A stretch of DNA of 64,000 bases. Origin: Desulfovibrio mangrovi. Lineage in GTDB: Bacteria > Desulfobacterota > Desulfovibrionia > Desulfovibrionales > Desulfovibrionaceae. Both the position numbers and the translations under genes were made by a program. How positions within the stretch are numbered: the first letter of the stretch is position 1; each line of letters opens with the position of its first letter. The stretch lies in contig NZ_CP104208.1 of the NCBI RefSeq assembly GCF_026230175.1, positions 1,736,001 through 1,800,000 of the forward strand, written 5' to 3'. Of the stretch, positions 1-64,000 are shown one piece after another. The notes under the pieces are model-generated. The model worked only from the letters and a program-made list of their open reading frames with translations. It did no database searches and was not told the DNA's origin.

Positions 1-1763
1 TCGAATTCTCGCTCAAGGACCTCAAGCCGGTACGCATGATCGCCCTGATTGGCACCCCGATTCAGATCATCCTGTGCATACTCATAGGTTTTGCGGCAGG
101 CCACCTTGCAGGATGGGATACCGTTCCCTCCCTGTGGTTCGGGACCTTCATTTCGCTTTCCAGCACCATGGTCATTCTGAAAACGCTGGAAGGGCAAGGC
201 TGGCTCGGCACACTTTCAAGCCGCGTCATGATTGGCATGCTCATTGTGCAGGACCTTGCCGTAGTTCCCATGCTGATCATCATGCCCAAGCTGGGCATGC
301 CCGACGCCGGATACACCGACCTTGCATGGGCTGCACTCAAGGCCGGCCTGTTCCTTGCGGGCATGATGGTGCTGGGCACCCGCATCATGCCGCGCATACT
401 GCGACTTGTGGCCAGTTGGAATTCCCGGGAACTCTTCATGCTGGCCTGCAGCGGTATCGGTCTCGGCATCGGTTACGGCACATACCTGCTCGGCCTCTCC
501 TTCGCTTTCGGGGCCTTCGTGGCTGGCATGGTGCTCAGCGAATCCGATTACGGCCACCAGGCGCTGAGCGACATCATTCCCCTGCGCGACCTGTTCGGCC
601 TGCTGTTCTTCGCCTCCATGGGCATGCTGCTTGATCCCCGTTTCGTCTACGGCCACCTCGGCATCATTATCGCCCTTGCCGGAGGCGTCTTCCTGCTCAA
701 GGGCCTGCTCTTTTCCCTGCTGGGCAAAGGCTTCGGTTACGGCAACGTTGTGCCGCTGGCGTTGGGATTGGGCATGTTTCAGGCTGGCGAACTCTCCTTC
801 CTGCTGGCACGGGTAGGCGTGGACAGCGGCAGTCTGCCGCAGGAGCAGTACTCGCTGTTTCTTGCCGTCGGCATTCTAGGCATGATTGCCACCCCGCCGC
901 TTTCGGCCATGACAGCCCCGCTCTATTCTCTGCGCAGAAAATACATGCCCGCGCCGGTTCTTCAGAGCGTAAACATCCCCAGCGAAGGTCTGGAAAATCA
1001 TGTTGTCATTATCGGCGGCGGCAAGGTGGGGCAGTATGTGGCCGACATTCTCTCGCGCCTCTCCTTCCCCATTGTCGTCATTGAGACCAACTCGCGACGC
1101 TTCGAAACATGCCGGGGAAAAGGAATTCCCACCATTTTCGGTGATGCCGCCCATGAAACTGTGCTGGAAGCCTCGCATCTGCACAAGGCATGCCTGCTGC
1201 TGATCACAATTCCTTCCATAACAGACGCCTCGCTCGTGGTACGCCTGGCCCATACCATCAAGCCGGAACTGGCTATTGCCGCCCGTGTTTCCGGCGAGGA
1301 GCAGATGGACGAACTGGCCGCCCTCGGTGTGCGCCAGACCATTCAGCCGGAGTTCGAGGCCGGGCTTGAGCTGACCCGTCAGGCACTCCTGCATCTGGGC
1401 CTTCCCGTGGGAGAGATCCAGCGTTTTTCCGACAACGTGCGCCACGAGCGCTATGCCGCCATCATCGAAGAGCATCCGGAATACCGGACCCTAAGCCAAC
1501 TCGGCAACGCCGCCTCAGGCATGGACCTTTCATGGATTGCCATAGGGAACGACTCATCCCTCAGGGACAAAACCCTCAAGGAACTCATGCTGCGGTCAAC
1601 CATGCACATCACGGTCGTCGGCGTACTGCGCCACGGACAGCTGCATGCCAACCCAGGTGCGGATTTCGTGCTGATGAAAGATGATATCGCCGGAGTGCTC
1701 GGCTGCATGCAGGATACGGAACGCTTTGCCCTGCTTGCCCAGCCCGTGACAGGCAGCGCCTGA
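1..1763 (+). CDS. Kef-type cation:proton antiporter with TrkA-N domain (5' truncated by window edge)
   Basis: Inner-membrane monovalent cation:proton antiporter of the CPA2 family. The reading frame is open to the left edge (residues ...[11 protein letters not shown] precede the first Met at position 36), so the true start lies outside the window. About the first 285 visible residues form repeated hydrophobic segments typical of the Na/H-exchanger domain. A Rossmann motif ([13 protein letters not shown], near 1001-1040) begins a TrkA-N/RCK domain, followed by a TrkA-C-like region. The RCK part normally gates the channel in response to nucleotides or glutathione adducts. The transported ion (K+ or Na+) cannot be told from sequence. 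The gene converges on cheX. Confidence 0.85.
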
Positions 1764-1809
1764 TCCGGCAAATGGAAACTCGGATAGAGGGTGATTCCCG
1801 TAAAAACAA

Positions 1810-1829
1810 AGCCCGGCTTCTGCCGGGCT
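1810..1829. terminator. Shared hairpin terminator between the antiporter gene and cheX
   Basis: AGCCCGGC and GCCGGGCT pair across a TTCT loop. On the minus strand the stem is followed by a T-rich tract (TTTGTTTTT), so it suits the end of the cheX transcript. On the plus strand it is followed by ATTCTTCT, a weaker signal for the antiporter gene. The last bases overlap the cheX stop codon. Confidence 0.75.
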
Positions 1830-2310
1830 ATTCTTCTACCTTGTTCAGGGAAACCTCCACAACCAGATTGCCGTCCGGCGTGGTAAAGGGAATGGAAAGA
1901 ATGGGCTGTTTGTTGATGTGGCTCAACGTGTGGTTCTTGCCGATGATGACAGAAGGGGTTGAAGCCTGAAACTTCATACCTTCATTGGCAAGATGCGCAC
2001 GGGCCTGCCCTGCGATCATGTTGGTCAGCTCACCTACCGCGTCCGCAATTTCGTCATTGATCTTGGAATATTCCTCTCCAAGCATGTTGGAAACGATACG
2101 CAGAATACACTTTTCATCAAGCGTGAGAGATATCACCCCGTCCGCATATCCCGTAACACCGATCAGCCCTGTCACATCCCCCACCGCAGTGCGGCGGGTA
2201 TTGATATAGGGCTTGCCGGGGCGTGCTTCCACCATGGCCATAGTGCCGAGCACGTCGATTACGGCTGCGAGAAAAGGGTTGATAAAGCTGACGTTGTATT
2301 GCGAACTCAT
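1828..2310 (-). CDS. cheX: CheX-like chemotaxis phosphatase
   Basis: 160-residue protein of the CheC/CheX/FliY family, cytoplasmic phosphatases that dephosphorylate CheY-P. The active-site signature is visible as GELTNMIAG, an ExxN pair, with a proline 22 residues after the Asn, as in the family. The start MSSQYNVSF is chosen because the frame upstream of it reads through the intercistronic hairpin and has no family-like sequence; a purine-rich AAAGAAAGA lies just upstream. It follows the HDOD gene and cheR on the same strand, so the three may act together in motility or taxis signalling. Confidence 0.8.
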   Translation of the reverse strand: MSSQYNVSFINPFLAAVIDVLGTMAMVEARPGKPYINTRRTAVGDVTGLIGVTGYADGVISLTLDEKCILRIVSNMLGEEYSKINDEIADAVGELTNMIAGQARAHLANEGMKFQASTPSVIIGKNHTLSHINKQPILSIPFTTPDGNLVVEVSLNKVEE

Positions 2311-2364
2311 GAAAGTCTTTCTTTCAGTCGGCGGCCGTATTGTCAAGAGGAGACGAATGCCAAG

Positions 2365-2390
2365 AGGCCGGAACACAGCTATTCCGGCCT
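2365..2390. repeat. Intercistronic inverted repeat between the HDOD gene and cheX
   Basis: AGGCCGGAA and TTCCGGCCT form a perfect 9-bp stem with an 8-base loop, between the HDOD stop codon and the cheX start. No T-run follows on the minus strand, so it is more likely an mRNA-stability or partial attenuation element than a full terminator. Confidence 0.55.
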
Positions 2391-2399
2391 TTGCATGCA

Positions 2400-3455
2400 C
2401 TACAGGAAAGAAGCAAAGAGTTCATCAATATGCGTGTCGAAAAGTCCGACAATGGAAACAAGGTCACTGGGTTTAAGCCCGAGACGTTCCCAGGCCCCAT
2501 CTTCCAGCCCGGGCAACACATACATGCCGCCTATGGAAATCTCCATTGCGTTGGTCATGTTGTCCGCGAGTTGAATAATGGCAGCCCCCTGAGGGTCCTG
2601 CGCCTCTGACGGCTTGTGATGCCAGGTCATGGCATCAACCAGGGTCTGCGGGAAACGCCATTCCGTCAGAATCATATTGCCCACCTCGGTGTGGTCGAAA
2701 CCGAGAATGTCGCGTTCCGCATCCACCAGCGGCAACATGTTCTCACGGGCGTACAGCAGAGTCTGTACGGAAGCATACGGCAGTTTCTTGAAGATGATCA
2801 GACGCCCCACGTCATGCAGCAATCCGGCCGTAAAGAATCTGTCCGCCTTGAGACCGGGAATTCTGGATGCAATGAGTTTGGCAAACACGCCGCAGCTGAC
2901 GGAATGCCTCCAGAAGGTTTTCACATCCATGAGTTCCGGCGGAATATCCTTGAACACCTTGATGGCCGAAATACCGAGAGCAAGGTTTGAGACTTCCGTT
3001 ACCCCGACAAGGGCAATGGCGTGTGCCACGTCCTCTACCGTTTCCATGAGTCCGTAGAAGGGACTGTTGACCAGCTTGAGAAGCTTGGCAGTCAGTTCCA
3101 TGTCGCTGCTCACGATACGGGCAACGTCGTCGGCCGAACTGACGGGGGAGTCCAACACTTCCTTGATGCGGAAATACACGTCAGGGAACGAGGCCAGCTG
3201 CGCTTCGCTATCGGCCAGCGTTTTGGGATCAACAAGCCCCGGCGTAAAGGTATCCTTCAGGTACTCAGTATTACGGGTCAGACGCGCATCATCTTCCGGT
3301 ATTTCCCATCCCATTCCCAGCGCCGCGCTGGTACGGAACACACTCAACCGGAACAACTCGGCTATGGCGTCATTGTCATGGTCCGTATACATGAAAAAAT
3401 TGCGCACATATTCTTCGCTGAGCGCCATCTGGGCTGCGGGCGAGTCGGGTTTCAT
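2400..3455 (-). CDS. HDOD-domain signalling protein
   Basis: 351 residues. The central part, about residues 95-290, matches the HDOD domain, an HD-related output module common in bacterial signalling proteins; LKLVNSPFYGL is the characteristic helix. An HD pair is present (GLLHDVGRLIIFKK), and a second His-rich segment (MTWHHKP) follows, so some metal-binding residues are kept. The roughly 90 N-terminal residues are not recognised. HDOD proteins usually have no shown catalytic activity and act in motility, virulence or cell-cycle control. The position between cheR and cheX supports a role in chemotaxis or c-di-GMP-linked motility; that is inference. Confidence 0.75.
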   Translation of the reverse strand: MKPDSPAAQMALSEEYVRNFFMYTDHDNDAIAELFRLSVFRTSAALGMGWEIPEDDARLTRNTEYLKDTFTPGLVDPKTLADSEAQLASFPDVYFRIKEVLDSPVSSADDVARIVSSDMELTAKLLKLVNSPFYGLMETVEDVAHAIALVGVTEVSNLALGISAIKVFKDIPPELMDVKTFWRHSVSCGVFAKLIASRIPGLKADRFFTAGLLHDVGRLIIFKKLPYASVQTLLYARENMLPLVDAERDILGFDHTEVGNMILTEWRFPQTLVDAMTWHHKPSEAQDPQGAAIIQLADNMTNAMEISIGGMYVLPGLEDGAWERLGLKPSDLVSIVGLFDTHIDELFASFL

Positions 3456-3529
3456 GCCATTCCTCCGTTTGGCTGATTACGCCTTTGGACATGTATGCAT
3501 GTCCGGTCCGTTGCCATCAAACGCAACTA

Positions 3530-4528
3530 CTAGCCTTCCTTGCGGTAGCACATGCCACCGGGCTTGAGCACCGGCTTGAACGCAGTGGAAAGCTTGTGAA
3601 TGCTTTCCGAATGGCCGAGGAAAAGGTGCCCTCCGGGAAGCAGGTTGTCATAGAACGCGCTGATGACGCTCTGCTTCATGGGATCATCAAAATAGATGAT
3701 CACGTTGCGGCAGAATACTATGTGCGATTTGGGGACACGCTTGAGCGCCATGCCATCACTGAGGTTGATGGGGCCGAAGTTGATCAGTTTCTTGATGCGC
3801 GGCTTAACCCTGTAGTTATCGCCTTCCTGATCAAAATACTTGGCGATGATTCCCTTTGGCGTGGTTCGCAGGGAATACTCGGTATAAAGGCCCTCTTTGG
3901 CCTTCGCCAGCATGGCAGGAGAAAGGTCGTTGGCGGAGATGCGGATATTCCACCCGATGACCGACATGCCCAGCACCTCGCTGATCATGATGGCAAGCGT
4001 GTAGGGTTCTTCACCGGATGAACAGCCTGCAGACCAGATGGACAGCTCCTTGCGGCCTGCAGCCTCCTGCTCCTTGATGACATCCTTGAGAATCTCGTTC
4101 TGGAAAATGCCGAGCTGGCGGACATCCCGATAGAAACTGGTCTCGTTGGTGGTCACCTTTTCGCAGAGCTTGTCCATCTCAAGAGTTTTGTTACGGTCAA
4201 GCCTGAGATAGTCGTAGTACTCTTTGAAGGTCTTGAGTCCGAGTTCCTGCAGGCGAGACCCAAGACGGTTCTCCAGAAGATACTTCCGCTTGTCGGGAAT
4301 ACTGATGCCGGTCTTCTCGTAGATGAAGCCGCTCAGCTGAGCAAACTCTTCATCCGAAATCTTGGGAGTTTTACGCAAGCTGAGCCCACCGGAAAAAGAG
4401 CGCTCCTGCTTGGCGAAATCAGTCATAAGGCCGCCGGTTCTGCCGCCGGGCAGCCCGGTGGATGTCGTCGTCCGGGAACCGAGAGTGGAAGCTCCCGTCC
4501 CGAATTTACCGGATGATAACAATGCCAT
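3530..4528 (-). CDS. cheR: Chemotaxis protein methyltransferase CheR
   Basis: 332-residue SAM-dependent glutamate methyltransferase acting on chemoreceptors in the cytoplasm. The N-terminal helical domain (about residues 55-125) is followed by the SAM-binding core with SIWSAGCSSGEEPYTLA, and later by IVFCRNVIIYFDDP and LFLGHSESI, all CheR hallmarks. The N-terminus is about 50 residues longer than usual and rich in Gly/Ser/Thr. The upstream start is preferred because a clear GAGGA lies 6 bases before its ATG, whereas an internal ATG at 4426 has no ribosome binding site. No CheB or receptor gene is next to it. Confidence 0.92.
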   Translation of the reverse strand: MALLSSGKFGTGASTLGSRTTTSTGLPGGRTGGLMTDFAKQERSFSGGLSLRKTPKISDEEFAQLSGFIYEKTGISIPDKRKYLLENRLGSRLQELGLKTFKEYYDYLRLDRNKTLEMDKLCEKVTTNETSFYRDVRQLGIFQNEILKDVIKEQEAAGRKELSIWSAGCSSGEEPYTLAIMISEVLGMSVIGWNIRISANDLSPAMLAKAKEGLYTEYSLRTTPKGIIAKYFDQEGDNYRVKPRIKKLINFGPINLSDGMALKRVPKSHIVFCRNVIIYFDDPMKQSVISAFYDNLLPGGHLFLGHSESIHKLSTAFKPVLKPGGMCYRKEG

Positions 4529-4541
4529 TGTTTCCTCATTT

Positions 4542-4560
4542 GTTATCAGAAGGTTATCAG
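4542..4560. promoter_or_regulatory. Direct repeat upstream of cheR
   Basis: GTTATCAG occurs twice, at 4542-4549 and 4553-4560, 11 bp apart (one helical turn), in the short region before cheR. The spacing is what a DNA-binding protein contacting one face would use. No known consensus is recognised. Confidence 0.35.
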
Positions 4561-4614
4561 GAATAACTCACAGTATACCTTGCCGAGAAACAAAGGCAAC
4601 AAAAACTTACAGCA

Positions 4615-5745
4615 TCACTCAGACAGAACCTTGCCCTGCAGCTTTTTGCCGAAGAAGCGCAAAAGGATATCGTTCACCGCCTTGTGCACGGCCTTTCTGT
4701 CTACTTTTTCTGAATCCCTGCACACAGCCGGATAATTTGTCCGCATGCGTTCGGAACATATGGCATGCAACGTAAAGCTGGTGGCATCAGACAGGATGAA
4801 ATAGCTTGTCTTCTCAGGCAGCAGGGTGCGCAAATACTGGGCATGCAGTTCCGGCCAGTTCATGGCATCGCGCTCGGCTTCGATCAGGATGGAAGGCACC
4901 TGCATGGACGCCACGCCTTGTGCATTGAACAGCATGCCGTATGCCGGAGCCAGGAGCGCGACACACTTCACCCGTGGATCATGCCACGGACGGCCGCCCG
5001 CAGGCTGCAATTCTTCTGCTGTCTTGTTCATGAAAAGGGCCAGTCGGGCATGAGCCCAGTCCGAACAATACGGATCATCCGGCTTGGCTTTAGTGCAGTA
5101 CGAACGGAGCCCTTCCGTATCCGGCATGGCTCCTGCCAGCAGCATGGCTGCGGCAGCGCCCGTTCCATAACCGATCACGCCGACGTTGCTCATGTCCGCC
5201 ACCGGACCGATTTCGGGGTGGGCCTGAACGGCATCAAGTGCCAGCTGAAGATGGTAGGGTCTGTCTGTCACCTGATGCTCTGTGTAGATGCGTGAGGTAT
5301 CGAGATAGTTGTCCCCGGGATGCGTCGGAGCGACGACAATGAATCCCTTGCGTACCAGAAACTCGGCTGAATCATGATGAGACAGACCGGATTCTGCCGA
5401 AGCATGCGAGAGCAGAATGACTGGGAACTTGCCCTCCTCAGGCTTTCCCTCGCGTGCCGCAGAAATGGCGTAAGGGTCCAGAAAGACGGAACGTTCCGGC
5501 CTGACGGTGGGATACCATACATAAATGGCTATACGCGCGCCGGAGTGCTCTTCCCATTCATTCAGGATGTGCAGCCCCACCCTGTTCACGCCATCACGCG
5601 CGCCAAGGGCATGCGCCGTTCCGGCAAGCAGCAGACTCAGCCCGAGACAAAGGCAAATACCCAAGGCAACCGCGCACAACCTGCGCCCTGCTGCAACACC
5701 AAACGTTCCGGCACAACCCACCCGACACAAAGAGACTCTTTCCAT
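4615..5745 (-). CDS. Secreted alpha/beta-hydrolase-fold protein, probable pseudoenzyme
   Basis: 376 residues with an N-terminal hydrophobic signal segment (about residues 25-46, ending AHA), so probably exported. The order of motifs (VILLSHAS..., APTHPGDN, VIGYGTGAAA, LIEAERD, DATSFTLHAIC) resembles the dienelactone hydrolase/PAF-acetylhydrolase-like group. The nucleophile elbow reads G-Y-G-T-G, with Gly where Ser is expected, and the usual catalytic His position near the C-terminus reads Ser. The acid residue (ERD) looks kept. Catalysis by the classic triad therefore seems impossible, and the protein may bind rather than cleave. A GGAG lies 5 bases before the ATG. It is transcribed toward cheR. 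Confidence 0.6.
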   Translation of the reverse strand: MERVSLCRVGCAGTFGVAAGRRLCAVALGICLCLGLSLLLAGTAHALGARDGVNRVGLHILNEWEEHSGARIAIYVWYPTVRPERSVFLDPYAISAAREGKPEEGKFPVILLSHASAESGLSHHDSAEFLVRKGFIVVAPTHPGDNYLDTSRIYTEHQVTDRPYHLQLALDAVQAHPEIGPVADMSNVGVIGYGTGAAAAMLLAGAMPDTEGLRSYCTKAKPDDPYCSDWAHARLALFMNKTAEELQPAGGRPWHDPRVKCVALLAPAYGMLFNAQGVASMQVPSILIEAERDAMNWPELHAQYLRTLLPEKTSYFILSDATSFTLHAICSERMRTNYPAVCRDSEKVDRKAVHKAVNDILLRFFGKKLQGKVLSE

Positions 5746-6239
5746 AAAAACTCCGATGCGAAATTCCGCAACAGGTAGCCTATCCCACGCCCTGAAGCAA
5801 GCATAACAAGAGCTGGCGCGGGCTCCCCAGCCTCCACGTCAAAAATGCACGTTCCCCGGTTTTATACCCGCAAAAAAGACCTGAAATTAATTAATGTCGA
5901 CAATCGACTGTTTTTCTTAGGGATTGCCTTTCATGCTGGAATTCATGTATATTCCCCTGCTTCTCACACTTACGATTTTTGTGGTACATTCAGCATGAAA
6001 GTGCGTGAGAATTGCCGAAAAATGCAGCAACACCCTCGAATTACGCTTTTGTAGAAAAAAACTTACGAAGCATTTGGGTATTTAAACAATTTTTGACAAT
6101 TCCGTCTTTCCACGTTAGTGTCCCGCACAGTAAGCTCCGAAATCCTATACATAGGATCGGGGGTAAAAATCGTAGGTTGAGGAGAGTGGTTAGGGATCAT
6201 CTTTACTCCATATGTTGAGCGACAATGAGGAGAGCTTCG
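5746..6239. promoter_or_regulatory. Intergenic control region of the liv operon
   Basis: About 490 bp, more AT-rich than the flanking genes, between divergent transcripts. Short ORFs here have no supporting ribosome binding site or recognisable product. A candidate -35 TTGACA is at 6093-6098 with a weak -10 (TTAGTG) near 6115-6120. A palindrome lies at 6142-6157, and GAGGAGAG at 6226-6233 serves livK. The region should hold the promoters of livK and of the minus-strand hydrolase. Confidence 0.5.
6142..6157. promoter_or_regulatory. Palindromic operator candidate upstream of livK
   Basis: ATCCTATACATAGGAT has 7-bp perfect arms around AC. It lies just downstream of the candidate -10 and about 80 bp before livK, where a repressor or a transcript hairpin could act. 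The cognate regulator is not known. Confidence 0.4.
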
Positions 6240-7358
6240 ATGAAGAAACTGATTCACGCGCTGTTACTTGGACTTGTGCTGTCACTGCTGATGGCGGGGA
6301 TTTCCTGGGCCGACACCATCAAAATTGGCGTGCAGGCTCCCCTGACGGGCAAATATGCCTCCGAAGGGCAGGACATGAAGAACATTGTGGACATTCTTGC
6401 AGAAAAAGTGAACGCCGCTGGGGGCGTGAACGGCAAGAAGGTTGAGATCATCGCGGAAGACGACGCTTTCGACCCCAAGACGGCCGCACTGGCCGCACAG
6501 CGCCTGACCACCAGCGGTGTGGTCGCAGTTATTGGTACTTACGGCTCGGCCATCACGGAAGCCGCACAGGGCATCTATGATGAAGCCGAAGTCATCCAGA
6601 TCGCCACGGGTTCCACCATGGTGCGCCTTACTGAAAAGGGCATGAAGAACTTCTTCCGCACCTGCCCCCGCGACGACGCACAGGGCGCAGCCGCTGCCAA
6701 GATCATCAAGGAATTCGGCAGCAAGCGTATTGCCATCCTGCATGACAACAGCTCCTACTCCAAGGGCCTCGCTGAAGAAACCAAGGCGCTGCTCGATCCT
6801 TCCACCATCGTATTCTACGATGCGCTGACTCCCGGCGAACAGGACTACACCGCCATCCTCACCAAGGTTAAGGGCTCCAACCCCGACCTGCTCTATTTCC
6901 CCGGCTACTACAACGAAGCTGGCCTGCTGCTCCGCCAGAAGATGGAAATGAAGTGGGACGTGCCCATGCTGGGCGGTGACGCCACCAACAACGCCGACCT
7001 CGTGAAGATCGCCGGCGTTGAAGCTGCAAAGGGGTTCATGTTCGTTGGCCCTCCCGGCGTTAACGACCTCGACGATCCCGCTACCAAGGAATTTCTTGCC
7101 ACCTATCAGGCTCGCTTCAACGCCATGCCTGCCTCCATCTGGTCCGTATTCGCTGGTGACGCCTTCAACGTGACCATTGAAGCCATCAAGCAGTCCGGTT
7201 CCACCGAGCCTGCCAAGATCGCTGAATACTTCCACAATGGTCTCAAGGACTTCCCCAGCCTCACCGGCACCATTTCCTTTGATGCCAAGGGGGACCGCGC
7301 TGGCAAGTTCTACCGCCTGAGCAAGGTTAACGAGAAGGGCGAATTCATCCTTCAGTAA
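6240..7358 (+). CDS. livK: Branched-chain amino acid (or amide) ABC transporter, periplasmic binding protein
   Basis: 372-residue periplasmic ligand-binding component. The start MKKLIHALL is chosen over an in-frame ATG 15 bases upstream because that upstream ATG sits inside the GAGGAGAG ribosome binding site. Residues 1-25 form a signal peptide ending ISWA. The mature part opens IKIGVQAPLTGKYAS, typical of the type I LivJ/LivK fold, with GVVAVIGTYGS and later LGGDATNN matching. First gene of livKHMGF, so it presents ligand to LivHM. Whether the ligand is Leu/Ile/Val or another amide such as urea cannot be decided here. Confidence 0.92.
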   Translation: MKKLIHALLLGLVLSLLMAGISWADTIKIGVQAPLTGKYASEGQDMKNIVDILAEKVNAAGGVNGKKVEIIAEDDAFDPKTAALAAQRLTTSGVVAVIGTYGSAITEAAQGIYDEAEVIQIATGSTMVRLTEKGMKNFFRTCPRDDAQGAAAAKIIKEFGSKRIAILHDNSSYSKGLAEETKALLDPSTIVFYDALTPGEQDYTAILTKVKGSNPDLLYFPGYYNEAGLLLRQKMEMKWDVPMLGGDATNNADLVKIAGVEAAKGFMFVGPPGVNDLDDPATKEFLATYQARFNAMPASIWSVFAGDAFNVTIEAIKQSGSTEPAKIAEYFHNGLKDFPSLTGTISFDAKGDRAGKFYRLSKVNEKGEFILQ

Positions 7359-7375
7359 CCTTTCGGTCCATTAAC

Positions 7376-7406
7376 GGAATGCGGGCGATGCGCTCGCCCG
7401 CATTCC
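7376..7406 (+). terminator. Long hairpin between livK and livH
   Basis: A perfect 13-bp stem, GGAATGCGGGCGA with TCGCCCGCATTCC, closes a 5-base loop and is followed by GATTTTCTTC. The tail is a weak U-tract, so it probably terminates only part of the transcripts and/or protects the livK 3' end. This is a common way to make more binding protein than membrane subunits. Confidence 0.65.
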
Positions 7407-7445
7407 GATTTTCTTCGTGTTTCATCTGCTACCACGGGACACTCC

Positions 7446-8351
7446 ATGGAAGAGTTTTTTCAGCAACTGACCAACGGTCTTGCGGTGGGCGGCATCTATG
7501 CCCTCATCGCATTGGGCTACACCATGGTCTATGGTGTACTTAAGCTTATCAATTTTGCTCACGGCGATCTGTTCACCATAGGGGCCTTTCTCGGCCTTAC
7601 GCTGCTCACTTCGCTGGGACTGACCGATCACATGGGCGCGCTTGTCGGTGTTCTGGTACTGGCCGCGATGGTTATCGCGCTGGTAGGTCTCATCGGTTTT
7701 CTGCTTGAACGCACGGCCTACCGTCCGCTGCGCAACTCCCCCCGACTCTCTGCCGTGGTGAGTGCCCTCGGGGCTTCCATCTTTTTCCAGAACGCCGTGA
7801 TGCTCATCTGGGGAGCCCGGCCTCTGGTCTACCCTCACAACATCCTGCCCAAGACCGCCATTTCGATCTTCGGCATGGATGTTCCGCTGGTCCGGCTTAT
7901 CATGCTGGGTACATCGCTCCTGCTGATGTACGGCCTGTACTATCTTACCCACAAGACCAAGATCGGCGCAGCCATACGTGCTGCCGCCATTGACCAGGGT
8001 GCAGCCAAACTCATGGGCATTGACGTGAACCGCGTCATCGCGCTTGTGTTCTGCATCGGCCCCGCACTGGGCGGTGCTGCCGGCGTCATGGTCGGTCTCT
8101 ACTACGGCCAGATCAGCTTCACCATGGGCTGGTTGTACGGTCTCAAGGCATTTACCGCCGCTATTCTCGGTGGTATCGGCAACATTCCCGGAGCCATGGT
8201 CGGCGGCCTGCTGCTCGGCGTCATTGAGGCGCTTGGCGCCGCCTACATCTCCATCGCATGGAAGGACGCCATTTCCTTCCTCGTTCTCATTCTCATTCTG
8301 ATAATCCGGCCCACCGGGCTGCTCGGCGAAAGGGTGGCAGACAAGGTATGA
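7446..8351 (+). CDS. livH: Branched-chain amino acid ABC transporter permease LivH
   Basis: 301-residue polytopic inner-membrane permease. The opening (FFQQLTNGLAVGGIYALIA, then GYTMVYGVLKLINFAHGD) is the signature of LivH, and about eight hydrophobic segments follow. The segment around GIDVNRVIALVFCIGPALGG is the conserved cytoplasmic coupling region facing the ATPases. It pairs with LivM, whose start codon overlaps its stop. Confidence 0.93.
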   Translation: MEEFFQQLTNGLAVGGIYALIALGYTMVYGVLKLINFAHGDLFTIGAFLGLTLLTSLGLTDHMGALVGVLVLAAMVIALVGLIGFLLERTAYRPLRNSPRLSAVVSALGASIFFQNAVMLIWGARPLVYPHNILPKTAISIFGMDVPLVRLIMLGTSLLLMYGLYYLTHKTKIGAAIRAAAIDQGAAKLMGIDVNRVIALVFCIGPALGGAAGVMVGLYYGQISFTMGWLYGLKAFTAAILGGIGNIPGAMVGGLLLGVIEALGAAYISIAWKDAISFLVLILILIIRPTGLLGERVADKV

Positions 8352-9346
8352 TGGATAAACGCACACTCACTCTCTTTGCTGGCTGTATCCTGTTCGGCAT
8401 TCTGCCGATGTTCATCAACCCGTACTGGACTGACGTATTCAACAACGTCGGCCTCTACACCATTCTGGCACTCAGCCTGAACATCATTCTTGGTCATGCC
8501 GGACTCTTCCACATGGGCCACGCGGCATTCTACGCCGTGGGCGCATACACAACCGCCATATTGAACACGCAATACGGCGTACCGGTCCTCTACACCATGC
8601 CGCTGGCGGGTGTGCTTGCTGCCGTCTTCGCCATGATCGTGGCGCGTCCCATCATCCATCTGCGCGGCGACTATCTGCTCATCGTGACCATCGGCATCGT
8701 GGAGATCGTCCGCATCTCCCTGGTGAACGACGTATTCGGCCTGACCGGCGGCGCCAACGGCATCTTCGGCATCGATCGCCCTATGCTGTTCGGCTTCAAG
8801 ATCAAAAGGCCCGAGCACTTCTTCTATCTGATATGGGGCTTCTGCCTGCTCACCATCTTCTTCATGCACAGACTTGAGAACTCCCGCTTCGGCAGAGCCC
8901 TCAACTACATCAAAGAAGACGACGTGGCTGCTGAAGGTTCCGGCATCGACACCGCGTACTACAAGCTCATAGCCTTCGTACTCGGCGCATTCTGGGCAGG
9001 CATGACAGGCACCATCTTCGCCGCCAAGATGACCATCATCTCGCCAGAATCCTTCTCCTTCTGGGAGTCCGTGGTACTCTTCACCATCGTGATCCTCGGC
9101 GGCATGGGTTCCATCCGCGGCGTGCTCGTGGGGGCCTTCCTCATCATCGGTCTGCCCGAGCTGTTCCGCGACCTTGCCATGTGGCGCATGCTTGTCTTCG
9201 GCCTTGCCATGATCCTGATGATGATCTTCCGTACGCAGGGCCTCATACCGCCCCCGCCGCGAAAGTACGACGTAATGGCGTACCTCAAGGATGCCGTGAC
9301 CACCGTCAGGAACTCTGTGGCAACCGCCGAAGGGGGAGCGCGCTGA
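8348..9346 (+). CDS. livM: Branched-chain amino acid ABC transporter permease LivM
   Basis: 332-residue polytopic permease. The ATG at 8348 overlaps the livH stop (ATGA), implying translational coupling; the second Met codon at 8351 is an alternative. LSLNIILGHAGLFHMGHAAFYAVGAY, spread over residues 38-63, and IVEIVRISLVNDVFGLTGGANGI (cut across the third and fourth segments) are typical LivM features. The C-terminal tail (GLIPPPPRKYDV) is cytoplasmic. It forms the channel with LivH. Confidence 0.93.
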   Translation: MMDKRTLTLFAGCILFGILPMFINPYWTDVFNNVGLYTILALSLNIILGHAGLFHMGHAAFYAVGAYTTAILNTQYGVPVLYTMPLAGVLAAVFAMIVARPIIHLRGDYLLIVTIGIVEIVRISLVNDVFGLTGGANGIFGIDRPMLFGFKIKRPEHFFYLIWGFCLLTIFFMHRLENSRFGRALNYIKEDDVAAEGSGIDTAYYKLIAFVLGAFWAGMTGTIFAAKMTIISPESFSFWESVVLFTIVILGGMGSIRGVLVGAFLIIGLPELFRDLAMWRMLVFGLAMILMMIFRTQGLIPPPPRKYDVMAYLKDAVTTVRNSVATAEGGAR

Positions 9347-10116
9347 TGAGTCTCGTACAACTCAAGGACCTGACCAAGACCTTCGGCGGCCTCGTGGCCG
9401 TAAATGACGTATCCTTCAATGTCGAACTAGGCTCCATCGTGGGCCTCATCGGCCCCAACGGTGCAGGCAAGACCACGGTTTTCAACCTGATCACCGGCAA
9501 CTACATCCCTGACACCGGACAGGTGCTCTTTGACGGCAAGGATCTGGTAGGCATGCGCACCAACCGCATCGTACAGCGGGGCATTGCCCGTACCTTCCAG
9601 ACCATCCGCCTGTTCCAGAACATGAGCGCACTTGAAAACGTGCTTTCCGGCTGCCACTGCCGTATGCAGTCCGGCGTGTTCGCAGCCATGTTCCGCACGC
9701 CATCGCAGAAACGCGAAGAGAAACTGGCCATAGAACGCGCCATGAGCGAACTGAAGTTCGTGGGCCTTGCGGACCAGTGGAACAACGCCGCCAAGAACCT
9801 CTCTTACGGCAAGCAGCGGTTGCTTGAAATTGCCCGCGCCCTTGCCACACAGCCACGCTTCATCATTCTTGATGAACCTGCGGGCGGCATGAACGACCAG
9901 GAAACTCAGGAACTTATCGAACTCATCAAGGCCATTCGCGACAGGGGCATCACCGTGCTGCTCATCGAACACGACATGAGCCTTGTCATGAAGGTCTGCG
10001 AGCACCTTGTGGTGCTGGAATACGGAGCCGTCATCGCACAGGGCGGCCCTGAAGAGATCAAGAACAATCCGCGCGTTATCGAGGCCTACCTCGGTGCCGA
10101 CGACGATTTGCTCTAG
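9346..10116 (+). CDS. livG: Branched-chain amino acid ABC transporter ATP-binding protein LivG
   Basis: 256-residue ABC ATPase. Walker A is GPNGAGKTT, the signature motif is LSYGKQRLLEIARAL, Walker B is FIILDEPAGGMN, and the switch His is in LLIEHDMSLV. The FQTIRLFQNMSALENVL segment is the LivG-type Q-loop region. The start at 9346 shares one base with the livM stop (TGATG), and the next Met-less upstream sequence belongs to livM in another frame. It energises LivHM together with LivF. Confidence 0.94.
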   Translation: MSLVQLKDLTKTFGGLVAVNDVSFNVELGSIVGLIGPNGAGKTTVFNLITGNYIPDTGQVLFDGKDLVGMRTNRIVQRGIARTFQTIRLFQNMSALENVLSGCHCRMQSGVFAAMFRTPSQKREEKLAIERAMSELKFVGLADQWNNAAKNLSYGKQRLLEIARALATQPRFIILDEPAGGMNDQETQELIELIKAIRDRGITVLLIEHDMSLVMKVCEHLVVLEYGAVIAQGGPEEIKNNPRVIEAYLGADDDLL

Positions 10117-10128
10117 GGAGATTGCCGG

Positions 10129-10839
10129 ATGCTCGAAATTCGTAACCTGCACGTGAACTACGGCAATGTGGAAGCCCTGCACGGAATCAACATCTCCGTG
10201 CAAAAAGGAGAGATCGTCACCATTCTCGGCGCGAACGGCGCGGGCAAATCCACCACCCTCAACGCCATCTGCGGCCTTGTCAAAGCGACCAAGGGCGAAA
10301 TTTTGTTCAACGGAGAGCCGTTGCACACCCAACGGGCTCATACCATTGTTTCCAAGGGTATTGCCCAGTCGCCCGAAGGACGCCGCGTATTCTCCACCCT
10401 GACTGTGGCGGAGAACATGATGCTCGGCGCCTTTACCATCAAGGACAAGGCAGTCATCAACAAGAATGAGGAATGGATCTACGACCTGTTCCCCCGCCTT
10501 GCCGAACGGCGCGCCCAGCTTGCCGGTACCCTTTCCGGTGGCGAGCAGCAGATGCTTGCCATTGGCCGGGCGCTCATGGGCAACCCCCGCATCCTGTTGC
10601 TGGACGAGCCATCTCTGGGTCTTGCCCCCATTCTTGTGAAATCCATCTTTGAAACGGTTCGCACCATCAACTCCCACGGCGTGACCGTGGTACTGGTGGA
10701 GCAGAACGCCCGCGCAGCCCTGAAACTGGCCGACCGCGGCTACGTCATGGAAGTTGGCAACATCGTGATGGAAGACAAGGCAGATAATCTGCTCAACAAT
10801 CCGGACATCCAGAATGCGTATCTGGGCGGCGGCCACTAG
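10129..10839 (+). CDS. livF: Branched-chain amino acid ABC transporter ATP-binding protein LivF
   Basis: 236-residue ABC ATPase, the second nucleotide-binding subunit. Walker A is GANGAGKST, the signature is LSGGEQQMLAIGRAL, and Walker B is ILLLDEPSLGLAP. The PEGRRVFSTLTVAENMMLG stretch is typical of LivF. The ribosome binding site AGGGAGA overlaps the region just after the livG stop. It is the last gene of the operon and is followed by a strong terminator. Confidence 0.94.
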   Translation: MLEIRNLHVNYGNVEALHGINISVQKGEIVTILGANGAGKSTTLNAICGLVKATKGEILFNGEPLHTQRAHTIVSKGIAQSPEGRRVFSTLTVAENMMLGAFTIKDKAVINKNEEWIYDLFPRLAERRAQLAGTLSGGEQQMLAIGRALMGNPRILLLDEPSLGLAPILVKSIFETVRTINSHGVTVVLVEQNARAALKLADRGYVMEVGNIVMEDKADNLLNNPDIQNAYLGGGH

Positions 10840-10857
10840 CCCCTGCCATAGACCAAC

Positions 10858-10887
10858 AAAAAAGCCCTCCTTACGGAGGGCTTTTTT
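10858..10887. terminator. Bidirectional terminator between livF and the SulP gene
   Basis: GCCCTCC and GGAGGGC flanked by A6 and T6 form a 13-bp stem with a TTAC loop. Runs of T follow the stem on both strands, so it can end both convergent transcripts. Confidence 0.9.
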
Positions 10888-10902
10888 GTTTTCACATCAT
10901 TA

Positions 10903-12606
10903 TTACATAGTACTCAGCGCCAGATTATCCGCACGCCGCATGGCGTTTTTGAGATCGCCCAGCACATTGCCTTCACCAAAACGATTCAGGGTACCCAGCT
11001 TGCCGAGCACGCTGGCAACGCGCTCCTGCAGTCCGCACACAACCAGCTTGATGTTCATCCGGTTCGCATGAACGATGAAGGTTTCAAGAGCATGAATGGC
11101 TGTGGCATCAATTGTCGGCACGTTATCCATGCGGATGACGATAACCTTGGGCGATTCCCGCAACGTGTGCAGCACGCCGAGAAAACGCTCCGCGACCCCG
11201 AAGAAGAAGGGCCCCTCAATCTCATAGATCATGACGGAAGAGGGGCAGAAGGCACTGCCCTCACAGGCGATCTTCGACTCGTTGGAAAGCCCCTCGGCCT
11301 CCGCACTTCCGGCACTGCCCAATCGCAGGTTGCCCACCTCGCTCATGCGGCGCATGAAAAGCAACGCGGCGAGCACCACGCCCACCTGCACAGCTACGGT
11401 CAGGTCCACCAGAACAGTCAGCAGGAAAGTCGTTACCAGCACGAATACGTCAGAACGGGGGGCACGGAGCAGACGAGCAAACTTATGCGCCTCGCTCATG
11501 TCCCACGCAACGATACACAGAACGCCCGCAAGGCTTGCCAAAGGAATAAGTGAAGCCAACGGAGCCAGGCAGATCATGAACAGAGCCAACGTAATGGCAT
11601 GAATGACACCGGCAACGGGAGACGCAGCCCCAGCACGAATATTGGTTGCAGTACGCGCTATGGCACCGGTTGCGGGAATACCGCCAAACAGGCCTGAGGC
11701 CACGTTGGCGATGCCCTGCGCCACAAGTTCCGTAGAGGGTTCATGCCGCTCGCCGGTCATACCGTCCGCCACCACCGCGCTGAGCAGGGACTCGATGCCG
11801 GCAAGCAGGGCAATGGCAACGGCATCAGGCAGCATCTTTGCGGCGAGACCGAAGAAATCCTCGGGCATGGCGAAAGAAGGCAGCGTTGCCGGAATACCGC
11901 CAAAGCGGGAACCGATGGTTTCCACCTCCAATCCCCCCAGCCAGACAACCAGCATGGATGTGGTAATCCCGACAATGTGTGCGGGTATCCGCGGACAAAA
12001 ACGACGGATGAGCAACATGGCAAAGATGGTCACACCGCCGGCAATGGCAGCTCCGTGCTGCATGGTGCCTATCCCTGTCCAGCAGGATGCCAGTTTGCCC
12101 AGAAATTCCGGAGGCTGTGCGCCAATCTGGAGCCCGAGCAGGTCTTTGATCTGCGAAGAAAAGATGTACAGGCCGATCCCGGCCGTAAACCCTGTTGTTA
12201 CAGGATAGGGGATAAACTGCAGCACTTTGCCGAGTTTGAAGAACCCCATCAGCATAAGAAATACGCCAGCCATAAGCGTGGCAACCACAAGGCCTTCATA
12301 ACCGTGCCGCGCAATAACGCCAGCCACGATCACGACGAAAGCACCGGTGGGGCCGCCTATCTGAAAACGGGAGCCTCCGAGCAGCGAGATGAGAGCCCCG
12401 GCAACAATGGCCGTGAACAAGCCGCGCTCCGGCGGCGCACCGGAAGCAATGGCAAAGGCCATGGCAAGCGGCAGTGCGACGACGCCCACCGTCAGACCGG
12501 CGCAGACGTCTCGCGTTAAATATGGTAGGGGGTAACCTGCCTTCAGGACGGAAAGCAGGGCAGGCCTGATCTTAAACGAGAACAGGCCGGAACGCTGATC
12601 ACTCAT
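10903..12606 (-). CDS. SulP/SLC26-family anion transporter with STAS domain
   Basis: 567-residue inner-membrane transporter. The N-terminal half has about 10-12 hydrophobic segments with the SulP signature (DVCAGLTVGVVALPLAMAFA, GLFTAIVAGALISLLGGSR, GGPTGAFVVIVAG). A cytoplasmic STAS domain occupies about residues 440-560. The family includes sulfate, bicarbonate and dicarboxylate carriers; in a probable sulfate reducer sulfate is a natural guess, but no residue seen here decides it. GGAGG lies 5 bases before the ATG. Monocistronic by layout. Confidence 0.85.
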   Translation of the reverse strand: MSDQRSGLFSFKIRPALLSVLKAGYPLPYLTRDVCAGLTVGVVALPLAMAFAIASGAPPERGLFTAIVAGALISLLGGSRFQIGGPTGAFVVIVAGVIARHGYEGLVVATLMAGVFLMLMGFFKLGKVLQFIPYPVTTGFTAGIGLYIFSSQIKDLLGLQIGAQPPEFLGKLASCWTGIGTMQHGAAIAGGVTIFAMLLIRRFCPRIPAHIVGITTSMLVVWLGGLEVETIGSRFGGIPATLPSFAMPEDFFGLAAKMLPDAVAIALLAGIESLLSAVVADGMTGERHEPSTELVAQGIANVASGLFGGIPATGAIARTATNIRAGAASPVAGVIHAITLALFMICLAPLASLIPLASLAGVLCIVAWDMSEAHKFARLLRAPRSDVFVLVTTFLLTVLVDLTVAVQVGVVLAALLFMRRMSEVGNLRLGSAGSAEAEGLSNESKIACEGSAFCPSSVMIYEIEGPFFFGVAERFLGVLHTLRESPKVIVIRMDNVPTIDATAIHALETFIVHANRMNIKLVVCGLQERVASVLGKLGTLNRFGEGNVLGDLKNAMRRADNLALSTM

Positions 12607-12937
12607 GGTAACCTCCGAATAGAATCCTTGCGAACAAGGCTCTGAACGGCATGGTCACGGTCCGGCAGCGGCTTAAGTGTGTCGGGCCGCCCATACCCGC
12701 AAAGACACAAGGCCGCTGGAGGCGGCCATTTCTTGAGCGGGTTGTCGTCAGGGCTGTCGTATAAAGTACTCACTAACCCCCCATAAAGACAGTTGCAACA
12801 CCTTTTTTTAAGAGTAAAACTCACACAAAACAACGTAACATGGCAACTTTAAAGATATACCCCTCCCCCAGCCTTAAACACCATGACAATAGTGCAGGAG
12901 ACATGAATCAAACTTTACGGAAAATGAAGCATTGTGC
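12607..12937. other. Intergenic region upstream of the SulP gene
   Basis: About 330 bp without a credible gene. A 76-codon minus-strand ORF here overlaps the expected SulP promoter and shows no family features. A small hairpin, GGCCGC-TGGAG-GCGGCC, is at 12711-12727. The AT-rich part around 12760-12900 probably holds the SulP promoter, but no clear consensus is seen. Confidence 0.4.
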
Positions 12938-12965
12938 TTGACACCCGAAAACGAACTGTTATTCT
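12938..12965 (+). promoter_or_regulatory. Candidate sigma-70 promoter upstream of the structured RNA
   Basis: TTGACA at 12938-12943 is a perfect -35, followed after 16 bp by TATTCT at 12960-12965 as a -10. Transcription would start near 12972, where the first helix of the structured segment begins. Confidence 0.55.
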
Positions 12966-12971
12966 GATTTT

Positions 12972-13108
12972 AAGGTTAGGAAACGTCCTAGTGAAACCTT
13001 CAGCCAACATCTAACGCAGTTTGTAGGCTTAAGGCCCTGGCCAGAATTAAACACCGATACCAATTCTGAACCGGGATCTCCGCGCAAGCGGAGGTCCCGT
13101 TCTTCATT
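12972..13108 (+). ncRNA. Candidate structured small RNA or leader upstream of uppS
   Basis: The segment directly after a candidate promoter can fold into successive helices: AAGGTT (12972-12977) with AACCTT (12995-13000) enclosing AGGA-AACG-TCCT (12978-12989); AGCCAACA (13002-13009) with TGTAGGCT (13022-13029), one A-A mismatch; CAGAATT (13042-13048) with AATTCTG (13062-13068); and a 12-bp terminator stem at 13072-13099. It contains no ORF with a ribosome binding site and does not match riboswitch or housekeeping RNA motifs I know. It could be a free RNA of about 135 nt or an attenuator of uppS. Confidence 0.5.
13072..13108 (+). terminator. Rho-independent terminator before uppS
   Basis: A 12-bp stem (one G-T wobble) from CGGGATCTCCGC to GCGGAGGTCCCG, capped by a GCAA tetraloop, is followed by TTCTTCATT. 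It lies about 150 bp before the uppS start, so it would stop upstream transcription or attenuate uppS. Confidence 0.75.
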
Positions 13109-13250
13109 CCCCCCTGAGCAATCCCTCAACCCCCGCAAATCTTACTCCATTCTTCCCCCGCTTTTGTTCCGCCTTGACGCCCCAGAACAAACGAACTATC
13201 ATAAAAAGTTCGCAAATTTGGATTTTTACTTCAATATCAAGAGGTTGCAG

Positions 13251-13991
13251 TTGAGCACGGACAAACGGCCCGACTGGGTCGCCCCAGAACATCTGCCCGC
13301 GCACGTATCTATCATCATGGATGGTAATGGCCGCTGGGCCAAAGCCAGAGGGCTTGAACGCACGGCAGGACATCGCGAAGGCACGGAAACGGCCCGCAAA
13401 ATCGTCCGCGAAGCCCGCTCCATAGGCATCCGTCATTTGACCCTGTACACTTTTTCCAGCGAAAACTGGGCTCGCCCCAAGCAGGAAGTGGGCTTTCTGT
13501 TTGAACTGCTGGTTTCCTTTCTCAAGGATGAACTGCCCAGCCTGATGGAACAGAATATCCGTCTGCTGGTTCTTGGCGACATCGGCGCATTGCCGCTTCC
13601 TGCGCGCACCGCTCTGCAGCATGCCATGAAAAAAACCGCCGGTAATACCGCCATGACACTGAACCTTGCACTCAACTACTCCGGACGCGGCGAAATCGTC
13701 CGGGCAGTGCGCGCCATCATGGAAAGCGGAATTGCCGCCAAGGACATTACCGAACAGAGCATCTCCGACTATCTGTATACATCCGGTCAGCCAGACCCCG
13801 ACCTGATGATACGCACCAGCGGCGAGTTGCGTCTCTCAAACTTCCTGCTCTACCAGCACGCGTACAGCGAATTCCATTTCACCCAGACCTATTGGCCCGA
13901 TTTCAGCGTGGATGAATTCCGCTCCGCGCTTACCGCATACGCCAACCGCGAACGGCGGTTCGGCAAGACCGGAGACCAGATCAAGGCATGA
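13251..13991 (+). CDS. uppS: Undecaprenyl (polyprenyl) diphosphate synthase
   Basis: 246-residue cis-prenyltransferase that elongates farnesyl diphosphate to the C55 carrier for cell-wall synthesis. IIMDGNGRWAKARG, HREG, FSSENWARP and RTSGELRLSNFLLYQ are all conserved family motifs. The start is a TTG: AAGAGG ends 6 bases before it, and the length fits the family. An in-frame ATG at 13164 would add 29 untypical AT-rich residues and has no ribosome binding site. First gene of the run through tsaB, with the cdsA start overlapping its stop. Confidence 0.92.
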   Translation: MSTDKRPDWVAPEHLPAHVSIIMDGNGRWAKARGLERTAGHREGTETARKIVREARSIGIRHLTLYTFSSENWARPKQEVGFLFELLVSFLKDELPSLMEQNIRLLVLGDIGALPLPARTALQHAMKKTAGNTAMTLNLALNYSGRGEIVRAVRAIMESGIAAKDITEQSISDYLYTSGQPDPDLMIRTSGELRLSNFLLYQHAYSEFHFTQTYWPDFSVDEFRSALTAYANRERRFGKTGDQIKA

Positions 13992-14791
13992 CCGACTCAC
14001 ACAAGCAGCGGTGGATAACCTCCATCGTCGTCCTTCCCTTTCTGATTACCGCCCTGCTGCTCGGCGGCTGGGCTCTGCTCGCGGCTACCATCATTGTCGC
14101 GGCTCTCGGACAGTTCGAATTCTACTCCATGTTCTGGCCCGGCAAGAGCAATCTCCCCTACAAGGTGATCGGCTGCCTTCTTGGAGCCGGCCTTCTGTAT
14201 GGCGCTTTCATCGACAGCCCGTATACCATGCTCGCCTGCATCACCGGCGGCTTCTGGGTAGGCAGCCTTGGCTTCCTGCTGAGCTACGGCGCCGGCGAAA
14301 GCCATTCTGCCCGCTTCGAACAGGCGCAGGTGCTCACTGCAGGCATCCTGTATCTGCCGCTGGTCATCCAGACCGTGCTGCGCTTCTCCCCCGTTGAGAC
14401 CGGCCTCATTCTGCTGGCCTGCTTTGCCTCCGACATCGGCGGTTTCTATGCAGGCTGCAAATTCGGCAAGCACAAGATATGGCCTACCGTGAGCCCCAAG
14501 AAGACGTGGGAAGGCTCCATCGGCGGCATGCTGCTGTGCACACTGGTCTGCCTTACCATCGGCACCGTGTTCGGCACGGCTCCGTGGTGGGCATGGCTGC
14601 CGCTCGGCCTGTTCCTGAACGTATCCTCACAGCTTGGCGACTTCTTCGAATCCGCTCTCAAGCGCACGCTGAACATCAAGGATTCCGGAACATTGCTGCC
14701 CGGCCACGGCGGCATTCTCGACCGCATAGACTCCATATTGCTCGCCCTGCCCGCCTATGCGCTGGCGCGTGCCGTATATACTTTCTTCTAG
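13988..14791 (+). CDS. cdsA: Phosphatidate cytidylyltransferase
   Basis: 267-residue membrane enzyme making CDP-diacylglycerol from CTP and phosphatidate. Several hydrophobic segments are followed by the C-terminal CDP signature region: KTWEGSIGGM, then QLGDFFESALKR and LPGHGGILDRIDS. ATGA overlap with uppS implies coupled translation. The neighbouring order uppS-cdsA-dxr-rseP is a widely conserved bacterial arrangement. Confidence 0.93.
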   Translation: MTDSHKQRWITSIVVLPFLITALLLGGWALLAATIIVAALGQFEFYSMFWPGKSNLPYKVIGCLLGAGLLYGAFIDSPYTMLACITGGFWVGSLGFLLSYGAGESHSARFEQAQVLTAGILYLPLVIQTVLRFSPVETGLILLACFASDIGGFYAGCKFGKHKIWPTVSPKKTWEGSIGGMLLCTLVCLTIGTVFGTAPWWAWLPLGLFLNVSSQLGDFFESALKRTLNIKDSGTLLPGHGGILDRIDSILLALPAYALARAVYTFF

Positions 14792-14812
14792 GATTACCGG
14801 AGAGTTGCCCAC

Positions 14813-16303
14813 ATGAGCTCCCAGTCCACGGACTATACGCTTGATCTTGAGCGGCTTGATGACCATCTTGACCGCGTCATGCAGATCATCGGAGACTACA
14901 TCCGCACCGTGCGGACCGATCCGGTCATTGCACAGACCACCTATGAGAATGTGCGGGCTTTGTTCCCCTCGGAACTGCCGCGCGAAGGCCACGATCCCGA
15001 TCAGGTGCTGGACGAGGTGGTGGCATCATTCCCTCCCGTCAACACCCGCATCGGGCACCCGCGTTTTCTGGCCTGGATCACCACCAGCCCATCTCCGGCA
15101 GGCACCATCGGCGAGCTGCTCAGCGTAGGCTTCAATCAGGCCCCCCTTTCCTTCAAGGGCGGCCCTGCTGCCACGGCACTTGAAAACATCGTCCTCACAT
15201 GGTTCGCCGAGCTGTTCGGCTACGGCGAAGGATGGGGAGGCACCCTTGTTTCCGGCGGGACAGTGGCCAACCTCATGGGCATTACCGTAGCCCGTCAGAA
15301 GCACGTGCCCAATGTTGCGGAAAAAGGCTTGCAGGGCATGGAAAAGCCCATAACGCTCTACGTTTCCGATCAGGGGCACATGTCCATCTCGCGCTCGGCC
15401 ATGCTGCTGGGTATCGGTCACGATCATGTACGCAGCATTCCTTCCGACGAAAATTTCCGCATGCGTGTGGATGCCCTGCGCGAAGCCGTGGAGGCCGACC
15501 GCAAGGCGGGCTTTCATCCCTTCTGCGTTGTCGCACAGGCGGGTTCCGTTTCCACCGGGGCCATTGATCCGCTCGACGAACTGGCGGACTTCTGCGCCGA
15601 GGAAGGGCTCTGGCTACATGTGGACGCCGCCTACGGCGGTGCCGCACTGCTCTCAGATATGCACCGGCACAAGCTGAAAGGCATAGACCGTGCCGATTCC
15701 ATCTGCGTTGATCCGCACAAATGGTTCTTCGTACCGCTGGAGTGCGGCATCACGCTCTTCAAAAGCAGCGCACAGCAGAAAGCCACCTTCAGGGCCAAGG
15801 CTGCCTACCTCGGTCAGGAATCCGACTGGGACCTGAAGAACACCAATTTCCAATTGTCCCGCCAGGGACGCGCTCTCAAGCTGTGGTTCTCCTTCCGCAC
15901 ATACGGTACCGAACGACTGGCCTCCATCGTGGACCGCAACTGCGCCATGGCCCAGCTGTTCCTGTCCCTCGCCGCAGATTCACCGCACTGGGCGCCTGCG
16001 GCACCCGCAGAGCTTTCCATCGCCTGCGCCCGCTTCGTGCCTGAAGGTCATGAACACTGGGCTCAGGAAGTACTGGACCAATTGCAAATCGACATTCTTG
16101 CGGAACTGGAGCGCAGCGGCACAGGCTTCCTCACCCCTGCACGCATCGGCGGCAAGGCGGCGGTACGGCTGTGCATTGCCAACCACCGCACCACTGAAGA
16201 CGACATCCGGCTGCTCTTTGGCGTAATGACGGAAATCGGGCTGCGCCTCTCTGCCAACGGCGCTCAGGCTTTCGTCACCCGGACACAGGATTCCCGAGCA
16301 TGA
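14813..16303 (+). CDS. PLP-dependent group II amino acid decarboxylase
   Basis: 496-residue fold-type I PLP enzyme of the aromatic-amino-acid/glutamate decarboxylase superfamily. The PLP Lys is residue 303 in VDPHKWFF, the cofactor-contacting Asp is in HVDAAYGG, and GTLVSGGTVANLMG is the phosphate-binding region. Length and motif order (an intact N-terminal swap domain, PARIGGKAAVRLCIAN near the end) are normal, so it looks active. The substrate is not evident; aromatic amino acids, DOPA or glutamate are candidates. It sits between cdsA and dxr and its stop overlaps the dxr start, an unusual passenger in this housekeeping operon. Confidence 0.85.
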   Translation: MSSQSTDYTLDLERLDDHLDRVMQIIGDYIRTVRTDPVIAQTTYENVRALFPSELPREGHDPDQVLDEVVASFPPVNTRIGHPRFLAWITTSPSPAGTIGELLSVGFNQAPLSFKGGPAATALENIVLTWFAELFGYGEGWGGTLVSGGTVANLMGITVARQKHVPNVAEKGLQGMEKPITLYVSDQGHMSISRSAMLLGIGHDHVRSIPSDENFRMRVDALREAVEADRKAGFHPFCVVAQAGSVSTGAIDPLDELADFCAEEGLWLHVDAAYGGAALLSDMHRHKLKGIDRADSICVDPHKWFFVPLECGITLFKSSAQQKATFRAKAAYLGQESDWDLKNTNFQLSRQGRALKLWFSFRTYGTERLASIVDRNCAMAQLFLSLAADSPHWAPAAPAELSIACARFVPEGHEHWAQEVLDQLQIDILAELERSGTGFLTPARIGGKAAVRLCIANHRTTEDDIRLLFGVMTEIGLRLSANGAQAFVTRTQDSRA

Positions 16304-17502
16304 TCAATTACATCTCACCGTTGCCGGACACTTCGTGGTCGGACACCTTCCCCCGTTCTGTCGTCATTCTCGGCTCCACCGGTTCCATTGGCACCAGCGC
16401 CCTGCAGGTACTGCGCGAGCAGCCGCACATGTTCAACGTGATCGGTCTGGCCGGTGCCCGCAATATTTCGCTGCTGGCCCGACAGGCTGATGAATGGCGC
16501 CCGCCCTACCTTGCCGTTCTGGACGCAGCCACAGCGAACAGCCTGCGTTCCGCCCTGCCCGATGGGTACAACCCGACCATCCTCTATGGACCGGAAGGCT
16601 ACGCACAGATAGCCTCACTGGAAGAAGCCAGCACCGTACTTTCCGCACAGGTAGGGGCGGCCGGGCTGCGTGCCACATTCGCGGCTGCACAGGCAGGCAA
16701 GGTCATTGCGCTGGCCAACAAGGAATCGCTGGTGCTGGCCGGAGACCTCATTCGTGAAGTCTGCCAGAAATCAGGGGCTTCCCTTCTGCCTGTGGATTCG
16801 GAACACAACGCCATTTTTCAAGCCCTGTGCGGACACGACGGCGCGAACGTACGCCGCATCATCCTTACAGCCTCGGGCGGCCCTTTCCGTGGCAAGGACA
16901 GGGAGTTCCTGCAGACGGTCACCCGCGCGCAGGCTCTGGCACATCCCAACTGGTCCATGGGCGCAAAGATTTCCATCGACTCGGCCACCCTCATGAACAA
17001 GGGCCTTGAAGTCATTGAGGCGCATTATCTGTACGGCCTTGCTCTTGAAAACATAGAAGTGGTTGTGCACCCGCAGTCCATCATCCATTCGCTGGTGGAG
17101 TATTCCGACTGTTCACAGATAGCCCACATGGGCCCGCCGGACATGCGCATTGCCATCGGCTACTGCCTCGGCTGGCCCAGACTGCTGTCCACGGGAGTAA
17201 AACCGTTGGATCTTGTGACGTGCGGCCCCTTGACCTTCGAGCAACCGGATATATCCTCCTTCCCATGCCTTGAACTGGCACGCGAGTCTCTGCGCGGCGG
17301 CAACGGCCTGCCCGTGGTGCTCAATGCAGCCAATGAAGTGGCCGTGGAAAGCTTCCTGCACGACCGCATCAGCTTCCTCGCCATTCCGGAACTGATCGAA
17401 CGGGCCATGCGTGCCCACGATGGACATGCACCCAAAACCATTGACGATATTGAATCGCTAGACGCTGCTACCCGCGCACGCGTGCGCGAATGGGCGACCT
17501 AA
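16300..17502 (+). CDS. dxr: 1-deoxy-D-xylulose 5-phosphate reductoisomerase
   Basis: 400-residue NADPH- and metal-dependent enzyme making MEP, the committed step of non-mevalonate isoprenoid synthesis. The nucleotide-binding motif is GSTGSIGTSAL (residues about 26-36), followed by ALANKESLVLAG, LLPVDSEHNAIFQ (metal and substrate site), TASGGPFRG, HPNWSMGAKISIDSATLMNKG (split over the active site) and VHPQSIIHSLVEY. It has a roughly 15-residue N-terminal extension. ATGA overlap with the decarboxylase gene. Its product feeds UppS encoded upstream. Confidence 0.95.
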   Translation: MINYISPLPDTSWSDTFPRSVVILGSTGSIGTSALQVLREQPHMFNVIGLAGARNISLLARQADEWRPPYLAVLDAATANSLRSALPDGYNPTILYGPEGYAQIASLEEASTVLSAQVGAAGLRATFAAAQAGKVIALANKESLVLAGDLIREVCQKSGASLLPVDSEHNAIFQALCGHDGANVRRIILTASGGPFRGKDREFLQTVTRAQALAHPNWSMGAKISIDSATLMNKGLEVIEAHYLYGLALENIEVVVHPQSIIHSLVEYSDCSQIAHMGPPDMRIAIGYCLGWPRLLSTGVKPLDLVTCGPLTFEQPDISSFPCLELARESLRGGNGLPVVLNAANEVAVESFLHDRISFLAIPELIERAMRAHDGHAPKTIDDIESLDAATRARVREWAT

Positions 17503-17533
17503 ACCCACCCCCAGCACGGAGCAAATCATTACC

Positions 17534-18592
17534 ATGACCAGCGCCATAGCCATAGGTCTTGTCCTTGGCGGACTCATCTTCTTTCACGAACTCGGCCACT
17601 TTGCCGTTGCCCGCCTGTTCGGCATAGGCGTTCGGGCCTTCTCTCTCGGCTTCGGTCCTGCCCTGCTCAAGAAGCAGTACGGCAAAACCGAATACCGAGT
17701 TTCCCTCGTTCCGCTGGGAGGCTACGTCTCCCTTGCCGGTGAGAACGACGACAATGACCTTTCCGGTGGCTTTACCGAAGAAGAAAGTTTCATCAACCGC
17801 CCCACATGGCACCGCATGTGCGTCATCGTTGCCGGTCCCCTCGCCAACCTGATTCTGGCCTTCTTCATCTACTGGGGCCTTTTCTGGAGCAGCGGCCAGA
17901 TGCACATGGCACCCGAAATAGGTGAAGTACTTCCCGATGCGCCTGCAGCTGCCGTGGGCATTCACACCGGTGACTCCGTTGTGGATATTGCCGGCACCCC
18001 CATAGTCTTCTGGAATGACATTGCCGACACCGTTGGCAAGAGCAACGGCAAAGAGCTCACCGTCACTGTTGACCGGCAAGGAAAAATCCTGACGTTCAAC
18101 GTGGTGCCCGAGCGTCTTGCCCGCAAGAACATATTCGGCGAAGAGGAAGAAAGCTTCCTCATCGGCATTGCCGCTTCCGGCAAGACCGTTTCGGTGCCCC
18201 TGAGCGGCAGTTCCGCAGCCATCGCCGGACTTGAGCAGACCTGGGAAATGATCGGAATAACCGCGCAAGGCTTTGTCAAGATTGTCCAGCGGGTCGTTCC
18301 GATGGATAACGTTGGCGGCCCCATCATGATCGCACAGATGGTCAGCAAGCAGGCGGAGCACGGCCTTGCCGCGGTGCTGGCGCTGGCCGCACTCATCAGC
18401 GTGAACCTCGGTCTGCTGAACCTGCTGCCCGTGCCTGTCCTTGATGGCGGGCATCTCGTGGTGCTGCTCATTGAAACCGTCATCCGCAGACCGGTACCGC
18501 CCCGCGTGATGGATATAGCCTCCCGCATCGGCATCATGCTGCTCATAACCCTCATGATCTGGGCCACGTTCAACGATGTACGCAGACTCTAG
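17534..18592 (+). CDS. rseP: Site-2 membrane metalloprotease RseP
   Basis: 352-residue inner-membrane zinc protease for regulated intramembrane proteolysis. The HExxH zinc site is in FFHELGHFAVARLF near residue 20, and the third ligand motif is NLLPVPVLDGGHL near the C-terminus. A PDZ domain lies between (about residues 110-190; PDAPAAAVGIHTGDSVVDIAG). At least four membrane segments are visible. No rseA-like anti-sigma gene is adjacent. It ends 17 bases inside the tsaB frame. Confidence 0.93.
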   Translation: MTSAIAIGLVLGGLIFFHELGHFAVARLFGIGVRAFSLGFGPALLKKQYGKTEYRVSLVPLGGYVSLAGENDDNDLSGGFTEEESFINRPTWHRMCVIVAGPLANLILAFFIYWGLFWSSGQMHMAPEIGEVLPDAPAAAVGIHTGDSVVDIAGTPIVFWNDIADTVGKSNGKELTVTVDRQGKILTFNVVPERLARKNIFGEEEESFLIGIAASGKTVSVPLSGSSAAIAGLEQTWEMIGITAQGFVKIVQRVVPMDNVGGPIMIAQMVSKQAEHGLAAVLALAALISVNLGLLNLLPVPVLDGGHLVVLLIETVIRRPVPPRVMDIASRIGIMLLITLMIWATFNDVRRL

Positions 18593-19337
18593 CCTCACTC
18601 TTGTTCTGAACGGCGCGGAAGCGCGTCTGCAGATTGCCTGCGGCAACGGAGCCGAACTCGTCTTTTCACAAGAATGGTTCACTCCCCGTCATGGCATGCA
18701 GGTACTTGTACCGGCTCTCATGGACGGGCTCACCCGCATGGGGCTCACCCTGAACCATGTAGGCCGCATTGCCGTCATCCGTGGCCCGGGATCCTTCACC
18801 GGCCTGCGGCTGGTGCTTTCCACGGCGCTGGGTCTTGCCCGTCCCCTGGGGTTAACCATGGGCGGCATAGACTACATGAATGCCCTCGCGACAGACGCCC
18901 TTGCCATGACCGCAGACGCCCCCGTGTGGACGGTTACGCATGCACGCAGGGGTATTGTACACATTCAGGGCTTCCGCAACGTGAACGGGGAAACTGAAGC
19001 ACTCTGCCCTGCAGATTCCGCCACACTGGAAGAAACTGCCACACGTATCAAGGCAAGCAGCAGCACCCCTGTTCTGCTGGGTTCCGGCTTACGGAAGAAT
19101 CTTGCATTCTTCATGGAACAATGCCCGGAGGCCCTCATCCTGCCCGAACGCTTTGACCATCCCGCACCGGAAACCTTGCTGGCGCTGGCTCAGCACATCG
19201 AATATTCCACAGAGCCGGTTGAGCCACTCTACATCCGCCCCTGCGATGCAGAAGAGAATCTGGACAGCATTGCCGCCGCCAAAGGCCTTGACCCGCAGCA
19301 GGCCCGGGCAACGCTGACAAAGCTCACCACGACATAG
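18576..19337 (+). CDS. tsaB: tRNA N6-threonylcarbamoyladenosine complex dimerization subunit TsaB
   Basis: 253-residue ASKHA-fold protein (YeaZ) that partners TsaD in t6A37 tRNA modification. IAVIRGPGSFTGLRLVLSTA carries the diagnostic GPGSFTGLR. The gene begins inside the end of rseP (17-bp overlap), which suggests coupling. It is the last gene before a strong terminator. A role beyond t6A is not needed to explain the sequence. Confidence 0.9.
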   Translation: MYADSSLTLVLNGAEARLQIACGNGAELVFSQEWFTPRHGMQVLVPALMDGLTRMGLTLNHVGRIAVIRGPGSFTGLRLVLSTALGLARPLGLTMGGIDYMNALATDALAMTADAPVWTVTHARRGIVHIQGFRNVNGETEALCPADSATLEETATRIKASSSTPVLLGSGLRKNLAFFMEQCPEALILPERFDHPAPETLLALAQHIEYSTEPVEPLYIRPCDAEENLDSIAAAKGLDPQQARATLTKLTTT

Positions 19338-19355
19338 CTGCCTCAAGCAAACAAG

Positions 19356-19385
19356 ACCCCGCCTTCATAAGAAGGCGGGGTTTTT
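19356..19385 (+). terminator. Terminator after tsaB
   Basis: ACCCCGCCTTC and GAAGGCGGGGT form an 11-bp stem with an ATAA loop, followed by TTTTC. It ends the uppS-tsaB operon before fliD. Confidence 0.92.
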
Positions 19386-19512
19386 CATTTCCGGACAGGA
19401 TGATGCGTACCTTCGCCGATTGCTGAGCACCTCCACGCTAAAGAAACCGGATTCTCAGCCGATAGGTATTACCGGAGGCATAGTTTGTCCCGCTTCTTCC
19501 CCAAGCACATGC

Positions 19513-19528
19513 TGGCACCAGCCTTGCA
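19513..19528 (+). promoter_or_regulatory. Sigma-54 promoter of fliDS
   Basis: TGGCACCAGCCTTGCA matches the sigma-54 consensus TGGCAC-N5-TTGC exactly, with GG and GC at -24 and -12. It lies about 50 bp upstream of the fliD start and points toward it. Flagellar genes in this group are often RpoN-dependent. Confidence 0.85.
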
Positions 19529-19578
19529 CTGCATTGAGTGGAGTATTCTATCTGGGAAAAAAATGCCCGAGGTATCTT

Positions 19579-21309
19579 ATGGCTGAATTAATGTCTGGCG
19601 GTATACATTTTTCCGGTCTCGCATCCGGTAGCGATTTCGATTCGATGATCACTCAGCTCAAAAAAGTTGAGTCCATCCAGATGAATCGCATGAAGCTGTG
19701 GAAGGGCGACTGGCAAAAACGTGTTGATGCCTTCGGCACCATCAACACGGAAATTCAGAATTTCCAAAGCACGGTCCAGAAAATGGATACCATGGCGGAA
19801 TTTCTTGCAAAATCCGCCACCAGTTCGTTTGACACCGTTGCCACCGCCACCACGGACTCCAAAGCTTCCGAAGGCGTATACAAGATAGAGGTCGGACAGC
19901 TGGCTAAAAACTCCATGTGGACCTACAACACCGGATTTGCCAGCAAGACCGCCAAGGTCAATACGTCCGGCGCAAACCAGACATTTCAGTATACTTACAA
20001 GGGTAAACAGCGCACCCTGACGGTTGCCAGCAACACCACCGTCGAGGGGCTGGTCAACCTCATCAATTCCGATCCGCAGAACCCCGGAGTCAAGGCTGCG
20101 CTCATCAAGAACGGAGATCAATACAACCTGCAGATTCGGGGTATGGGTCTTGGCGCCGCGAACGCATTGAGCATTGATGCCGGCACCAATCTCACCAACC
20201 TGCAGGCACCGGACAGCCCTCTTACCAACTGGAACTATCAGGCTGCCCAGAATGCCTTGATTCGGGTCAACGACTGGCCAGCAGGCAGCTTCATCGAATC
20301 GTCGTCCAACACGGTTTCGGAAGTCATTGAGGGCCTTACCATCAACCTCAAGGATGTAGGCACAACCCAACTCACCGTCGGAACAGATCTCGAGAAGATC
20401 AAGCAGAACATTCAGGACTTCGTGGACGGCATGAACGCCGTGCGAACTAAAATGCTTGAGCTGACCAAAGTTGACTCCAACGCAAAGGCATCCGACCCCA
20501 ACGATGAAAGCTCACAGTTCGACGCGGAAAAAGGATCGGTTCTTACCGGTAACTACGGTGTGCAACTGCTTTCATCGCGCCTGAAATTGGCCGTTTCCGG
20601 CAGAGCCGAAGGTTTTGACTACTATTCCGACGCCAACGGCGGGGAAGGCGACTATTATTCCACGCTGGCGCATATCGGCATTCTCACCGTAGCGGACCAG
20701 AGCGACAAGGATAACGGCCTGCTGCGCGTCGACATGGAAAAACTTGATGAAGCCCTTGCCAAAGATCCCACGGCCGTTGCGGAACTCTTTGCAGCGGACG
20801 GTATCGGCACCACGGATTCCCAGGATTTTTCCTTCTACTCGCAGGTCAAGGGAATCACCAAGCCCGGCATTTATGACGTCAGCTATGATGTGGATGCCAC
20901 CGGCAACATCATCAATGCCAAGATAGGCGGACAGAACGCCAAGGTTGACCAGAATACTCACCAGATTTCATCTCTTACCGGCGACTCTCGCGGTATGGTC
21001 ATTCAGGTGAACAACCTCGTTGCGGGAAGCTATTCCGACACGGTCCGTCTCAAACAGGGCAAGGCCGGTCAGATGGACGCCCTCCTCAAGGATGTGCTCA
21101 GCTCGGACGGAACGTTGAAAATTATCGAGAAGAACTATGAAGATATCATGGATGAGATCGATAAGAAGATAGAACGCGAGACATCGCGAATCATCCGCTG
21201 GGAACGCTCCATGCGATTGAAATTTGCCCGGCTGGAATCAACGCTCACGAAATACAACGGCCAGATGGAATCCCTGAACAAGCAGGTAGCCCAACTGGCG
21301 CAGCAGTAG
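19579..21309 (+). CDS. fliD: Flagellar filament capping protein FliD
   Basis: 576-residue cap protein (HAP2) that sits on the filament tip and helps flagellin polymerise. The N-terminal FliD domain starts SGGIHFSGLASGSDFDSMI. The C-terminal FliD domain includes a conserved GYYSTLAHIGI-like region (here DYYSTLAHIGILTV), and the end is coiled coil (SLNKQVAQLAQQ). The start MAELMSGG has GAGG about 8 bases upstream. An in-frame ATG-like start at 19420 would lie before the sigma-54 promoter and is rejected. Followed after 9 bp by fliS. Confidence 0.92.
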   Translation: MAELMSGGIHFSGLASGSDFDSMITQLKKVESIQMNRMKLWKGDWQKRVDAFGTINTEIQNFQSTVQKMDTMAEFLAKSATSSFDTVATATTDSKASEGVYKIEVGQLAKNSMWTYNTGFASKTAKVNTSGANQTFQYTYKGKQRTLTVASNTTVEGLVNLINSDPQNPGVKAALIKNGDQYNLQIRGMGLGAANALSIDAGTNLTNLQAPDSPLTNWNYQAAQNALIRVNDWPAGSFIESSSNTVSEVIEGLTINLKDVGTTQLTVGTDLEKIKQNIQDFVDGMNAVRTKMLELTKVDSNAKASDPNDESSQFDAEKGSVLTGNYGVQLLSSRLKLAVSGRAEGFDYYSDANGGEGDYYSTLAHIGILTVADQSDKDNGLLRVDMEKLDEALAKDPTAVAELFAADGIGTTDSQDFSFYSQVKGITKPGIYDVSYDVDATGNIINAKIGGQNAKVDQNTHQISSLTGDSRGMVIQVNNLVAGSYSDTVRLKQGKAGQMDALLKDVLSSDGTLKIIEKNYEDIMDEIDKKIERETSRIIRWERSMRLKFARLESTLTKYNGQMESLNKQVAQLAQQ

Positions 21310-21318
21310 GAGAACTAA

Positions 21319-22074
21319 ATGCAGAAAGCAGCCAAAGCATATTTCCAGACACAGGTGGCCACCACCTCGCAGGGGAAGCTGCTCCTGATGCTCTATGACG
21401 GCTGCATCAAATTCCTCAATCAGGCAAAAATCAAGATCGAAGAACGCGATTACGCCCAAAAGGGAATACTTATTTCCAAGGCGCTCGATGTCATCAACGA
21501 ACTCGATAGCAGCCTGAATGCGGAAAAGGGCGGCGAACTGGCGGAGAACCTGCACAAACTGTACTTCTACTGCTCAACCCGACTGCTCAACGCCAACCTC
21601 AAGATGGACATTGGCTACATTGACGAGGTCATCAAGATTCTGTCCGGCCTGCGCAGCGCGTATGCCCAGATCATAGATACGCCCGAAGCCACAGCGGCGG
21701 CCGCCATGACCACCCCCGTACAAACGGGACAGACGCATGTGTCCCATGTTCCGGCAGGCGGCATTCCCAAACCTGCGGCCTTTGGCGCCAAGGCACCGTT
21801 GCCCAAGGCAAACGCATTTGCCATGCAGACACAGGCGGCTACGGCACCTGCCCCGGCTAAAGCAACAGTTCAGACTCCCCCGCAGGCTCAGACGGCCTCA
21901 CCCGCACCGCAACAGAAGCAACAAACGGTGCAGGAAACCGCCGCAAAGACACCGCCTGAACCGGCCATACCGCAAGAAAAGGCAGCCAACGACACCACTC
22001 CTCTGGACTTTTCCGGCAGACGCCTTTCCGGCGCCGCCATGTACAGAAAAATCGCAGCGCACAATACCCCATAA
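21319..22074 (+). CDS. fliS: Flagellin export chaperone FliS with long Ala/Pro/Gln-rich tail
   Basis: 251 residues. The first about 125 residues match FliS (KAYFQTQVATTSQGKLLLMLYDGCIKFL), the cytoplasmic chaperone that binds flagellin before secretion. The remaining roughly 120 residues are low-complexity, rich in Ala, Pro, Gln and Thr, and about double the usual FliS length. The tail ends LDFSGRRLSGAAMYRKIAAHN, which looks like a conserved short motif rather than random sequence. GGAG lies 6-7 bases before the ATG. Cotranscribed with fliD. Confidence 0.88.
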   Translation: MQKAAKAYFQTQVATTSQGKLLLMLYDGCIKFLNQAKIKIEERDYAQKGILISKALDVINELDSSLNAEKGGELAENLHKLYFYCSTRLLNANLKMDIGYIDEVIKILSGLRSAYAQIIDTPEATAAAAMTTPVQTGQTHVSHVPAGGIPKPAAFGAKAPLPKANAFAMQTQAATAPAPAKATVQTPPQAQTASPAPQQKQQTVQETAAKTPPEPAIPQEKAANDTTPLDFSGRRLSGAAMYRKIAAHNTP

Positions 22075-22080
22075 AGAAAA

Positions 22081-22111
22081 AGCGGGAGGCCGAAACCTCC
22101 CGCTTCTTTTT
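22081..22111. terminator. Bidirectional terminator after fliS
   Basis: AGCGGGAGG and CCTCCCGCT pair over a 6-base loop and are followed by TCTTTTTT on the plus strand. The A-rich sequence before the stem gives T's on the minus strand, so it can also end the convergent lipoprotein gene. Confidence 0.88.
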
Positions 22112-22132
22112 TCATCCATCGGACAACGAAGG

Positions 22133-22900
22133 CTAGAAAGCCTTGTTGCCTCCTTGCGCCTCGGCCTCACGTTCTTCCCGCCGCAAAGGCTCCGTCCACG
22201 CGAGAAGCGGCTTGGCCATGTCGCGGGACAGGGCCTGCATGATGGCTCCGGTAGGGTCGGATGGCAGACGGGTCCGCGCCGAAAAAATGATGTAATCTCT
22301 GGTCAGCTCGCTCTGCATCATGCCCGCATGTGCCATGGACCAGATAAGTGCGCCAGTTGCGGTATCATACACCTCGACCTGCAATGCCACATACGTGTCA
22401 CTGACCGAACCGCCTGCCATGTAGTTAGTGATGTACCCGCCCACCGCAAGGTCGGCACCACGCTGCCGGGCAAGAGAGATAGCCCGCTCCGGCGTATAGT
22501 AATCGGCGTAATCAGCAAACTCGATGATGGGAAAAACCTCCTGTGCCAACCAGTTCTGCCACACCATGCGCGAAAGCTCACGACTGATATGGCGCCCCTG
22601 CGCCACATCCATCTTGGGCATGAAGGGGAAGAACAGAACCGACGGCTGCACCACGGGCTCCTCTTTGGGGCGCAGATAAACCTGCACAGGCCCCTTGCGC
22701 ACCCATTGATCCCAAACGATCTGGGGCGTGGACCCCAGCGACGAATTTAAGGCGTCGGGCGCCATCCTGTCCGCCGACTCTTTGACGCTGTCAGGGATAA
22801 ATCCGGAAACGCTCTCGGTCACCTTGGAGCCTGAGCATCCGAGCAGCATAGCTGCTGCCAAAACAAAGGCAATATATACGCACCGTTGCAGATAGAGCAT
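22133..22900 (-). CDS. Putative lipoprotein, CsgG/FlgO-like
   Basis: 255 residues. A lipobox (MLLGCSGS, Cys at about residue 22) follows a hydrophobic N-terminus, so it is probably a lipid-anchored envelope protein. The middle (FFPFMPKMDVAQGRHISREL, then RGADLAVGGYITNYM and VALQVEVYDTATGALIWS) resembles the CsgG/GNA1162/FlgO-like fold, in which a short-lived alpha/beta domain assembles at the outer membrane. The ATG at 22900 has AGAAGG about 9 bases upstream; a TTG 9 bases earlier is the alternative. Lying tail-to-tail with fliDS makes a flagellar or surface role possible, but that is inference. Confidence 0.55.
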   Translation of the reverse strand: MLYLQRCVYIAFVLAAAMLLGCSGSKVTESVSGFIPDSVKESADRMAPDALNSSLGSTPQIVWDQWVRKGPVQVYLRPKEEPVVQPSVLFFPFMPKMDVAQGRHISRELSRMVWQNWLAQEVFPIIEFADYADYYTPERAISLARQRGADLAVGGYITNYMAGGSVSDTYVALQVEVYDTATGALIWSMAHAGMMQSELTRDYIIFSARTRLPSDPTGAIMQALSRDMAKPLLAWTEPLRREEREAEAQGGNKAF

Positions 22901-23125
22901 AATACCCAACCTTCTAGCTTCGTTCGTCAGGATTGCATCACGCCATTACGTGACATCCCACAAAATGCAAGATCAATGCCTGATTTAGGCTTAGCTGAGA
23001 AAGCGAGAGGAGCGGGACAGAACCCACAAGAGTACGGGATATCCCTGCGAAGAGGCGGAGGGCAAAAGCACGGCAGCTGACAGAGGGCAACCCTGCCGAT
23101 ACACTGCGAATAAACTGGGAAAGAA

Positions 23126-23461
23126 CTACTGAATCCTGTCCGTGGGAGACGGAACACTCTGCATGGAATCGAGCAATTGGGCGCGAGAGCGTACCAGCGA
23201 GCTATGGAGTTCCAGACGGCGCTGCGCGGAAAGACGACGAAATTCCAAACGTTCCGTCAATTCAATGAGCTGCCTCACCTCGCTGCGAATGCGTTGAATG
23301 CGGGCGGTTCTGTCTGGCACATCGGGATGGACCAATTCAGCAATACCAGCCAGCTCCTGCAGTTCGACAGCGAGCAGGCGGATACTCTCCGGAGATATCT
23401 TGCGAGAATATCGTATCCGGTCACGAATCTCTTCCGCTATGCGCTTCAGCCATCCGAACAT
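23126..23461 (-). CDS. Small hypothetical charged protein
   Basis: 111-residue protein, not recognised. The start MFGWLKRIAEEIRDRIRYS has GGAG 7 bases upstream. The frame also extends 103 codons further upstream, but that part overlaps the neighbouring Yip1-like gene and reads as shadow sequence. The product is almost all predicted alpha-helix, rich in Arg, Glu and Leu with heptad-like spacing (RTARIQRIRSEVRQLIELTE), so a coiled coil is likely. It is the last gene of the minus-strand run that contains the zinc-ribbon/Yip1 paralogues. Confidence 0.55.
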   Translation of the reverse strand: MFGWLKRIAEEIRDRIRYSRKISPESIRLLAVELQELAGIAELVHPDVPDRTARIQRIRSEVRQLIELTERLEFRRLSAQRRLELHSSLVRSRAQLLDSMQSVPSPTDRIQ

Positions 23462-23490
23462 ATCGCACTCCGGCTTTATCGACAGCCCGC

Positions 23491-24828
23491 CTAGACTCCC
23501 GCTCCCGTCTCCAGCCCCATCATCCAGAATACTGCAACAAGAATAAGCATGCATACAGGCAAAACGGCCAGTATAGTCTGTTTCCAGTCCGCCTCGTGGG
23601 CATGACGCAAACCGACGAACACCAGCGCGAGGAACCAGAGCTGCGCACCAATGGTGCCCACGAGAGGCAGAACACCCGCCAGTCCGGCCGCACTGCTGTA
23701 AGCAATGACACGGAAGGTGGTTGCAAAGGATTTGCATCTGGAAAAGGAGATGCGCAGCAACAGATGGCACAGCACGGCCATGACCAGAAGCCTGCCCAAA
23801 GCGACCCCGAAAAGCCCACCGGCCATGAGCCCCAGAGAGACCCCTTCAGGCGATGCCGAAGGCAGGGCAAGACCGGCCGCGTGCAGGGAGTCTCCCCACA
23901 AGCTGTACAAAAGCGCCAGAGCGCCGGTTTCCAACCCCACGGCAAGCAGCATGGTCAGCAGGAAGAACAAAAGGGGCGCTGCGAAGCCACCGGCCCCTTG
24001 AATACAACTGAAAAAGTGAGTCGGCGAAAACAGTGCCTGACGGAGGGTTTCTGACCATGCGGCAACAAGGCTGAGCTTGCCGCGATTCTCCCAGGGAATC
24101 TGCATCTCCACGGAAGAATGACGGATAAAGGCACTTACGCCGGAATGATCGCCTTCCCCCATGGCGGCAATGGCATCCCATATGTCGCCCTTACCGCCGT
24201 GATCTTCAAAATCACTGATGGTGCCGAGATGTCTGTGGGGCTTGGATGCAGAAGCCTTCGCAGCATCGGCCTCCTCGGCCGCATGTTGCTCATCGGCGTA
24301 AGCATCCGCCTCGGGGGAATAGACAGCCTCATCGTCGTATCGGTCTGCGTCATGCTCCGCAGCCGGTTCCGCTAGGTCAGCTTCCTCGTCATATGCATCA
24401 TCGTCTGCCCAGCGATTCTCGTCGACGACCTGGCCGTAGCTCTCATCACCGCGTTCTTCAACCACGGCGACAGGTTCATACGTGTCAGGCGTATCAGGCG
24501 AGTCAGGCAAATCCCCGAAAGATTCCTCGCTGTCCTGCTCCACATCATCTGCTTCCGGCTCGACCTGCGCGACATACGTAACGGGCGTAACGGGCGTAGT
24601 GTCGGGCTGGGTCTGCTCAGCCACATCCCGCAGAGCCGGATGCACATAGGGAGAATCCTCGACCGCAATGGGCTCTACCGCCGGTTCGGCCTCCGGGAGA
24701 TCCACGACATACTCCCGAAAACGAAACTTGAAACGGCACTTGGGGCAGGTCGCAAGCTGGGCCGTGGGTGGAATCTTCGCAAGGTCCACCTGGCGTTCGA
24801 ACAGACATTCAGGACAACGTATGAGCAT
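23491..24828 (-). CDS. Zinc-ribbon/Yip1-like membrane protein, paralogue 4
   Basis: 445 residues in three parts. Residues 1-40 are an MJ0042-type zinc ribbon (CPEC and CPKC pairs). Residues about 50-215 are a very acidic, low-complexity linker (repeated Glu, Asp, Ala, Tyr). The C-terminal 200 residues carry about five membrane segments resembling a Yip1/YIF1 domain and end with the shared motif VGLRHAHE. The protein is the longest of four tandem paralogues because of the linker. Function unknown; the family is usually only annotated by its domains. Confidence 0.65.
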   Translation of the reverse strand: MLIRCPECLFERQVDLAKIPPTAQLATCPKCRFKFRFREYVVDLPEAEPAVEPIAVEDSPYVHPALRDVAEQTQPDTTPVTPVTYVAQVEPEADDVEQDSEESFGDLPDSPDTPDTYEPVAVVEERGDESYGQVVDENRWADDDAYDEEADLAEPAAEHDADRYDDEAVYSPEADAYADEQHAAEEADAAKASASKPHRHLGTISDFEDHGGKGDIWDAIAAMGEGDHSGVSAFIRHSSVEMQIPWENRGKLSLVAAWSETLRQALFSPTHFFSCIQGAGGFAAPLLFFLLTMLLAVGLETGALALLYSLWGDSLHAAGLALPSASPEGVSLGLMAGGLFGVALGRLLVMAVLCHLLLRISFSRCKSFATTFRVIAYSSAAGLAGVLPLVGTIGAQLWFLALVFVGLRHAHEADWKQTILAVLPVCMLILVAVFWMMGLETGAGV

Positions 24829-24958
24829 GAACTATCCCTTTAAAAAATATAACCCATTGTACGACCTGCATATTGGCAAATCAAGAGAGAGAGCCAAAAA
24901 GCGCACAAATTATAAAAATATTTTTAAATCAACACAATAGGAAAGAATATGCGGCAAT

Positions 24959-25801
24959 TTACAGCAAGCCGAGGTCACGCATGGTCAGGCCCACGATGAC
25001 GAGCAGCGAGAGGAACAGCAAACCAACGGAAGGCAGCACGCGCCCTGTGGTAGTTCCGTGCACCGTTTTCAACCCTACCACGATGATCCACAGACGCATC
25101 AACCCGCCAATCAACGCACCGACAACCGGAACGATACTCAGCAGATCCGCAGCGCTGGAATAACACACCACGCGCATGGTTGCCCGCGAGCCCCCCTTGG
25201 CCACACCGGTCAGCACCAGCCCCAGATGCAATATGCCGGAAAGAGCGTACAGATACAGGGTCAGTACAACGGGACTGAAAAACAGAAGTTGCACCAGTTC
25301 CCCCACATCTGCCACGGATCCGGTAAAGGCCTCCGGCAAAATGGGGTTACCCACGGCCGTCTGCCAGAATGTCTCAAGTCCTATCCCCAGCAGAGAGGCA
25401 ATCATATAGTAGCTGAACGGCACAAGAAAGGAGACCTCACGGCTCATCGTAGCAAAGAACCCCTGAGGACGCTGAAGGATATGCCGGGTAGTGGCAATGA
25501 AGGCGTTAACAAAGCCCACCTCCCTGGCGTGTGCCCAAATCTCGGCTTCCGCCTGTTTGGGCTGCGCCCACGAAGGCATGGGGCCTTCTTCCGGAGCACC
25601 ACGGTACGACTGCTCATCCTCTTCATACGCGGTTCCGGCGTCGCCGGAATCCAGAGAAAAATCCGGCTCGTTTTCGTCAACGGCATCACGAAAGCGGAAA
25701 CGATGCCCGCATTCCGGACAAGTCGCGAACGTCACGGAAGGCTTCAGAACAGCTTCATCCACTTCTTTGCCATATCCACACTGGGGACAACGAATTTCCA
25801 T
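24959..25801 (-). CDS. Zinc-ribbon/Yip1-like membrane protein, paralogue 3
   Basis: 280 residues. The start MEIRCPQCGYGKEVDEAV is chosen because AAGGA lies 6 bases before it and the zinc ribbon then begins at residue 5; upstream in-frame sequence is untypical. The ribbon (CPQC...CPEC) is followed by a short acidic linker and a Yip1-like region from about residue 80 with five hydrophobic segments. The shared C-terminal motif reads VGLKTVHG. Downstream, an AT-rich 130-bp gap separates it from paralogue 4. Confidence 0.65.
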   Translation of the reverse strand: MEIRCPQCGYGKEVDEAVLKPSVTFATCPECGHRFRFRDAVDENEPDFSLDSGDAGTAYEEDEQSYRGAPEEGPMPSWAQPKQAEAEIWAHAREVGFVNAFIATTRHILQRPQGFFATMSREVSFLVPFSYYMIASLLGIGLETFWQTAVGNPILPEAFTGSVADVGELVQLLFFSPVVLTLYLYALSGILHLGLVLTGVAKGGSRATMRVVCYSSAADLLSIVPVVGALIGGLMRLWIIVVGLKTVHGTTTGRVLPSVGLLFLSLLVIVGLTMRDLGLL

Positions 25802-25968
25802 GCAGAATCCTTGCGTTATCAGAGTACCCGCATTCCGGCGGCAACGGCCGGCATACGTAGCGGCTGCCGCCTTTGCAGGCTGCAACAGCTCCCGACTTGT
25901 ACGGAAAAAACCGCTTCACGGCAAATGTCTAGATGAGGGCAGGCCTGCTGCCATGATAAAAAACAGGC

Positions 25969-26733
25969 TCAAGAAGGAAAGGCAACCCAGCCGATTGCCA
26001 TGGACACGAGCCATGCTGCAGCCGAAACATGCAAAGCCATGACGGGCAGCACCCTGCTCCACGGTGAACGGTGGGCAAGGCGAAGCCCCACAGTCTGCAC
26101 GCCCAGCCACCAGATAAGGGCAAGGTATGCGCCGTTGCCGGGGAGAACGACAAACAGCCAGCAGGCAGAGGCATAGCAGACCGTCTGCAGGGTAACGGCA
26201 TATCCCCGCTCTCCGGACTGGGCAAGCCGGAGAAGGACATGCAGAAGCCCGGAGTACAAAACGATGGGGATGGGAAGCAATACCGGAACCAGCAGAGCGT
26301 AGCGGACAAACTCGGCCAGTGAAAGACGTGCCGGAAGAAACTCCACCACAGAGATCAACGGAACAGAACTCGGAAGCAGCACGGGTAACAGGAACAGAAG
26401 AAGATACAGCAGCCCCTGCTGTAACAAGGGAGTCACGGCGGCCACCTGCATGGCGAACCATAACGCCCTGCGATCCCAGATCCCCTCAAACGACATACCG
26501 AAAACCCGCTGCTGATAGAACAGCACACACCACACCCGCTCGCCAAAGCTTCCGGCAAAGCCCCCGTCTTCTGGACCGGAAGGCTGCTGAGAGCCAAGCT
26601 CAGTTTCAGCGTAAGAGGCCGCTATTTTCTGCCCTTCACGCTCCCTGCGGCTCGCGAACTCATCCTCCTGCCCGGAAGCAGAATCTGAAACACGCCCGGG
26701 TCTACAGGAGTCCTCGTGAAAACCATCAGTCAT
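25969..26733 (-). CDS. Yip1-like membrane protein without zinc ribbon, paralogue 2
   Basis: 254 residues. It lacks the Cys pairs of its neighbours: the N-terminal about 65 residues are acidic and polar. The rest (from FGERVWCVLFYQQRVF) aligns by pattern with the membrane part of the paralogues, with five hydrophobic segments and the shared motif VGLRLAHRSPWSRVLP. Loss of the zinc ribbon makes it a divergent copy. Its ribosome binding site is weak, and the gap to paralogue 1 is only about 50 bp, so it is probably cotranscribed. Confidence 0.6.
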   Translation of the reverse strand: MTDGFHEDSCRPGRVSDSASGQEDEFASRREREGQKIAASYAETELGSQQPSGPEDGGFAGSFGERVWCVLFYQQRVFGMSFEGIWDRRALWFAMQVAAVTPLLQQGLLYLLLFLLPVLLPSSVPLISVVEFLPARLSLAEFVRYALLVPVLLPIPIVLYSGLLHVLLRLAQSGERGYAVTLQTVCYASACWLFVVLPGNGAYLALIWWLGVQTVGLRLAHRSPWSRVLPVMALHVSAAAWLVSMAIGWVAFPS

Positions 26734-26786
26734 GCGGAATACCCTGCCTCACGAAAAAGACACAGGAGACAGGCAGGAAAAAGGTA

Positions 26787-27701
26787 TCAGGCATTGACCA
26801 TCCCAGCCGTAACAATAAGCAGAAGAATAATGATAAAGGGCAACACCACTGCCAGCACAACCCGCCACATCGGAACGCCATGCGCATGCCTGAGCCCCAC
26901 CAGCAAAACAAACAGCCCCCAAAGGCCCCCAAGAAACTGTCCGATAAACGGCACAAGGTACAGCACATAGGTGCTGGCACCGAATCCGCATACCATGGCG
27001 GTTGCGCCGAATCCCTTGCGAGCGCCCCCCGTAATCTTCAGGCAACCATGAATAATACCCGCCGTAACCAAGAGGAACAGCGGAGAAATCACTGCAGTGA
27101 TAGTGACCATGCCAAGCGCCATGCCCAAGCCCAGGAAATTCCCTCCGAAGGCCGTGATGGCTTGTTCCGACAACACATCAGACAGGAACGTGGTAATGGC
27201 CCAAGCCCAAACCTGCCCAACGGTCAGACCAAACGTGATACAGATGATGTAAAAAGGAAACACGCCAGCCTTGCGCCACTCGGTGCCTGCACGGCCGAAA
27301 AACTCAGCTGGCGTGACCAGCACGGCACGCACCGTGGCAATGAATGCCGACAGCCAGCCCACTTCGTGCCTGTATGCCCATGGTATGCCAGCCACCGCCG
27401 GATCAACGGAGGGGGCAGTTCCCCCTTCGCCGGACGTTTCCGGGGAACCGGCCGCAAAGGACTGCTGTGCCCCTGCCCCGATCTTCTGAGCACCGGCGTT
27501 CAGGTTCCCTGCCGCCCAATCATCTCCGGCAGGCTCGGGTTGATCTTCAGGGCCTGACGCTTCCAGCCCGAAATCCGGCTCCTCACCACGAAAACGGAAG
27601 CGATGGCGGCACTGGGGACAGGTGGCGTATACCATTTCCGCCGGAATGACGGCTTCATCCAGTTCCTTGGTATATTGGCACTGCGGGCAAACAAGCTTCA
27701 C
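26787..27701 (-). CDS. Zinc-ribbon/Yip1-like membrane protein, paralogue 1
   Basis: 304 residues, beginning at a GTG with AAGGAG 7 bases upstream. Residues 1-40 form the zinc ribbon (CPQC...CPQC, HRFRFRG). A Gly/Ala-rich acidic linker reaches about residue 105, and the Yip1-like membrane domain follows with five hydrophobic segments and VGLRHAHGVPMWRV near the end. It lies 46 bp after a glycosyltransferase gene on the same strand, which hints at a link with envelope or surface glycan work; that link is inferred from position only. Confidence 0.65.
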   Translation of the reverse strand: MKLVCPQCQYTKELDEAVIPAEMVYATCPQCRHRFRFRGEEPDFGLEASGPEDQPEPAGDDWAAGNLNAGAQKIGAGAQQSFAAGSPETSGEGGTAPSVDPAVAGIPWAYRHEVGWLSAFIATVRAVLVTPAEFFGRAGTEWRKAGVFPFYIICITFGLTVGQVWAWAITTFLSDVLSEQAITAFGGNFLGLGMALGMVTITAVISPLFLLVTAGIIHGCLKITGGARKGFGATAMVCGFGASTYVLYLVPFIGQFLGGLWGLFVLLVGLRHAHGVPMWRVVLAVVLPFIIILLLIVTAGMVNA

Positions 27702-27747
27702 GAACTTCTCCTTGATTAGGCTACACCTATGGCGTCTTTCATGCGTT

Positions 27748-28983
27748 TCACATGGTCACGGGCAACAGCAGACAGGAGTCCTGACCGCACATCCCTTCCA
27801 TGACGCCGAACAGCTCGCAGGACACTGCGGGGTACTCCTTGTTCAGCCTGTGCATGGCTTCACGGCCTGCGGCTTCGTCAAAAGTACGCAGTTTCTGCGC
27901 CAGCATGTTCATGTCCTTCCACAGATGGCTGTAATGATCAATATGCATAGTCAGGGTCAGCGCCAGCGGTCCGGCCACGTGGCGAACCACCTCGTGCACA
28001 TTGCGCTCGAAACGTGTCTGCGGGCCTCTGCGAAACAGACGCAGCTGCACATCCGGCCACAACCCGAATCCGGCGCGGCACTGCGCTTCGGAACCTATGC
28101 GCGTCCAGCGCGGGAAAACATATCCGCCCACCCCCTGACGCATCAACGCAGGCAACACGGCCCATGCCTCCGGCGACAATCGCTCGTCACCGTCCAGAAA
28201 CAGTATCCACTCCGTCGAGCAGGCAGCCAACACTGCATTGCGTTGGGCGGCAAAGTCTCCACCCAAAGGACGCGCCACCTGCCGGACCGGAACCGCACAA
28301 CTCTCTGCGGCAGAGCGTACCGATACCGGCAATGCTTCCATAGTATCAGCATCCCAGACCAGCACAACCTCATGCACCCAGTCCGGTACATGGGCAAAAA
28401 ACTCGTGGAGATTCGGCTCCTGAGGATGCGCAATGATCCCCAGCGTCAGAGGGCCGTCAGCTCCCTGCTCCGCCTTGCCCCCTGCCAAAAGGGCACTCCC
28501 CGTGAACAGACGTTGCCATCCGCGACAGGCTTCCTTCTCCTGCTCCGACAACTGCGGATGCAGCATCATGGCCGTATTGGCAGACGTCAGCCCCGCCTGC
28601 GCAAGCAGGACGAGCAACGCCCATGAAGAAACATCCGTCACCAGACGGTGCCTGCCAGCCTCCCGCCACCAGCCCATATGCCCCCGCTCCATGGCCTGAC
28701 GCACACGCTCCGGGTGCAGTTCCAGCACCGTGAGCGTAACATTGTCGGGCAAGGCAGCCGCGATGGCGTCCGGCAACCTGCCGTCGCCGCACCCCAGCAG
28801 CAGAAAATGACTGCGGCCAGTACGCTGCGCGGCCCGCAAGGCCTGCTGCAGATGCCGCTGCACGGTATCGAAAGAGTTCTCCGGCAACTCGGGCAGAGCC
28901 CGTTCCCCCATACGGAAGGGCAGAACCGCTGCGGAATACACGTGCAACTGGTCGCGGACAAGACGTGCAGCATCCGAACTCAC
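27748..28983 (-). CDS. Methyltransferase-like domain fused to family 2 glycosyltransferase
   Basis: 411 residues. The N-terminal part has a class I methyltransferase-like motif (FLLLGCGDGRLPDAIAAALP, then LTVLELHPERV). The C-terminal part, from about residue 190, is a short GT-A glycosyltransferase domain (LTLGIIAHPQEPN, FLDGDERLSPEAW with the DxD-like DGD). The GTG start at 28983 overlaps the upstream gene's stop (GTGA), with GGAGG 6 bases before it. The two domains may act in sequence on one glycan, or the first may be a non-catalytic DUF115-type fold. Substrates are unknown. Confidence 0.65.
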   Translation of the reverse strand: MSSDAARLVRDQLHVYSAAVLPFRMGERALPELPENSFDTVQRHLQQALRAAQRTGRSHFLLLGCGDGRLPDAIAAALPDNVTLTVLELHPERVRQAMERGHMGWWREAGRHRLVTDVSSWALLVLLAQAGLTSANTAMMLHPQLSEQEKEACRGWQRLFTGSALLAGGKAEQGADGPLTLGIIAHPQEPNLHEFFAHVPDWVHEVVLVWDADTMEALPVSVRSAAESCAVPVRQVARPLGGDFAAQRNAVLAACSTEWILFLDGDERLSPEAWAVLPALMRQGVGGYVFPRWTRIGSEAQCRAGFGLWPDVQLRLFRRGPQTRFERNVHEVVRHVAGPLALTLTMHIDHYSHLWKDMNMLAQKLRTFDEAAGREAMHRLNKEYPAVSCELFGVMEGMCGQDSCLLLPVTM

Positions 28984-30083
28984 AGCACACCTCCGCAACG
29001 CTCAAGAAGCTCCCTGTATATCTGCTCCAGTTTGCGCACCACGGTCTGCACGCGGAAAAGACGCTGCGCCTTTTCGCGACCGGCCATGCCCATGCGTCTG
29101 GCCTCGTCGGGATGTCGCAGCAGATGGAGCACGGCTTCGGCATACTCCTCGGCCGACCTGGCGACCAACCCCGTTATGCCGTGTTCCACAAGCTCCAGCT
29201 GGGCATTGTCCCTGAGCCCTGCTGCCGGATGCGTCACCACTGGCAGCCCGCAGGCCATGGCCTCAGCAATGACCAGCCCGAAACTCTCGCCCGTATCGTT
29301 GGCATGGGCCAGCAGGGAGATGGAATCAAAAAAGGTGACAAGTTCCCCGTCCGTGAGCACGGGAGCGCAGAATTCCACGTTGTCCTCCAGCCCCTGCTCC
29401 GCAACGTAACGATGGGCCTCGTCGATGCCGCCCACAATCCTGTAACGCATATCCGGCAACGCCCGCACAGTGGCAGGCAGAAATTCCAACGCCAGCGCCG
29501 ACCACTTGCCGGGGTCGGGACGGGAGATTCGCCCGATGACAGGCCGCGCATAGTCACGCTGCTCCGGCGGCAGGGCATGGGCAGCGAAAAAATCCGTATC
29601 CACAGGATTGTAGAGCACCTGATAACGGGGCGGGGCAACGGCAATGCCCTCCACCTGCCCATAGCGGTGTGCGCAGAAACGGGAAACAAAAAAAGTGGCG
29701 TCCAGCGCGGCCCCTCCCGGGGAATCATCGTGGCGTCCGAACACGTTGGTCTCCACCAGAACCGCCTTACGTCCCTGCCTGTGCATGGTCTGCCGGTACA
29801 GACGGAGCGGACGCATCAGAACCGGTTCCGGCCATCCCCCCCGGTGCACGTGGATAATATGCGGCCGCAGGCGCTCCAGCACAGCAGCAACATCACCGCC
29901 CACATACGTCTGTATGCCCGCCTGCCGCAGCAACCCGGCTCTGGGGCCGTCGGCAGGCGAATGAACGGCAACGGCAAAGCGCTCGGGGGCGGTATAACAG
30001 GCGAGCAGTTGCATCACCTTTTCCGTACCACCGGCACCAAGCCCCTGCACCACATGCAGCACTCTGATTTTATTGACGGTCAT
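28980..30083 (-). CDS. Family 4 glycosyltransferase
   Basis: 367-residue GT-B enzyme. The N-terminal domain opens RVLHVVQGLGAGGTEKVMQLL. The C-terminal domain has RPVIGRISRPDPGKW and the EX7E donor-binding region ESFGLVIAEAMACGLPVVTHPAAG, all normal for GT4. The start MTVNKIRVL is chosen from family similarity; no good ribosome binding site precedes it, and an alternative TTG lies 45 bases upstream. Stop and start overlap with the downstream GT2 gene. Acceptor and sugar are unknown; a lipopolysaccharide, O-antigen or flagellin glycan is plausible. Confidence 0.8.
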   Translation of the reverse strand: MTVNKIRVLHVVQGLGAGGTEKVMQLLACYTAPERFAVAVHSPADGPRAGLLRQAGIQTYVGGDVAAVLERLRPHIIHVHRGGWPEPVLMRPLRLYRQTMHRQGRKAVLVETNVFGRHDDSPGGAALDATFFVSRFCAHRYGQVEGIAVAPPRYQVLYNPVDTDFFAAHALPPEQRDYARPVIGRISRPDPGKWSALALEFLPATVRALPDMRYRIVGGIDEAHRYVAEQGLEDNVEFCAPVLTDGELVTFFDSISLLAHANDTGESFGLVIAEAMACGLPVVTHPAAGLRDNAQLELVEHGITGLVARSAEEYAEAVLHLLRHPDEARRMGMAGREKAQRLFRVQTVVRKLEQIYRELLERCGGVL

Positions 30084-30469
30084 AGGAGAAATTATAGCGA
30101 CATCAGCGCAGAAAGAAAAGGGAATCAAACCGATTCTTCAACGGAACATGTACACCACGTGTAACGCGGAAAACAAGCGAAAGGCAGAACATGAACAACA
30201 ATGATCCCACACCCTTTACTGTTCACGCGACCAACCTTTATTGATAAAGGAAAAGCCTTTGCCCTGAGGTCCGGAGTCTGGTACAGGGGAATGCCGTCAG
30301 GAACGACTACTGATATGGGCTTGCCAACCCTGTTATAGGCGTTATATTCCCAGACGGAGTTTTTGCATCCCGTGATTACGGAAGGGGACTGAGCGGCAGG
30401 CAAGGAACCTGTGCGCGTTCCGGCCGCAGAAGTGCAACCGGCCCCGTCCATCATGTATAAGGAGTTACG
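30084..30469. other. Divergent intergenic region before ahbC
   Basis: About 390 bp with no supported gene. A perfect inverted repeat, CCTTTAT-TG-ATAAAGG, is at 30235-30250 and may be an operator or hairpin. AAGGAG at about 30459-30464 serves ahbC. I see no clear sigma-70 pair. Confidence 0.4.
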
Positions 30470-31654
30470 ATGATTGGTATTTCCAAACTCTACTGTGGCC
30501 AGGTAGAACCGTCCGACGCACTGCGTTACGGTCGCCATTCCGGAAAGCTTCCTTCCCACCTGCTCCAGTTCTCCGCAGACAAGAAGCCCGTGGTCGTATG
30601 GAACATGACCCAGCGCTGCAACCTCAAGTGCGTCCATTGCTACGCACATGCCGTAGACCCTGACGGCAAGGACGCCATCAGCACTGAAAAGGGCAAGGAA
30701 ATCATCCGCGATCTGGCCCAGTACGGTGCACCCGTCATGCTGTTCTCCGGCGGCGAACCGCTGGTGCGTCAGGACCTTGTGGAACTGGCCAAGTATGCCA
30801 CCGATCAGGGCATGCGCGCAGTAATTTCCACCAACGGCACGCTCATCACCAAGCAGAAGGCCAAGGAACTGAAGGAAGTGGGCCTTTCTTACGTGGGCAT
30901 CTCCCTCGACGGCATGGAAGAAGTGCACAACAAGTTCCGCGGCGTTCCCAACTCCTTCAAGAAGGCACTGGAAGGCATCGAGAACTGTAAGGCCGAAGGC
31001 CTGAAGGTTGGCCTGCGCTTCACCATCAACAAGCGTAACGCTCCCGAAGTGCCCAAGATTTTTGATCTGGTGCGTGATCTGGAAGTACCCCGCATCTGTT
31101 TCTACCACCTCGTATACTCCGGCCGCGGCTCCGAACTGATCAAGGAAGACCTGGATCATCAGGAAACCCGCGAAATGCTCGACCTGATCATGGACCGCAC
31201 CCGAGAACTGCACGACGCAGGCATGCCCAAGGAAGTTCTCACCGTGGACAACCATGCCGACGGCCCCTACGTGTGGATGCGCATGCTGAAGGAAGACCCC
31301 AAGCGCGCCGAAGAAGTATTCGAACTGCTGCAGTTCAACGAAGGCAACAGCTCCGGTCGCGGCATCGGCTGCATCAGCTGGGACGGCTCCGTCCATCCCG
31401 ACCAGTTCTGGCGCCAGAAGGTGTTCGGCAACGTACTTGAGCGTCCCTTCTCCGAAATCTGGGACGATCCGAACATCGAACTGCTCGCCAAGATGAAGGA
31501 CAAGAAGAAGCACGTTGGCGGCCGCTGTGCCACCTGCCGCTTCCTGAACATCTGCGGCGGCAACTTCCGCGCCCGTGCCGAAGCCTACTACGGCGACGAA
31601 TGGGCACAGGACCCCGCCTGCTATCTGACGGACGACGAAATCCGTCCCGAATAG
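30470..31654 (+). CDS. ahbC: 12,18-didecarboxysiroheme deacetylase AhbC (radical SAM)
   Basis: 394-residue radical SAM enzyme that removes the two acetate side chains of didecarboxysiroheme to give Fe-coproporphyrin III. The [4Fe-4S] motif is CNLKCVHC (Cys50, Cys54, Cys57), with a GGEPL motif (FSGGEPLVRQDL) downstream. The C-terminal SPASM-like region has GCISWDGSVHPDQFWRQK, then CATCRFLNICGG, split over more Cys ligands. The clustering with hemB and AhbD-like genes makes the haem assignment firm; without that context NirJ would be the main alternative. AAGGAG precedes the ATG. Confidence 0.9.
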   Translation: MIGISKLYCGQVEPSDALRYGRHSGKLPSHLLQFSADKKPVVVWNMTQRCNLKCVHCYAHAVDPDGKDAISTEKGKEIIRDLAQYGAPVMLFSGGEPLVRQDLVELAKYATDQGMRAVISTNGTLITKQKAKELKEVGLSYVGISLDGMEEVHNKFRGVPNSFKKALEGIENCKAEGLKVGLRFTINKRNAPEVPKIFDLVRDLEVPRICFYHLVYSGRGSELIKEDLDHQETREMLDLIMDRTRELHDAGMPKEVLTVDNHADGPYVWMRMLKEDPKRAEEVFELLQFNEGNSSGRGIGCISWDGSVHPDQFWRQKVFGNVLERPFSEIWDDPNIELLAKMKDKKKHVGGRCATCRFLNICGGNFRARAEAYYGDEWAQDPACYLTDDEIRPE

Positions 31655-31798
31655 CACGCAAGCACAATGACACTACGCCTCCGGCGGGTAGAGGAATCCG
31701 CTTCCCTGCCCGCCGGAGTTGTCTGAACCTCTTTGCAGACCAGCCCGAATTTGCGGAGGCAACGCTTTTCGGGCCGCAAACATTCCAAGGAGCCTCAG

Positions 31799-32791
31799 GT
31801 GGCAGACTTCTTTCGTGGACGGCGCCTTCGCCGCACAGCTGCTCTTCGTGAACTGGTAAGGGAAAACGAGGTCCGCGCGCAGGACCTGATTATGCCCTAC
31901 TTCGTTGTGGATACCGACGATGCTTCGTTCCGCAAGCCGATCAGCTCCATGCCCGGACAGTTCCAGCTATCTCTTCAGGAATTCGAAAAGCAAGTGGATG
32001 CCGCCGTCAAAACCGGCCTGCGCTCCATCATCCTGTTCGGCATTCCCAAAACCAAGGACGGCGTGGGTTCAGAAGGTTATGCCGATGACGGCATCGTGCA
32101 GAAGGCGGTTCGCCTGTGCAAGCAGCGCTGGCCCCAGCTGGTGGTCGTGACCGACGTGTGTCTTTGCGAATACACCGACCACGGTCATTGCGGCATTCTG
32201 CGCAAGGAGAACGGCGATGTCACCGTGGAAAACGACGGCACGCTTGCCCTGCTGGCAAAAACCGCAGTTTCCCATGCGAAAGCCGGGGCAGACATCGTAG
32301 CCCCCTCCGACATGATGGACGGCCGCGTGCTCGCCATCCGCGAAGCACTGGACGAAGCCGGTTTCGAGAACATTCCGGTCATGTCCTATGCCGTGAAATA
32401 TGCCTCCGCATTCTACGGCCCCTTCCGCGAGGCTGCCGAGTCCGCCCCCCAGTCAGGCGACCGCAAGTCCTATCAGATGGACCCCGCCAACAGCCGCGAG
32501 GCCCTTCGCGAAGCAACGGCGGATGTGCTGGAGGAGGCCGACTTCCTCATGGTGAAGCCCGCAGGCCCCTATCTCGACATCATCCGCATGGTCCGCGACG
32601 AATTCGACCTGCCCGTGGCCGCGTATCAGGTGAGCGGTGAGTACTCCATGATCATGGCAGCCGCACACAACGGCTGGGTCAACGGCGATGCCGTTGCCAT
32701 GGAATCGCTCATGGGCATCAAGCGCGCCGGTGCGGATCTCATCATCTCCTATTTTACCGAAGACTTCCTCGCACGAGGACTGGTGAAGTAA
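31799..32791 (+). CDS. hemB: Porphobilinogen synthase (delta-aminolaevulinic acid dehydratase)
   Basis: 330-residue enzyme condensing two aminolaevulinates to porphobilinogen, the first common tetrapyrrole precursor. The catalytic Lys pair lies in [15 protein letters not shown] and [14 protein letters not shown] Cys-rich zinc site is present ([16 protein letters not shown]), so it is the zinc-type enzyme. The start is GTG, with AAGGAG 6 bases upstream, giving [13 protein letters not shown]; an in-frame ATG at 31733 would add untypical sequence. It feeds both haem and cobalamin here. Confidence 0.94.
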
Positions 32792-32792
32792 T

Positions 32793-34022
32793 ATGCACGA
32801 TCACAAGAATTCCGGCTGCCCCTGCGGCCATGGACAGAAGCCTCAGGGCCATCCTGCCGGCCATCAGGGCGGTCATCCTGGTGGTCACCCCGGCGGGCAT
32901 CCCCAAGGACATCCGGGCGGAGCAGCCCACGCAGACGGCCTCGCCGGCATGAAGGCCCGTACCCTTGAAGACGGTACCCCCGCCTGCAAGCTCATCGCAT
33001 GGGAAGTGACCCGCTCTTGCAACCTCGCCTGCAAGCATTGCCGCGCCGAGGCGCATGAAGAGCCGTATCCCGGAGAACTCTCCACCGAGGAAGCCAAGGC
33101 GCTTATCGATACCTTCCCCAGCGTGGGCAACCCCATCATCATCTTCACCGGTGGCGATCCCATGATGCGCAAAGACGTGTACGAGCTTATCGCATACGCC
33201 ACGGACAAGGGTCTGCGCTGCGTCATGTCGCCCAACGGCACGCTCATCACGCCCGAGACCGCGCAGAAGATGAAGGCATCCGGCGTACAGCGCTGCTCAA
33301 TTTCCATCGACGGCCCCGGTGCCGAATTCCATGACGATTTCCGCGGCGTACCCGGAGCATTTGACGCTTCCATGCGCGGCATCCAGTACCTGAAGGATGC
33401 GGGCATCGAATTCCAGATCAACACCACGGTTACCCGCCAGAACCTGCCCTACTTCAAGGACATCTTCTCCCTGTGCGAGAAGATCGGCGCGGTTGCGTGG
33501 CACATCTTCCTGCTGGTACCCACCGGCCGGGCAGCCCAGATGGGCGCAGAAGTCATCACTGCCGAAGAGTACGAAGAAGTGCTCAACTGGTTCTACGACT
33601 TCCGCAAGACCACGGACATGCACCTGAAGGCCACCTGTGCCCCGCACTACTACCGCATCATGCGCCAGCGGGCCAAAGAAGAAGGCATTCCCGTCACGCC
33701 CGAAAACTTCGGCATGGACGCCTTCACCCGCGGCTGTCTCGGCGGCACAGGCTTCTGCTTCATTTCCCACGTGGGACAGGTACAGCCCTGCGGCTACCTT
33801 GAACTGGACTGCGGCAACGTGCGCACCACGCCCTTCCCGGAAATCTGGCGCAGCTCCAAGCCGTTCCAGCAGTTCCGCACCAAGGAAGAATACGAAGGCA
33901 AGTGCGGCGTCTGTGAATATCACAACGTGTGCGGCGGCTGCCGCGCCCGCGGATATTCCATGAAGGGCTCGCACATGGCGGAAGAGCCTCTGTGCAGCTA
34001 CAACCCGCGCAAGTGCGGCTAG
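32793..34022 (+). CDS. ahbD: AhbD haem synthase (radical SAM Fe-coproporphyrin decarboxylase) with His/Gly-rich N-terminus
   Basis: 409-residue radical SAM enzyme that oxidatively decarboxylates Fe-coproporphyrin III to haem b. The cluster motif is CNLACKHC (Cys76, Cys80, Cys83) and the C-terminal SPASM ligands are in CGVCEYHNVCGGCRARGY and CSYNPRKCG. Residues 1-48 are unusual: ten His, repeated G-H-P units and a Cys pair (CPC), a likely metal-binding tail not needed for the known reaction. It starts right after hemB. Family confidence rests on the ahbC-hemB-ahbD order. Confidence 0.88.
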   Translation: MHDHKNSGCPCGHGQKPQGHPAGHQGGHPGGHPGGHPQGHPGGAAHADGLAGMKARTLEDGTPACKLIAWEVTRSCNLACKHCRAEAHEEPYPGELSTEEAKALIDTFPSVGNPIIIFTGGDPMMRKDVYELIAYATDKGLRCVMSPNGTLITPETAQKMKASGVQRCSISIDGPGAEFHDDFRGVPGAFDASMRGIQYLKDAGIEFQINTTVTRQNLPYFKDIFSLCEKIGAVAWHIFLLVPTGRAAQMGAEVITAEEYEEVLNWFYDFRKTTDMHLKATCAPHYYRIMRQRAKEEGIPVTPENFGMDAFTRGCLGGTGFCFISHVGQVQPCGYLELDCGNVRTTPFPEIWRSSKPFQQFRTKEEYEGKCGVCEYHNVCGGCRARGYSMKGSHMAEEPLCSYNPRKCG

Positions 34023-34126
34023 CTGCAACAGATTTGAACTTCACTGCGGCTCCGCCTGTGGGCGGAGCCGATCTTCATGAGAAACCGCAGTGGCAAAGCC
34101 CTCTGCAAGGCATCAAAGAGGTAGGC

Positions 34127-34600
34127 ATGACCCAGCAGATGGACGCGTCCCTTGACGCAGTCGACCGCAAGATTCTTACCATCATCCAGTCCGGATTCCC
34201 CGTGGAGCCCCGTCCCTATGAGGCTATCGGCGAAGCCGTGGGCCTGACGGAAGCCGAAGCGCTTGCCCGAGTCCGCTCCATGAAGGAACGCAAGATCATC
34301 CGCCGCATGGGCGCCAACTTCAATTCCAAGGGGCTCGGCTGGCGCTCCACCCTGTGCGCCGCCAAGGTGCCTGCGGACAAGATGGACAGCTTTGTCGAAG
34401 AAGTGAACAGCTACCCCGGCGTAACGCACAATTACCTGCGCGACCATGAATTCAACATCTGGTTCACCTTCATCGGCCCCAGCTGGGATAACGTCTGCGA
34501 TACACTGGACGGCATAACCCGCAAGACCGGCATCGAGATTCTGAACCTGCCTGCCAAACGTCTCTACAAGATCAAGGTCGATTTCAATCTCGAAGACTAG
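34127..34600 (+). CDS. Siroheme decarboxylase subunit (AhbA or AhbB), Lrp/AsnC-like
   Basis: 157 residues, an Lrp/AsnC-like fold: a helix-turn-helix N-terminus (LDAVDRKILTIIQSGFPV) and a ferredoxin-like C-terminus. In this pathway such proteins form a heterodimer that decarboxylates siroheme to didecarboxysiroheme rather than binding DNA. RRMGANFNSKGLGWRSTL and HNYLRDHEFNIWFTFIGP are close to the Ahb/NirD-type family. Whether this is AhbA or AhbB is not resolved, and the partner is not in the window. AGAGG lies 5 bases before the ATG. Confidence 0.85.
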   Translation: MTQQMDASLDAVDRKILTIIQSGFPVEPRPYEAIGEAVGLTEAEALARVRSMKERKIIRRMGANFNSKGLGWRSTLCAAKVPADKMDSFVEEVNSYPGVTHNYLRDHEFNIWFTFIGPSWDNVCDTLDGITRKTGIEILNLPAKRLYKIKVDFNLED

Positions 34601-34624
34601 CCAGCTCCTGTTCCATGCAACAAC

Positions 34625-34653
34625 AAAGGAACGCTCCCGCGTTCCTTTTTTTT
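34625..34653 (+). terminator. Terminator of the ahb operon
   Basis: AAAGGAACGC and GCGTTCCTTT form a 10-bp stem with a TCCC loop, followed by five more T's. It ends the haem operon before the GGDEF gene. Confidence 0.92.
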
Positions 34654-34708
34654 GGCAAAAAAAGAATCATGGAGTTTCATTATACCCCCATTGTGTTATG
34701 AAGGAGTA

Positions 34709-34730
34709 TCTGGCTGAATTCCTAGCCAGA
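34709..34730. promoter_or_regulatory. Inverted repeat upstream of the PAS-GGDEF gene
   Basis: TCTGGCT-GAATTCCT-AGCCAGA has perfect 7-bp arms about 40 bp before the gene start. It may be an operator or an mRNA hairpin. Confidence 0.4.
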
Positions 34731-34771
34731 CTCTAAGACTTACCAAAAGAGTGCCGAAAAGCAGAACGGCT

Positions 34772-36676
34772 ATGGCAAGACTATTATCAATCATACTGGC
34801 GCTCGCCTTCCCCCCTGCTCTCCATGCTGCCGAAGGCTCCATTCCTCACGCCCATCTGGACAAGGCGGACTGGATGCTGCTTCTCGGCGTCGTGGCTTTT
34901 GCCATCACCCTGAGCATCTATCTTGTAGCAAGGCGCTTCAGGATTATGCATACAAGCATGGAACATCTGACATCCCTTCTCAAAAACCATTCCGAGGAAA
35001 TCACAGAGCTGGATGCCGCCAAGGAAGCCTACAAGAACCTCTACGACCTTGCCCTCGTCGCCATTTTCCGCTCCACCATGGACGGTTCCCGCTTCCTCGC
35101 CATCAACCAGACCGGTGCACGCATGTTCGGCTACGCTACAGAAAAGGAGATGCTTGCCAGCGTCATCCCGAAAGACGTCTATCTGAACAAGGAGCACCGG
35201 GCTGAAATGCTGGCAGAACTCCATAGAGCCGGACAGGTGCAGAATTTTCACTGCACGTTCGTCAGAAAGGACGATTCCACCTTCCATGCCATTTTTTCGG
35301 CAAAATTCAATCAGGAAGAGGGCTGCGTGGAAGGCACCATTCAGGATGTCACGTCCCTGAAACTGGCAGAACAAAGACTGGAAGAGAGCCGGGATTTTCT
35401 GCAGAACGTCATCGACGCCATTCCCATTCCTGTGGCCGTGCGCAACACCAGCGGGATTTTCACGCTGGCCAATGACGAGTTCGCCGCAGTGGCCGATGTG
35501 CCCAAGGAAAAACTCATCGGCGGGCATCCGCGTGATATTTTTCCACTCCCGGTAGTTCTGATGCAGGAAGAGTATGACCGGGAACTGCTGAACGCAAAAG
35601 GAAAGGCAACGCAACGCGTTGAACAGTATCGCCCGCGGCTGCAGCCTCCTGCCACACATCTTGTCTACGAAAACGTTCTGCTGGATAGCAACGGAAAGGT
35701 CGCCGGGCTTGTGGGAGCCACAATCGACATAACGGCCCGAAAGCGCATGGAAGAAGAGCTGCGCAAGGCAGAGGAACGCTACCGCAATATCTTCATGAAC
35801 TCCATTGAGGGCATTTTCACTTCCACAGTCGGCGGTACAGTCATCTCCGCCAATCCTGCCATGGCACGATTATACGGCTATGACACCCCTGAATACATGC
35901 TCAAATCCATACGCAACTTGGCCATTGAGCATTGGGTGTACCCCGAAAAACGTGCAGAAATGCTTAAAGAACTTATCAAGACGGACCACCTTTCCGGCTA
36001 TGAGGCGGAAATACGCAGACGCGACGGAGAACACATATGGGTATCCCTCAGCATTCGGGCCATCCGTAACAACATGGGAATACTGGAAGCCTTGGAAGGC
36101 GTCGCCGTGGATGTAACAGGAAAAAAACGCTCGGAGCAGGAACTTGCCCAGCGCGCCAACACGGACCCGCTTACCGGGCTTGCAAACCGCGCCTACATGG
36201 AACAGACCATGGAGCACATGGTGGCGCAGGCCAAACGGTCCGACAAACAGATCGGCGTGCTCTTCATCGACCTCGATCAATTCAAGCCGATCAATGACAC
36301 ATACGGCCACGAGGCCGGCGATACGCTGCTCAGGGAAGTTTCAAGCCGGCTCAAAGCCCGTCTGCGCGAATCAGACGTTGCGGCCAGAATAGGCGGCGAC
36401 GAGTTTGTCATCATTCTGTGGGATATCAAGGGAAGAGAAGCCCTCTACCGCGTAGGCAGACCGCTGCTGGAAGAACTGAACAAGCCATATGCGTGGGAGA
36501 ACAGAGAACTGCGCATAGGAGCAAGCATTGGCGGCAGCCTGTATCCCGAACACGGAGAAACCCCGGGAGACCTGCTGCGCTGCGCCGACAAGGCCATGTA
36601 CGACATCAAGCAGTCCGGCAAGAATGCGTTGCGCATCTCTCCGCCGAGCAATGACAACTGCCGGGTGGAACCCTAG
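34772..36676 (+). CDS. Membrane-anchored PAS/PAS/PAS-GGDEF diguanylate cyclase
   Basis: 634 residues. Residues 1-20 look like a signal or first membrane segment (MARLLSIILALAFPPALHAA) and a second hydrophobic segment lies at about 35-55. Three PAS-like domains follow (about 85-200, 205-320, 330-450), each a sensory module. The C-terminal domain keeps the active-site RIGGDEFVII, so it should make c-di-GMP; no EAL domain. A GTG 21 bases upstream is an alternative start. Its stop codon overlaps the stop of the convergent REC-STAS gene by 4 bases. Confidence 0.88.
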   Translation: MARLLSIILALAFPPALHAAEGSIPHAHLDKADWMLLLGVVAFAITLSIYLVARRFRIMHTSMEHLTSLLKNHSEEITELDAAKEAYKNLYDLALVAIFRSTMDGSRFLAINQTGARMFGYATEKEMLASVIPKDVYLNKEHRAEMLAELHRAGQVQNFHCTFVRKDDSTFHAIFSAKFNQEEGCVEGTIQDVTSLKLAEQRLEESRDFLQNVIDAIPIPVAVRNTSGIFTLANDEFAAVADVPKEKLIGGHPRDIFPLPVVLMQEEYDRELLNAKGKATQRVEQYRPRLQPPATHLVYENVLLDSNGKVAGLVGATIDITARKRMEEELRKAEERYRNIFMNSIEGIFTSTVGGTVISANPAMARLYGYDTPEYMLKSIRNLAIEHWVYPEKRAEMLKELIKTDHLSGYEAEIRRRDGEHIWVSLSIRAIRNNMGILEALEGVAVDVTGKKRSEQELAQRANTDPLTGLANRAYMEQTMEHMVAQAKRSDKQIGVLFIDLDQFKPINDTYGHEAGDTLLREVSSRLKARLRESDVAARIGGDEFVIILWDIKGREALYRVGRPLLEELNKPYAWENRELRIGASIGGSLYPEHGETPGDLLRCADKAMYDIKQSGKNALRISPPSNDNCRVEP

Positions 36677-37374
36677 AAGCGCACGTCATCCAGAGAAGCA
36701 AACGCTGCAATCTGCCTCGTTATTCCCATCACCTCAAATACCTGACGGAAATTGGCCGACAAACCGACCATGGCAATGCGTTGGCCTTCCGTACGGGCGT
36801 TGCGGACGCATTCCGCCAGTACGGAAATGGCTGCGCCGTTGATGGAAGTGTTCTCCGCAAAATCCAGCACAATGTTGTTCCGCGAACGGGCGGCATGCCG
36901 GAAAGCGTCTTTCAACGCGGATTCCGAAGAAGTGGAAAGGGTGCCGCGCACGGCAATGACGGCATCACCTTCACGCAGATAGATGGAAATGGCCGCAGCC
37001 TTGCTCCGGGCCAGTTGTATGCGCTCTTCCGCACGGGCCAAGGCACCTTGCAGGGCCTCACGTCGCACGGGCTTGTTGATGAAGTCCGTGGCGTCCAGAT
37101 TCAAGGCTTTGATGGCAAGGTCCATGTCGCCATGACCAGTGATGACGATGACCTCGGTAGCCTGATTCTCTTCCTTGATCTTCTGCAGCACCTCGATGCC
37201 GTCCATGCCGGGCATCTTGATGTCGGTCAGCACCAGCGGAGGGTGCTCAGCCCTAAGCACCTCCAGCCCCTGCTCACCCGATTCCGCCGTCAGCACCTCA
37301 TGCCCCATGGCATTGAGAATGAGCACAAACATCTTCAAGGTCGGCATTTCATCATCGATAACAAGAATACGCAT
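36673..37374 (-). CDS. Response regulator with REC and STAS domains
   Basis: 233 residues. The receiver domain (residues 1-120) has the acidic pair IDDE, phospho-acceptor Asp51 (LTDIKMPGMDG) and Lys105 region FINKPV. A STAS (anti-anti-sigma-like) domain fills about 130-230 (IVLDFAENTSINGAAISVL). The usual Ser/Thr phospho-site (D-S-S-G-type) reads N-G-A-A, so phosphorylation by an anti-sigma kinase at that site seems unlikely. It lies 31 bp after the histidine kinase gene and is presumably its cognate regulator. The output partner is unknown. Confidence 0.85.
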   Translation of the reverse strand: MRILVIDDEMPTLKMFVLILNAMGHEVLTAESGEQGLEVLRAEHPPLVLTDIKMPGMDGIEVLQKIKEENQATEVIVITGHGDMDLAIKALNLDATDFINKPVRREALQGALARAEERIQLARSKAAAISIYLREGDAVIAVRGTLSTSSESALKDAFRHAARSRNNIVLDFAENTSINGAAISVLAECVRNARTEGQRIAMVGLSANFRQVFEVMGITRQIAAFASLDDVRF

Positions 37375-37405
37375 CGCTCATTCCTTTTCTGCCCGCATGG
37401 CCGGA

Positions 37406-39403
37406 TCACGCTTTCGGAAAGCGCAAGGTAAAGGTCGTTCCTTCGCCCTCACGACTTCTGATGCCTATATCCCCTTTGTAGTCGCGCACTATCCCGTAAG
37501 AGATGGCCAACCCCAGACCCATACCCTCTCCGGTAACCTTGGTGGTGAAGAAGGGTTCAAACACCTTCTCCAGCACGTGCTGCGGAATGCCGGTGCCATT
37601 GTCGCTCACAGACAGGCAGACATGCTCCCGGTCCACAAAGGTACGAATCTCAATAAGCCCGCGCGCAGCCTTTTCCATACCCTTGCGGCGCTCGATAATG
37701 GCATCGCGCGCGTTGGTCACAAGGTTGAAGAGCACCTGCTGCAGACGGTTGTCCTGAGCGGTTATTACAGGAAGCTCCGTGGCAAGATCAACCTTAATAT
37801 CAACCTGATGTAACAGGAATTGCCTGCTGATTAGCGAAGTGACGGCCTGTACCGTTGCATTCAGGTTCACGTCCTCATCAAAAAGATCCGCCTTGCGGCC
37901 AAACGAACGCAGGGTATTGATGATGCCCGAAGCACGATCCACCTGCGCGCTCATCTCCGTTACCACCTGCCTGAAGTGCTCGGGATGAATGGTTACGCCC
38001 TGCTCCAGTGACATGGCCAGAAAATCGCTTCCCATGCGGATGGCATTGAGCGGCTGGTTCAGTTCATGCGCAACGCCTGCAGACATTTCACCCAGCGACT
38101 TCATCTTGGATGCCTGAATGAGCTGGGCATCCTTCTCCACCACCTCCGTCACGTCCGTTGCTGCCACAATAATGGCGGGGCGTCCCCGGTAGCTGATGGG
38201 GCAGGCGTTCACATTCACGAACATGGGCACCCCGTTCTTGCGGTGATGCACCACGCGAGGCGTACGCACGCAGCCGGCCTCGTCACCGCCGCCCTCAAAC
38301 AGCATCATGCATTCGCGGGTCTGCACGGGGCCGAGAGTTGTAAAATCCATCCCCACCAGTTCGTTACGGGAGAAACCGTAGACCTCTTCCGCACGGGGGT
38401 TGGCATCAAGCACCTTCTGAGTAGTGCAATCCACAACGAAAATGGGATCGGGACCGCTGTTGAACAGGGAGCGGTAGGTATTCTCAGACTCGCTCAACCG
38501 CCTGCGGTACAAGCGGATGGACCACACCATGTTGCGGAAGGAGTCGGTCAGTGTCGCCACCTCGTCCCCGTCCTCGTGCTTGCGATAGAACACGCATTCC
38601 TTGCAGCGGCGCAGGGTCTTGTCATCCGGCCTCTTCTGCTCCCCTTTGCGCTGGTCGTCAAAATGCCAGCAGGGCATGTCCGTATCGGAAAAAGCGGGAC
38701 AGTCCGTAATGTTCCACCTTCCGTCCGGCAAATCGAGAATCCCTGAAGAATCAAAGCTTCCGCGCGAGAGGTCATCGGAAATACGCGTCAGGCGCACCAC
38801 CGGATCAGTGATGTATCCTGCCAACCTGTGCGAAATATAGAACGTGATGATGATGACCGCGGAGATGAACCCGAGAAACATGACGCGCAACTTGGCCACT
38901 AGGCTGTCGATATGCTCCTTGGACAATCCCACATGTACCGTGCCGATACGGTAAAGGCCCTCTTTGACAGGCACCGCAATGTCATAGGCTTCATGCCCCA
39001 GCAGACTTACCAGACGCACGCTCTTCTGTTCGCTTTCCCCCAGGGGGTTGGTGCCAGGCAACTCATCGGGGAAAGGACGGGTGAAGGTATGGCAGAGCAC
39101 CCGCTTATCCACGTTCTCCACATAGATGTAATCGACAAGATGCTTGCGTTCCCGCAGCTGTTTTTCGTCAAAAATAAGGCTCAGCAACTCCGGAATGTTG
39201 TCCTCAAGCAGGTAGGTACCGCCGCGTGCCGCGATACTCTGGGCCACGGCCGTGCCACGCAACTCGAGCTCCTGCGTGAGGCCGGAAACCAGAATCCAGC
39301 GGGCAAGCAGGGCGATCACACAACTGATGATGAGGATCACCGCGAGAATGGAAATGAAGAACTTGTTCTTGAGATTCAGTCGGGCAAGCGCCTTGAGGAT
39401 CAT
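37406..39403 (-). CDS. Membrane sensor histidine kinase with Cys-rich insert
   Basis: 665 residues. Two membrane segments (about 15-40 and 173-191) flank a periplasmic sensor of about 130 residues. A HAMP-like region begins at about 192, but it is interrupted by a Cys-rich insert (Cys235, Cys245, Cys267, Cys270). A PAS domain is at about 308-425. The H-box has His446 (SAGVAHELNQP), and the ATPase keeps LVTNARDA, DNGTGIP and GMGLGLAIS. The ATG overlaps the stop of the upstream lipoprotein gene by ATGA, so the two are coupled. The insert may bind a metal or haem, or sense redox; that is inference. Confidence 0.9.
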   Translation of the reverse strand: MILKALARLNLKNKFFISILAVILIISCVIALLARWILVSGLTQELELRGTAVAQSIAARGGTYLLEDNIPELLSLIFDEKQLRERKHLVDYIYVENVDKRVLCHTFTRPFPDELPGTNPLGESEQKSVRLVSLLGHEAYDIAVPVKEGLYRIGTVHVGLSKEHIDSLVAKLRVMFLGFISAVIIITFYISHRLAGYITDPVVRLTRISDDLSRGSFDSSGILDLPDGRWNITDCPAFSDTDMPCWHFDDQRKGEQKRPDDKTLRRCKECVFYRKHEDGDEVATLTDSFRNMVWSIRLYRRRLSESENTYRSLFNSGPDPIFVVDCTTQKVLDANPRAEEVYGFSRNELVGMDFTTLGPVQTRECMMLFEGGGDEAGCVRTPRVVHHRKNGVPMFVNVNACPISYRGRPAIIVAATDVTEVVEKDAQLIQASKMKSLGEMSAGVAHELNQPLNAIRMGSDFLAMSLEQGVTIHPEHFRQVVTEMSAQVDRASGIINTLRSFGRKADLFDEDVNLNATVQAVTSLISRQFLLHQVDIKVDLATELPVITAQDNRLQQVLFNLVTNARDAIIERRKGMEKAARGLIEIRTFVDREHVCLSVSDNGTGIPQHVLEKVFEPFFTTKVTGEGMGLGLAISYGIVRDYKGDIGIRSREGEGTTFTLRFPKA

Positions 39404-40713
39404 TGCGCTCCTCCCTGGTCGGCAGAAGCTGCGCCACCCTGGCCGGCGGTATCAGACTCCGCAAGCACGGCACGGAAATCATCCACCAGTTCGAAGCGTC
39501 CGTCACGCAGCACGGAGAAGAAAACCGACTCCATCCCCTGGTGATCCTCAGGGCTGAAGGATATTTCGGTCGCCCCGCCCAACGAAAAGTTCGAAATGGT
39601 CTCTATGGCATCAATAAAACCCTCCCGTGTGAGATCGGGCCCTGCACGCCGCAATCCTTCCACCAGCACAAGGGCATTGATGTATCCTTCCAGCCCTACT
39701 GCGTTGGGAATCTCGTCGGGGAAAAAGCGTTTCAGATGTGCCACGTAATCGCTGGCAACCTCCATGATGCGGGGGGCTTCAGGTGCCGTGGGCGGAGGCA
39801 CCACCAGCGACAGAACAACCGGACTCTTCAGGTCATGGGGCAAACGACGCACCAGCTCTTCCCCCCCCACAAAGGAAAGGTTGTAGAACACGGCCTTCAG
39901 TCCGGCAGCGTCGGCCCTGCGTATGAATTCCGCACAGGGCTCGTAGGTGCCGACCATAACCACAGCCTCGGGGCGCTCTTCCAGAATGCGCTTGAGACCA
40001 TCCGTCACATCATTCGTTCCCCGGACATAGGAACCTCGGGCAACCGGAGCCAAGCCCAGCTCCCTGAGCACCAGCTCTGCTCCGGTCAGACCGTCAAAAC
40101 CATATGCGTCATACTGATAGAACACGGCAATGCGCTTGAGACCCAGGTCCTGCACCAGATGCAGCACCGCCGCCCCCGTCTCCTGATAATAGGAGGCACG
40201 CACGTTGATCACATACCGGTTGAAGGGAATGCGAAGACCGTTCGCGCCCGTGAACATGCCCAGCAACGGAACACGGGCCTCTTCCACCAGCGGCAGAATT
40301 CTCATGGTTGTGGGGGTTCCCACATAGCCGAACAGGGCAAAGATATTGCCGTGGATCATGAGCTGCTGCGTGTTGGCCAGACAGCGGGGCGGGTCGTAGC
40401 CGTCGTCCCGGGCATCCAGCACAATCCGCCGCCCGTGCACCCCACCGTTTTCATTAACAAACTTGATGTAACTGAGGGCACCGCGCAGGGTCTGCTTGCC
40501 CAGATAGCTCGCATGCCCTGTGAGCGGCAGGGAGGAACCAAGCCGGATTTCCGAGTCTGTCACGCCTTGGCCGGCATACCCGTCGTACTCATAGGCATCA
40601 CCGCCATCGCAACCGGTCAACATGGCAGGCGGCACAAGCCAGACCAGGCAGCAGAACAATAACACGTATGTTCGACGTAACACGAAAGGCACACGTTGCA
40701 GCATAGTTGTCAA
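39400..40713 (-). CDS. Periplasmic ligand-binding lipoprotein (LivK/Peripla_BP_6-like)
   Basis: 437 residues. A lipobox (MLTGCDGG, Cys35) follows a hydrophobic segment, so it is probably a lipoprotein exposed to the periplasm. The body is a type I amino-acid-binding fold (IRLGSSLPLTGHASYLG, then ALFGYVGTPTTMRILP). No permease or ATPase gene is near, and the kinase gene starts inside its stop codon. The protein is therefore likely a sensory ligand receptor feeding the kinase, not a transporter part. The start is TTG, supported by GGAG 7 bases upstream; an ATG lies 9 bases later. Confidence 0.82.
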   Translation of the reverse strand: MTTMLQRVPFVLRRTYVLLFCCLVWLVPPAMLTGCDGGDAYEYDGYAGQGVTDSEIRLGSSLPLTGHASYLGKQTLRGALSYIKFVNENGGVHGRRIVLDARDDGYDPPRCLANTQQLMIHGNIFALFGYVGTPTTMRILPLVEEARVPLLGMFTGANGLRIPFNRYVINVRASYYQETGAAVLHLVQDLGLKRIAVFYQYDAYGFDGLTGAELVLRELGLAPVARGSYVRGTNDVTDGLKRILEERPEAVVMVGTYEPCAEFIRRADAAGLKAVFYNLSFVGGEELVRRLPHDLKSPVVLSLVVPPPTAPEAPRIMEVASDYVAHLKRFFPDEIPNAVGLEGYINALVLVEGLRRAGPDLTREGFIDAIETISNFSLGGATEISFSPEDHQGMESVFFSVLRDGRFELVDDFRAVLAESDTAGQGGAASADQGGAQ

Positions 40714-40864
40714 AGCAGCACTCCTAAGGCTTAGGCATTACTCCTACATCCTCAGATAATGTATGGCAAGAATGCAACACATCCGCTCTTTCAGGCACAA
40801 GACAATTGCCATGTCCGTCAGGAATGCCTACGATGGAAAAGAAACTGTTCCCCTGCGAGGTACC

Positions 40865-41485
40865 ATGACCCGAAAGACACCTCTGTCACTCCTGCTGGCC
40901 CTGCTCCTGCTTCTTACGTCAGGCGTGTTCAGCCTCTCCACGGCTGCGCAAAATGCTGCCGAAGCACCCCAGACCGGAACTTCCGGCGAAGCCGGAGAAT
41001 CCACCGATGCCGCCAGAGCCTTTCCCAACCTCCTGCTGCCCGCAATAGCGGATTCCGCGAAATACGGACTGCCGCCCAAGGCCGTGCAACTTGGGGAGCT
41101 GCAGGAAGAGTTCATCATCATCAATATATACAGCTGGTTTTGCGCTCCCTGTCAGGCTGAAGGACCGGACCTTCGTGAACTTGCGGAACTCATCGGCCCC
41201 GCAGGGACCGATGGCACCATCCGCATCATCGGCATTGCTGCCGGAGACGACAGTTCACTTACAAAACGTTTCCGCAAAAAGCACAACCTGTCCTACGCCC
41301 TGTTTCCGGACCCCTCTCTGGCTCTTCACGGACTGATGCTCTCTCCGCCTGTACCAACCTTTTATGTCGTACGAAACACCACGGACGGCCCGAAACTGCT
41401 GGGCACCCACATAGGTGCCATTCAGGGAAAGGCAAAAGAGTTCTACGACAATGTCATGCAGATAGTGAAAAAAACGCAAGAATGA
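40865..41485 (+). CDS. Exported TlpA/ResA-like thioredoxin
   Basis: 206 residues with an N-terminal signal (PLSLLLALLLLLTSG) followed by a thioredoxin-fold domain. The active site is WFCAPC (CxxC), and the cis-Pro is in PPVPTFYVV. The family reduces disulfides in the periplasm or handles cytochrome c haem sites. An Ala/Glu/Ser-rich linker follows the signal. The ATG has GAGG 5 bases upstream; an in-frame start 34 codons earlier is not supported. No cytochrome c maturation genes are adjacent. Confidence 0.8.
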   Translation: MTRKTPLSLLLALLLLLTSGVFSLSTAAQNAAEAPQTGTSGEAGESTDAARAFPNLLLPAIADSAKYGLPPKAVQLGELQEEFIIINIYSWFCAPCQAEGPDLRELAELIGPAGTDGTIRIIGIAAGDDSSLTKRFRKKHNLSYALFPDPSLALHGLMLSPPVPTFYVVRNTTDGPKLLGTHIGAIQGKAKEFYDNVMQIVKKTQE

Positions 41486-41617
41486 CGGCACGACGGCGAG
41501 AGGTTACGCAAATAAACGGAAACGCGACCGGTGCCTCAGCAAACTCCGGCAAAGCAGTACAGACAAGCAGCCCCTAACCCCCTTGCGCTAGGTAATGCTA
41601 CACGATACACAGGCAAA

Positions 41618-42487
41618 ATGATTCAACACTCAGCCAGCAGATCTTCCATTCTGAACGGCCTGCGCTCCGAGTCGGACGCGCGGGAGTACATGCTTTCCCA
41701 TTGCTGGCCCTCGCACGAACGCTTCTGCCCCCGCTGCGGCGAGAAGAAGCATTACGAGCTTTCCGGCGGCAGATACCGCTGTGCAGAGTGCAAATACACA
41801 TTTCAGGACTTCAGCGGCCGCTGGATAAACAATGGCAACCTCTCGCCCCTGACATGGCTCAGGGTTCTGGACCTGTTCATCCGCGAATACACGGTGCACG
41901 AACTGTCCACCGAGCTGGAGCTTTCCTACAACGCGGCTTACAAGGCTGTGACCACCATCCGCTTTGCCATCATGGCGCATGCCGTTGACGCAGCGCAGAT
42001 GTTCGGACCTGAAACCGGCCTCGGAGCCTACCTCAAAAACCGCAAGCTGACCGGCGACCCCAAGGACAACCGTCGCCCGCCCATTCCCGTCTTCGGCATC
42101 ATGGAACGAAACGGATGGGTTTTCATCGATATTGTCTCCGGCATTGCGGCGGAAACGGTATTCCACTTCAATCACAGTTTTCATCTGGCCATGCACCGCG
42201 CAGGCAACATCGTCTACACGAACCGTTACCGCCACTATGATGCACTGGTTTTCTGCGGAGACGATTCCCTTCCCTACGAATACATCCGCAAGAACGAAGC
42301 CTCCGTTCACCTTGAGGAAGGTTCCTTCTGGGCCTTCGCCGGGCAACGCCTCAAACTGTTCAGAGGCATTACCCCCCAACGTTTCCCGCTCTATCTGAAG
42401 GAACTGGAATTCAGGTTCAACAACGACTCTGCCGACCTGTTTGAAATACTCTCGCGCTACCTGTGCGATATCGTACCTGAATATTAG
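41618..42487 (+). CDS. IS1595/ISXO2-type transposase-like protein, probably domesticated
   Basis: 289 residues. An N-terminal zinc ribbon (CPRC...CAEC, KYTFQDF) precedes a region resembling the IS1595-family DDE domain (FGIMERNGWVFIDIV, VYTNRYRHYDALV, EEGSFWAF, LKELEFRFNN). The expected first Asp (in a DE-x-x-G motif) is not seen, and the second Asp position reads Asn (YTN). I see no terminal inverted repeats or target duplications near the ends. This is more like a fixed host gene than an active element, perhaps a DNA-binding regulator. An intact IS copy elsewhere would argue against domestication. Confidence 0.6.
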   Translation: MIQHSASRSSILNGLRSESDAREYMLSHCWPSHERFCPRCGEKKHYELSGGRYRCAECKYTFQDFSGRWINNGNLSPLTWLRVLDLFIREYTVHELSTELELSYNAAYKAVTTIRFAIMAHAVDAAQMFGPETGLGAYLKNRKLTGDPKDNRRPPIPVFGIMERNGWVFIDIVSGIAAETVFHFNHSFHLAMHRAGNIVYTNRYRHYDALVFCGDDSLPYEYIRKNEASVHLEEGSFWAFAGQRLKLFRGITPQRFPLYLKELEFRFNNDSADLFEILSRYLCDIVPEY

Positions 42488-42641
42488 TCTTGTGCTCCCG
42501 CCCCCTTCGATAAAACGTTCCTGCCTGTCGCAGGAACAGTCTCCATCCGCATGAACCATGACGCACCTCTGCCCTGTTTCTCATGCATACGCGATGGCAG
42601 AAGAGTGATAACAGCCAATGACATACGTTGAAAACGAACGG

Positions 42642-42671
42642 GGCCGCCGGAGATAACTCCGGCGGCCCCGC
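42642..42671. terminator. Strong hairpin after the MarR gene
   Basis: GGGGCCGCCGGAG and CTCCGGCGGCCCC form a perfect 13-bp stem with an ATAA loop. AAAACG and CGTTTT extend the pairing outside a small internal loop. It lies downstream of the minus-strand marR gene and probably ends that operon; it can also stop readthrough from the transposase-like gene. Confidence 0.8.
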
Positions 42672-42720
42672 ACCGTTTTGCATAAGGCGTCACCTTCGGC
42701 CACACGACAGCCAGCTATGG

Positions 42721-42760
42721 GCAGCCCCGGTTAGCCCCGGTTAACCACGGTCAGCCACGA
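42721..42760. repeat. Four degenerate 10-bp tandem repeats at the end of marR
   Basis: Units GCAGCCCCGG, TTAGCCCCGG, TTAACCACGG and TCAGCCACGA follow one another exactly, covering the last codons of marR and its 3' flank. The stop codon falls within the repeats, so copy-number change could extend or shorten the protein end. Confidence 0.6.
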
Positions 42761-43275
42761 TTACCCTGATGCGAAATGTGATCAATGACATCCTCACGGG
42801 TCTTGCCGCTCAGATCAAACACACGGTCACGCAGCTTCAGCATGACATTATGCGCCTGAATCAGTTCTTCCTCGGAAAAACCGACATAAAGATCCTTTTC
42901 CAGTTGCAGAAACAACGCGTGCATCTCTTCCAGCAGCGGCTCGGCCTTGGCGCACAGTTCCACAAGCTTGACCCGCCTGTCTTCGACGGAAGGATTCCTG
43001 CGAACCAGTCCATCCTCTTCCAGTCGATCCAGCATGCGTACCAGCGTGGGGCTTTCAATGCCAAGCAGGTTGGCAATGCGCTTCTGCGAAACAGGCTCGC
43101 CCAGTTCCTCCAAGGCCCAGAGCACAACCCAACGGGCGCTGCTCACCCCATGCTCCTTGAACCGGGCATCAATGATAGAGCGCAATTCACGGGAAATCTC
43201 GCTGACAGTCAGCCCCAGTTTGCTTTTGCCGTATCGGGGGCGAATCCTCTTCCCCGACAAAGTACCTTCTTTCAT
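42751..43275 (-). CDS. MarR-family transcriptional regulator
   Basis: 174 residues, SlyA-like winged helix. The DNA-binding helix is in QKRIANLLGIESPTLVRMLDRLEEDGLV and the wing in SVEDRRVKLVEL. The N-terminus is about 20 residues longer than usual and basic (Lys/Arg rich). It is the last gene after the RND pump and adaptor on the minus strand, so it is probably an autoregulated repressor of the efflux operon; an operator candidate lies before the adaptor gene. The ligand is unknown. Confidence 0.82.
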   Translation of the reverse strand: MKEGTLSGKRIRPRYGKSKLGLTVSEISRELRSIIDARFKEHGVSSARWVVLWALEELGEPVSQKRIANLLGIESPTLVRMLDRLEEDGLVRRNPSVEDRRVKLVELCAKAEPLLEEMHALFLQLEKDLYVGFSEEELIQAHNVMLKLRDRVFDLSGKTREDVIDHISHQGNRG

Positions 43276-43378
43276 CCTTCTCTCCTCAACAGACGTCTAT
43301 ATCGTCATGCACCAGCAAAGTACAGTGCCGCCCCTGTCACGTTCTACTCATGCTCAGGGGCGGCACGTAACAAGCGGA

Positions 43379-46300
43379 TTAGTGCGCTGCGGACTCTTCC
43401 TGTCGTTCCGGCTCACCGGAAGCAAGCCGCTCGCGTTCTTCAGCACGTGCCTTGCCACTCGCAAGCAGCGAAACACCTCTGAAGAAAGCGGGAATGAAGA
43501 ACGTGGCGATAAAGGTTGCCGCCAGCATACCGCCGATAACGCTGGTACCGATGGAGTGTCGGCTGTTTGCGCCTGCGCCGGTGCTTATAGCCAGCGGCAC
43601 AACGCCAAGCACGAAGGCCAGCGAGGTCATGATGATGGGACGGAAGCGCAGACGCGCCGCCTCTGCCGCAGCAGCCATGTAACTCATGCCTTCGCGGTGC
43701 AGTTGCACGGCAAATTCCACGATGAGAATGGCGTTCTTGGAGGCAAGGCCTATCAGCGTCACCAGCGCAATCTGGAAGTACACGTCGTTGGAAAGCCCCC
43801 GTAACCAGCTGGCCAGAATGGCCCCGAAGAGCGCAAACGGCACCACCAGAATGACCGAGAGAGGCAGGCTCCAACTTTCATACTGCGCGGCAAGGATCAG
43901 GAACACCATGAGCAGGCCGAGCACGAACACGAGAGAAGAAGAGCCGCCCGTGGCGCGTTCCTGATATGCCGAACCGGTCCATGCCAACGTGTAGTCTTCG
44001 GACAGGTTTTCACGAACCAGTTCTTCCATGGCTGCCAGCGCCTGACCGGAGCTGTATCCGGGGGCGGGACCGCCAACCAGCTTAGCCGCGGGGAACACGT
44101 TGAAGCGCTCCACCACTTCGGGACCGGTGGTCTGTTCCACCTTCACCAAAGCCAGCAGCGGCACCATGTCGCCATTATCGGAACGGACAAACACCTTGCC
44201 CAGATCTTCCGGCCTGCTGCGATAATCCGATTCGGACTGAAGCTGCACGCGGAAGGTACGGCCAAGCTTGTTGAAGTCGTTGACGTAGAAGGAACCGAAG
44301 GTGGCCTGCATGGTCTGGAACACCCGGCTGACCGGCACTCCCATGGCTTTGGCCTTTTCACGGTCCAACTGGATGTTCAACTGGGGAGAACGCACACTGA
44401 ACGTTGTGTTGATCTGCCCCAGCTCCGGGCGCTTGGAAGCCGCCGCCACCAGTTTTGCAGTCTGGTCCGCAAGGTCGGTAAGGCTGCCGCCGCCACGGCT
44501 CTGCAAATAACCTTCAAAACCGCCGGTGTTACTCATGCCGGATATGGGGGGCATGTTGAAGGCAAGGATAAACCCATCCAGCACGCCGAATCCACGCTTG
44601 AACACCTGTCCCACCAGATCGAAGGAGGATTGCCCCTCACCCTTGCGCTCAGCCCAGGGCTTCAGCGTAATGAAGCTGGTACCAGCGTTGGTCTTGTTGG
44701 TACCGGAGATAAGGTCAAGACCCGTCAGAGAGATGGTGTCCTGCACTTCGGGAATGGAAGAGGTGATGCCGTCCAGTTTGTCCATGGTCGCCTGTGTACG
44801 GGAAAGGGAAGCCCCGTCCGGCAGCATGGCCATGGCGATGAGATTGCCCTTGTCCTCGTTGGGCACCAACTGCCCGGGCACGATCTGGAACAGGGACCAC
44901 GTAGCCGCAATGAGTCCGCCGAACAGCACCAGCGCCAGAGCGCCGCGACGCAGCAGCAGACGCACGCCGCTGGTGTAACCGTCGGTCAGTCTGTCAAAGA
45001 AGCGGTTGAATGCCTGCAGCGGAGCGATGACCGTGGGATGCCCCGGCTTGAGCAGCAGAGCGCACAGCGCAGGCGTGAGCGTCAGAGCCACCAGACCGGA
45101 AATGATAACGGAAACCGCAATGGTGACCGCGAACTGCTTGTACATTTCACCGGCCAGACCGCCCATGAAGGCAACGGGAATGAACACGGAGCAGAGCACA
45201 AGCACAATGGCCACAACCGCGCCGGACACTTCGCCCATGGCCTTGATGGTGGCCTCGCGCGGCGGCAGGTGCTCAGTTGTCATAATACGTTCCACGTTCT
45301 CGATAACCACGATGGCGTCGTCAACAACGATACCGATGGCAAGCACGAGGCCGAAGAGCGTGAGCGTATTGATGGAAAACCCGAGCAGGTACATGCCCGC
45401 AAAGGTACCGATGACCGAAACGGGGACGGCGAGACAGGGAATGACCGTGGCGCGCCAGTTTTGCAGGAAGAGGTAGATGATGGCGAAAACGAGGATGAAG
45501 GCCTCGAACAGGGTGTGCACCACTTCCTCTACGGAAATACGCACGAACGTCGTGGTATCGTAGGGAATGGCGTACCCTATGCCATCCGGGAAACGGTTGG
45601 CCAGCTCCTGCATCTTGCCGGTAACAAGGTCGCCCACTTCAAGGGCGTTGGCTCCGGGAGACAGATAAATGCCCAGCGCCACGGCCGGACGACCGGACAT
45701 CTTGGCGCGCAGCGAATAGCTGTTCGCCCCCAGTTCCAGCCGTGCAACATCCTTGAGGCGCAGAATGGTGCCGTCCTGATTGGCGCGCAGGATGATGTTC
45801 CCGAACTGTTCAGTATCGGTCATGCGGCCCTGCGTGGTCACGGTGTAGCTCAGCTCCACGGGAGAGGAAAGCGGGTCGCGTCCGATGGCACCCGCCGCGA
45901 ACTGGGCGTTCTGCTCCTGAATGGCCGAGGCGATGTCAGCAGGCGTCAGCCCCAGCTGGGCAAGCCGGTCCGGCTTGAGCCACACGCGCATGGCGTAGTC
46001 CTGCGCGCCGAACACCATGGCGTCACCCACGCCGGGCAAGCGCTTCAGTTCGTCCAGAACGTTCACCAGCGCGTAGTTGCTCATGAAGATGGTGTCATAA
46101 CGACCATCTTCAGAAGAGAGCATGATAACCTGCAGCAAACTTGAAGACTTCTTGCTCACCGTCACGCCGAGAGTGCGGACTTCCGCAGGCAGAGACGCAA
46201 GCGCCGCCTGCACGCGGTTGTTCACGTTGATGGTGTTCTGGTCGGGGTCGGAACCGACCGCAAAGGTCACGGTCAGGGTCAGGGTGCCGTCGCCGGAGTT

Positions 46301-46546
46301 GACCGAGCGCATGTACAGCATGTCTTCCACGCCGTTGATCTTCTGCTCGAGCGGCGCGGCAACGGTCTGCGCGATGACCTCTGCGCTGGCACCGGGATAG
46401 GAAGCCGTGACGCTTACTTCAGGCGGCACGATTTCCGGAAACTCCGCCACAGGCAGGACGCGCATGGACAGAGCGCCCGCCAGCACGATGACCAGCGAGA
46501 CCACCGTGGCGAAGATGGGACGGGTTATGAAAAAACGGGAGAACAT
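43379..46546 (-). CDS. RND-type multidrug efflux pump, AcrB/MexB-like
   Basis: 1055-residue inner-membrane proton-driven pump of the HAE1 class, typical length. The first membrane segment ([16 protein letters not shown]), the large periplasmic loops and the proton-relay Asp pair in TM4 ([16 protein letters not shown]) are seen. The C-terminal half has the matching [14 protein letters not shown]. It overlaps the adaptor gene by one base (stop/start), so the two are coupled. No outer-membrane TolC-type gene is in the window, so a genome-encoded channel is needed. Substrates cannot be predicted. Confidence 0.93.
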
Positions 46547-47772
46547 CAGTTGGCTCTCCCCTCTTCTGCATGAGCGGCATTGCCGGATTCGGCAACGGCA
46601 GCGGGAGCCGCATTCTGTGCCACGGGCTTACCGTCGGCCCCCAGCACCATAACGGCTCCGCCGGGGCGCACCTTCATGATGCCATCTACAACAATACGTT
46701 CTCCGGCCTCAAGGCCGCCTTCCACAACAATGCCCTTCTCAAGGGTCTGCCCAAGCTTCACAGGACGGATGGTCGCCACGTTCTTGTCGTCCAGTACATA
46801 GACCATGGGGCCTTTCTGGCTGAACAGAACCGCACGCTCGGGAATGACAAGAGCATCCTTGTAGTAAGCGCCTTCAAGACGCACGCGCACGAATTCGCCC
46901 GGCAGAACAAGGGCGTCGGGATTCACGATCTCGGCACGGGCGCGGATGGAACCCGTCTGGGGGTCCACGTAACGATCCTCGAAGGTCATCTTGCCGGTCT
47001 CTTCATACACGCTGCCGTCGGCCAGCTTCAGCCGAACGTTATAGCCATTCGCGGGAATGACCACCCTGCCCTCGTTCACCATACGGCGCAGGAGCATGGA
47101 CTCCGTGCCGGGAATGGCGAAATTCACATAGAGGGGATCAAGCTGGGTAATGGTGGTCAGCAGGCTGCCAGCCGAGTCGGTGGTAATCAGGCTGCCTTCC
47201 GAACGGGTCTCCTGGCTGGTGATGCCGGAGATGGGGGCGCGCACCTGCGTATACCCCAGATTCAGCTGATCCGCCTGCAGCTTTGCTTCGGCTGCAGCAA
47301 CTTCCGCCTTTCCGGAGTCGTACGCGGCAAGCGCATCGTCGCGTTCCTTGGCGCTGACAACACCACGGGCGTACAGGTCAGCCACACGCTTGTATTCAAG
47401 ACGAGCCTGTTCAAGCTTGGCGCGCAGACTGGCAAGCTCGCCGCCAGCCTGAGCCGAGGTGGCACGATACTTTTCGGGGTCCAGCAAAAAAAGGACATCC
47501 CCCTCGCGCACATAGGAACCTTCGCGATAGGTACGCTTGAGCAGCAACCCCTGCACGCGGGCGCGAACCTCTACGGAACGGGCGCCTTCCGTCTGCCCGA
47601 CGTATTCATAATCAATCGGAACATCCATGCGCTCCATGACCACAGCCTGCACCGGTGCGGGCGGCATACCATGGGCAGCCTGCGCGGCGTCCTTATCCTC
47701 ACTGCACCCGGCAAGGACAAACAGCACGGCGGCAACGCACATCATCCGGAACGCTTGCGAAATCACATTCAT
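46546..47772 (-). CDS. RND efflux periplasmic adaptor, AcrA/MexA-like lipoprotein
   Basis: 408 residues. A lipobox ([11 protein letters not shown]) follows the signal segment, so it is lipid-anchored. The lipoyl/biotinyl-like and hairpin coiled-coil regions are in the first half (GEL and [21 protein letters not shown]) and the beta-barrel part follows. GAGG lies 6 bases before the ATG. It bridges the pump to an outer-membrane channel. First gene of the minus-strand efflux operon. Confidence 0.92.
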
Positions 47773-47813
47773 ATGAACCTCGTAACTAATGGGATCGAAA
47801 CTATGTCTGAGAC

Positions 47814-47835
47814 AATTGTTAGCCTGCTAATTATT
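47814..47835. promoter_or_regulatory. Candidate MarR operator upstream of the efflux operon
   Basis: AATTGTTAGC-CT-GCTAATTATT is a 22-bp near-palindrome with 8 of 10 arm positions matching. It begins 42 bp upstream of the adaptor start codon, where the MarR protein encoded in the same operon could repress. Confidence 0.5.
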
Positions 47836-48070
47836 GCTCGAGACACATGCATTACCGCCGCCCTAAAGTCAAGTGATCAAACAATCATTTTACAACTCTT
47901 CACAGCTTCACAGTTCAGCCTTGTGTCAAACCCGAACGAAGATATTAAGACCTTCGAATATAATCCTGAAATCAATGGCAATATGCGTATAAATAGTGTC
48001 ATTCAAACAGGAAGGTGAACTTTTTTGTATCGCTCCATCCAATGGGCTATTGGTGCATTAATAGAAAAAT

Positions 48071-48109
48071 CCCGTCCAACGGATCAGCGGTGCTGCCGAT
48101 CCGGACGGG
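48071..48109. repeat. Hairpin in the leader of the formate dehydrogenase operon
   Basis: CCCGTCC pairs with GGACGGG, and after a bulged AAC, GGATC pairs with GATCC. The loop is 12 bases. On the plus strand it sits just before the small ORF's ribosome binding site; on the minus strand a T-run follows, so it could end antisense transcription. Confidence 0.55.
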
Positions 48110-48123
48110 AAAACAGAGGAACT

Positions 48124-48363
48124 ATGGAAACAGTTTTACGTCCCGCAACCGGAGAGGCTTCCGGCCTCCCCTTTACCGGACTCGGACACGACCTTGCCCC
48201 CGTTGCCGCACACGCTGCTCTTCTCGAGTGGGTACCGGCACCGCGCAAGGCCGTGCTGCTTCAGGACCCTTCGGGCTTGCACCCGACGCGTCCTGAGACG
48301 TTGCCCGCAGTTGCCGGATTCGGGCTTCTCGTGGCGCTGGGCCGCGAGATTCGGGGACGCTAG
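48124..48363 (+). CDS. Small hypothetical protein upstream of formate dehydrogenase
   Basis: 79 residues, not recognised. METVLRPATGEASGLPFTG starts 5 bases after AGAGGA, so translation is likely. No Cys, no membrane segment and no signal peptide are seen; a Leu/Pro/Ala-rich composition. The stop is 34 bases before fdhA. Position suggests a role in formate dehydrogenase regulation or assembly, but this is only by neighbourhood. Confidence 0.5.
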   Translation: METVLRPATGEASGLPFTGLGHDLAPVAAHAALLEWVPAPRKAVLLQDPSGLHPTRPETLPAVAGFGLLVALGREIRGR

Positions 48364-48396
48364 GAACGCAACACCCAAGGAATCGAAGGAGGCAGA

Positions 48397-51300
48397 ATGT
48401 CAGTCTCACGCAGACAATTCCTCAAGCTCACGGCCGGAGCGGCCACCGCCAGCGCGTTTGGCGGACTCGGCTTGAGTCTCTCCCCCACCGTGGCACAGGC
48501 GCAGTTGCTGAAGCTGCACTGGGCCAAACAGACCACCTCCGTGTGCTGTTACTGTGCCGTCGGCTGCGGCCTTATCGTGCACACCGCCAAAGACGGACAG
48601 GGCCGGGCCATCAACGTTGAAGGCGATCCGGACCATCCGATCAACGAAGGCGCTCTCTGTGCCAAGGGCGCATCCATCTGGCAGCTCGCAGAAAACGACC
48701 GCCGTCCCGCAACCCCCATGTATCGCGCTCCCTACAGCAATGAATGGAAGCCCGTATCGTGGGAATGGGCCTACGAACAGATCGCAAAGCGCGTAAAGCA
48801 GACCCGCGACGAATCTTTCCAACTGAAAAACGAGAAGGGTGAAGCAGTCAACCGCACCGAGGCAATCGCCTCCGTCGGCTCCGCCGCAATGGATAACGAG
48901 GAATGCTGGATTTACCAGAGCTTCCTCAGATCACTCGGCCTGGTGTTCATAGAACATCAGGCGCGGATTTGACACAGCGCAACTGTAGCGGCTCTGGCAG
49001 AGTCGTTCGGACGCGGTGCGATGACCAACCACTGGATCGACCTCAAGAACAGTGATTGCATTCTGATAATGGGCAGCAACGCTGCCGAAAACCACCCCAT
49101 TTCCTTCAAATGGGTGCTGAAGGCCAAGGACAAGGGCGCAACCCTTATCCATGTGGACCCCCGCTTCACGCGTACTTCGGCCAAGTGCGACATGTACGCC
49201 CCCATCCGCTCCGGTGCGGACATTCCGTTCCTCGGCGGCATGATCAAGTACATTCTCGACAACGAGATGTACTTCAAGGACTACATCGTCAACTACACCA
49301 ACGCCGGCTTCATCGTCGGCAAGGACTACAAGTTCAAGAACGGTCTGTTCTCCGGATTCGACCCCAAGAAGGGCTCCTACGACAAGACGAAATGGAACTT
49401 CGAACTGGATGAGAACGGCGTACCCAAGCGTGACGTCACACTGAAGAATCCGCGTTGCGTCTTCAACCTGATGAAGGAGCACTACAAGCGTTACACGGTG
49501 GACAAGGTTTCCTCCATCACCGGTACGCCCAAGGAAGACATCCTGAAGGTCTACAAGGCATTCGCCGCCACGGGCAAGAAGGACAAGTCCGGTACCATCA
49601 TGTATGCCATGGGCTGGACCCAGCATACCGTGGGCGTGCAGAACATCCGCGCCATGTCTATGATCCAGCTTCTGCTTGGCAACATCGGCGTGGCGGGCGG
49701 CGGCGTGAACGCACTGCGCGGCGAATCCAACGTGCAGGGTTCCACCGACCAGTGTCTGCTCGTGCACATCATCCCCGGCTACATGGCCACCCCCAGTTCC
49801 AAGTGGCCCACCCTTGTGGAATACAACAAGGGCAACACCCCGGCTTCCAAAGATCCCATGTCCGCAAACTGGTGGGGCAACAAGCCCAAGTACATCGCCA
49901 GCCTTCTCAAGGCCATGTACCCCGGCGCCACACTTGAAGACGGCTACAACTGGATGCCCAAGCTGGACGGCCACAAGCCCATGACCAACTACTACTGGCT
50001 GTCGCTCTTCGACAAGATGTCCCACGGCCAGTTCAAGGGCTTCTTCGCATGGGGGCAGAACCCCGCCTGCGGTGGCGCCAACGCCAACAAGACTCGCGAA
50101 GCCATGGGCAAGCTGGACTGGATGGTGAACGTAAACATCTTCGACAACGAAACCGCTTCGTTCTGGAAGGGTCCCAACATGGAACCCGGCAAGATCAAGA
50201 CGGAAGTATTCTTCCTGCCCTGCGCGGTTTCCATTGAAAAAGAAGGTTCCGTCACCAACTCGGGCCGCTGGATGCAATGGCGTTACGCAGGTCCCAAGCC
50301 CTTTGCCGCAACCAAGCCCGACGGCGACATCATCCTTGAGCTGATGGAAAAGATCCGTGAACTCTACCGCATGGAAGGCGGCACTTTCCCCTTCCCCATC
50401 ACCGGCCTGAACACCGGCGACTGGCAGAACGACCACGGTCATTTCGATCCGCACAAGGTAGCCAAGCTCATCAACGGCTACTTCCTGAAGGACAAAGAAA
50501 TCAAGGGCAAGCTCTACAAGAAGGGCGAGCAGGTTCCCAGCTTCGCCTTCCTGCAGGACGACGGCTCCACCTGTTCCGGCAACTGGCTCTACTGCGGTTC
50601 CTACACGGAAAAGGGCAACATGGCCGCCCGCCGCGACAAGACGCAGACCGCCGAACAGGAAAAGGTTGGCCTCTATCCCAACTGGGCATGGTGCTGGCCG
50701 GTAAACCGCCGCATTCTGTACAACAGAGCCTCTGTTGACCCCAAGGGCGTACCCTACGCACCAGAAAAGGCCGTCATCAGCTGGAAGGACGGCAAGTGGA
50801 TAGGCGACGTGCCGGACGGCGGCTGGGACCCGGGCACCAAGCATCCCTTCATCATGCAGAAGCATGGCTACGGCCAGATATTCGGCCCCGGCCGTCAGGA
50901 AGGCCCCTTCCCCGAGCACTACGAGCCGCTTGAGTGCCCCGTGCTGGAGAACCCCTTCTCACCGCAGCTGCATAACCCCACCGCGTTCAAGGTCGCAGGT
51001 GAAGACCGCGCAGTATGTGACCCGCGCTTCCCGTTCGTCGGCACCACCTACCGCGTGACCGAACACTGGCAGACCGGTCTCATGACCCGCTTCCAAGACT
51101 GGCTCATTGAAGCGGAACCCCAGCTCTTCTGTGAAATCAGCGAAGAACTGGCCGCCCTGCGCGGCATTGAAAACGGCGAGCACGTCAAGGTCTCCAGCCT
51201 GCGCGGCGAGCTCGACTGCGTAGCCATCGTGACCAAGCGTATCAGACCCTTCAAGGTGCTTGGCAACGAAATACACATGGTCGGTCTGCCCTGGCATTAC

Positions 51301-51429
51301 GGCTGGGTAACCCCCAAGAACGGCGGAGATTCCGCCAACCTCCTCACTCCCTCCGTGGGCGACCCGAACACCGGTATTCCGGAGACCAAGGCGTTCATGG
51401 TTGACGTGAGAAAAAAGCAGGGAGCGTAA
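48397..51429 (+). CDS. fdhA: Periplasmic formate dehydrogenase catalytic subunit, selenocysteine-containing
   Basis: 1010 codons including one in-frame TGA (48970-48972, residue 192), read as selenocysteine. The sequence around it (EHQARI-U-HSATVAAL) is the classic FDH site where Cys or Sec ligates Mo/W. Residues 4-10 SRRQFLK are a Tat signal. The [4Fe-4S] ligands are Cys50, Cys53, Cys57 and Cys88. AAGGAGG precedes the ATG by 5 bases. The enzyme oxidises formate (or reduces CO2) in the periplasm and passes electrons to FdhB and then cytochromes. Annotation as two genes or a pseudogene would be wrong. Confidence 0.95.
48970..49020 (+). promoter_or_regulatory. Selenocysteine codon and candidate SECIS region in fdhA
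   Basis: The TGA is followed by a short potential hairpin: CTGT and GGCAG-like arms around AGCGGCTCTG about 15-30 bases downstream, with a GGCU-containing apical loop like bacterial SECIS elements recognised by SelB. The exact fold was judged by eye only. The conserved protein context on both sides makes Sec reading near certain. Confidence 0.6.
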
Positions 51430-51432
51430 GCC

Positions 51433-52149
51433 ATGGCTAAGAAGTTCTTCATCGACCTTACCCGTTGCACGGCATGCCGAGGCTGTCAGATTGCCTGCAA
51501 GCAGTGGCACAAGCTCCCCGCAGAGGAAACCATCAACTGGGGCTCGCACCAGAACCCCCGCGACCTCTCGTTCATCACCTACAAGCTGGTGCGCTTCACG
51601 GAGATCATGAAAGACGGCAAGGTGGACTGGCTGTTCTTCCCCGAGCAGTGCCGCCACTGTACCGAACCGCCCTGCAAGGGGCAGGCGGATCTGGATGACG
51701 AACGCGCAGTGCTCAAGGATGAACTGACCGGCGCCATCATCTTCACCGAGTACACCAAGCTGGTAGACGGTCAGGGCGTACGCGAAGCCTGCCCGTATGA
51801 CATTCCGCGCCTTGATCCCGAGTCCAAGATGCTCTCCAAGTGCGACATGTGTCTGGACAGAGTGCACAACGGCATGAAGCCCGCGTGTGTCCTTTCCTGC
51901 CCCACGGGAACCATGAGCTTCGGAGAAGAGGATGAGATGATGGCTCTGGCAGAAGAGCGCCTTGCCATTGTCAAGAAGCGGTATCCCAAGGCCGTTCTGG
52001 GCGATCCCCACGACGTGCGCGTTGTATACCTCTTCCAGGAGGATCCTGCGGAGTACTTTGAGAAGGCCGTTGCCGATGCTAGCCCGCAGCTCATGAACCG
52101 CAAGCAGATGTTTGCACGCATCATGGGCAGGCAGAACCGTAAGGCGTAA
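51433..52149 (+). CDS. fdhB: Formate dehydrogenase iron-sulfur subunit
   Basis: 238-residue ferredoxin-like subunit. The Cys groups CTACRGCQIAC, CRHCTEPPC, a single CPYD and CDMCLDRVHNGMKPACVLSC give 12 Cys, enough for three [4Fe-4S] clusters. There is no signal peptide, so it is likely exported folded with FdhA through Tat. No cytochrome b or c3 gene follows, so the pair fits the two-subunit FdhAB type in which soluble cytochrome c3 is the electron acceptor. Confidence 0.93.
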   Translation: MAKKFFIDLTRCTACRGCQIACKQWHKLPAEETINWGSHQNPRDLSFITYKLVRFTEIMKDGKVDWLFFPEQCRHCTEPPCKGQADLDDERAVLKDELTGAIIFTEYTKLVDGQGVREACPYDIPRLDPESKMLSKCDMCLDRVHNGMKPACVLSCPTGTMSFGEEDEMMALAEERLAIVKKRYPKAVLGDPHDVRVVYLFQEDPAEYFEKAVADASPQLMNRKQMFARIMGRQNRKA

Positions 52150-52512
52150 CTGCCATACGGTGACCACAACCTGAAACTCTCCGGCGGGCTTCTTCTCTCA
52201 ACGGAGGAAGTCCGCCGGACTTGTTTTGCTGCCCTCCCGTTTCCCGCACAGGGCAGCACCGCACGGCGCACAGACCTGCCGGTTGTGCACCGAGAATGAA
52301 ATGTATTGTTCGTGCTGTTACACCCGACAGCACTGCACCTCCGATTCTCTCGGAGACTCATCCCTGCCGCCTGCGTTTCACCCGACGCAGGCGGTTTGGG
52401 TTGAATGAGCACCCTGTAATTTGATTATTATTCGCCAACTGATCTTGATCGGCAAAGCATATCTGGTAGTCTTACTATATGGTTTTCTGTCACACCTCTG
52501 CGGGAGAGTCGC
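52150..52512. other. Intergenic region after fdhB
   Basis: About 360 bp with three hairpins. The first (52180-52219: TCCGGCGG with CCGCCGGA, tip TTC/GAA, then CTTGTTTTGC) is a plausible fdh terminator. The second is CTCCGA-TTCT-TCGGAG-like at 52338-52355. The third is CGCCTGCGT with ACGCAGGCG at 52368-52393. No tRNA or ORF is supported. Confidence 0.5.
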
Positions 52513-53994
52513 ATGACCAGAAGAACACATAACAAACGAGGATTAACGCAAAACTTTTATATAGTAAAAGGACTTGCGACAGAAGAAGCGCAGCAGGCAG
52601 AACAATTGCGTGCTCCCAAATCCAAAAACCTTTACATAGTGAAAACCGATGAGGAAACAATCCATAAATATGCCGATACGATATACGACTTCGTAGACAA
52701 CACCGGAATTTTCCTCCTCATAACCACCGACCGTAATTTTTACACCACGTTTAAAGCCGCCCTATCTTATGATCTAGGCCTTGAACCGGAATTCATACGG
52801 CTGATTCACGACATAAAACGCGGAGCGGAGCTAGTACACCTCTGCGCCAGCCGCGGACTTACCCCCATGATATTTCTCCAGCGCACTATAGACTGCGAAT
52901 TAACTCTGTCATTTCTGCAGTTCATGAAGGCTACCTTTCCTAAGTTTCCCATCATTCTGATCTCTCACGGCGTGGACAAGCATAGGCTCTACCAGTTCTA
53001 CGAAGAGGGGGTAGACAGCTGCCTTGCCATTCCTACCTGTGCCAACGAGGTAATCAAGAAAATTGCGAGCACCATAAAACCGCAGAACGAAATCCAGCTC
53101 CTGCTCAATGAGGGTAACGGAATGCTTGCCGACAGGCTGTTTGAAGACGCCATAGAAGTAGCAAACACCATCCTGTTGCAACTCCCGAACAACAGTGCGG
53201 CACACATACTCAAAGGAGACGCACTCAAGGGGCTCATGAAAAGAATTGAAGCCCTGGAGTCATACGAAAAAGCTGAAAAATGTTGCCAGAACATCATTGA
53301 ACCATGCCAACGCATTGCCACCATACACCTTGAGGACGGCAACTGGGACAATGCACTGAAGTATCTAAAAATACTAGATAAATCCGCGCCGCTTAACTAC
53401 AATAGAAAAATCAAGATTGCACAGATTTACATGGAAAACGGCACGCCGGATGCGGCCCAGTCCTATTTTGATGCGGCCATCAGAGCTGCAAAATCCGAAG
53501 CACTGAATAATGTTGGCGAAATGATCATGAATATCGCCGACATTGTACTTGATCACGACCCCATTCTCGCGGCGGCCTATTACAGGCAGAGCCTCAGAAC
53601 CATAAAGGGCACCAACAGCCCTCTGGCCATGAACACGTATAACCGGCTCGGCATATCGCTCAGAAAGCAGGGGCTTTGGAGCGAAGCGGTTGAAGCCTAC
53701 TCTGAAGCGGCACGCTTTGCCCCCAAGGATGAGAACATCCAGTACAATATGGCGCTGGCCTTTGCTGAAGGCGGAGATTTCGAATCGGCAAGCGGACGGC
53801 TTGCCAACGCCCTGAAGCTGAACCCGGAACTGTGCAAAAACAGACCGGAGACAGCCCTCGCAATGGGGCAAATATTCGCAAAAGCCAATCAGACAAAGGT
53901 TGCCCTGTTCTGTCTTGAATGCATACCTGAAGACAACGCCTTATACGGCGCAGCGGCAACACTGGCCCAGCAGCTTACCTCCGAGAGGACATAA
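52513..53994 (+). CDS. Pseudo-receiver plus TPR-repeat protein
   Basis: 493 residues. The N-terminus holds a short duplicated phrase (NFYIVKGLATEE and NLYIVKTDEET). About residues 60-190 look like a degraded response-regulator receiver domain (IFLLITTDRNFYTTF, FPIILISHGVDKHRLYQFYEEGVDSCLAIP), without the usual acidic cluster and phospho-Asp. The C-terminal 300 residues are TPR-like helices (SEAVEAYSEAARFAPKDENIQYNMALAF). GGAGAG precedes the ATG. A protein-protein interaction hub is likely; the partner is unknown. Confidence 0.65.
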   Translation: MTRRTHNKRGLTQNFYIVKGLATEEAQQAEQLRAPKSKNLYIVKTDEETIHKYADTIYDFVDNTGIFLLITTDRNFYTTFKAALSYDLGLEPEFIRLIHDIKRGAELVHLCASRGLTPMIFLQRTIDCELTLSFLQFMKATFPKFPIILISHGVDKHRLYQFYEEGVDSCLAIPTCANEVIKKIASTIKPQNEIQLLLNEGNGMLADRLFEDAIEVANTILLQLPNNSAAHILKGDALKGLMKRIEALESYEKAEKCCQNIIEPCQRIATIHLEDGNWDNALKYLKILDKSAPLNYNRKIKIAQIYMENGTPDAAQSYFDAAIRAAKSEALNNVGEMIMNIADIVLDHDPILAAAYYRQSLRTIKGTNSPLAMNTYNRLGISLRKQGLWSEAVEAYSEAARFAPKDENIQYNMALAFAEGGDFESASGRLANALKLNPELCKNRPETALAMGQIFAKANQTKVALFCLECIPEDNALYGAAATLAQQLTSERT

Positions 53995-54166
53995 GCCCTT
54001 TCTGCCAATCGGCTTCCACCCTGTTCCTCCGGGACTCCTATCGGCATTCATAGTTATCAACGTCTCTCCAATCCTGCATATCGCCTTTGTCTTCGGGCAT
54101 ATTCCGCACTTCCCTTGCAGCCCGAAACAATGCTAGTCTCCTGCGTACACCCACAGGAGAAGATAC

Positions 54167-54877
54167 ATGAAAGCTGTCGGCATTGTCGGCTACAAGAAAT
54201 CAGGCAAGACCACTCTCACGGCAAAACTGGCCGAAGCCCTTGAGGCCCGCGGCCACAGAATCGCCATTGCCAAATTCACCCACCACGGTCTGGACAAGGA
54301 CGGCACGGACACCGCCACTTTTGCGGGCCCCAACCGCACTGTCATCGGGCTCGGCCCCGAGGAAACAGCCATTTTCTGGGGAGAGAAGCGTTACCTCATT
54401 GACCTGCTGCCTCTCGCGCAGGCGGACATTCTGCTGGTGGAAGGTGGTAAGGACCTCACGTGGCTTCCGCGCATTCTATGCCTGAAGTCCGCATCGGAAG
54501 CAGAAGACCTCGACAGAGGCCTTGCCTTGGCAACCTATGGCGACGTGGCCGCCCCCTATCTCAAATCATACCGTCAAGATACTCTGGACAAGCTTGCCGC
54601 GCTGGTTGAAGAACGGGCCTTCCTGCTACCCGGGCTGGACTGCGGTGCCTGCAACGCCGGAACCTGCGAAGGCGTTGCCAAGTCCATTGTCAAAGGCAAA
54701 GGCGTGATACGCGATTGCAAGAGCGTTAACACCGAAGGCTTTTCCATTACCGTGAACGGTTCGCCCGTCGGTCTCAATCCCTTTGTGGAACGTATCATCC
54801 GCTCCAGCATCACCGGCATGCTGGGAGAACTCAAAGGCTACGCTCCGGGAGAGGTGGTCATCACCATCAATAACTGA
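54167..54877 (+). CDS. mobB: Molybdopterin-guanine dinucleotide biosynthesis protein MobB with Fe-S-like motif
   Basis: 236 residues. The P-loop GYKKSGKTTL (residues 8-17) and IAIAKFTHHGLD mark MobB, the GTP-binding helper of MGD cofactor insertion. Beyond the normal MobB length there is a Cys-rich segment, Cys159-x2-Cys162-x4-Cys167-x16-Cys184, resembling a small [4Fe-4S] motif of the kind seen in RnfB/AcsC proteins. A motif of this sort in MobB is unusual. The gene lies near fdhA, whose Mo/W-bis-PGD cofactor needs this pathway. GGAG lies upstream of the ATG. Confidence 0.82.
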   Translation: MKAVGIVGYKKSGKTTLTAKLAEALEARGHRIAIAKFTHHGLDKDGTDTATFAGPNRTVIGLGPEETAIFWGEKRYLIDLLPLAQADILLVEGGKDLTWLPRILCLKSASEAEDLDRGLALATYGDVAAPYLKSYRQDTLDKLAALVEERAFLLPGLDCGACNAGTCEGVAKSIVKGKGVIRDCKSVNTEGFSITVNGSPVGLNPFVERIIRSSITGMLGELKGYAPGEVVITINN

Positions 54878-54900
54878 CCCCCACCTATACATGATACAAC

Positions 54901-54930
54901 AAGGGAGGCGGGCAACCGCCTCCCTTTATT
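54901..54930. terminator. Terminator between mobB and terC
   Basis: AAGGGAGGCGG and CCGCCTCCCTT form an 11-bp stem with a GCAA loop, followed by TATTCTT. It serves the convergent mobB and terC transcripts. Confidence 0.9.
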
Positions 54931-54938
54931 CTTCACGC

Positions 54939-55655
54939 CTACTTGGTCAGCCCCATCTTCCGGGCTCTGCGCAGATTCAACAACTCCACGCCAAGGCTGA
55001 AAGCCATGGCAAAATAGATGTAGCCTTTGGGCACATGAAGACCAGCCCCCTCGCCCACCAGCGTAAAGCCCACCAGAAGAAGGAAGGCCATGGCCAGCAT
55101 CTTGAACGAGGGGTGCGCTGTCACAAACTCGCCTATAGGCTTGGCTGCAAACAGCATGAGCCCCACAGAGGCAATCACGGCAAGCATCATGATCGGCAGA
55201 TGCTCCACAAGCCCCACCGCCGTGATGACGGAATCCAGCGAAAAGATGATGTCGAGCAGCACGATCTGCACAATGGCAGCACCAAAACCGGAGGCGCGAG
55301 GCGCGTTTTCCGCATGGGAGTCCTCCATCTCATGATGGATTTCCATGGTTGCCTTGGTCAGCAGGAACATGCCCCCGACCAGCAGAATCAGATCGCGCCC
55401 TGAGATTTCCCTGCCGAGCACTTCAAAGAGCGGGGATGTCAACGACATGACCCACGATATGGACGCTAGCAAGACCAGGCGCATTCCCATGGCCAGCAGC
55501 AAACCGATTCTCCGGGCCCTGTCACGCTGCGAGGCGGGAAGACGGGAAGTGACAAGGGAGAGAAACACTATGTTGTCGATACCGAGCACAATCTCAAGCA
55601 CGGTGAGCGTGAGAAAACCGATCCACGCATGGGGATCAAGCAGCCATGTGAACAT
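54939..55655 (-). CDS. TerC/Alx-family metal exporter
   Basis: 238-residue polytopic inner-membrane protein. LEIVLGIDNIVFLSLV and IIFSLDSVITAVG carry the paired Asp residues of the TerC family. The start MFTWLLDPHAW has AAGG about 8 bases upstream and falls after a riboswitch leader; longer in-frame extension reads through that riboswitch and is rejected. The family exports manganese or loads metals onto exported proteins. The Mn2+-type riboswitch just upstream makes manganese export the best guess. Confidence 0.88.
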   Translation of the reverse strand: MFTWLLDPHAWIGFLTLTVLEIVLGIDNIVFLSLVTSRLPASQRDRARRIGLLLAMGMRLVLLASISWVMSLTSPLFEVLGREISGRDLILLVGGMFLLTKATMEIHHEMEDSHAENAPRASGFGAAIVQIVLLDIIFSLDSVITAVGLVEHLPIMMLAVIASVGLMLFAAKPIGEFVTAHPSFKMLAMAFLLLVGFTLVGEGAGLHVPKGYIYFAMAFSLGVELLNLRRARKMGLTK

Positions 55656-55726
55656 GGAAAATACCTTGTGCGGACAGGAGAGCGAAAACCGAAAAGCCTG
55701 CAGACGGTCCGAGCGCCCTTCAGCTT

Positions 55727-55827
55727 TCAGGTCTTGCCAAGGTTCCCCCGCATGCGCCAGAGCCGGAACGGCCCGAGATTGTTGGTGCATGCTTTCCGGC
55801 ACACGCCGGAAACGGCTACTCCCCTGA
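55727..55827 (-). ncRNA. yybP-ykoY manganese riboswitch upstream of terC
   Basis: Read on the minus strand, P1 is TCAGG...CCTGA. GGGGAGTAGC follows the 5' arm and GGCAAGACCTGA closes it, both near-invariant in this class. P2 is TTTCCGGC-GTGT-GCCGGAAA, and a GCATGC pair (ACCAACA between) forms the next helix. The element ends about 70 nt before the terC start. The class binds Mn2+ and turns on Mn export genes. A downstream region of about 70 nt probably holds the expression platform. Confidence 0.88.
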
Positions 55828-55958
55828 TGAGGTGAGGAAGGAACTATCTGCCTCAATCTGCCTGCCGTCAAGAAAATCGAGCCCAATTCTTCCGCTATAC
55901 CAGCCACAAAGGCCAATCACTCAAAAATAATAGTGTCACCCCACTTGATAAGCAGAAA

Positions 55959-55974
55959 TTGTTTGTGTAAACAA
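55959..55974. promoter_or_regulatory. Perfect inverted repeat upstream of the hydrogenase gene
   Basis: TTGTTTGTGTAAACAA has perfect 6-bp arms around GTGT. It overlaps a weak candidate -10, with TTGATA at 55945-55950 as -35, about 85 bp before the hydrogenase start. It has the size of an FNR/Rex-class operator but does not match either consensus exactly. Confidence 0.5.
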
Positions 55975-56059
55975 CCCATACTTTCGTAACGCGGCAAGGC
56001 GGCCCCCAGAAGGCCTGCCCGCATAATGCACGCTAATGGCGCAGGAAACGGAGATACGC

Positions 56060-57523
56060 ATGTACTTCAAAAACTACGACAATACGATCCATTTCGAAAT
56101 CATGGTCCGTGTTGCCAAAGCTTTTCACAGCGAAGACTTCGAAGCCGCCGTGGACCGCATACCGCAGGAAATGCGCCCCCGTTCCCAGAAAAGCTCACGT
56201 TGCTGCATCTATCGCGACCGCGCCATAATCAAATATCGCTGCATGGCAACGCTCGGCTTTGCCATCGAGAATGAAGACAACGAACTCAAGCCTCTTTCCG
56301 CCTATGCCCATGAAGCGCTCAACCGCGAACGGCTGAGCGGGAACATGATCACCTTCATCGATGAGGCCTGCAACGGCTGCGTACGCACCCATTATGAGGC
56401 CACCAGCGCATGCCGCGGCTGCCTTGCCGAAGCCTGCGTACAGCACTGTCCCAAGGACGCCGTGCAGGTAGTGAACGGCAAGTCCGTCATTGATCCGGAC
56501 AAGTGCATCAAGTGCGGCAAGTGCATGGACGCCTGCCCCTACCACGCCATTGTCTACATCCCCATCCCCTGCGAAGAATCCTGCCCCACCGGCGCCATTT
56601 CCAAGGACGTGAGCGGCAAGGAAGTGATCGACTACGGCAAATGTATTTTCTGCGGCAAATGCATGGCCGCCTGTCCCTTCACGGCCGTACTTGAACGTTC
56701 GCAGATGATTGACGTGATGCAGGGCCTGAAGAAAAAGCAGTCCATGGTTGCCATGATAGCGCCTGCCATTGCGGGCGAATTCAACGCCAGCATGAAGCAG
56801 CTGGCGACCGCGCTGCGCAGGATAGGCTTTGCCGATGTGGTGGAAGTGGCCGCAGGTGCGGACATCACCGCCCGTCTTGAAGCCAACGAGTTCATTGAGC
56901 GTATGGAACACGGGGCTCCCTTCATGACCACCTCGTGCTGCCCCGCGTACACGGAGCTTGTCCGCAAGCACATTCCCGAACTGGGGCCCTTTGTTTCCGA
57001 CACCCGCACCCCCATGCACTACACCGCCCAGATGGTGAAAGAGCAGGACGATAATTCCTGTACCGTCTTTGTCGGCCCCTGCGTGGCCAAACGCCACGAG
57101 GGCACCAACGACGAACTGGTGGACTACGTGCTGACCTTTCAGGAACTGGAAGCCATGTTCCAGGCACAGGGCGTTGTCATTTCGGAATGTGAGGAAAGTG
57201 AATTCGGCATTGCCGGCTGCCGAGAAGGCCGCAGCTTCCCCGTGAGCGGCGGAGTGACTGCAGGCATCCGGTCCATGATCAATGAGCGCGCCGAGATTCT
57301 GCAGCCCACCATTGTGGACGGTCTGAATTCAAAGTCCCTCAAGGAACTGAAAAAATTTGTAAAGCAGGGTGCCCCTGGTAACTTTGTGGAAGTCATGGGA
57401 TGCGAAGGCGGCTGCGTGGCCGGTCCCGCAACCATCGTACCCGCCCGCAAGGCCACCAAGAAGTGCACCGACTACGCATCATCCAGTCCAAGTGCTCTCT
57501 GCGCCGAGAGGGCCGCTGACTGA
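56060..57523 (+). CDS. Monomeric [FeFe] hydrogenase, group-B-like
   Basis: 487 residues. The N-terminal part has several ferredoxin-type Cys clusters (CRGCLAEACVQHCP, CIKCGKCMDACP, CIFCGKCMAACP). The H-cluster domain keeps its Cys: TTSCCPAY, VGPCVAKRHE and VMGCEGGCVAGP. TSCCPAY in place of TSCCPGW and the clustered N-terminus suggest group B rather than the classic A type. It makes or uses H2. No signal peptide, so it is cytoplasmic. The start at 56060 has GGAG 7 bases upstream; an ATG 24 bases earlier has none. HydG follows; HydE and HydF are not in the window. Confidence 0.85.
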   Translation: MYFKNYDNTIHFEIMVRVAKAFHSEDFEAAVDRIPQEMRPRSQKSSRCCIYRDRAIIKYRCMATLGFAIENEDNELKPLSAYAHEALNRERLSGNMITFIDEACNGCVRTHYEATSACRGCLAEACVQHCPKDAVQVVNGKSVIDPDKCIKCGKCMDACPYHAIVYIPIPCEESCPTGAISKDVSGKEVIDYGKCIFCGKCMAACPFTAVLERSQMIDVMQGLKKKQSMVAMIAPAIAGEFNASMKQLATALRRIGFADVVEVAAGADITARLEANEFIERMEHGAPFMTTSCCPAYTELVRKHIPELGPFVSDTRTPMHYTAQMVKEQDDNSCTVFVGPCVAKRHEGTNDELVDYVLTFQELEAMFQAQGVVISECEESEFGIAGCREGRSFPVSGGVTAGIRSMINERAEILQPTIVDGLNSKSLKELKKFVKQGAPGNFVEVMGCEGGCVAGPATIVPARKATKKCTDYASSSPSALCAERAAD

Positions 57524-57598
57524 CCCACACGAGAGAAAAAAACGGAGTTTGCCCACTCCGAGTTTGATTATGCCTGCAAACCTTTCTCTCTAGCCCAC

Positions 57599-57633
57599 TG
57601 GACCGGGGCAGCCCACATCCCCGGTCCACTTTT
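57599..57633 (+). terminator. Terminator after the hydrogenase gene
   Basis: TGGACCGGGG and CCCCGGTCCA form a perfect 10-bp stem with a 10-base loop, followed by CTTTTCC. A weaker hairpin, CGGAGT-TTGCCC-ACTCCG, is at 57543-57560. Together they likely end the hydrogenase transcript. Confidence 0.7.
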
Positions 57634-57639
57634 CCAGCA

Positions 57640-57697
57640 CTGCGGGGGCGGCGCAACACTCCTATAGCACCCCCCAATCCCCAGCTCGCCCCCGCAG
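57640..57697 (+). repeat. Long-range hairpin in the hydG leader
   Basis: CTGCGGGGGCG (57640-57650) and CGCCCCCGCAG (57687-57697) are an exact 11-bp inverted repeat with a 36-base loop, ending 30 bp before the hydG start. The C-rich loop is unusual. It may be a leader structure that controls HydG expression. Confidence 0.5.
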
Positions 57698-57726
57698 TAC
57701 TACAGGCAAACGCATCAGGAGTTTGT

Positions 57727-59217
57727 ATGCGTAACACCACCCGCCACCTTCCGGACTTCATTGACCACAACCGTATAGAATCTGCCCTTGCCGGTGCCCG
57801 AAGCAGCCGCAAGGACGATTCCCTCCGCATTCGCGACATACTGGAAAAGGCTGAAGCCAAAGCCGGTCTGTCCATGGAGGAAGCAGCCTGCCTGCTGCGT
57901 GCAGAAGCCCCCGACGATGCTCAGGCTATTCTGGAAACTGCCTCCCGCCTGAAGAAAGCCATCTATGGCAATCGCCTTGTCCTGTTTGCTCCACTCTACA
58001 TTACCAATGAGTGCTGCAACCGCTGCCTGTATTGCGGTTTTCAGGACACCAACACCAAGCTTGAACGACGCACCCTGACGGACGATGAACTCCGCGAGGA
58101 AGTACGCATTCTCGAAGCGCAGGGACAGAAACGTCTCCTGCTGGTGTATGGTGAGCACCCCACGCTGGGCGCGGAGTGGATAGCCCGCACCATGCGCACG
58201 GTCTATGAGACAAGTTCGGGAGACTACGGCCAGATACGCCGCGTGAATGTGAACTGCGCACCGCTTTCCGTGGAAGACTTCCGCATTCTCAAGGCTGAAG
58301 GCATAGGCACCTACCAGTGCTTTCAGGAAACCTACCATCGTCCTACCTATGCGGCCATGCACCTGCGAGGCCCCAAGTCGGACTATCTCTGGCGCCTCTA
58401 CGCCCTGCACCGCGCCATGGAAGCCGGCATTGACGACGTGGGCATGGGCCCGCTGTTCGGCTTGCATGATCCCGACTATGAATTGCTCGCCACGTTGAAC
58501 CACGCGGCACAATTGGAAAAGGACTGCGGCGTGGGCCCGCACACGGTCTCCTTCCCACGGCTGGAGCCCGCCCTTGGTGCAGACGTGGCAAACCGCCCGC
58601 CCCATGCCCTGACGGACGAACATTTCACCCGCATTGTGGCCGTACTGCGCCTTGCCTTGCCGTATACCGGACTCATCCTCTCCACACGGGAATCAGCCCC
58701 CCTGCGGACCAGACTAATCGAAGTGGGCGTATCACAAATCTCCGCCGCATCACGGACCTATCCGGGCGGCTATGCAGATGCGCAGCGCGCTGCCAGCCAG
58801 AACAGGAACAGACCGGCCTGCGACTCACATGCGGCCGACCATCTATCGTCAAACTCAGGCAGACCGCAGGCGCAACAATTTGCCACGGGCGACCACCGCT
58901 CTCTGGACGAGGTGGTCCATGACATCGTGGCCAACCACGGCTATCTGCCTTCATGGTGCACAGCCTGCTACAGGGCGGGCCGTACCGGCGACCATTTCAT
59001 GGATCTCGCCAAAACCGGGGGCATCCAGAAATTCTGCCATCCCAATTCCCTGCTCACCTTTCAGGAATACCTGCTCGACTACGCAAGCCCGCAGACCCGC
59101 ACGGAAGGCGAACAACTCATTAAACGCGAACTGGAAGCCCAGCCCGAATCCCGCCGCCAGAAGCTGCAAAGCCTGCTGGCGCGTATCCGAAACGGAGAAA
59201 GGGACTTATACATCTGA
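57727..59217 (+). CDS. hydG: [FeFe] hydrogenase maturase HydG (radical SAM, tyrosine lyase)
   Basis: 496 residues. Radical SAM Cys are in a CX3CX2C motif (residues in ECCNRCLYCGF). The C-terminal second cluster motif is in SWCTACYRAGRTGDHFMDL, with KFCHPNS near it. The enzyme splits tyrosine to give the CO and CN ligands of the H-cluster. A stretch of about 35 residues rich in Arg, Asn, Gln and Ser (starting DAQRAASQNRNR) sits between the barrel and the C-terminal domain, where most HydG proteins are shorter. AGGAG precedes the ATG by 5 bases. Confidence 0.92.
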   Translation: MRNTTRHLPDFIDHNRIESALAGARSSRKDDSLRIRDILEKAEAKAGLSMEEAACLLRAEAPDDAQAILETASRLKKAIYGNRLVLFAPLYITNECCNRCLYCGFQDTNTKLERRTLTDDELREEVRILEAQGQKRLLLVYGEHPTLGAEWIARTMRTVYETSSGDYGQIRRVNVNCAPLSVEDFRILKAEGIGTYQCFQETYHRPTYAAMHLRGPKSDYLWRLYALHRAMEAGIDDVGMGPLFGLHDPDYELLATLNHAAQLEKDCGVGPHTVSFPRLEPALGADVANRPPHALTDEHFTRIVAVLRLALPYTGLILSTRESAPLRTRLIEVGVSQISAASRTYPGGYADAQRAASQNRNRPACDSHAADHLSSNSGRPQAQQFATGDHRSLDEVVHDIVANHGYLPSWCTACYRAGRTGDHFMDLAKTGGIQKFCHPNSLLTFQEYLLDYASPQTRTEGEQLIKRELEAQPESRRQKLQSLLARIRNGERDLYI

Positions 59218-59280
59218 TTGCACATGCAATGGCCCTTGCCATGACAGAAGCCCGGCAACAGCTCCGATACGAAGCAATAA

Positions 59281-59314
59281 AAAGGGGCGGGATATAACTC
59301 CCGCCCCTTTCTTC
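59281..59314. terminator. Bidirectional terminator between hydG and a solute-binding gene
   Basis: AAAGGGGCGGG and CCCGCCCCTTT form an 11-bp stem with an 8-base loop. The plus strand continues CTTC and the minus strand has A/T-rich sequence (TTTTTATTGC), so both convergent genes can end here. Confidence 0.85.
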
Positions 59315-59336
59315 ATTCATATGGCAGTGTCCGGCA

Positions 59337-60122
59337 CTACCTGGAATCCTGCTTCACCTTGAGATATTTCTCGGTAATACGATCTACCGTGCCGTCTTCA
59401 TACATTCCCTTGAGGGCCTCATTCATACGCGCAATAAGTGCATCCCGTTCCGGCACGCCGGACATCTTGGAAACTATGAGATACGCCCCCTTTGGAGGCA
59501 CAACCGGAACCGGCAAAGCTACCACCCTGCCCGCAAGGCCCTGCTGGTCAAGAAGGGTCATGGTTTCATAATAATTTGCCACGATGCAATCCAGCCTGCC
59601 ATGCAGGAGTTTCTGGATGTTGGAATCCGTATCACCGACCTCCTCCACCACGAACCTGCCTTCGGAAGCGGCCTGAGCAAATTCATCCCCCAGACAAAAC
59701 CCCCGATTGGTACCAATACGTTTTCCGAACAAGTCCTTCGCACAGGAAAAGGTAAACTCGGATCCTTTCAGAACAAAAACACTATAGATGCTGTTATGGA
59801 TGGGATACTGCAGATACGTAGCGTAAGCTGCCCTTTCCTTTGTATAAAAAGCGGAGAAACCTGCGTCACTGAATCCCGTTTCCACATTGGAAAGCACCCT
59901 GTTCCATGGATACGTCTCAATGTCGCAGGAATAGCCTATTCTTGCACATAATTCGGTTACAACCTCAATATCTATCCCCTCTGCTCGGCCATCCCGCTCC
60001 ATAACGAAGGGATAGAAGTCCTGGAGGGTAGAGATATGAAGGTTCTTCTGCCTGGCATGGCAAACGGAACAGCAACCGACAGCAAGGGCGACTATCCACA
60101 ACAGAAAAACCAACCGCCTCAT
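59337..60122 (-). CDS. Family-3 extracellular solute-binding protein
   Basis: 261 residues with a signal peptide (LVFLLWIVALAVGCCSVCHA). The mature part (LHISTLQDFYPFVMERDGRAEGIDIEVV) is the SBP_bac_3 fold of polar amino acid binding proteins. The start MRRLVFLL is preferred because AAGGGGG lies 3-8 bases before it. No permease or ATPase gene is near, so it may be a sensor or a stand-alone binder. It resembles the two related genes at 62-64 kb in size and fold, with clearly diverged sequence. Confidence 0.8.
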   Translation of the reverse strand: MRRLVFLLWIVALAVGCCSVCHARQKNLHISTLQDFYPFVMERDGRAEGIDIEVVTELCARIGYSCDIETYPWNRVLSNVETGFSDAGFSAFYTKERAAYATYLQYPIHNSIYSVFVLKGSEFTFSCAKDLFGKRIGTNRGFCLGDEFAQAASEGRFVVEEVGDTDSNIQKLLHGRLDCIVANYYETMTLLDQQGLAGRVVALPVPVVPPKGAYLIVSKMSGVPERDALIARMNEALKGMYEDGTVDRITEKYLKVKQDSR

Positions 60123-60363
60123 GCTGCCCCCTTGCATTTCTGGCGTATTATAACATCAATTGATGGTCCTCAAACCTTACAAAAGCCTCCCATGTTTAGT
60201 ACGGCGCACAAAAAAAGTAAATCACCAAGATTTAAATATTAATGGTAACCAAACACAATATCGCATCCAACCTGCTTACAGGATTTCCGACTGGCTAAAA
60301 ACAAGGCTGCCCGACTATTCGGCTGTGCGGAGCGGCGGATGCCCCACCTGCTCAGGCCACTTC

Positions 60364-61314
60364 CTACACGGCCTCCCGAGCGAGACTGTCTATCTCAAGT
60401 GGCTCGCTGGCTTCCTCGTTACGGGCAAGGGTAATGGCGCTCTTTGCGCACTGGAACCGACATACTCCGCACCCCATGCACAATCCGGCATCCACAACCG
60501 CCACAGCGTCTTTCATACGAATGGCGCTGAACTGACATTTCTTTGCGCACTTGCCGCACCCGACGCAGAGCTCTTCATCCACCTGCGCCAGATACCCTGA
60601 GGATTCCAGCATGGGAACGCCGTTGAAGTGGGCGCGCATGGCCCCGCAACAGCACGCGCAGCAATTGCAGATGGCATAATAACGCCCCAGTACCGCCTCC
60701 TTGAAAAAGGCATGGGTCACATGACCTCGCCGATTCTCCTGCTCAATCACGCGCACGGCTTCGTCCGGCGTGATGCGACGGCTCTTGTCGGGATGATGCT
60801 CTTCTATGAAGGTCACAAAGGGTTCGCCAACGATCATGCACACATCTATCGGCAAGCAGGGATTCTCGCTGTTCACGCGGCAGGGGCAGTCGAAGAGCAC
60901 AATATGGTCGGGATGTTCCAAAATAAGGTCTTTTGCCGAGGAATACGGCAACACCTTTTCCAGATTGGGGAGGGCAATATTCCGCCTTACCATGATCAGC
61001 TTGCGGGCGGATTCGGTCCGCAGAACCTTGCCGTGGTATGTGTCCGCAAAGCCGCCGGTTCCCTTGGCGGAGGCAAAATCGCCTTCCTTCCAGAGGCCAA
61101 GGCGGTCGGCTATCCAGCACAGAGGCTCGTTGAGATACCGGGCAAGGGGATGATGCCCCTTGCCGATGCCGATGTAGAAATAAGGAAAACGCAAATAGAA
61201 ATAGCCGTGCAGAAACTCCGCAAAGGAGAAGTCCTCTTTCTTGCGGAACTCCCTGTACAACTGCACAGTGGAAGGATGGGCCATGTGCTCCAGCACTCGT
61301 TCAAACTGCAACAT
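60364..61314 (-). CDS. Fe-S protein of unknown function with two ferredoxin clusters
   Basis: 316 residues. The C-terminus is a 2[4Fe-4S] ferredoxin (CVGCGKCAKKCQ and CMGCGVCRFQCAK). Before it are extra Cys groups: DCPCR...CLPIDVCM at about 140-165 and CNCCACCCG near 220, which could bind another cluster. The N-terminal 100 residues are not recognised. The start MLQFERVLEH has AAGGAG about 9 bases upstream; an in-frame ATG 63 bases earlier is weaker. Electron transfer in a pathway near cobalamin is possible from the neighbouring cobM, but that is a guess. Confidence 0.6.
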   Translation of the reverse strand: MLQFERVLEHMAHPSTVQLYREFRKKEDFSFAEFLHGYFYLRFPYFYIGIGKGHHPLARYLNEPLCWIADRLGLWKEGDFASAKGTGGFADTYHGKVLRTESARKLIMVRRNIALPNLEKVLPYSSAKDLILEHPDHIVLFDCPCRVNSENPCLPIDVCMIVGEPFVTFIEEHHPDKSRRITPDEAVRVIEQENRRGHVTHAFFKEAVLGRYYAICNCCACCCGAMRAHFNGVPMLESSGYLAQVDEELCVGCGKCAKKCQFSAIRMKDAVAVVDAGLCMGCGVCRFQCAKSAITLARNEEASEPLEIDSLAREAV

Positions 61315-61432
61315 GTCGTATATCTCCTTTCGTGCCGTGTGGTCCCTGAAAGCGGACGAAAGAGACATAGGAATCATGAAGGGAACCTGCCGGAACCATA
61401 CCCTATTTCATAAAAGGGTAACAAGCATTGAG

Positions 61433-62260
61433 TCAGTCTGACTGCTTGCTCCGTCTGTAGCCGTGGGGAAAAACAGGATCATAGAGTTTGGAATAGCGTT
61501 CTGATCCGTCTTCGCCGGGAAGAACGAGAAACACGGTCTGGCGGGTCAGGCCATACTCGCGTACCGCGTCGCACAAGCCCCCGACAGTTGTGTGCACCAC
61601 CAGCTGATCCGGCCAGCCCACCCTGTAAGCGGCAATGACGGGCACATTGTCTTCCAGCCCCCCGGCGCGCAGCTCATCCACAATACCCTGCGGATTTGCT
61701 GTTGAAAGATATATGGCCATGGCGCATCTGTGACGGGCCATGTCACGCAACTTTTCCGTTTCCGGAACCGGCGTGCGCCCTTCAAGGCGGGTAATGATGA
61801 AGGACTGGGAAAGATCGGGAACCGTAAGAGACGTTGCCGTGGCTGCCGCAGCAGCAAAACCGGCGGTAACCCCCGGGACGACGGCATAGCGCACACTCTC
61901 GGCTTCAAGAAGGTGCATCTGCTCACGTATGGCTCCGTATAGAGAGGGGTCGCCCGTATGCACGCGTGCGACCATGCCCCCGCTGGCGACAGTGCGCATG
62001 ATGCAGGCATGTGTCTCTTCCAGATTCATGGAAGCTGAATCCACCACCTCAGCCCCCGTCCGGGCATTGGCAATGACAGCCTCGGGCACGAGGGAACCGG
62101 CATACAGCACAAGGTCAGCCTCTGCGATGAGTCGCTGCCCTTTCACGGTTATGAGTTCGGGATCTCCCGGTCCTGCACCGATGAACCAAACCGAAACATC
62201 AAATCCTTCCTTACCCTCACCCTCTTCGCCATTTCCGGCGACACCGTTATGATCCCGCAT
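61433..62260 (-). CDS. cobM: Precorrin-4/cobalt-precorrin-4 C11-methyltransferase
   Basis: 275 residues of the SUMT-like tetrapyrrole methylase superfamily. VWFIGAGPGDPELITVKG is the SAM-binding start, and LVLYAGSLVP, VARVHTGDPSLYGAIREQ and YAVVPGVTAGFAAAAA are CobM/CbiF motifs. About 20 acidic residues precede the domain. The ATG is 14 bases inside the stop region of the upstream solute-binding gene, so translation is coupled. In an anaerobe the cobalt-precorrin (CbiF) reaction is the likely one. Confidence 0.9.
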   Translation of the reverse strand: MRDHNGVAGNGEEGEGKEGFDVSVWFIGAGPGDPELITVKGQRLIAEADLVLYAGSLVPEAVIANARTGAEVVDSASMNLEETHACIMRTVASGGMVARVHTGDPSLYGAIREQMHLLEAESVRYAVVPGVTAGFAAAAATATSLTVPDLSQSFIITRLEGRTPVPETEKLRDMARHRCAMAIYLSTANPQGIVDELRAGGLEDNVPVIAAYRVGWPDQLVVHTTVGGLCDAVREYGLTRQTVFLVLPGEDGSERYSKLYDPVFPHGYRRSKQSD

Positions 62261-63020
62261 CAATCTTCCTGAAATACCGTTTAATTATTGAAGCGATAGT
62301 GCCATCTTTATGCATTTCCCGCAGAGAACAATCTACCCTGTCCCGTACAGCCGTCAGTTTACGCAGCCGAGAAAAGGCCAGAAACGAAGAAACATTTTCC
62401 ACGGGCAAGCCAAGAGGATTCAGCATCTGCGACATCCCGATTTTCTCGGCTTCCGTAAAGGCCACATCATAATCGCTGGGAATGAGCTGCACCTTGCCGG
62501 ATATCAAGCCATTCATGAGTTCCTGTACGCTATAGTACTCAACAACTCTCGAAAACAAGCCTCTGCGAAGCGCGTCATCCACAATGGGGCCGTAACTGTA
62601 TCCCAGCACCACGCCCACGCTCTTGCCGGCAAGCAGGCGAATATCCCCGTCCCAGCGCAAGGTACGGTCAGTGGCAAAAAAGCTGACCCTGTCGTGAAAC
62701 AACTCTTCACTGCAGAAATCAAGAAACTCTGCCCTGTCCGGTTTCCAGTAGACGTTGATGATGCCATCCACACTCCCGTCCTTAACCAGATGCATTCCCC
62801 GGGCCCAGGGCAATGGCCTGATCTCAAAGGGCAGTCCGGTACGGCGCATGGCTTCTGCCACGATTTCCACTGCCGCCCCGCGAACCCCGAAAGGCGCAGC
62901 CGGATCTGCAACAATCTGCGGCGGGTACTCCGGGGCAACCAAAACAAGAGGTTCTGCCCTGACTGTTCCAAAACAGCAGAGAGACAACACGAGAACGCAT
63001 AGCGTTATGCAACGTTTCAC
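62247..63020 (-). CDS. Family-3 solute-binding protein within a cobalamin cluster, copy 2
   Basis: 257 residues with a signal peptide (MKRCITLCVLVLSLCCFGTVRA). The fold is SBP_bac_3 (LVLVAPEYPPQIVADPAAPFG, LPWARGMHLVKDGSVDGIINVYW). It starts at a GTG with GGAGG 6 bases upstream. It resembles the next gene upstream closely (APEYPP/LPEYPP, PWARG, FSRLRKL), so the two are a tandem duplication. It overlaps cobM by 14 bases. The ligand is unknown. Confidence 0.82.
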   Translation of the reverse strand: MKRCITLCVLVLSLCCFGTVRAEPLVLVAPEYPPQIVADPAAPFGVRGAAVEIVAEAMRRTGLPFEIRPLPWARGMHLVKDGSVDGIINVYWKPDRAEFLDFCSEELFHDRVSFFATDRTLRWDGDIRLLAGKSVGVVLGYSYGPIVDDALRRGLFSRVVEYYSVQELMNGLISGKVQLIPSDYDVAFTEAEKIGMSQMLNPLGLPVENVSSFLAFSRLRKLTAVRDRVDCSLREMHKDGTIASIIKRYFRKIDAGS

Positions 63021-63100
63021 CGTATCCCTCCCATGCTGTTCGCCACCGCAGTCATTCCGTAATCACCTCAGATTCTTCCATCACGGCATCATGCTTGTAC

Positions 63101-63874
63101 CTAACGTTCCGTAGCGTAACGCTTGTAAAAATCTGCTATCATCCGGTCAATCTCTCCACGGTCACGCATGGCCTTCAAGGTACTGTCCAGCCTGTCTCGA
63201 ACGTGCTTCAGCTTCCGCATTTTCGAAAAAGCCACATATGAAGGCACACTCTCCACCATAGGGTCAAGTGCCACAAGGCCTTCTGGTGCGCCTGCGGCCT
63301 CCCCCAGAGCGTAGCCAACCTCGTAGGTACTGAGAACGGCATCGACCTTGCCGCTGAGAAGCGCTTCCACGCATTCCATCATCGAATAAAACTCGATGCT
63401 GGCAAGCTCTCCAGCTGCCATGGCAACGCCCACGCGCGGACCATAGCTGAAGCCAAGGGCCACACCGATGCGCTTTCCCTTGAGGCTTGCGAAATCACCA
63501 TTCCACCCAATATTTGTGCCTGCACGGGAAAACAGGAAGATACGCTCGTTGAAGAGAACCTCGGAACAGTAATCAAAAAACTGTTCACGGCGAGGCGTAA
63601 GGTACAGATTGAACACGCCGTCCACAACACCCTGCTCGACCATGTACAACCCTCTGGCCCAAGGAAGCACCTTGAACTCGTAGGTTACCCCCATACTGTC
63701 CAGAGCGGCTTCAACAATTTCCACTGCAAGCCCTGACGCCCCATGGGGACTTGCGGAATCCGCATAAGTGTGGGGCGGGTATTCGGGCAACACAAAGGTC
63801 AACTTCTCCGCAGAGGCTGAAACGGCAACACAAAAACATTGCACAAGAGCTAACAGCAGCAGAAAACGTTTCAT
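63101..63874 (-). CDS. Family-3 solute-binding protein within a cobalamin cluster, copy 1
   Basis: 257 residues with a signal peptide ending SASA. SBP_bac_3 features match copy 2: LTFVLPEYPPHTYADSASPHG, LPWARGLYMVEQGVVDGVFN and FSKMRKLKHVRDRLDSTL. The ATG has GGAGG 6 bases upstream and overlaps the stop of the partial upstream gene (TGATG). No ABC permease or ATPase gene is seen nearby. Confidence 0.82.
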   Translation of the reverse strand: MKRFLLLLALVQCFCVAVSASAEKLTFVLPEYPPHTYADSASPHGASGLAVEIVEAALDSMGVTYEFKVLPWARGLYMVEQGVVDGVFNLYLTPRREQFFDYCSEVLFNERIFLFSRAGTNIGWNGDFASLKGKRIGVALGFSYGPRVGVAMAAGELASIEFYSMMECVEALLSGKVDAVLSTYEVGYALGEAAGAPEGLVALDPMVESVPSYVAFSKMRKLKHVRDRLDSTLKAMRDRGEIDRMIADFYKRYATER

Positions 63875-64000
63875 CACACACCTCCGGGCTTCTCTGCCGC
63901 GATGATGAACACGGGATTCAGCCCTTCCAGTCGGATATCACCAGCAAGAGGAGTTGTGACGGAAGACTGCAGCATGGTTATGTCCACAACCCAGCCGAGC
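63874..64000 (-). CDS. C-terminal end of a probable precorrin/cobalt-precorrin methyltransferase (CbiT/CobL-like), partial
   Basis: About 41 residues run from the right edge to a TGA: LGWVVDITMLQSSVTTPL, then DIRLEGLNPVFIIAAEKPGG. The pattern of a NPVFII-type strand near a Gly-rich end resembles the C-terminus of CbiT or CobL proteins. The match is short, so the identity leans on cobM lying downstream. The beginning is outside the window. Confidence 0.5.
   Translation of the reverse strand, partial: LGWVVDITMLQSSVTTPLAGDIRLEGLNPVFIIAAEKPGGV

Follow-up and report, generated by a model that had tools for sequence, protein, structure and literature searches.

A probable small RNA gene beside a SulP-type transporter gene in four related species of a Halodesulfovibrio-like genus

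6S RNA is a free-standing small RNA with a promoter of its own. Trans-acting small RNAs of the DsrA–rpoS type open a hidden ribosome-binding site, and DsrA depends on Hfq. RNAs that titrate CsrA, those of the CsrB/RsmZ type, carry many GGA sites in loops. From the Desulfovibrio group, a small RNA has been described in Desulfovibrio vulgaris, Dv_sRNA2, which is expressed on tiling arrays and is the target of the response regulator DVU0679, lying downstream of the gene for that regulator (PMC3333781). The main text of a study of another species, O. alaskensis G20, has no occurrence of 'uppS' or 'undecaprenyl' (PMC11124144), and a limited literature search found no earlier description of the small RNA that we report here.

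The stretch of DNA analysed, hereafter the window, is 64 kb long and belongs to the 3.95-Mb genome of Desulfovibrio mangrovi (G000:C1:1736001-1800000). We label this genome G000, and the three other genomes of the genus that bear the RNA are labelled G003, G004 and G006. Like 6S RNA, the RNA appears to have a free-standing small RNA gene with its own promoter; however, the 6S RNA match of this genome (RF00013, 87.1 bits) lies at another place, and 6S RNA is absent among the matches of the small RNA site at E up to 5. Compared by description only, Dv_sRNA2 is likewise a small RNA of the Desulfovibrio group, but it is set apart by its link to DVU0679 and its location. The pairing that we propose below, with an arm that hides a Shine-Dalgarno sequence, recalls DsrA and rpoS. 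In contrast to that system, a search with PF17209 detected in G000 none of the Hfq that an Hfq-dependent small RNA would need (0 matches; 5 of 14 control genomes match), and release of the site is unsupported by fold predictions. With Rfam 15 at the gathering threshold, a search of the window gave no match, and all matches of the small RNA at relaxed thresholds score below gathering. The top one, BjrC68 (RF02353, a small RNA of Bradyrhizobiaceae), reaches 23 bits vs a gathering score of 39; it is similar in having a GCAA-looped hairpin followed by a pyrimidine tail, but the structured portion of this match corresponds to the terminator, and only the window copy of the four orthologues matches. 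No tRNA or tmRNA was found in the window either. The first-pass annotation had not matched the RNA to SRP, 6S, tmRNA, RNase P or the common riboswitches. Elsewhere in the window (48397-51429, + strand), a TGA at 48970 links two frames in phase, and the larger part matches molybdopterin oxidoreductase; this resembles a selenocysteine-containing formate dehydrogenase.

Judged by its sequence, the locus has what marks a free-standing bacterial small RNA gene, namely its own promoter, an intrinsic terminator and conserved non-coding sequence (Table 1), and we consider it very likely that it is a real, independent one. A sigma-70-type promoter would give rise to a transcript of about 138 nt that ends at the intrinsic terminator. 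The promoter named in the first-pass annotation is borne out: TTGACA (from 12938) and TATTCT (ending at 12965) stand 16 nt apart, with an extended -10 TG and no mismatch to the pattern TTGACA-N13-TGNTATNNT. When up to one mismatch is allowed, it is the sole fitting site in the 64-kb window, compared with 0.15 ± 0.44 sites in shuffles (at least one in 13 of 100), for a pattern composed after the promoter site had been seen. CTTGAC and the first conserved RNA base are 33 nt apart in all four species. Loose consensus scans over 2.5 kb returned 3 promoter-like sites vs 1.0 ± 0.9 in shuffles and 6 terminator-like sites vs 2.8 ± 2.0, which by themselves are weak evidence for either element. The 12-bp hairpin terminator is also upheld. 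Taken alone, it has z-scores of -6.05 (window), -5.32 (G006), -3.86 (G003) and -4.14 (G004), and in each case none of 300 shuffles is as stable; the T tract in its T-rich tail, GUUCUUCAUU, is interrupted. Its GNRA cap is present as described in the window genome (GCAA), whereas the other three species have ACCA, AUGG and ACAU. The reported lack of an ORF extends to the relatives, as no frame of at least 5 codons is common to the four species; the only such frames, 7 codons in the window and 16 codons in G003, are unshared.

Table 1. Features of the small RNA locus and its neighbours (positions in the window)
Feature	Position	Strand	Details and basis
SulP-type transporter gene (sulfate permease family + STAS domain)	10903..12606	-	PF00916 284.4 bits, PF01740 54 bits
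SulP structured leader, Shine-Dalgarno predicted paired; candidate target AGCCUUG 12635-12641	12608..12658	-	Fold, alignment
Sigma-70-type promoter of small RNA	12938..12965	+	TTGACA, 16 nt, TATTCT, extended TG
Predicted small RNA, ~138 nt	12970..13108	+	CM R1 match; 5' end inferred from -10 box
Block A, UyAAGrUUAGGAAACG (window, G006, G004; G003 ends AAGCA)	12970..12985	+	Alignments; proposed SulP-leader pairing region
Block B, AACCwUCAGCCAAC	12995..13008	+	Alignment
Block C, GUUUGyAGGCU-NNN-GGCCCUGGCC	13019..13042	+	Alignment
Intrinsic-terminator-like hairpin, 12 bp, GCAA loop, tail GUUCUUCAUU	13072..13108	+	Consensus scan, shuffles, pair changes
Separate uppS promoter, TTGACG-17-TATCAT, downstream of terminator	13174..13202	+	Box scan, ten genomes
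uppS	13251..13991	+	PF01255 278.6 bits; candidate in-frame TTG starts 13251 or 13245

The several nested helices that the first-pass annotation placed before the terminator could not be substantiated. The entire stretch does fold better than its shuffles (z of -3.4), but this signal sits in the terminator and not in the 5' domain. Folded alone, the 5' domain has z-scores of -0.95, -1.83, -0.38 and +0.23 in the window, G006, G003 and G004, with 45, 14, 107 and 168 of 300 shuffles, respectively, being as stable. The covariation check gave a divided answer as well. In the 5' domain, the predicted helices 1 and 2 comprise 17 pairs, 13 of them invariant and 4 broken in one sequence each, and no compensatory change is seen at any of the 17 in a comparison of four sequences that has little power. 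In the terminator helix, by contrast, every cell with letters is paired in the four species; of its 15 pairs, 10 are invariant, 4 show a one-sided change and 1 a change of both partners, and the terminator is the sole part of the RNA with compensatory change. The invariance of the 5' domain, together with the lack of covariation among these four sequences, points to a constraint at the sequence level, such as a pairing partner or a protein, and the domain appears to be conserved in sequence rather than in structure. Two other elements were rejected: a hairpin, AAGGUU/AACCUU, is hardly formed in any of the four species, and a long-range helix, GGUUAGG/CCUGGCC, is predicted in three of the four without compensatory change in its support. 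At the settings used, no inverted repeats were found.

At the level of sequence, blocks A, B and C are nearly invariant in the four species. Pairwise identity, with gaps counted, amounts to 0.71-0.80 in the 5' domain, 0.70-0.92 in the terminator, 0.42-0.62 in the linker and 0.52-0.64 in the promoter. The 150 nt upstream reach 0.17-0.39, the spacer to uppS reaches 0.21-0.62 and the coding DNA of uppS 0.73-0.78. The 5' half is conserved to about the same degree as uppS coding DNA and the flanks are conserved less, while the linker inside the RNA is poorly conserved, no better than the spacer to uppS. The contrast between the 5' domain and the flanks shrinks when gaps are omitted (5' domain 0.75-0.89, terminator 0.79-0.92, upstream 0.37-0.52, spacer 0.45-0.64, uppS coding 0.73-0.78).

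Conservation in relatives, which had been suggested as a check, was found in part of the genus: 4 of the 10 genus genomes have a homologue at the same place, with the divergent SulP gene on one side and uppS on the other, and in these the unit of promoter, RNA and terminator is kept. With Rfam matches all below gathering, the earlier suggestion of a new small RNA is supported at the level of sequence. CM R1, which was built from the four RNA-bearing sequences themselves, scores 152.5 bits in the window, 150.3 in G006, 141.3 in G003 and 133.6 in G004. In a BLAST search of 99 genomes, own genome included, strong matches were confined to the own and the three same-genus genomes (E of 3e-17 in G003, 5e-12 in G004 and 8e-35 in G006); 53 of the 99 had some match at E ≤ 1, those beyond the four being short with a best E of 0.017. 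The 5' model R2 matched 4 of the 10 genus genomes strongly and two more at E above 1. Among 288 family genomes, R1 matched 18 genomes at E ≤ 0.05, of which 4 are the true ones (E ≤ 1.5e-27). Twelve of the 14 weak ones were examined (L084 and L089 are not among the twelve); they resemble terminators or unrelated sequence and lack the 5' blocks. Further weak matches of R1 within G003 and G004 were discarded too, as L074, L075 and L076 look like terminators and L077 overlaps L076 on the opposite strand. Among 348 order genomes, R2 recovered the same 4 and L120/L121, where mostly the promoter part is matched. In an even draw of 395 phylum genomes it recovered the own genome and L182/L183; the per-genome E of the latter two, 0.003-0.005, is about chance level over 395 genomes, and blocks B and C are absent from them. 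G003, G004 and G006 were presumably outside this draw, because they are absent from its matches. The exact pattern of block C occurs in 5 stretches of genome contigs, one of them on the contig of G003; neither the other 4 nor 2 viral stretches have an R1 match. Since filters were strict and only 9-11 candidates were scored per genome in the large searches, a diverged homologue could be missed. As far as searched, the RNA appears to be lineage-restricted, present in four related species of one Halodesulfovibrio-like genus. As a separate observation, L086 and L087, from two genomes of genus g8, have weak R1 matches at ~1501-1624 and form a related-looking intergenic pair ending in a terminator; possibly, this is another small RNA, distinct from the SulP-adjoining one.

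The SulP gene is the divergent neighbour of the RNA in all four RNA-bearing species. Where the RNA is missing, in six genomes, uppS stands behind frr. In G002, the 82 codons that precede the uppS gap match ribosome recycling factor; in the remaining five genomes, the sequence before the gap finishes with the same peptide-coding motif. The gap between frr and uppS in these six is 169-299 nt long and contains, by eye, a terminator and an uppS promoter, with no R1 match; SulP is on a different contig from uppS in these draft genomes. The region corresponding to 12600-13300 (L036-L041) has been rearranged within the genus, with uppS beside SulP in four genomes and behind frr in six. Relative to the window, uppS (query from 13248, a CAG codon) is 78-85% identical in the RNA-bearing relatives vs 66-69% in the six without the RNA, and SulP is 85-91% identical vs 57-59%. 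A uppS tree, computed for the 10 genus genomes with 2 outgroups, places the six RNA-less genomes together (100/100), and the grouping of the four RNA-bearing genomes as a clade is unsupported (44/74). The RNA may have been gained in the four or lost in the six.

Most likely, the RNA represents its own gene rather than a uppS leader, because of the SulP/uppS setting, the separate uppS promoter box and the varying gap between the terminator and uppS. A leader attenuating the cell-envelope operon had been the second suggestion of the first-pass annotation; in such a riboswitch-like attenuator, the 5' domain would sense and the hairpin would end transcription before uppS. The RNA indeed lies on the same strand as uppS and 140 nt upstream of it in the window, its sequence is conserved as in an aptamer followed by a terminator, and the interrupted T tract would make partial read-through possible. 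A leader would, however, be expected at a fixed place and to have no separate uppS promoter next to it. Between the terminator and the point where the uppS match begins there are 140 nt in the window, 146 in G006, 145 in G003 and 297 in G004. Of the 10 genus genomes, 9 have a clear uppS promoter box (TTGAC-17/18-TAT), among them all 6 that lack the RNA; the box of G004 is weak and ties with another. Furthermore, no gap-free pairing of at least 6 bp between the RNA 5' domain and the uppS start region is conserved in the four species, the terminator stem is paired in all four, and no covarying antiterminator was noticed in the course of these analyses. As an energetic target, uppS ranks 33, 127, 60, 31 and 61 of 145 with the five block queries. 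The attenuator seems to us quite improbable.

We find it very improbable that there is no RNA gene at all and that the conserved stretch is a DNA control region of the divergent SulP gene and uppS, with the promoter and the hairpin being incidental. The site does lie between two divergent genes, the small RNA transcript is a prediction, and the poor conservation of the linker would suit a DNA element, but strong conservation starts at the predicted RNA start and ends with the terminator and its tail, the outside stretches are less conserved, and the terminator keeps its pairs through changes. That the RNA works through a bound protein, such as CsrA titrated via GGA motifs, is in our estimation unlikely. 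CsrA is present in the genome, AGGA of block A is invariant in the four species, and conservation of sequence rather than structure suits a protein site. However, instead of the many GGA motifs in loops that would characterize a CsrA-titrating RNA, there are only 3, 2, 2 and 3 in the window, G006, G003 and G004, and outside the terminator there is just one in each, with a second in G004.

An independent small RNA of this kind would act in trans, its conserved sequence blocks either base-pairing or binding a protein, and would do so without canonical Hfq. We lean slightly towards the joint reading of a small RNA gene and trans action; on whether the RNA acts specifically by pairing in trans, our judgement is evenly balanced. 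A candidate partner is the leader of the divergent SulP gene. This leader is conserved in the four species, and its Shine-Dalgarno sequence is predicted to be paired, with an unpaired probability of ~0.01 except for one bulged base (0.79-1.0). Eighteen consensus pairs are kept in all four species, 1 having changed on both sides and 3 on one side. The leader may itself be a candidate cis-regulatory RNA of the SulP transporter gene; a search of ten SulP leader loci found no Rfam match above gathering. The leaders of the four RNA-bearing species (window 12604-12700, - strand) have a hairpin over the Shine-Dalgarno sequence with pair-preserving changes, and single-sequence folds predict a different-looking hairpin over it in the six others. 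By eye, CGGACCG is found just before the leader hairpin in both groups.

In the proposed mechanism, the 5' end of the RNA (UCAAGGUUAGGAA) would pair within the SulP mRNA leader, at the 5' arm of the hairpin concealing the Shine-Dalgarno sequence, and pairing at this arm would change SulP translation. The pairing was spotted by eye first and tested afterwards, so that the tests are post hoc. When the 5' domain is compared with the SulP start region, block A with AGCCUUG is the only gap-free duplex of at least 6 bp conserved in the four species. In G004, the RNA has a G to A change that disrupts a helix predicted for the RNA itself, and the leader has the matching change, C to U; the leader change needs no second partner, because the leader's own pair is kept (C-G to U-G). 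When columns were permuted, a run of at least 7 arose in 76 of 1000 cases and such a run with a compensatory pair in 8 of 1000. Of 145 genes with start regions from three species, 35 show a conserved run of at least 7, and in 3 genes, SulP included, such a run has a compensatory pair.

The duplex energy of each species' own RNA and leader is -11.1 to -14.2 kcal/mol, whereas the RNAs of the other three species reach only -4.1 to -5.0 kcal/mol with the G004 leader, and the G004 RNA reaches -8.4 to -8.6 kcal/mol with the leaders of the other species. Opening the leader site is estimated to cost 5.2-10.8 kcal/mol, which makes the predicted energetics of the pairing marginal. Fold predictions in which the leader site was held open did not clearly release the Shine-Dalgarno sequence, and co-folding of the RNA with the SulP leader did not choose the block A/AGCCUUG site. 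Blocks A, B, C1, C2 and C were also screened against the 145 gene starts of three species, a control that represents about a tenth of the three genomes, with start codons picked by a script and gene names assigned by eye. SulP ranks 4 of 145 in energy for block A and 95, 75, 54 and 19 for the four remaining queries. As good a rank as that of block A was obtained with 14 of 200 shuffled blocks, and in G004 the best block A duplex lies elsewhere than the SulP site. The top target of C2 (obgE by eye) was dismissed, its match being a palindromic terminator-like hairpin before the gene. We regard SulP as a tentative target, with the chances rather against it. Doubtful, and more so, is the full account in which a lineage-restricted RNA, in a sulfate reducer where no Hfq was detected, controls the divergent SulP gene via the leader arm that masks the Shine-Dalgarno sequence and co-evolves with this leader, as G-C to A-U in one species would reflect.

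Taken as a whole, the sequence data suggest a small RNA gene ordinary in kind, without an Rfam entry, found in few related species and with one specific lead, SulP. If expressed, it would be a small RNA absent from Rfam 15 that four species of sulfate reducers carry next to a gene of the sulfate permease family. With no Hfq detected in the genome, it would also, if expressed, provide a small case, open to testing, of the possible use of regulatory RNA by such bacteria.
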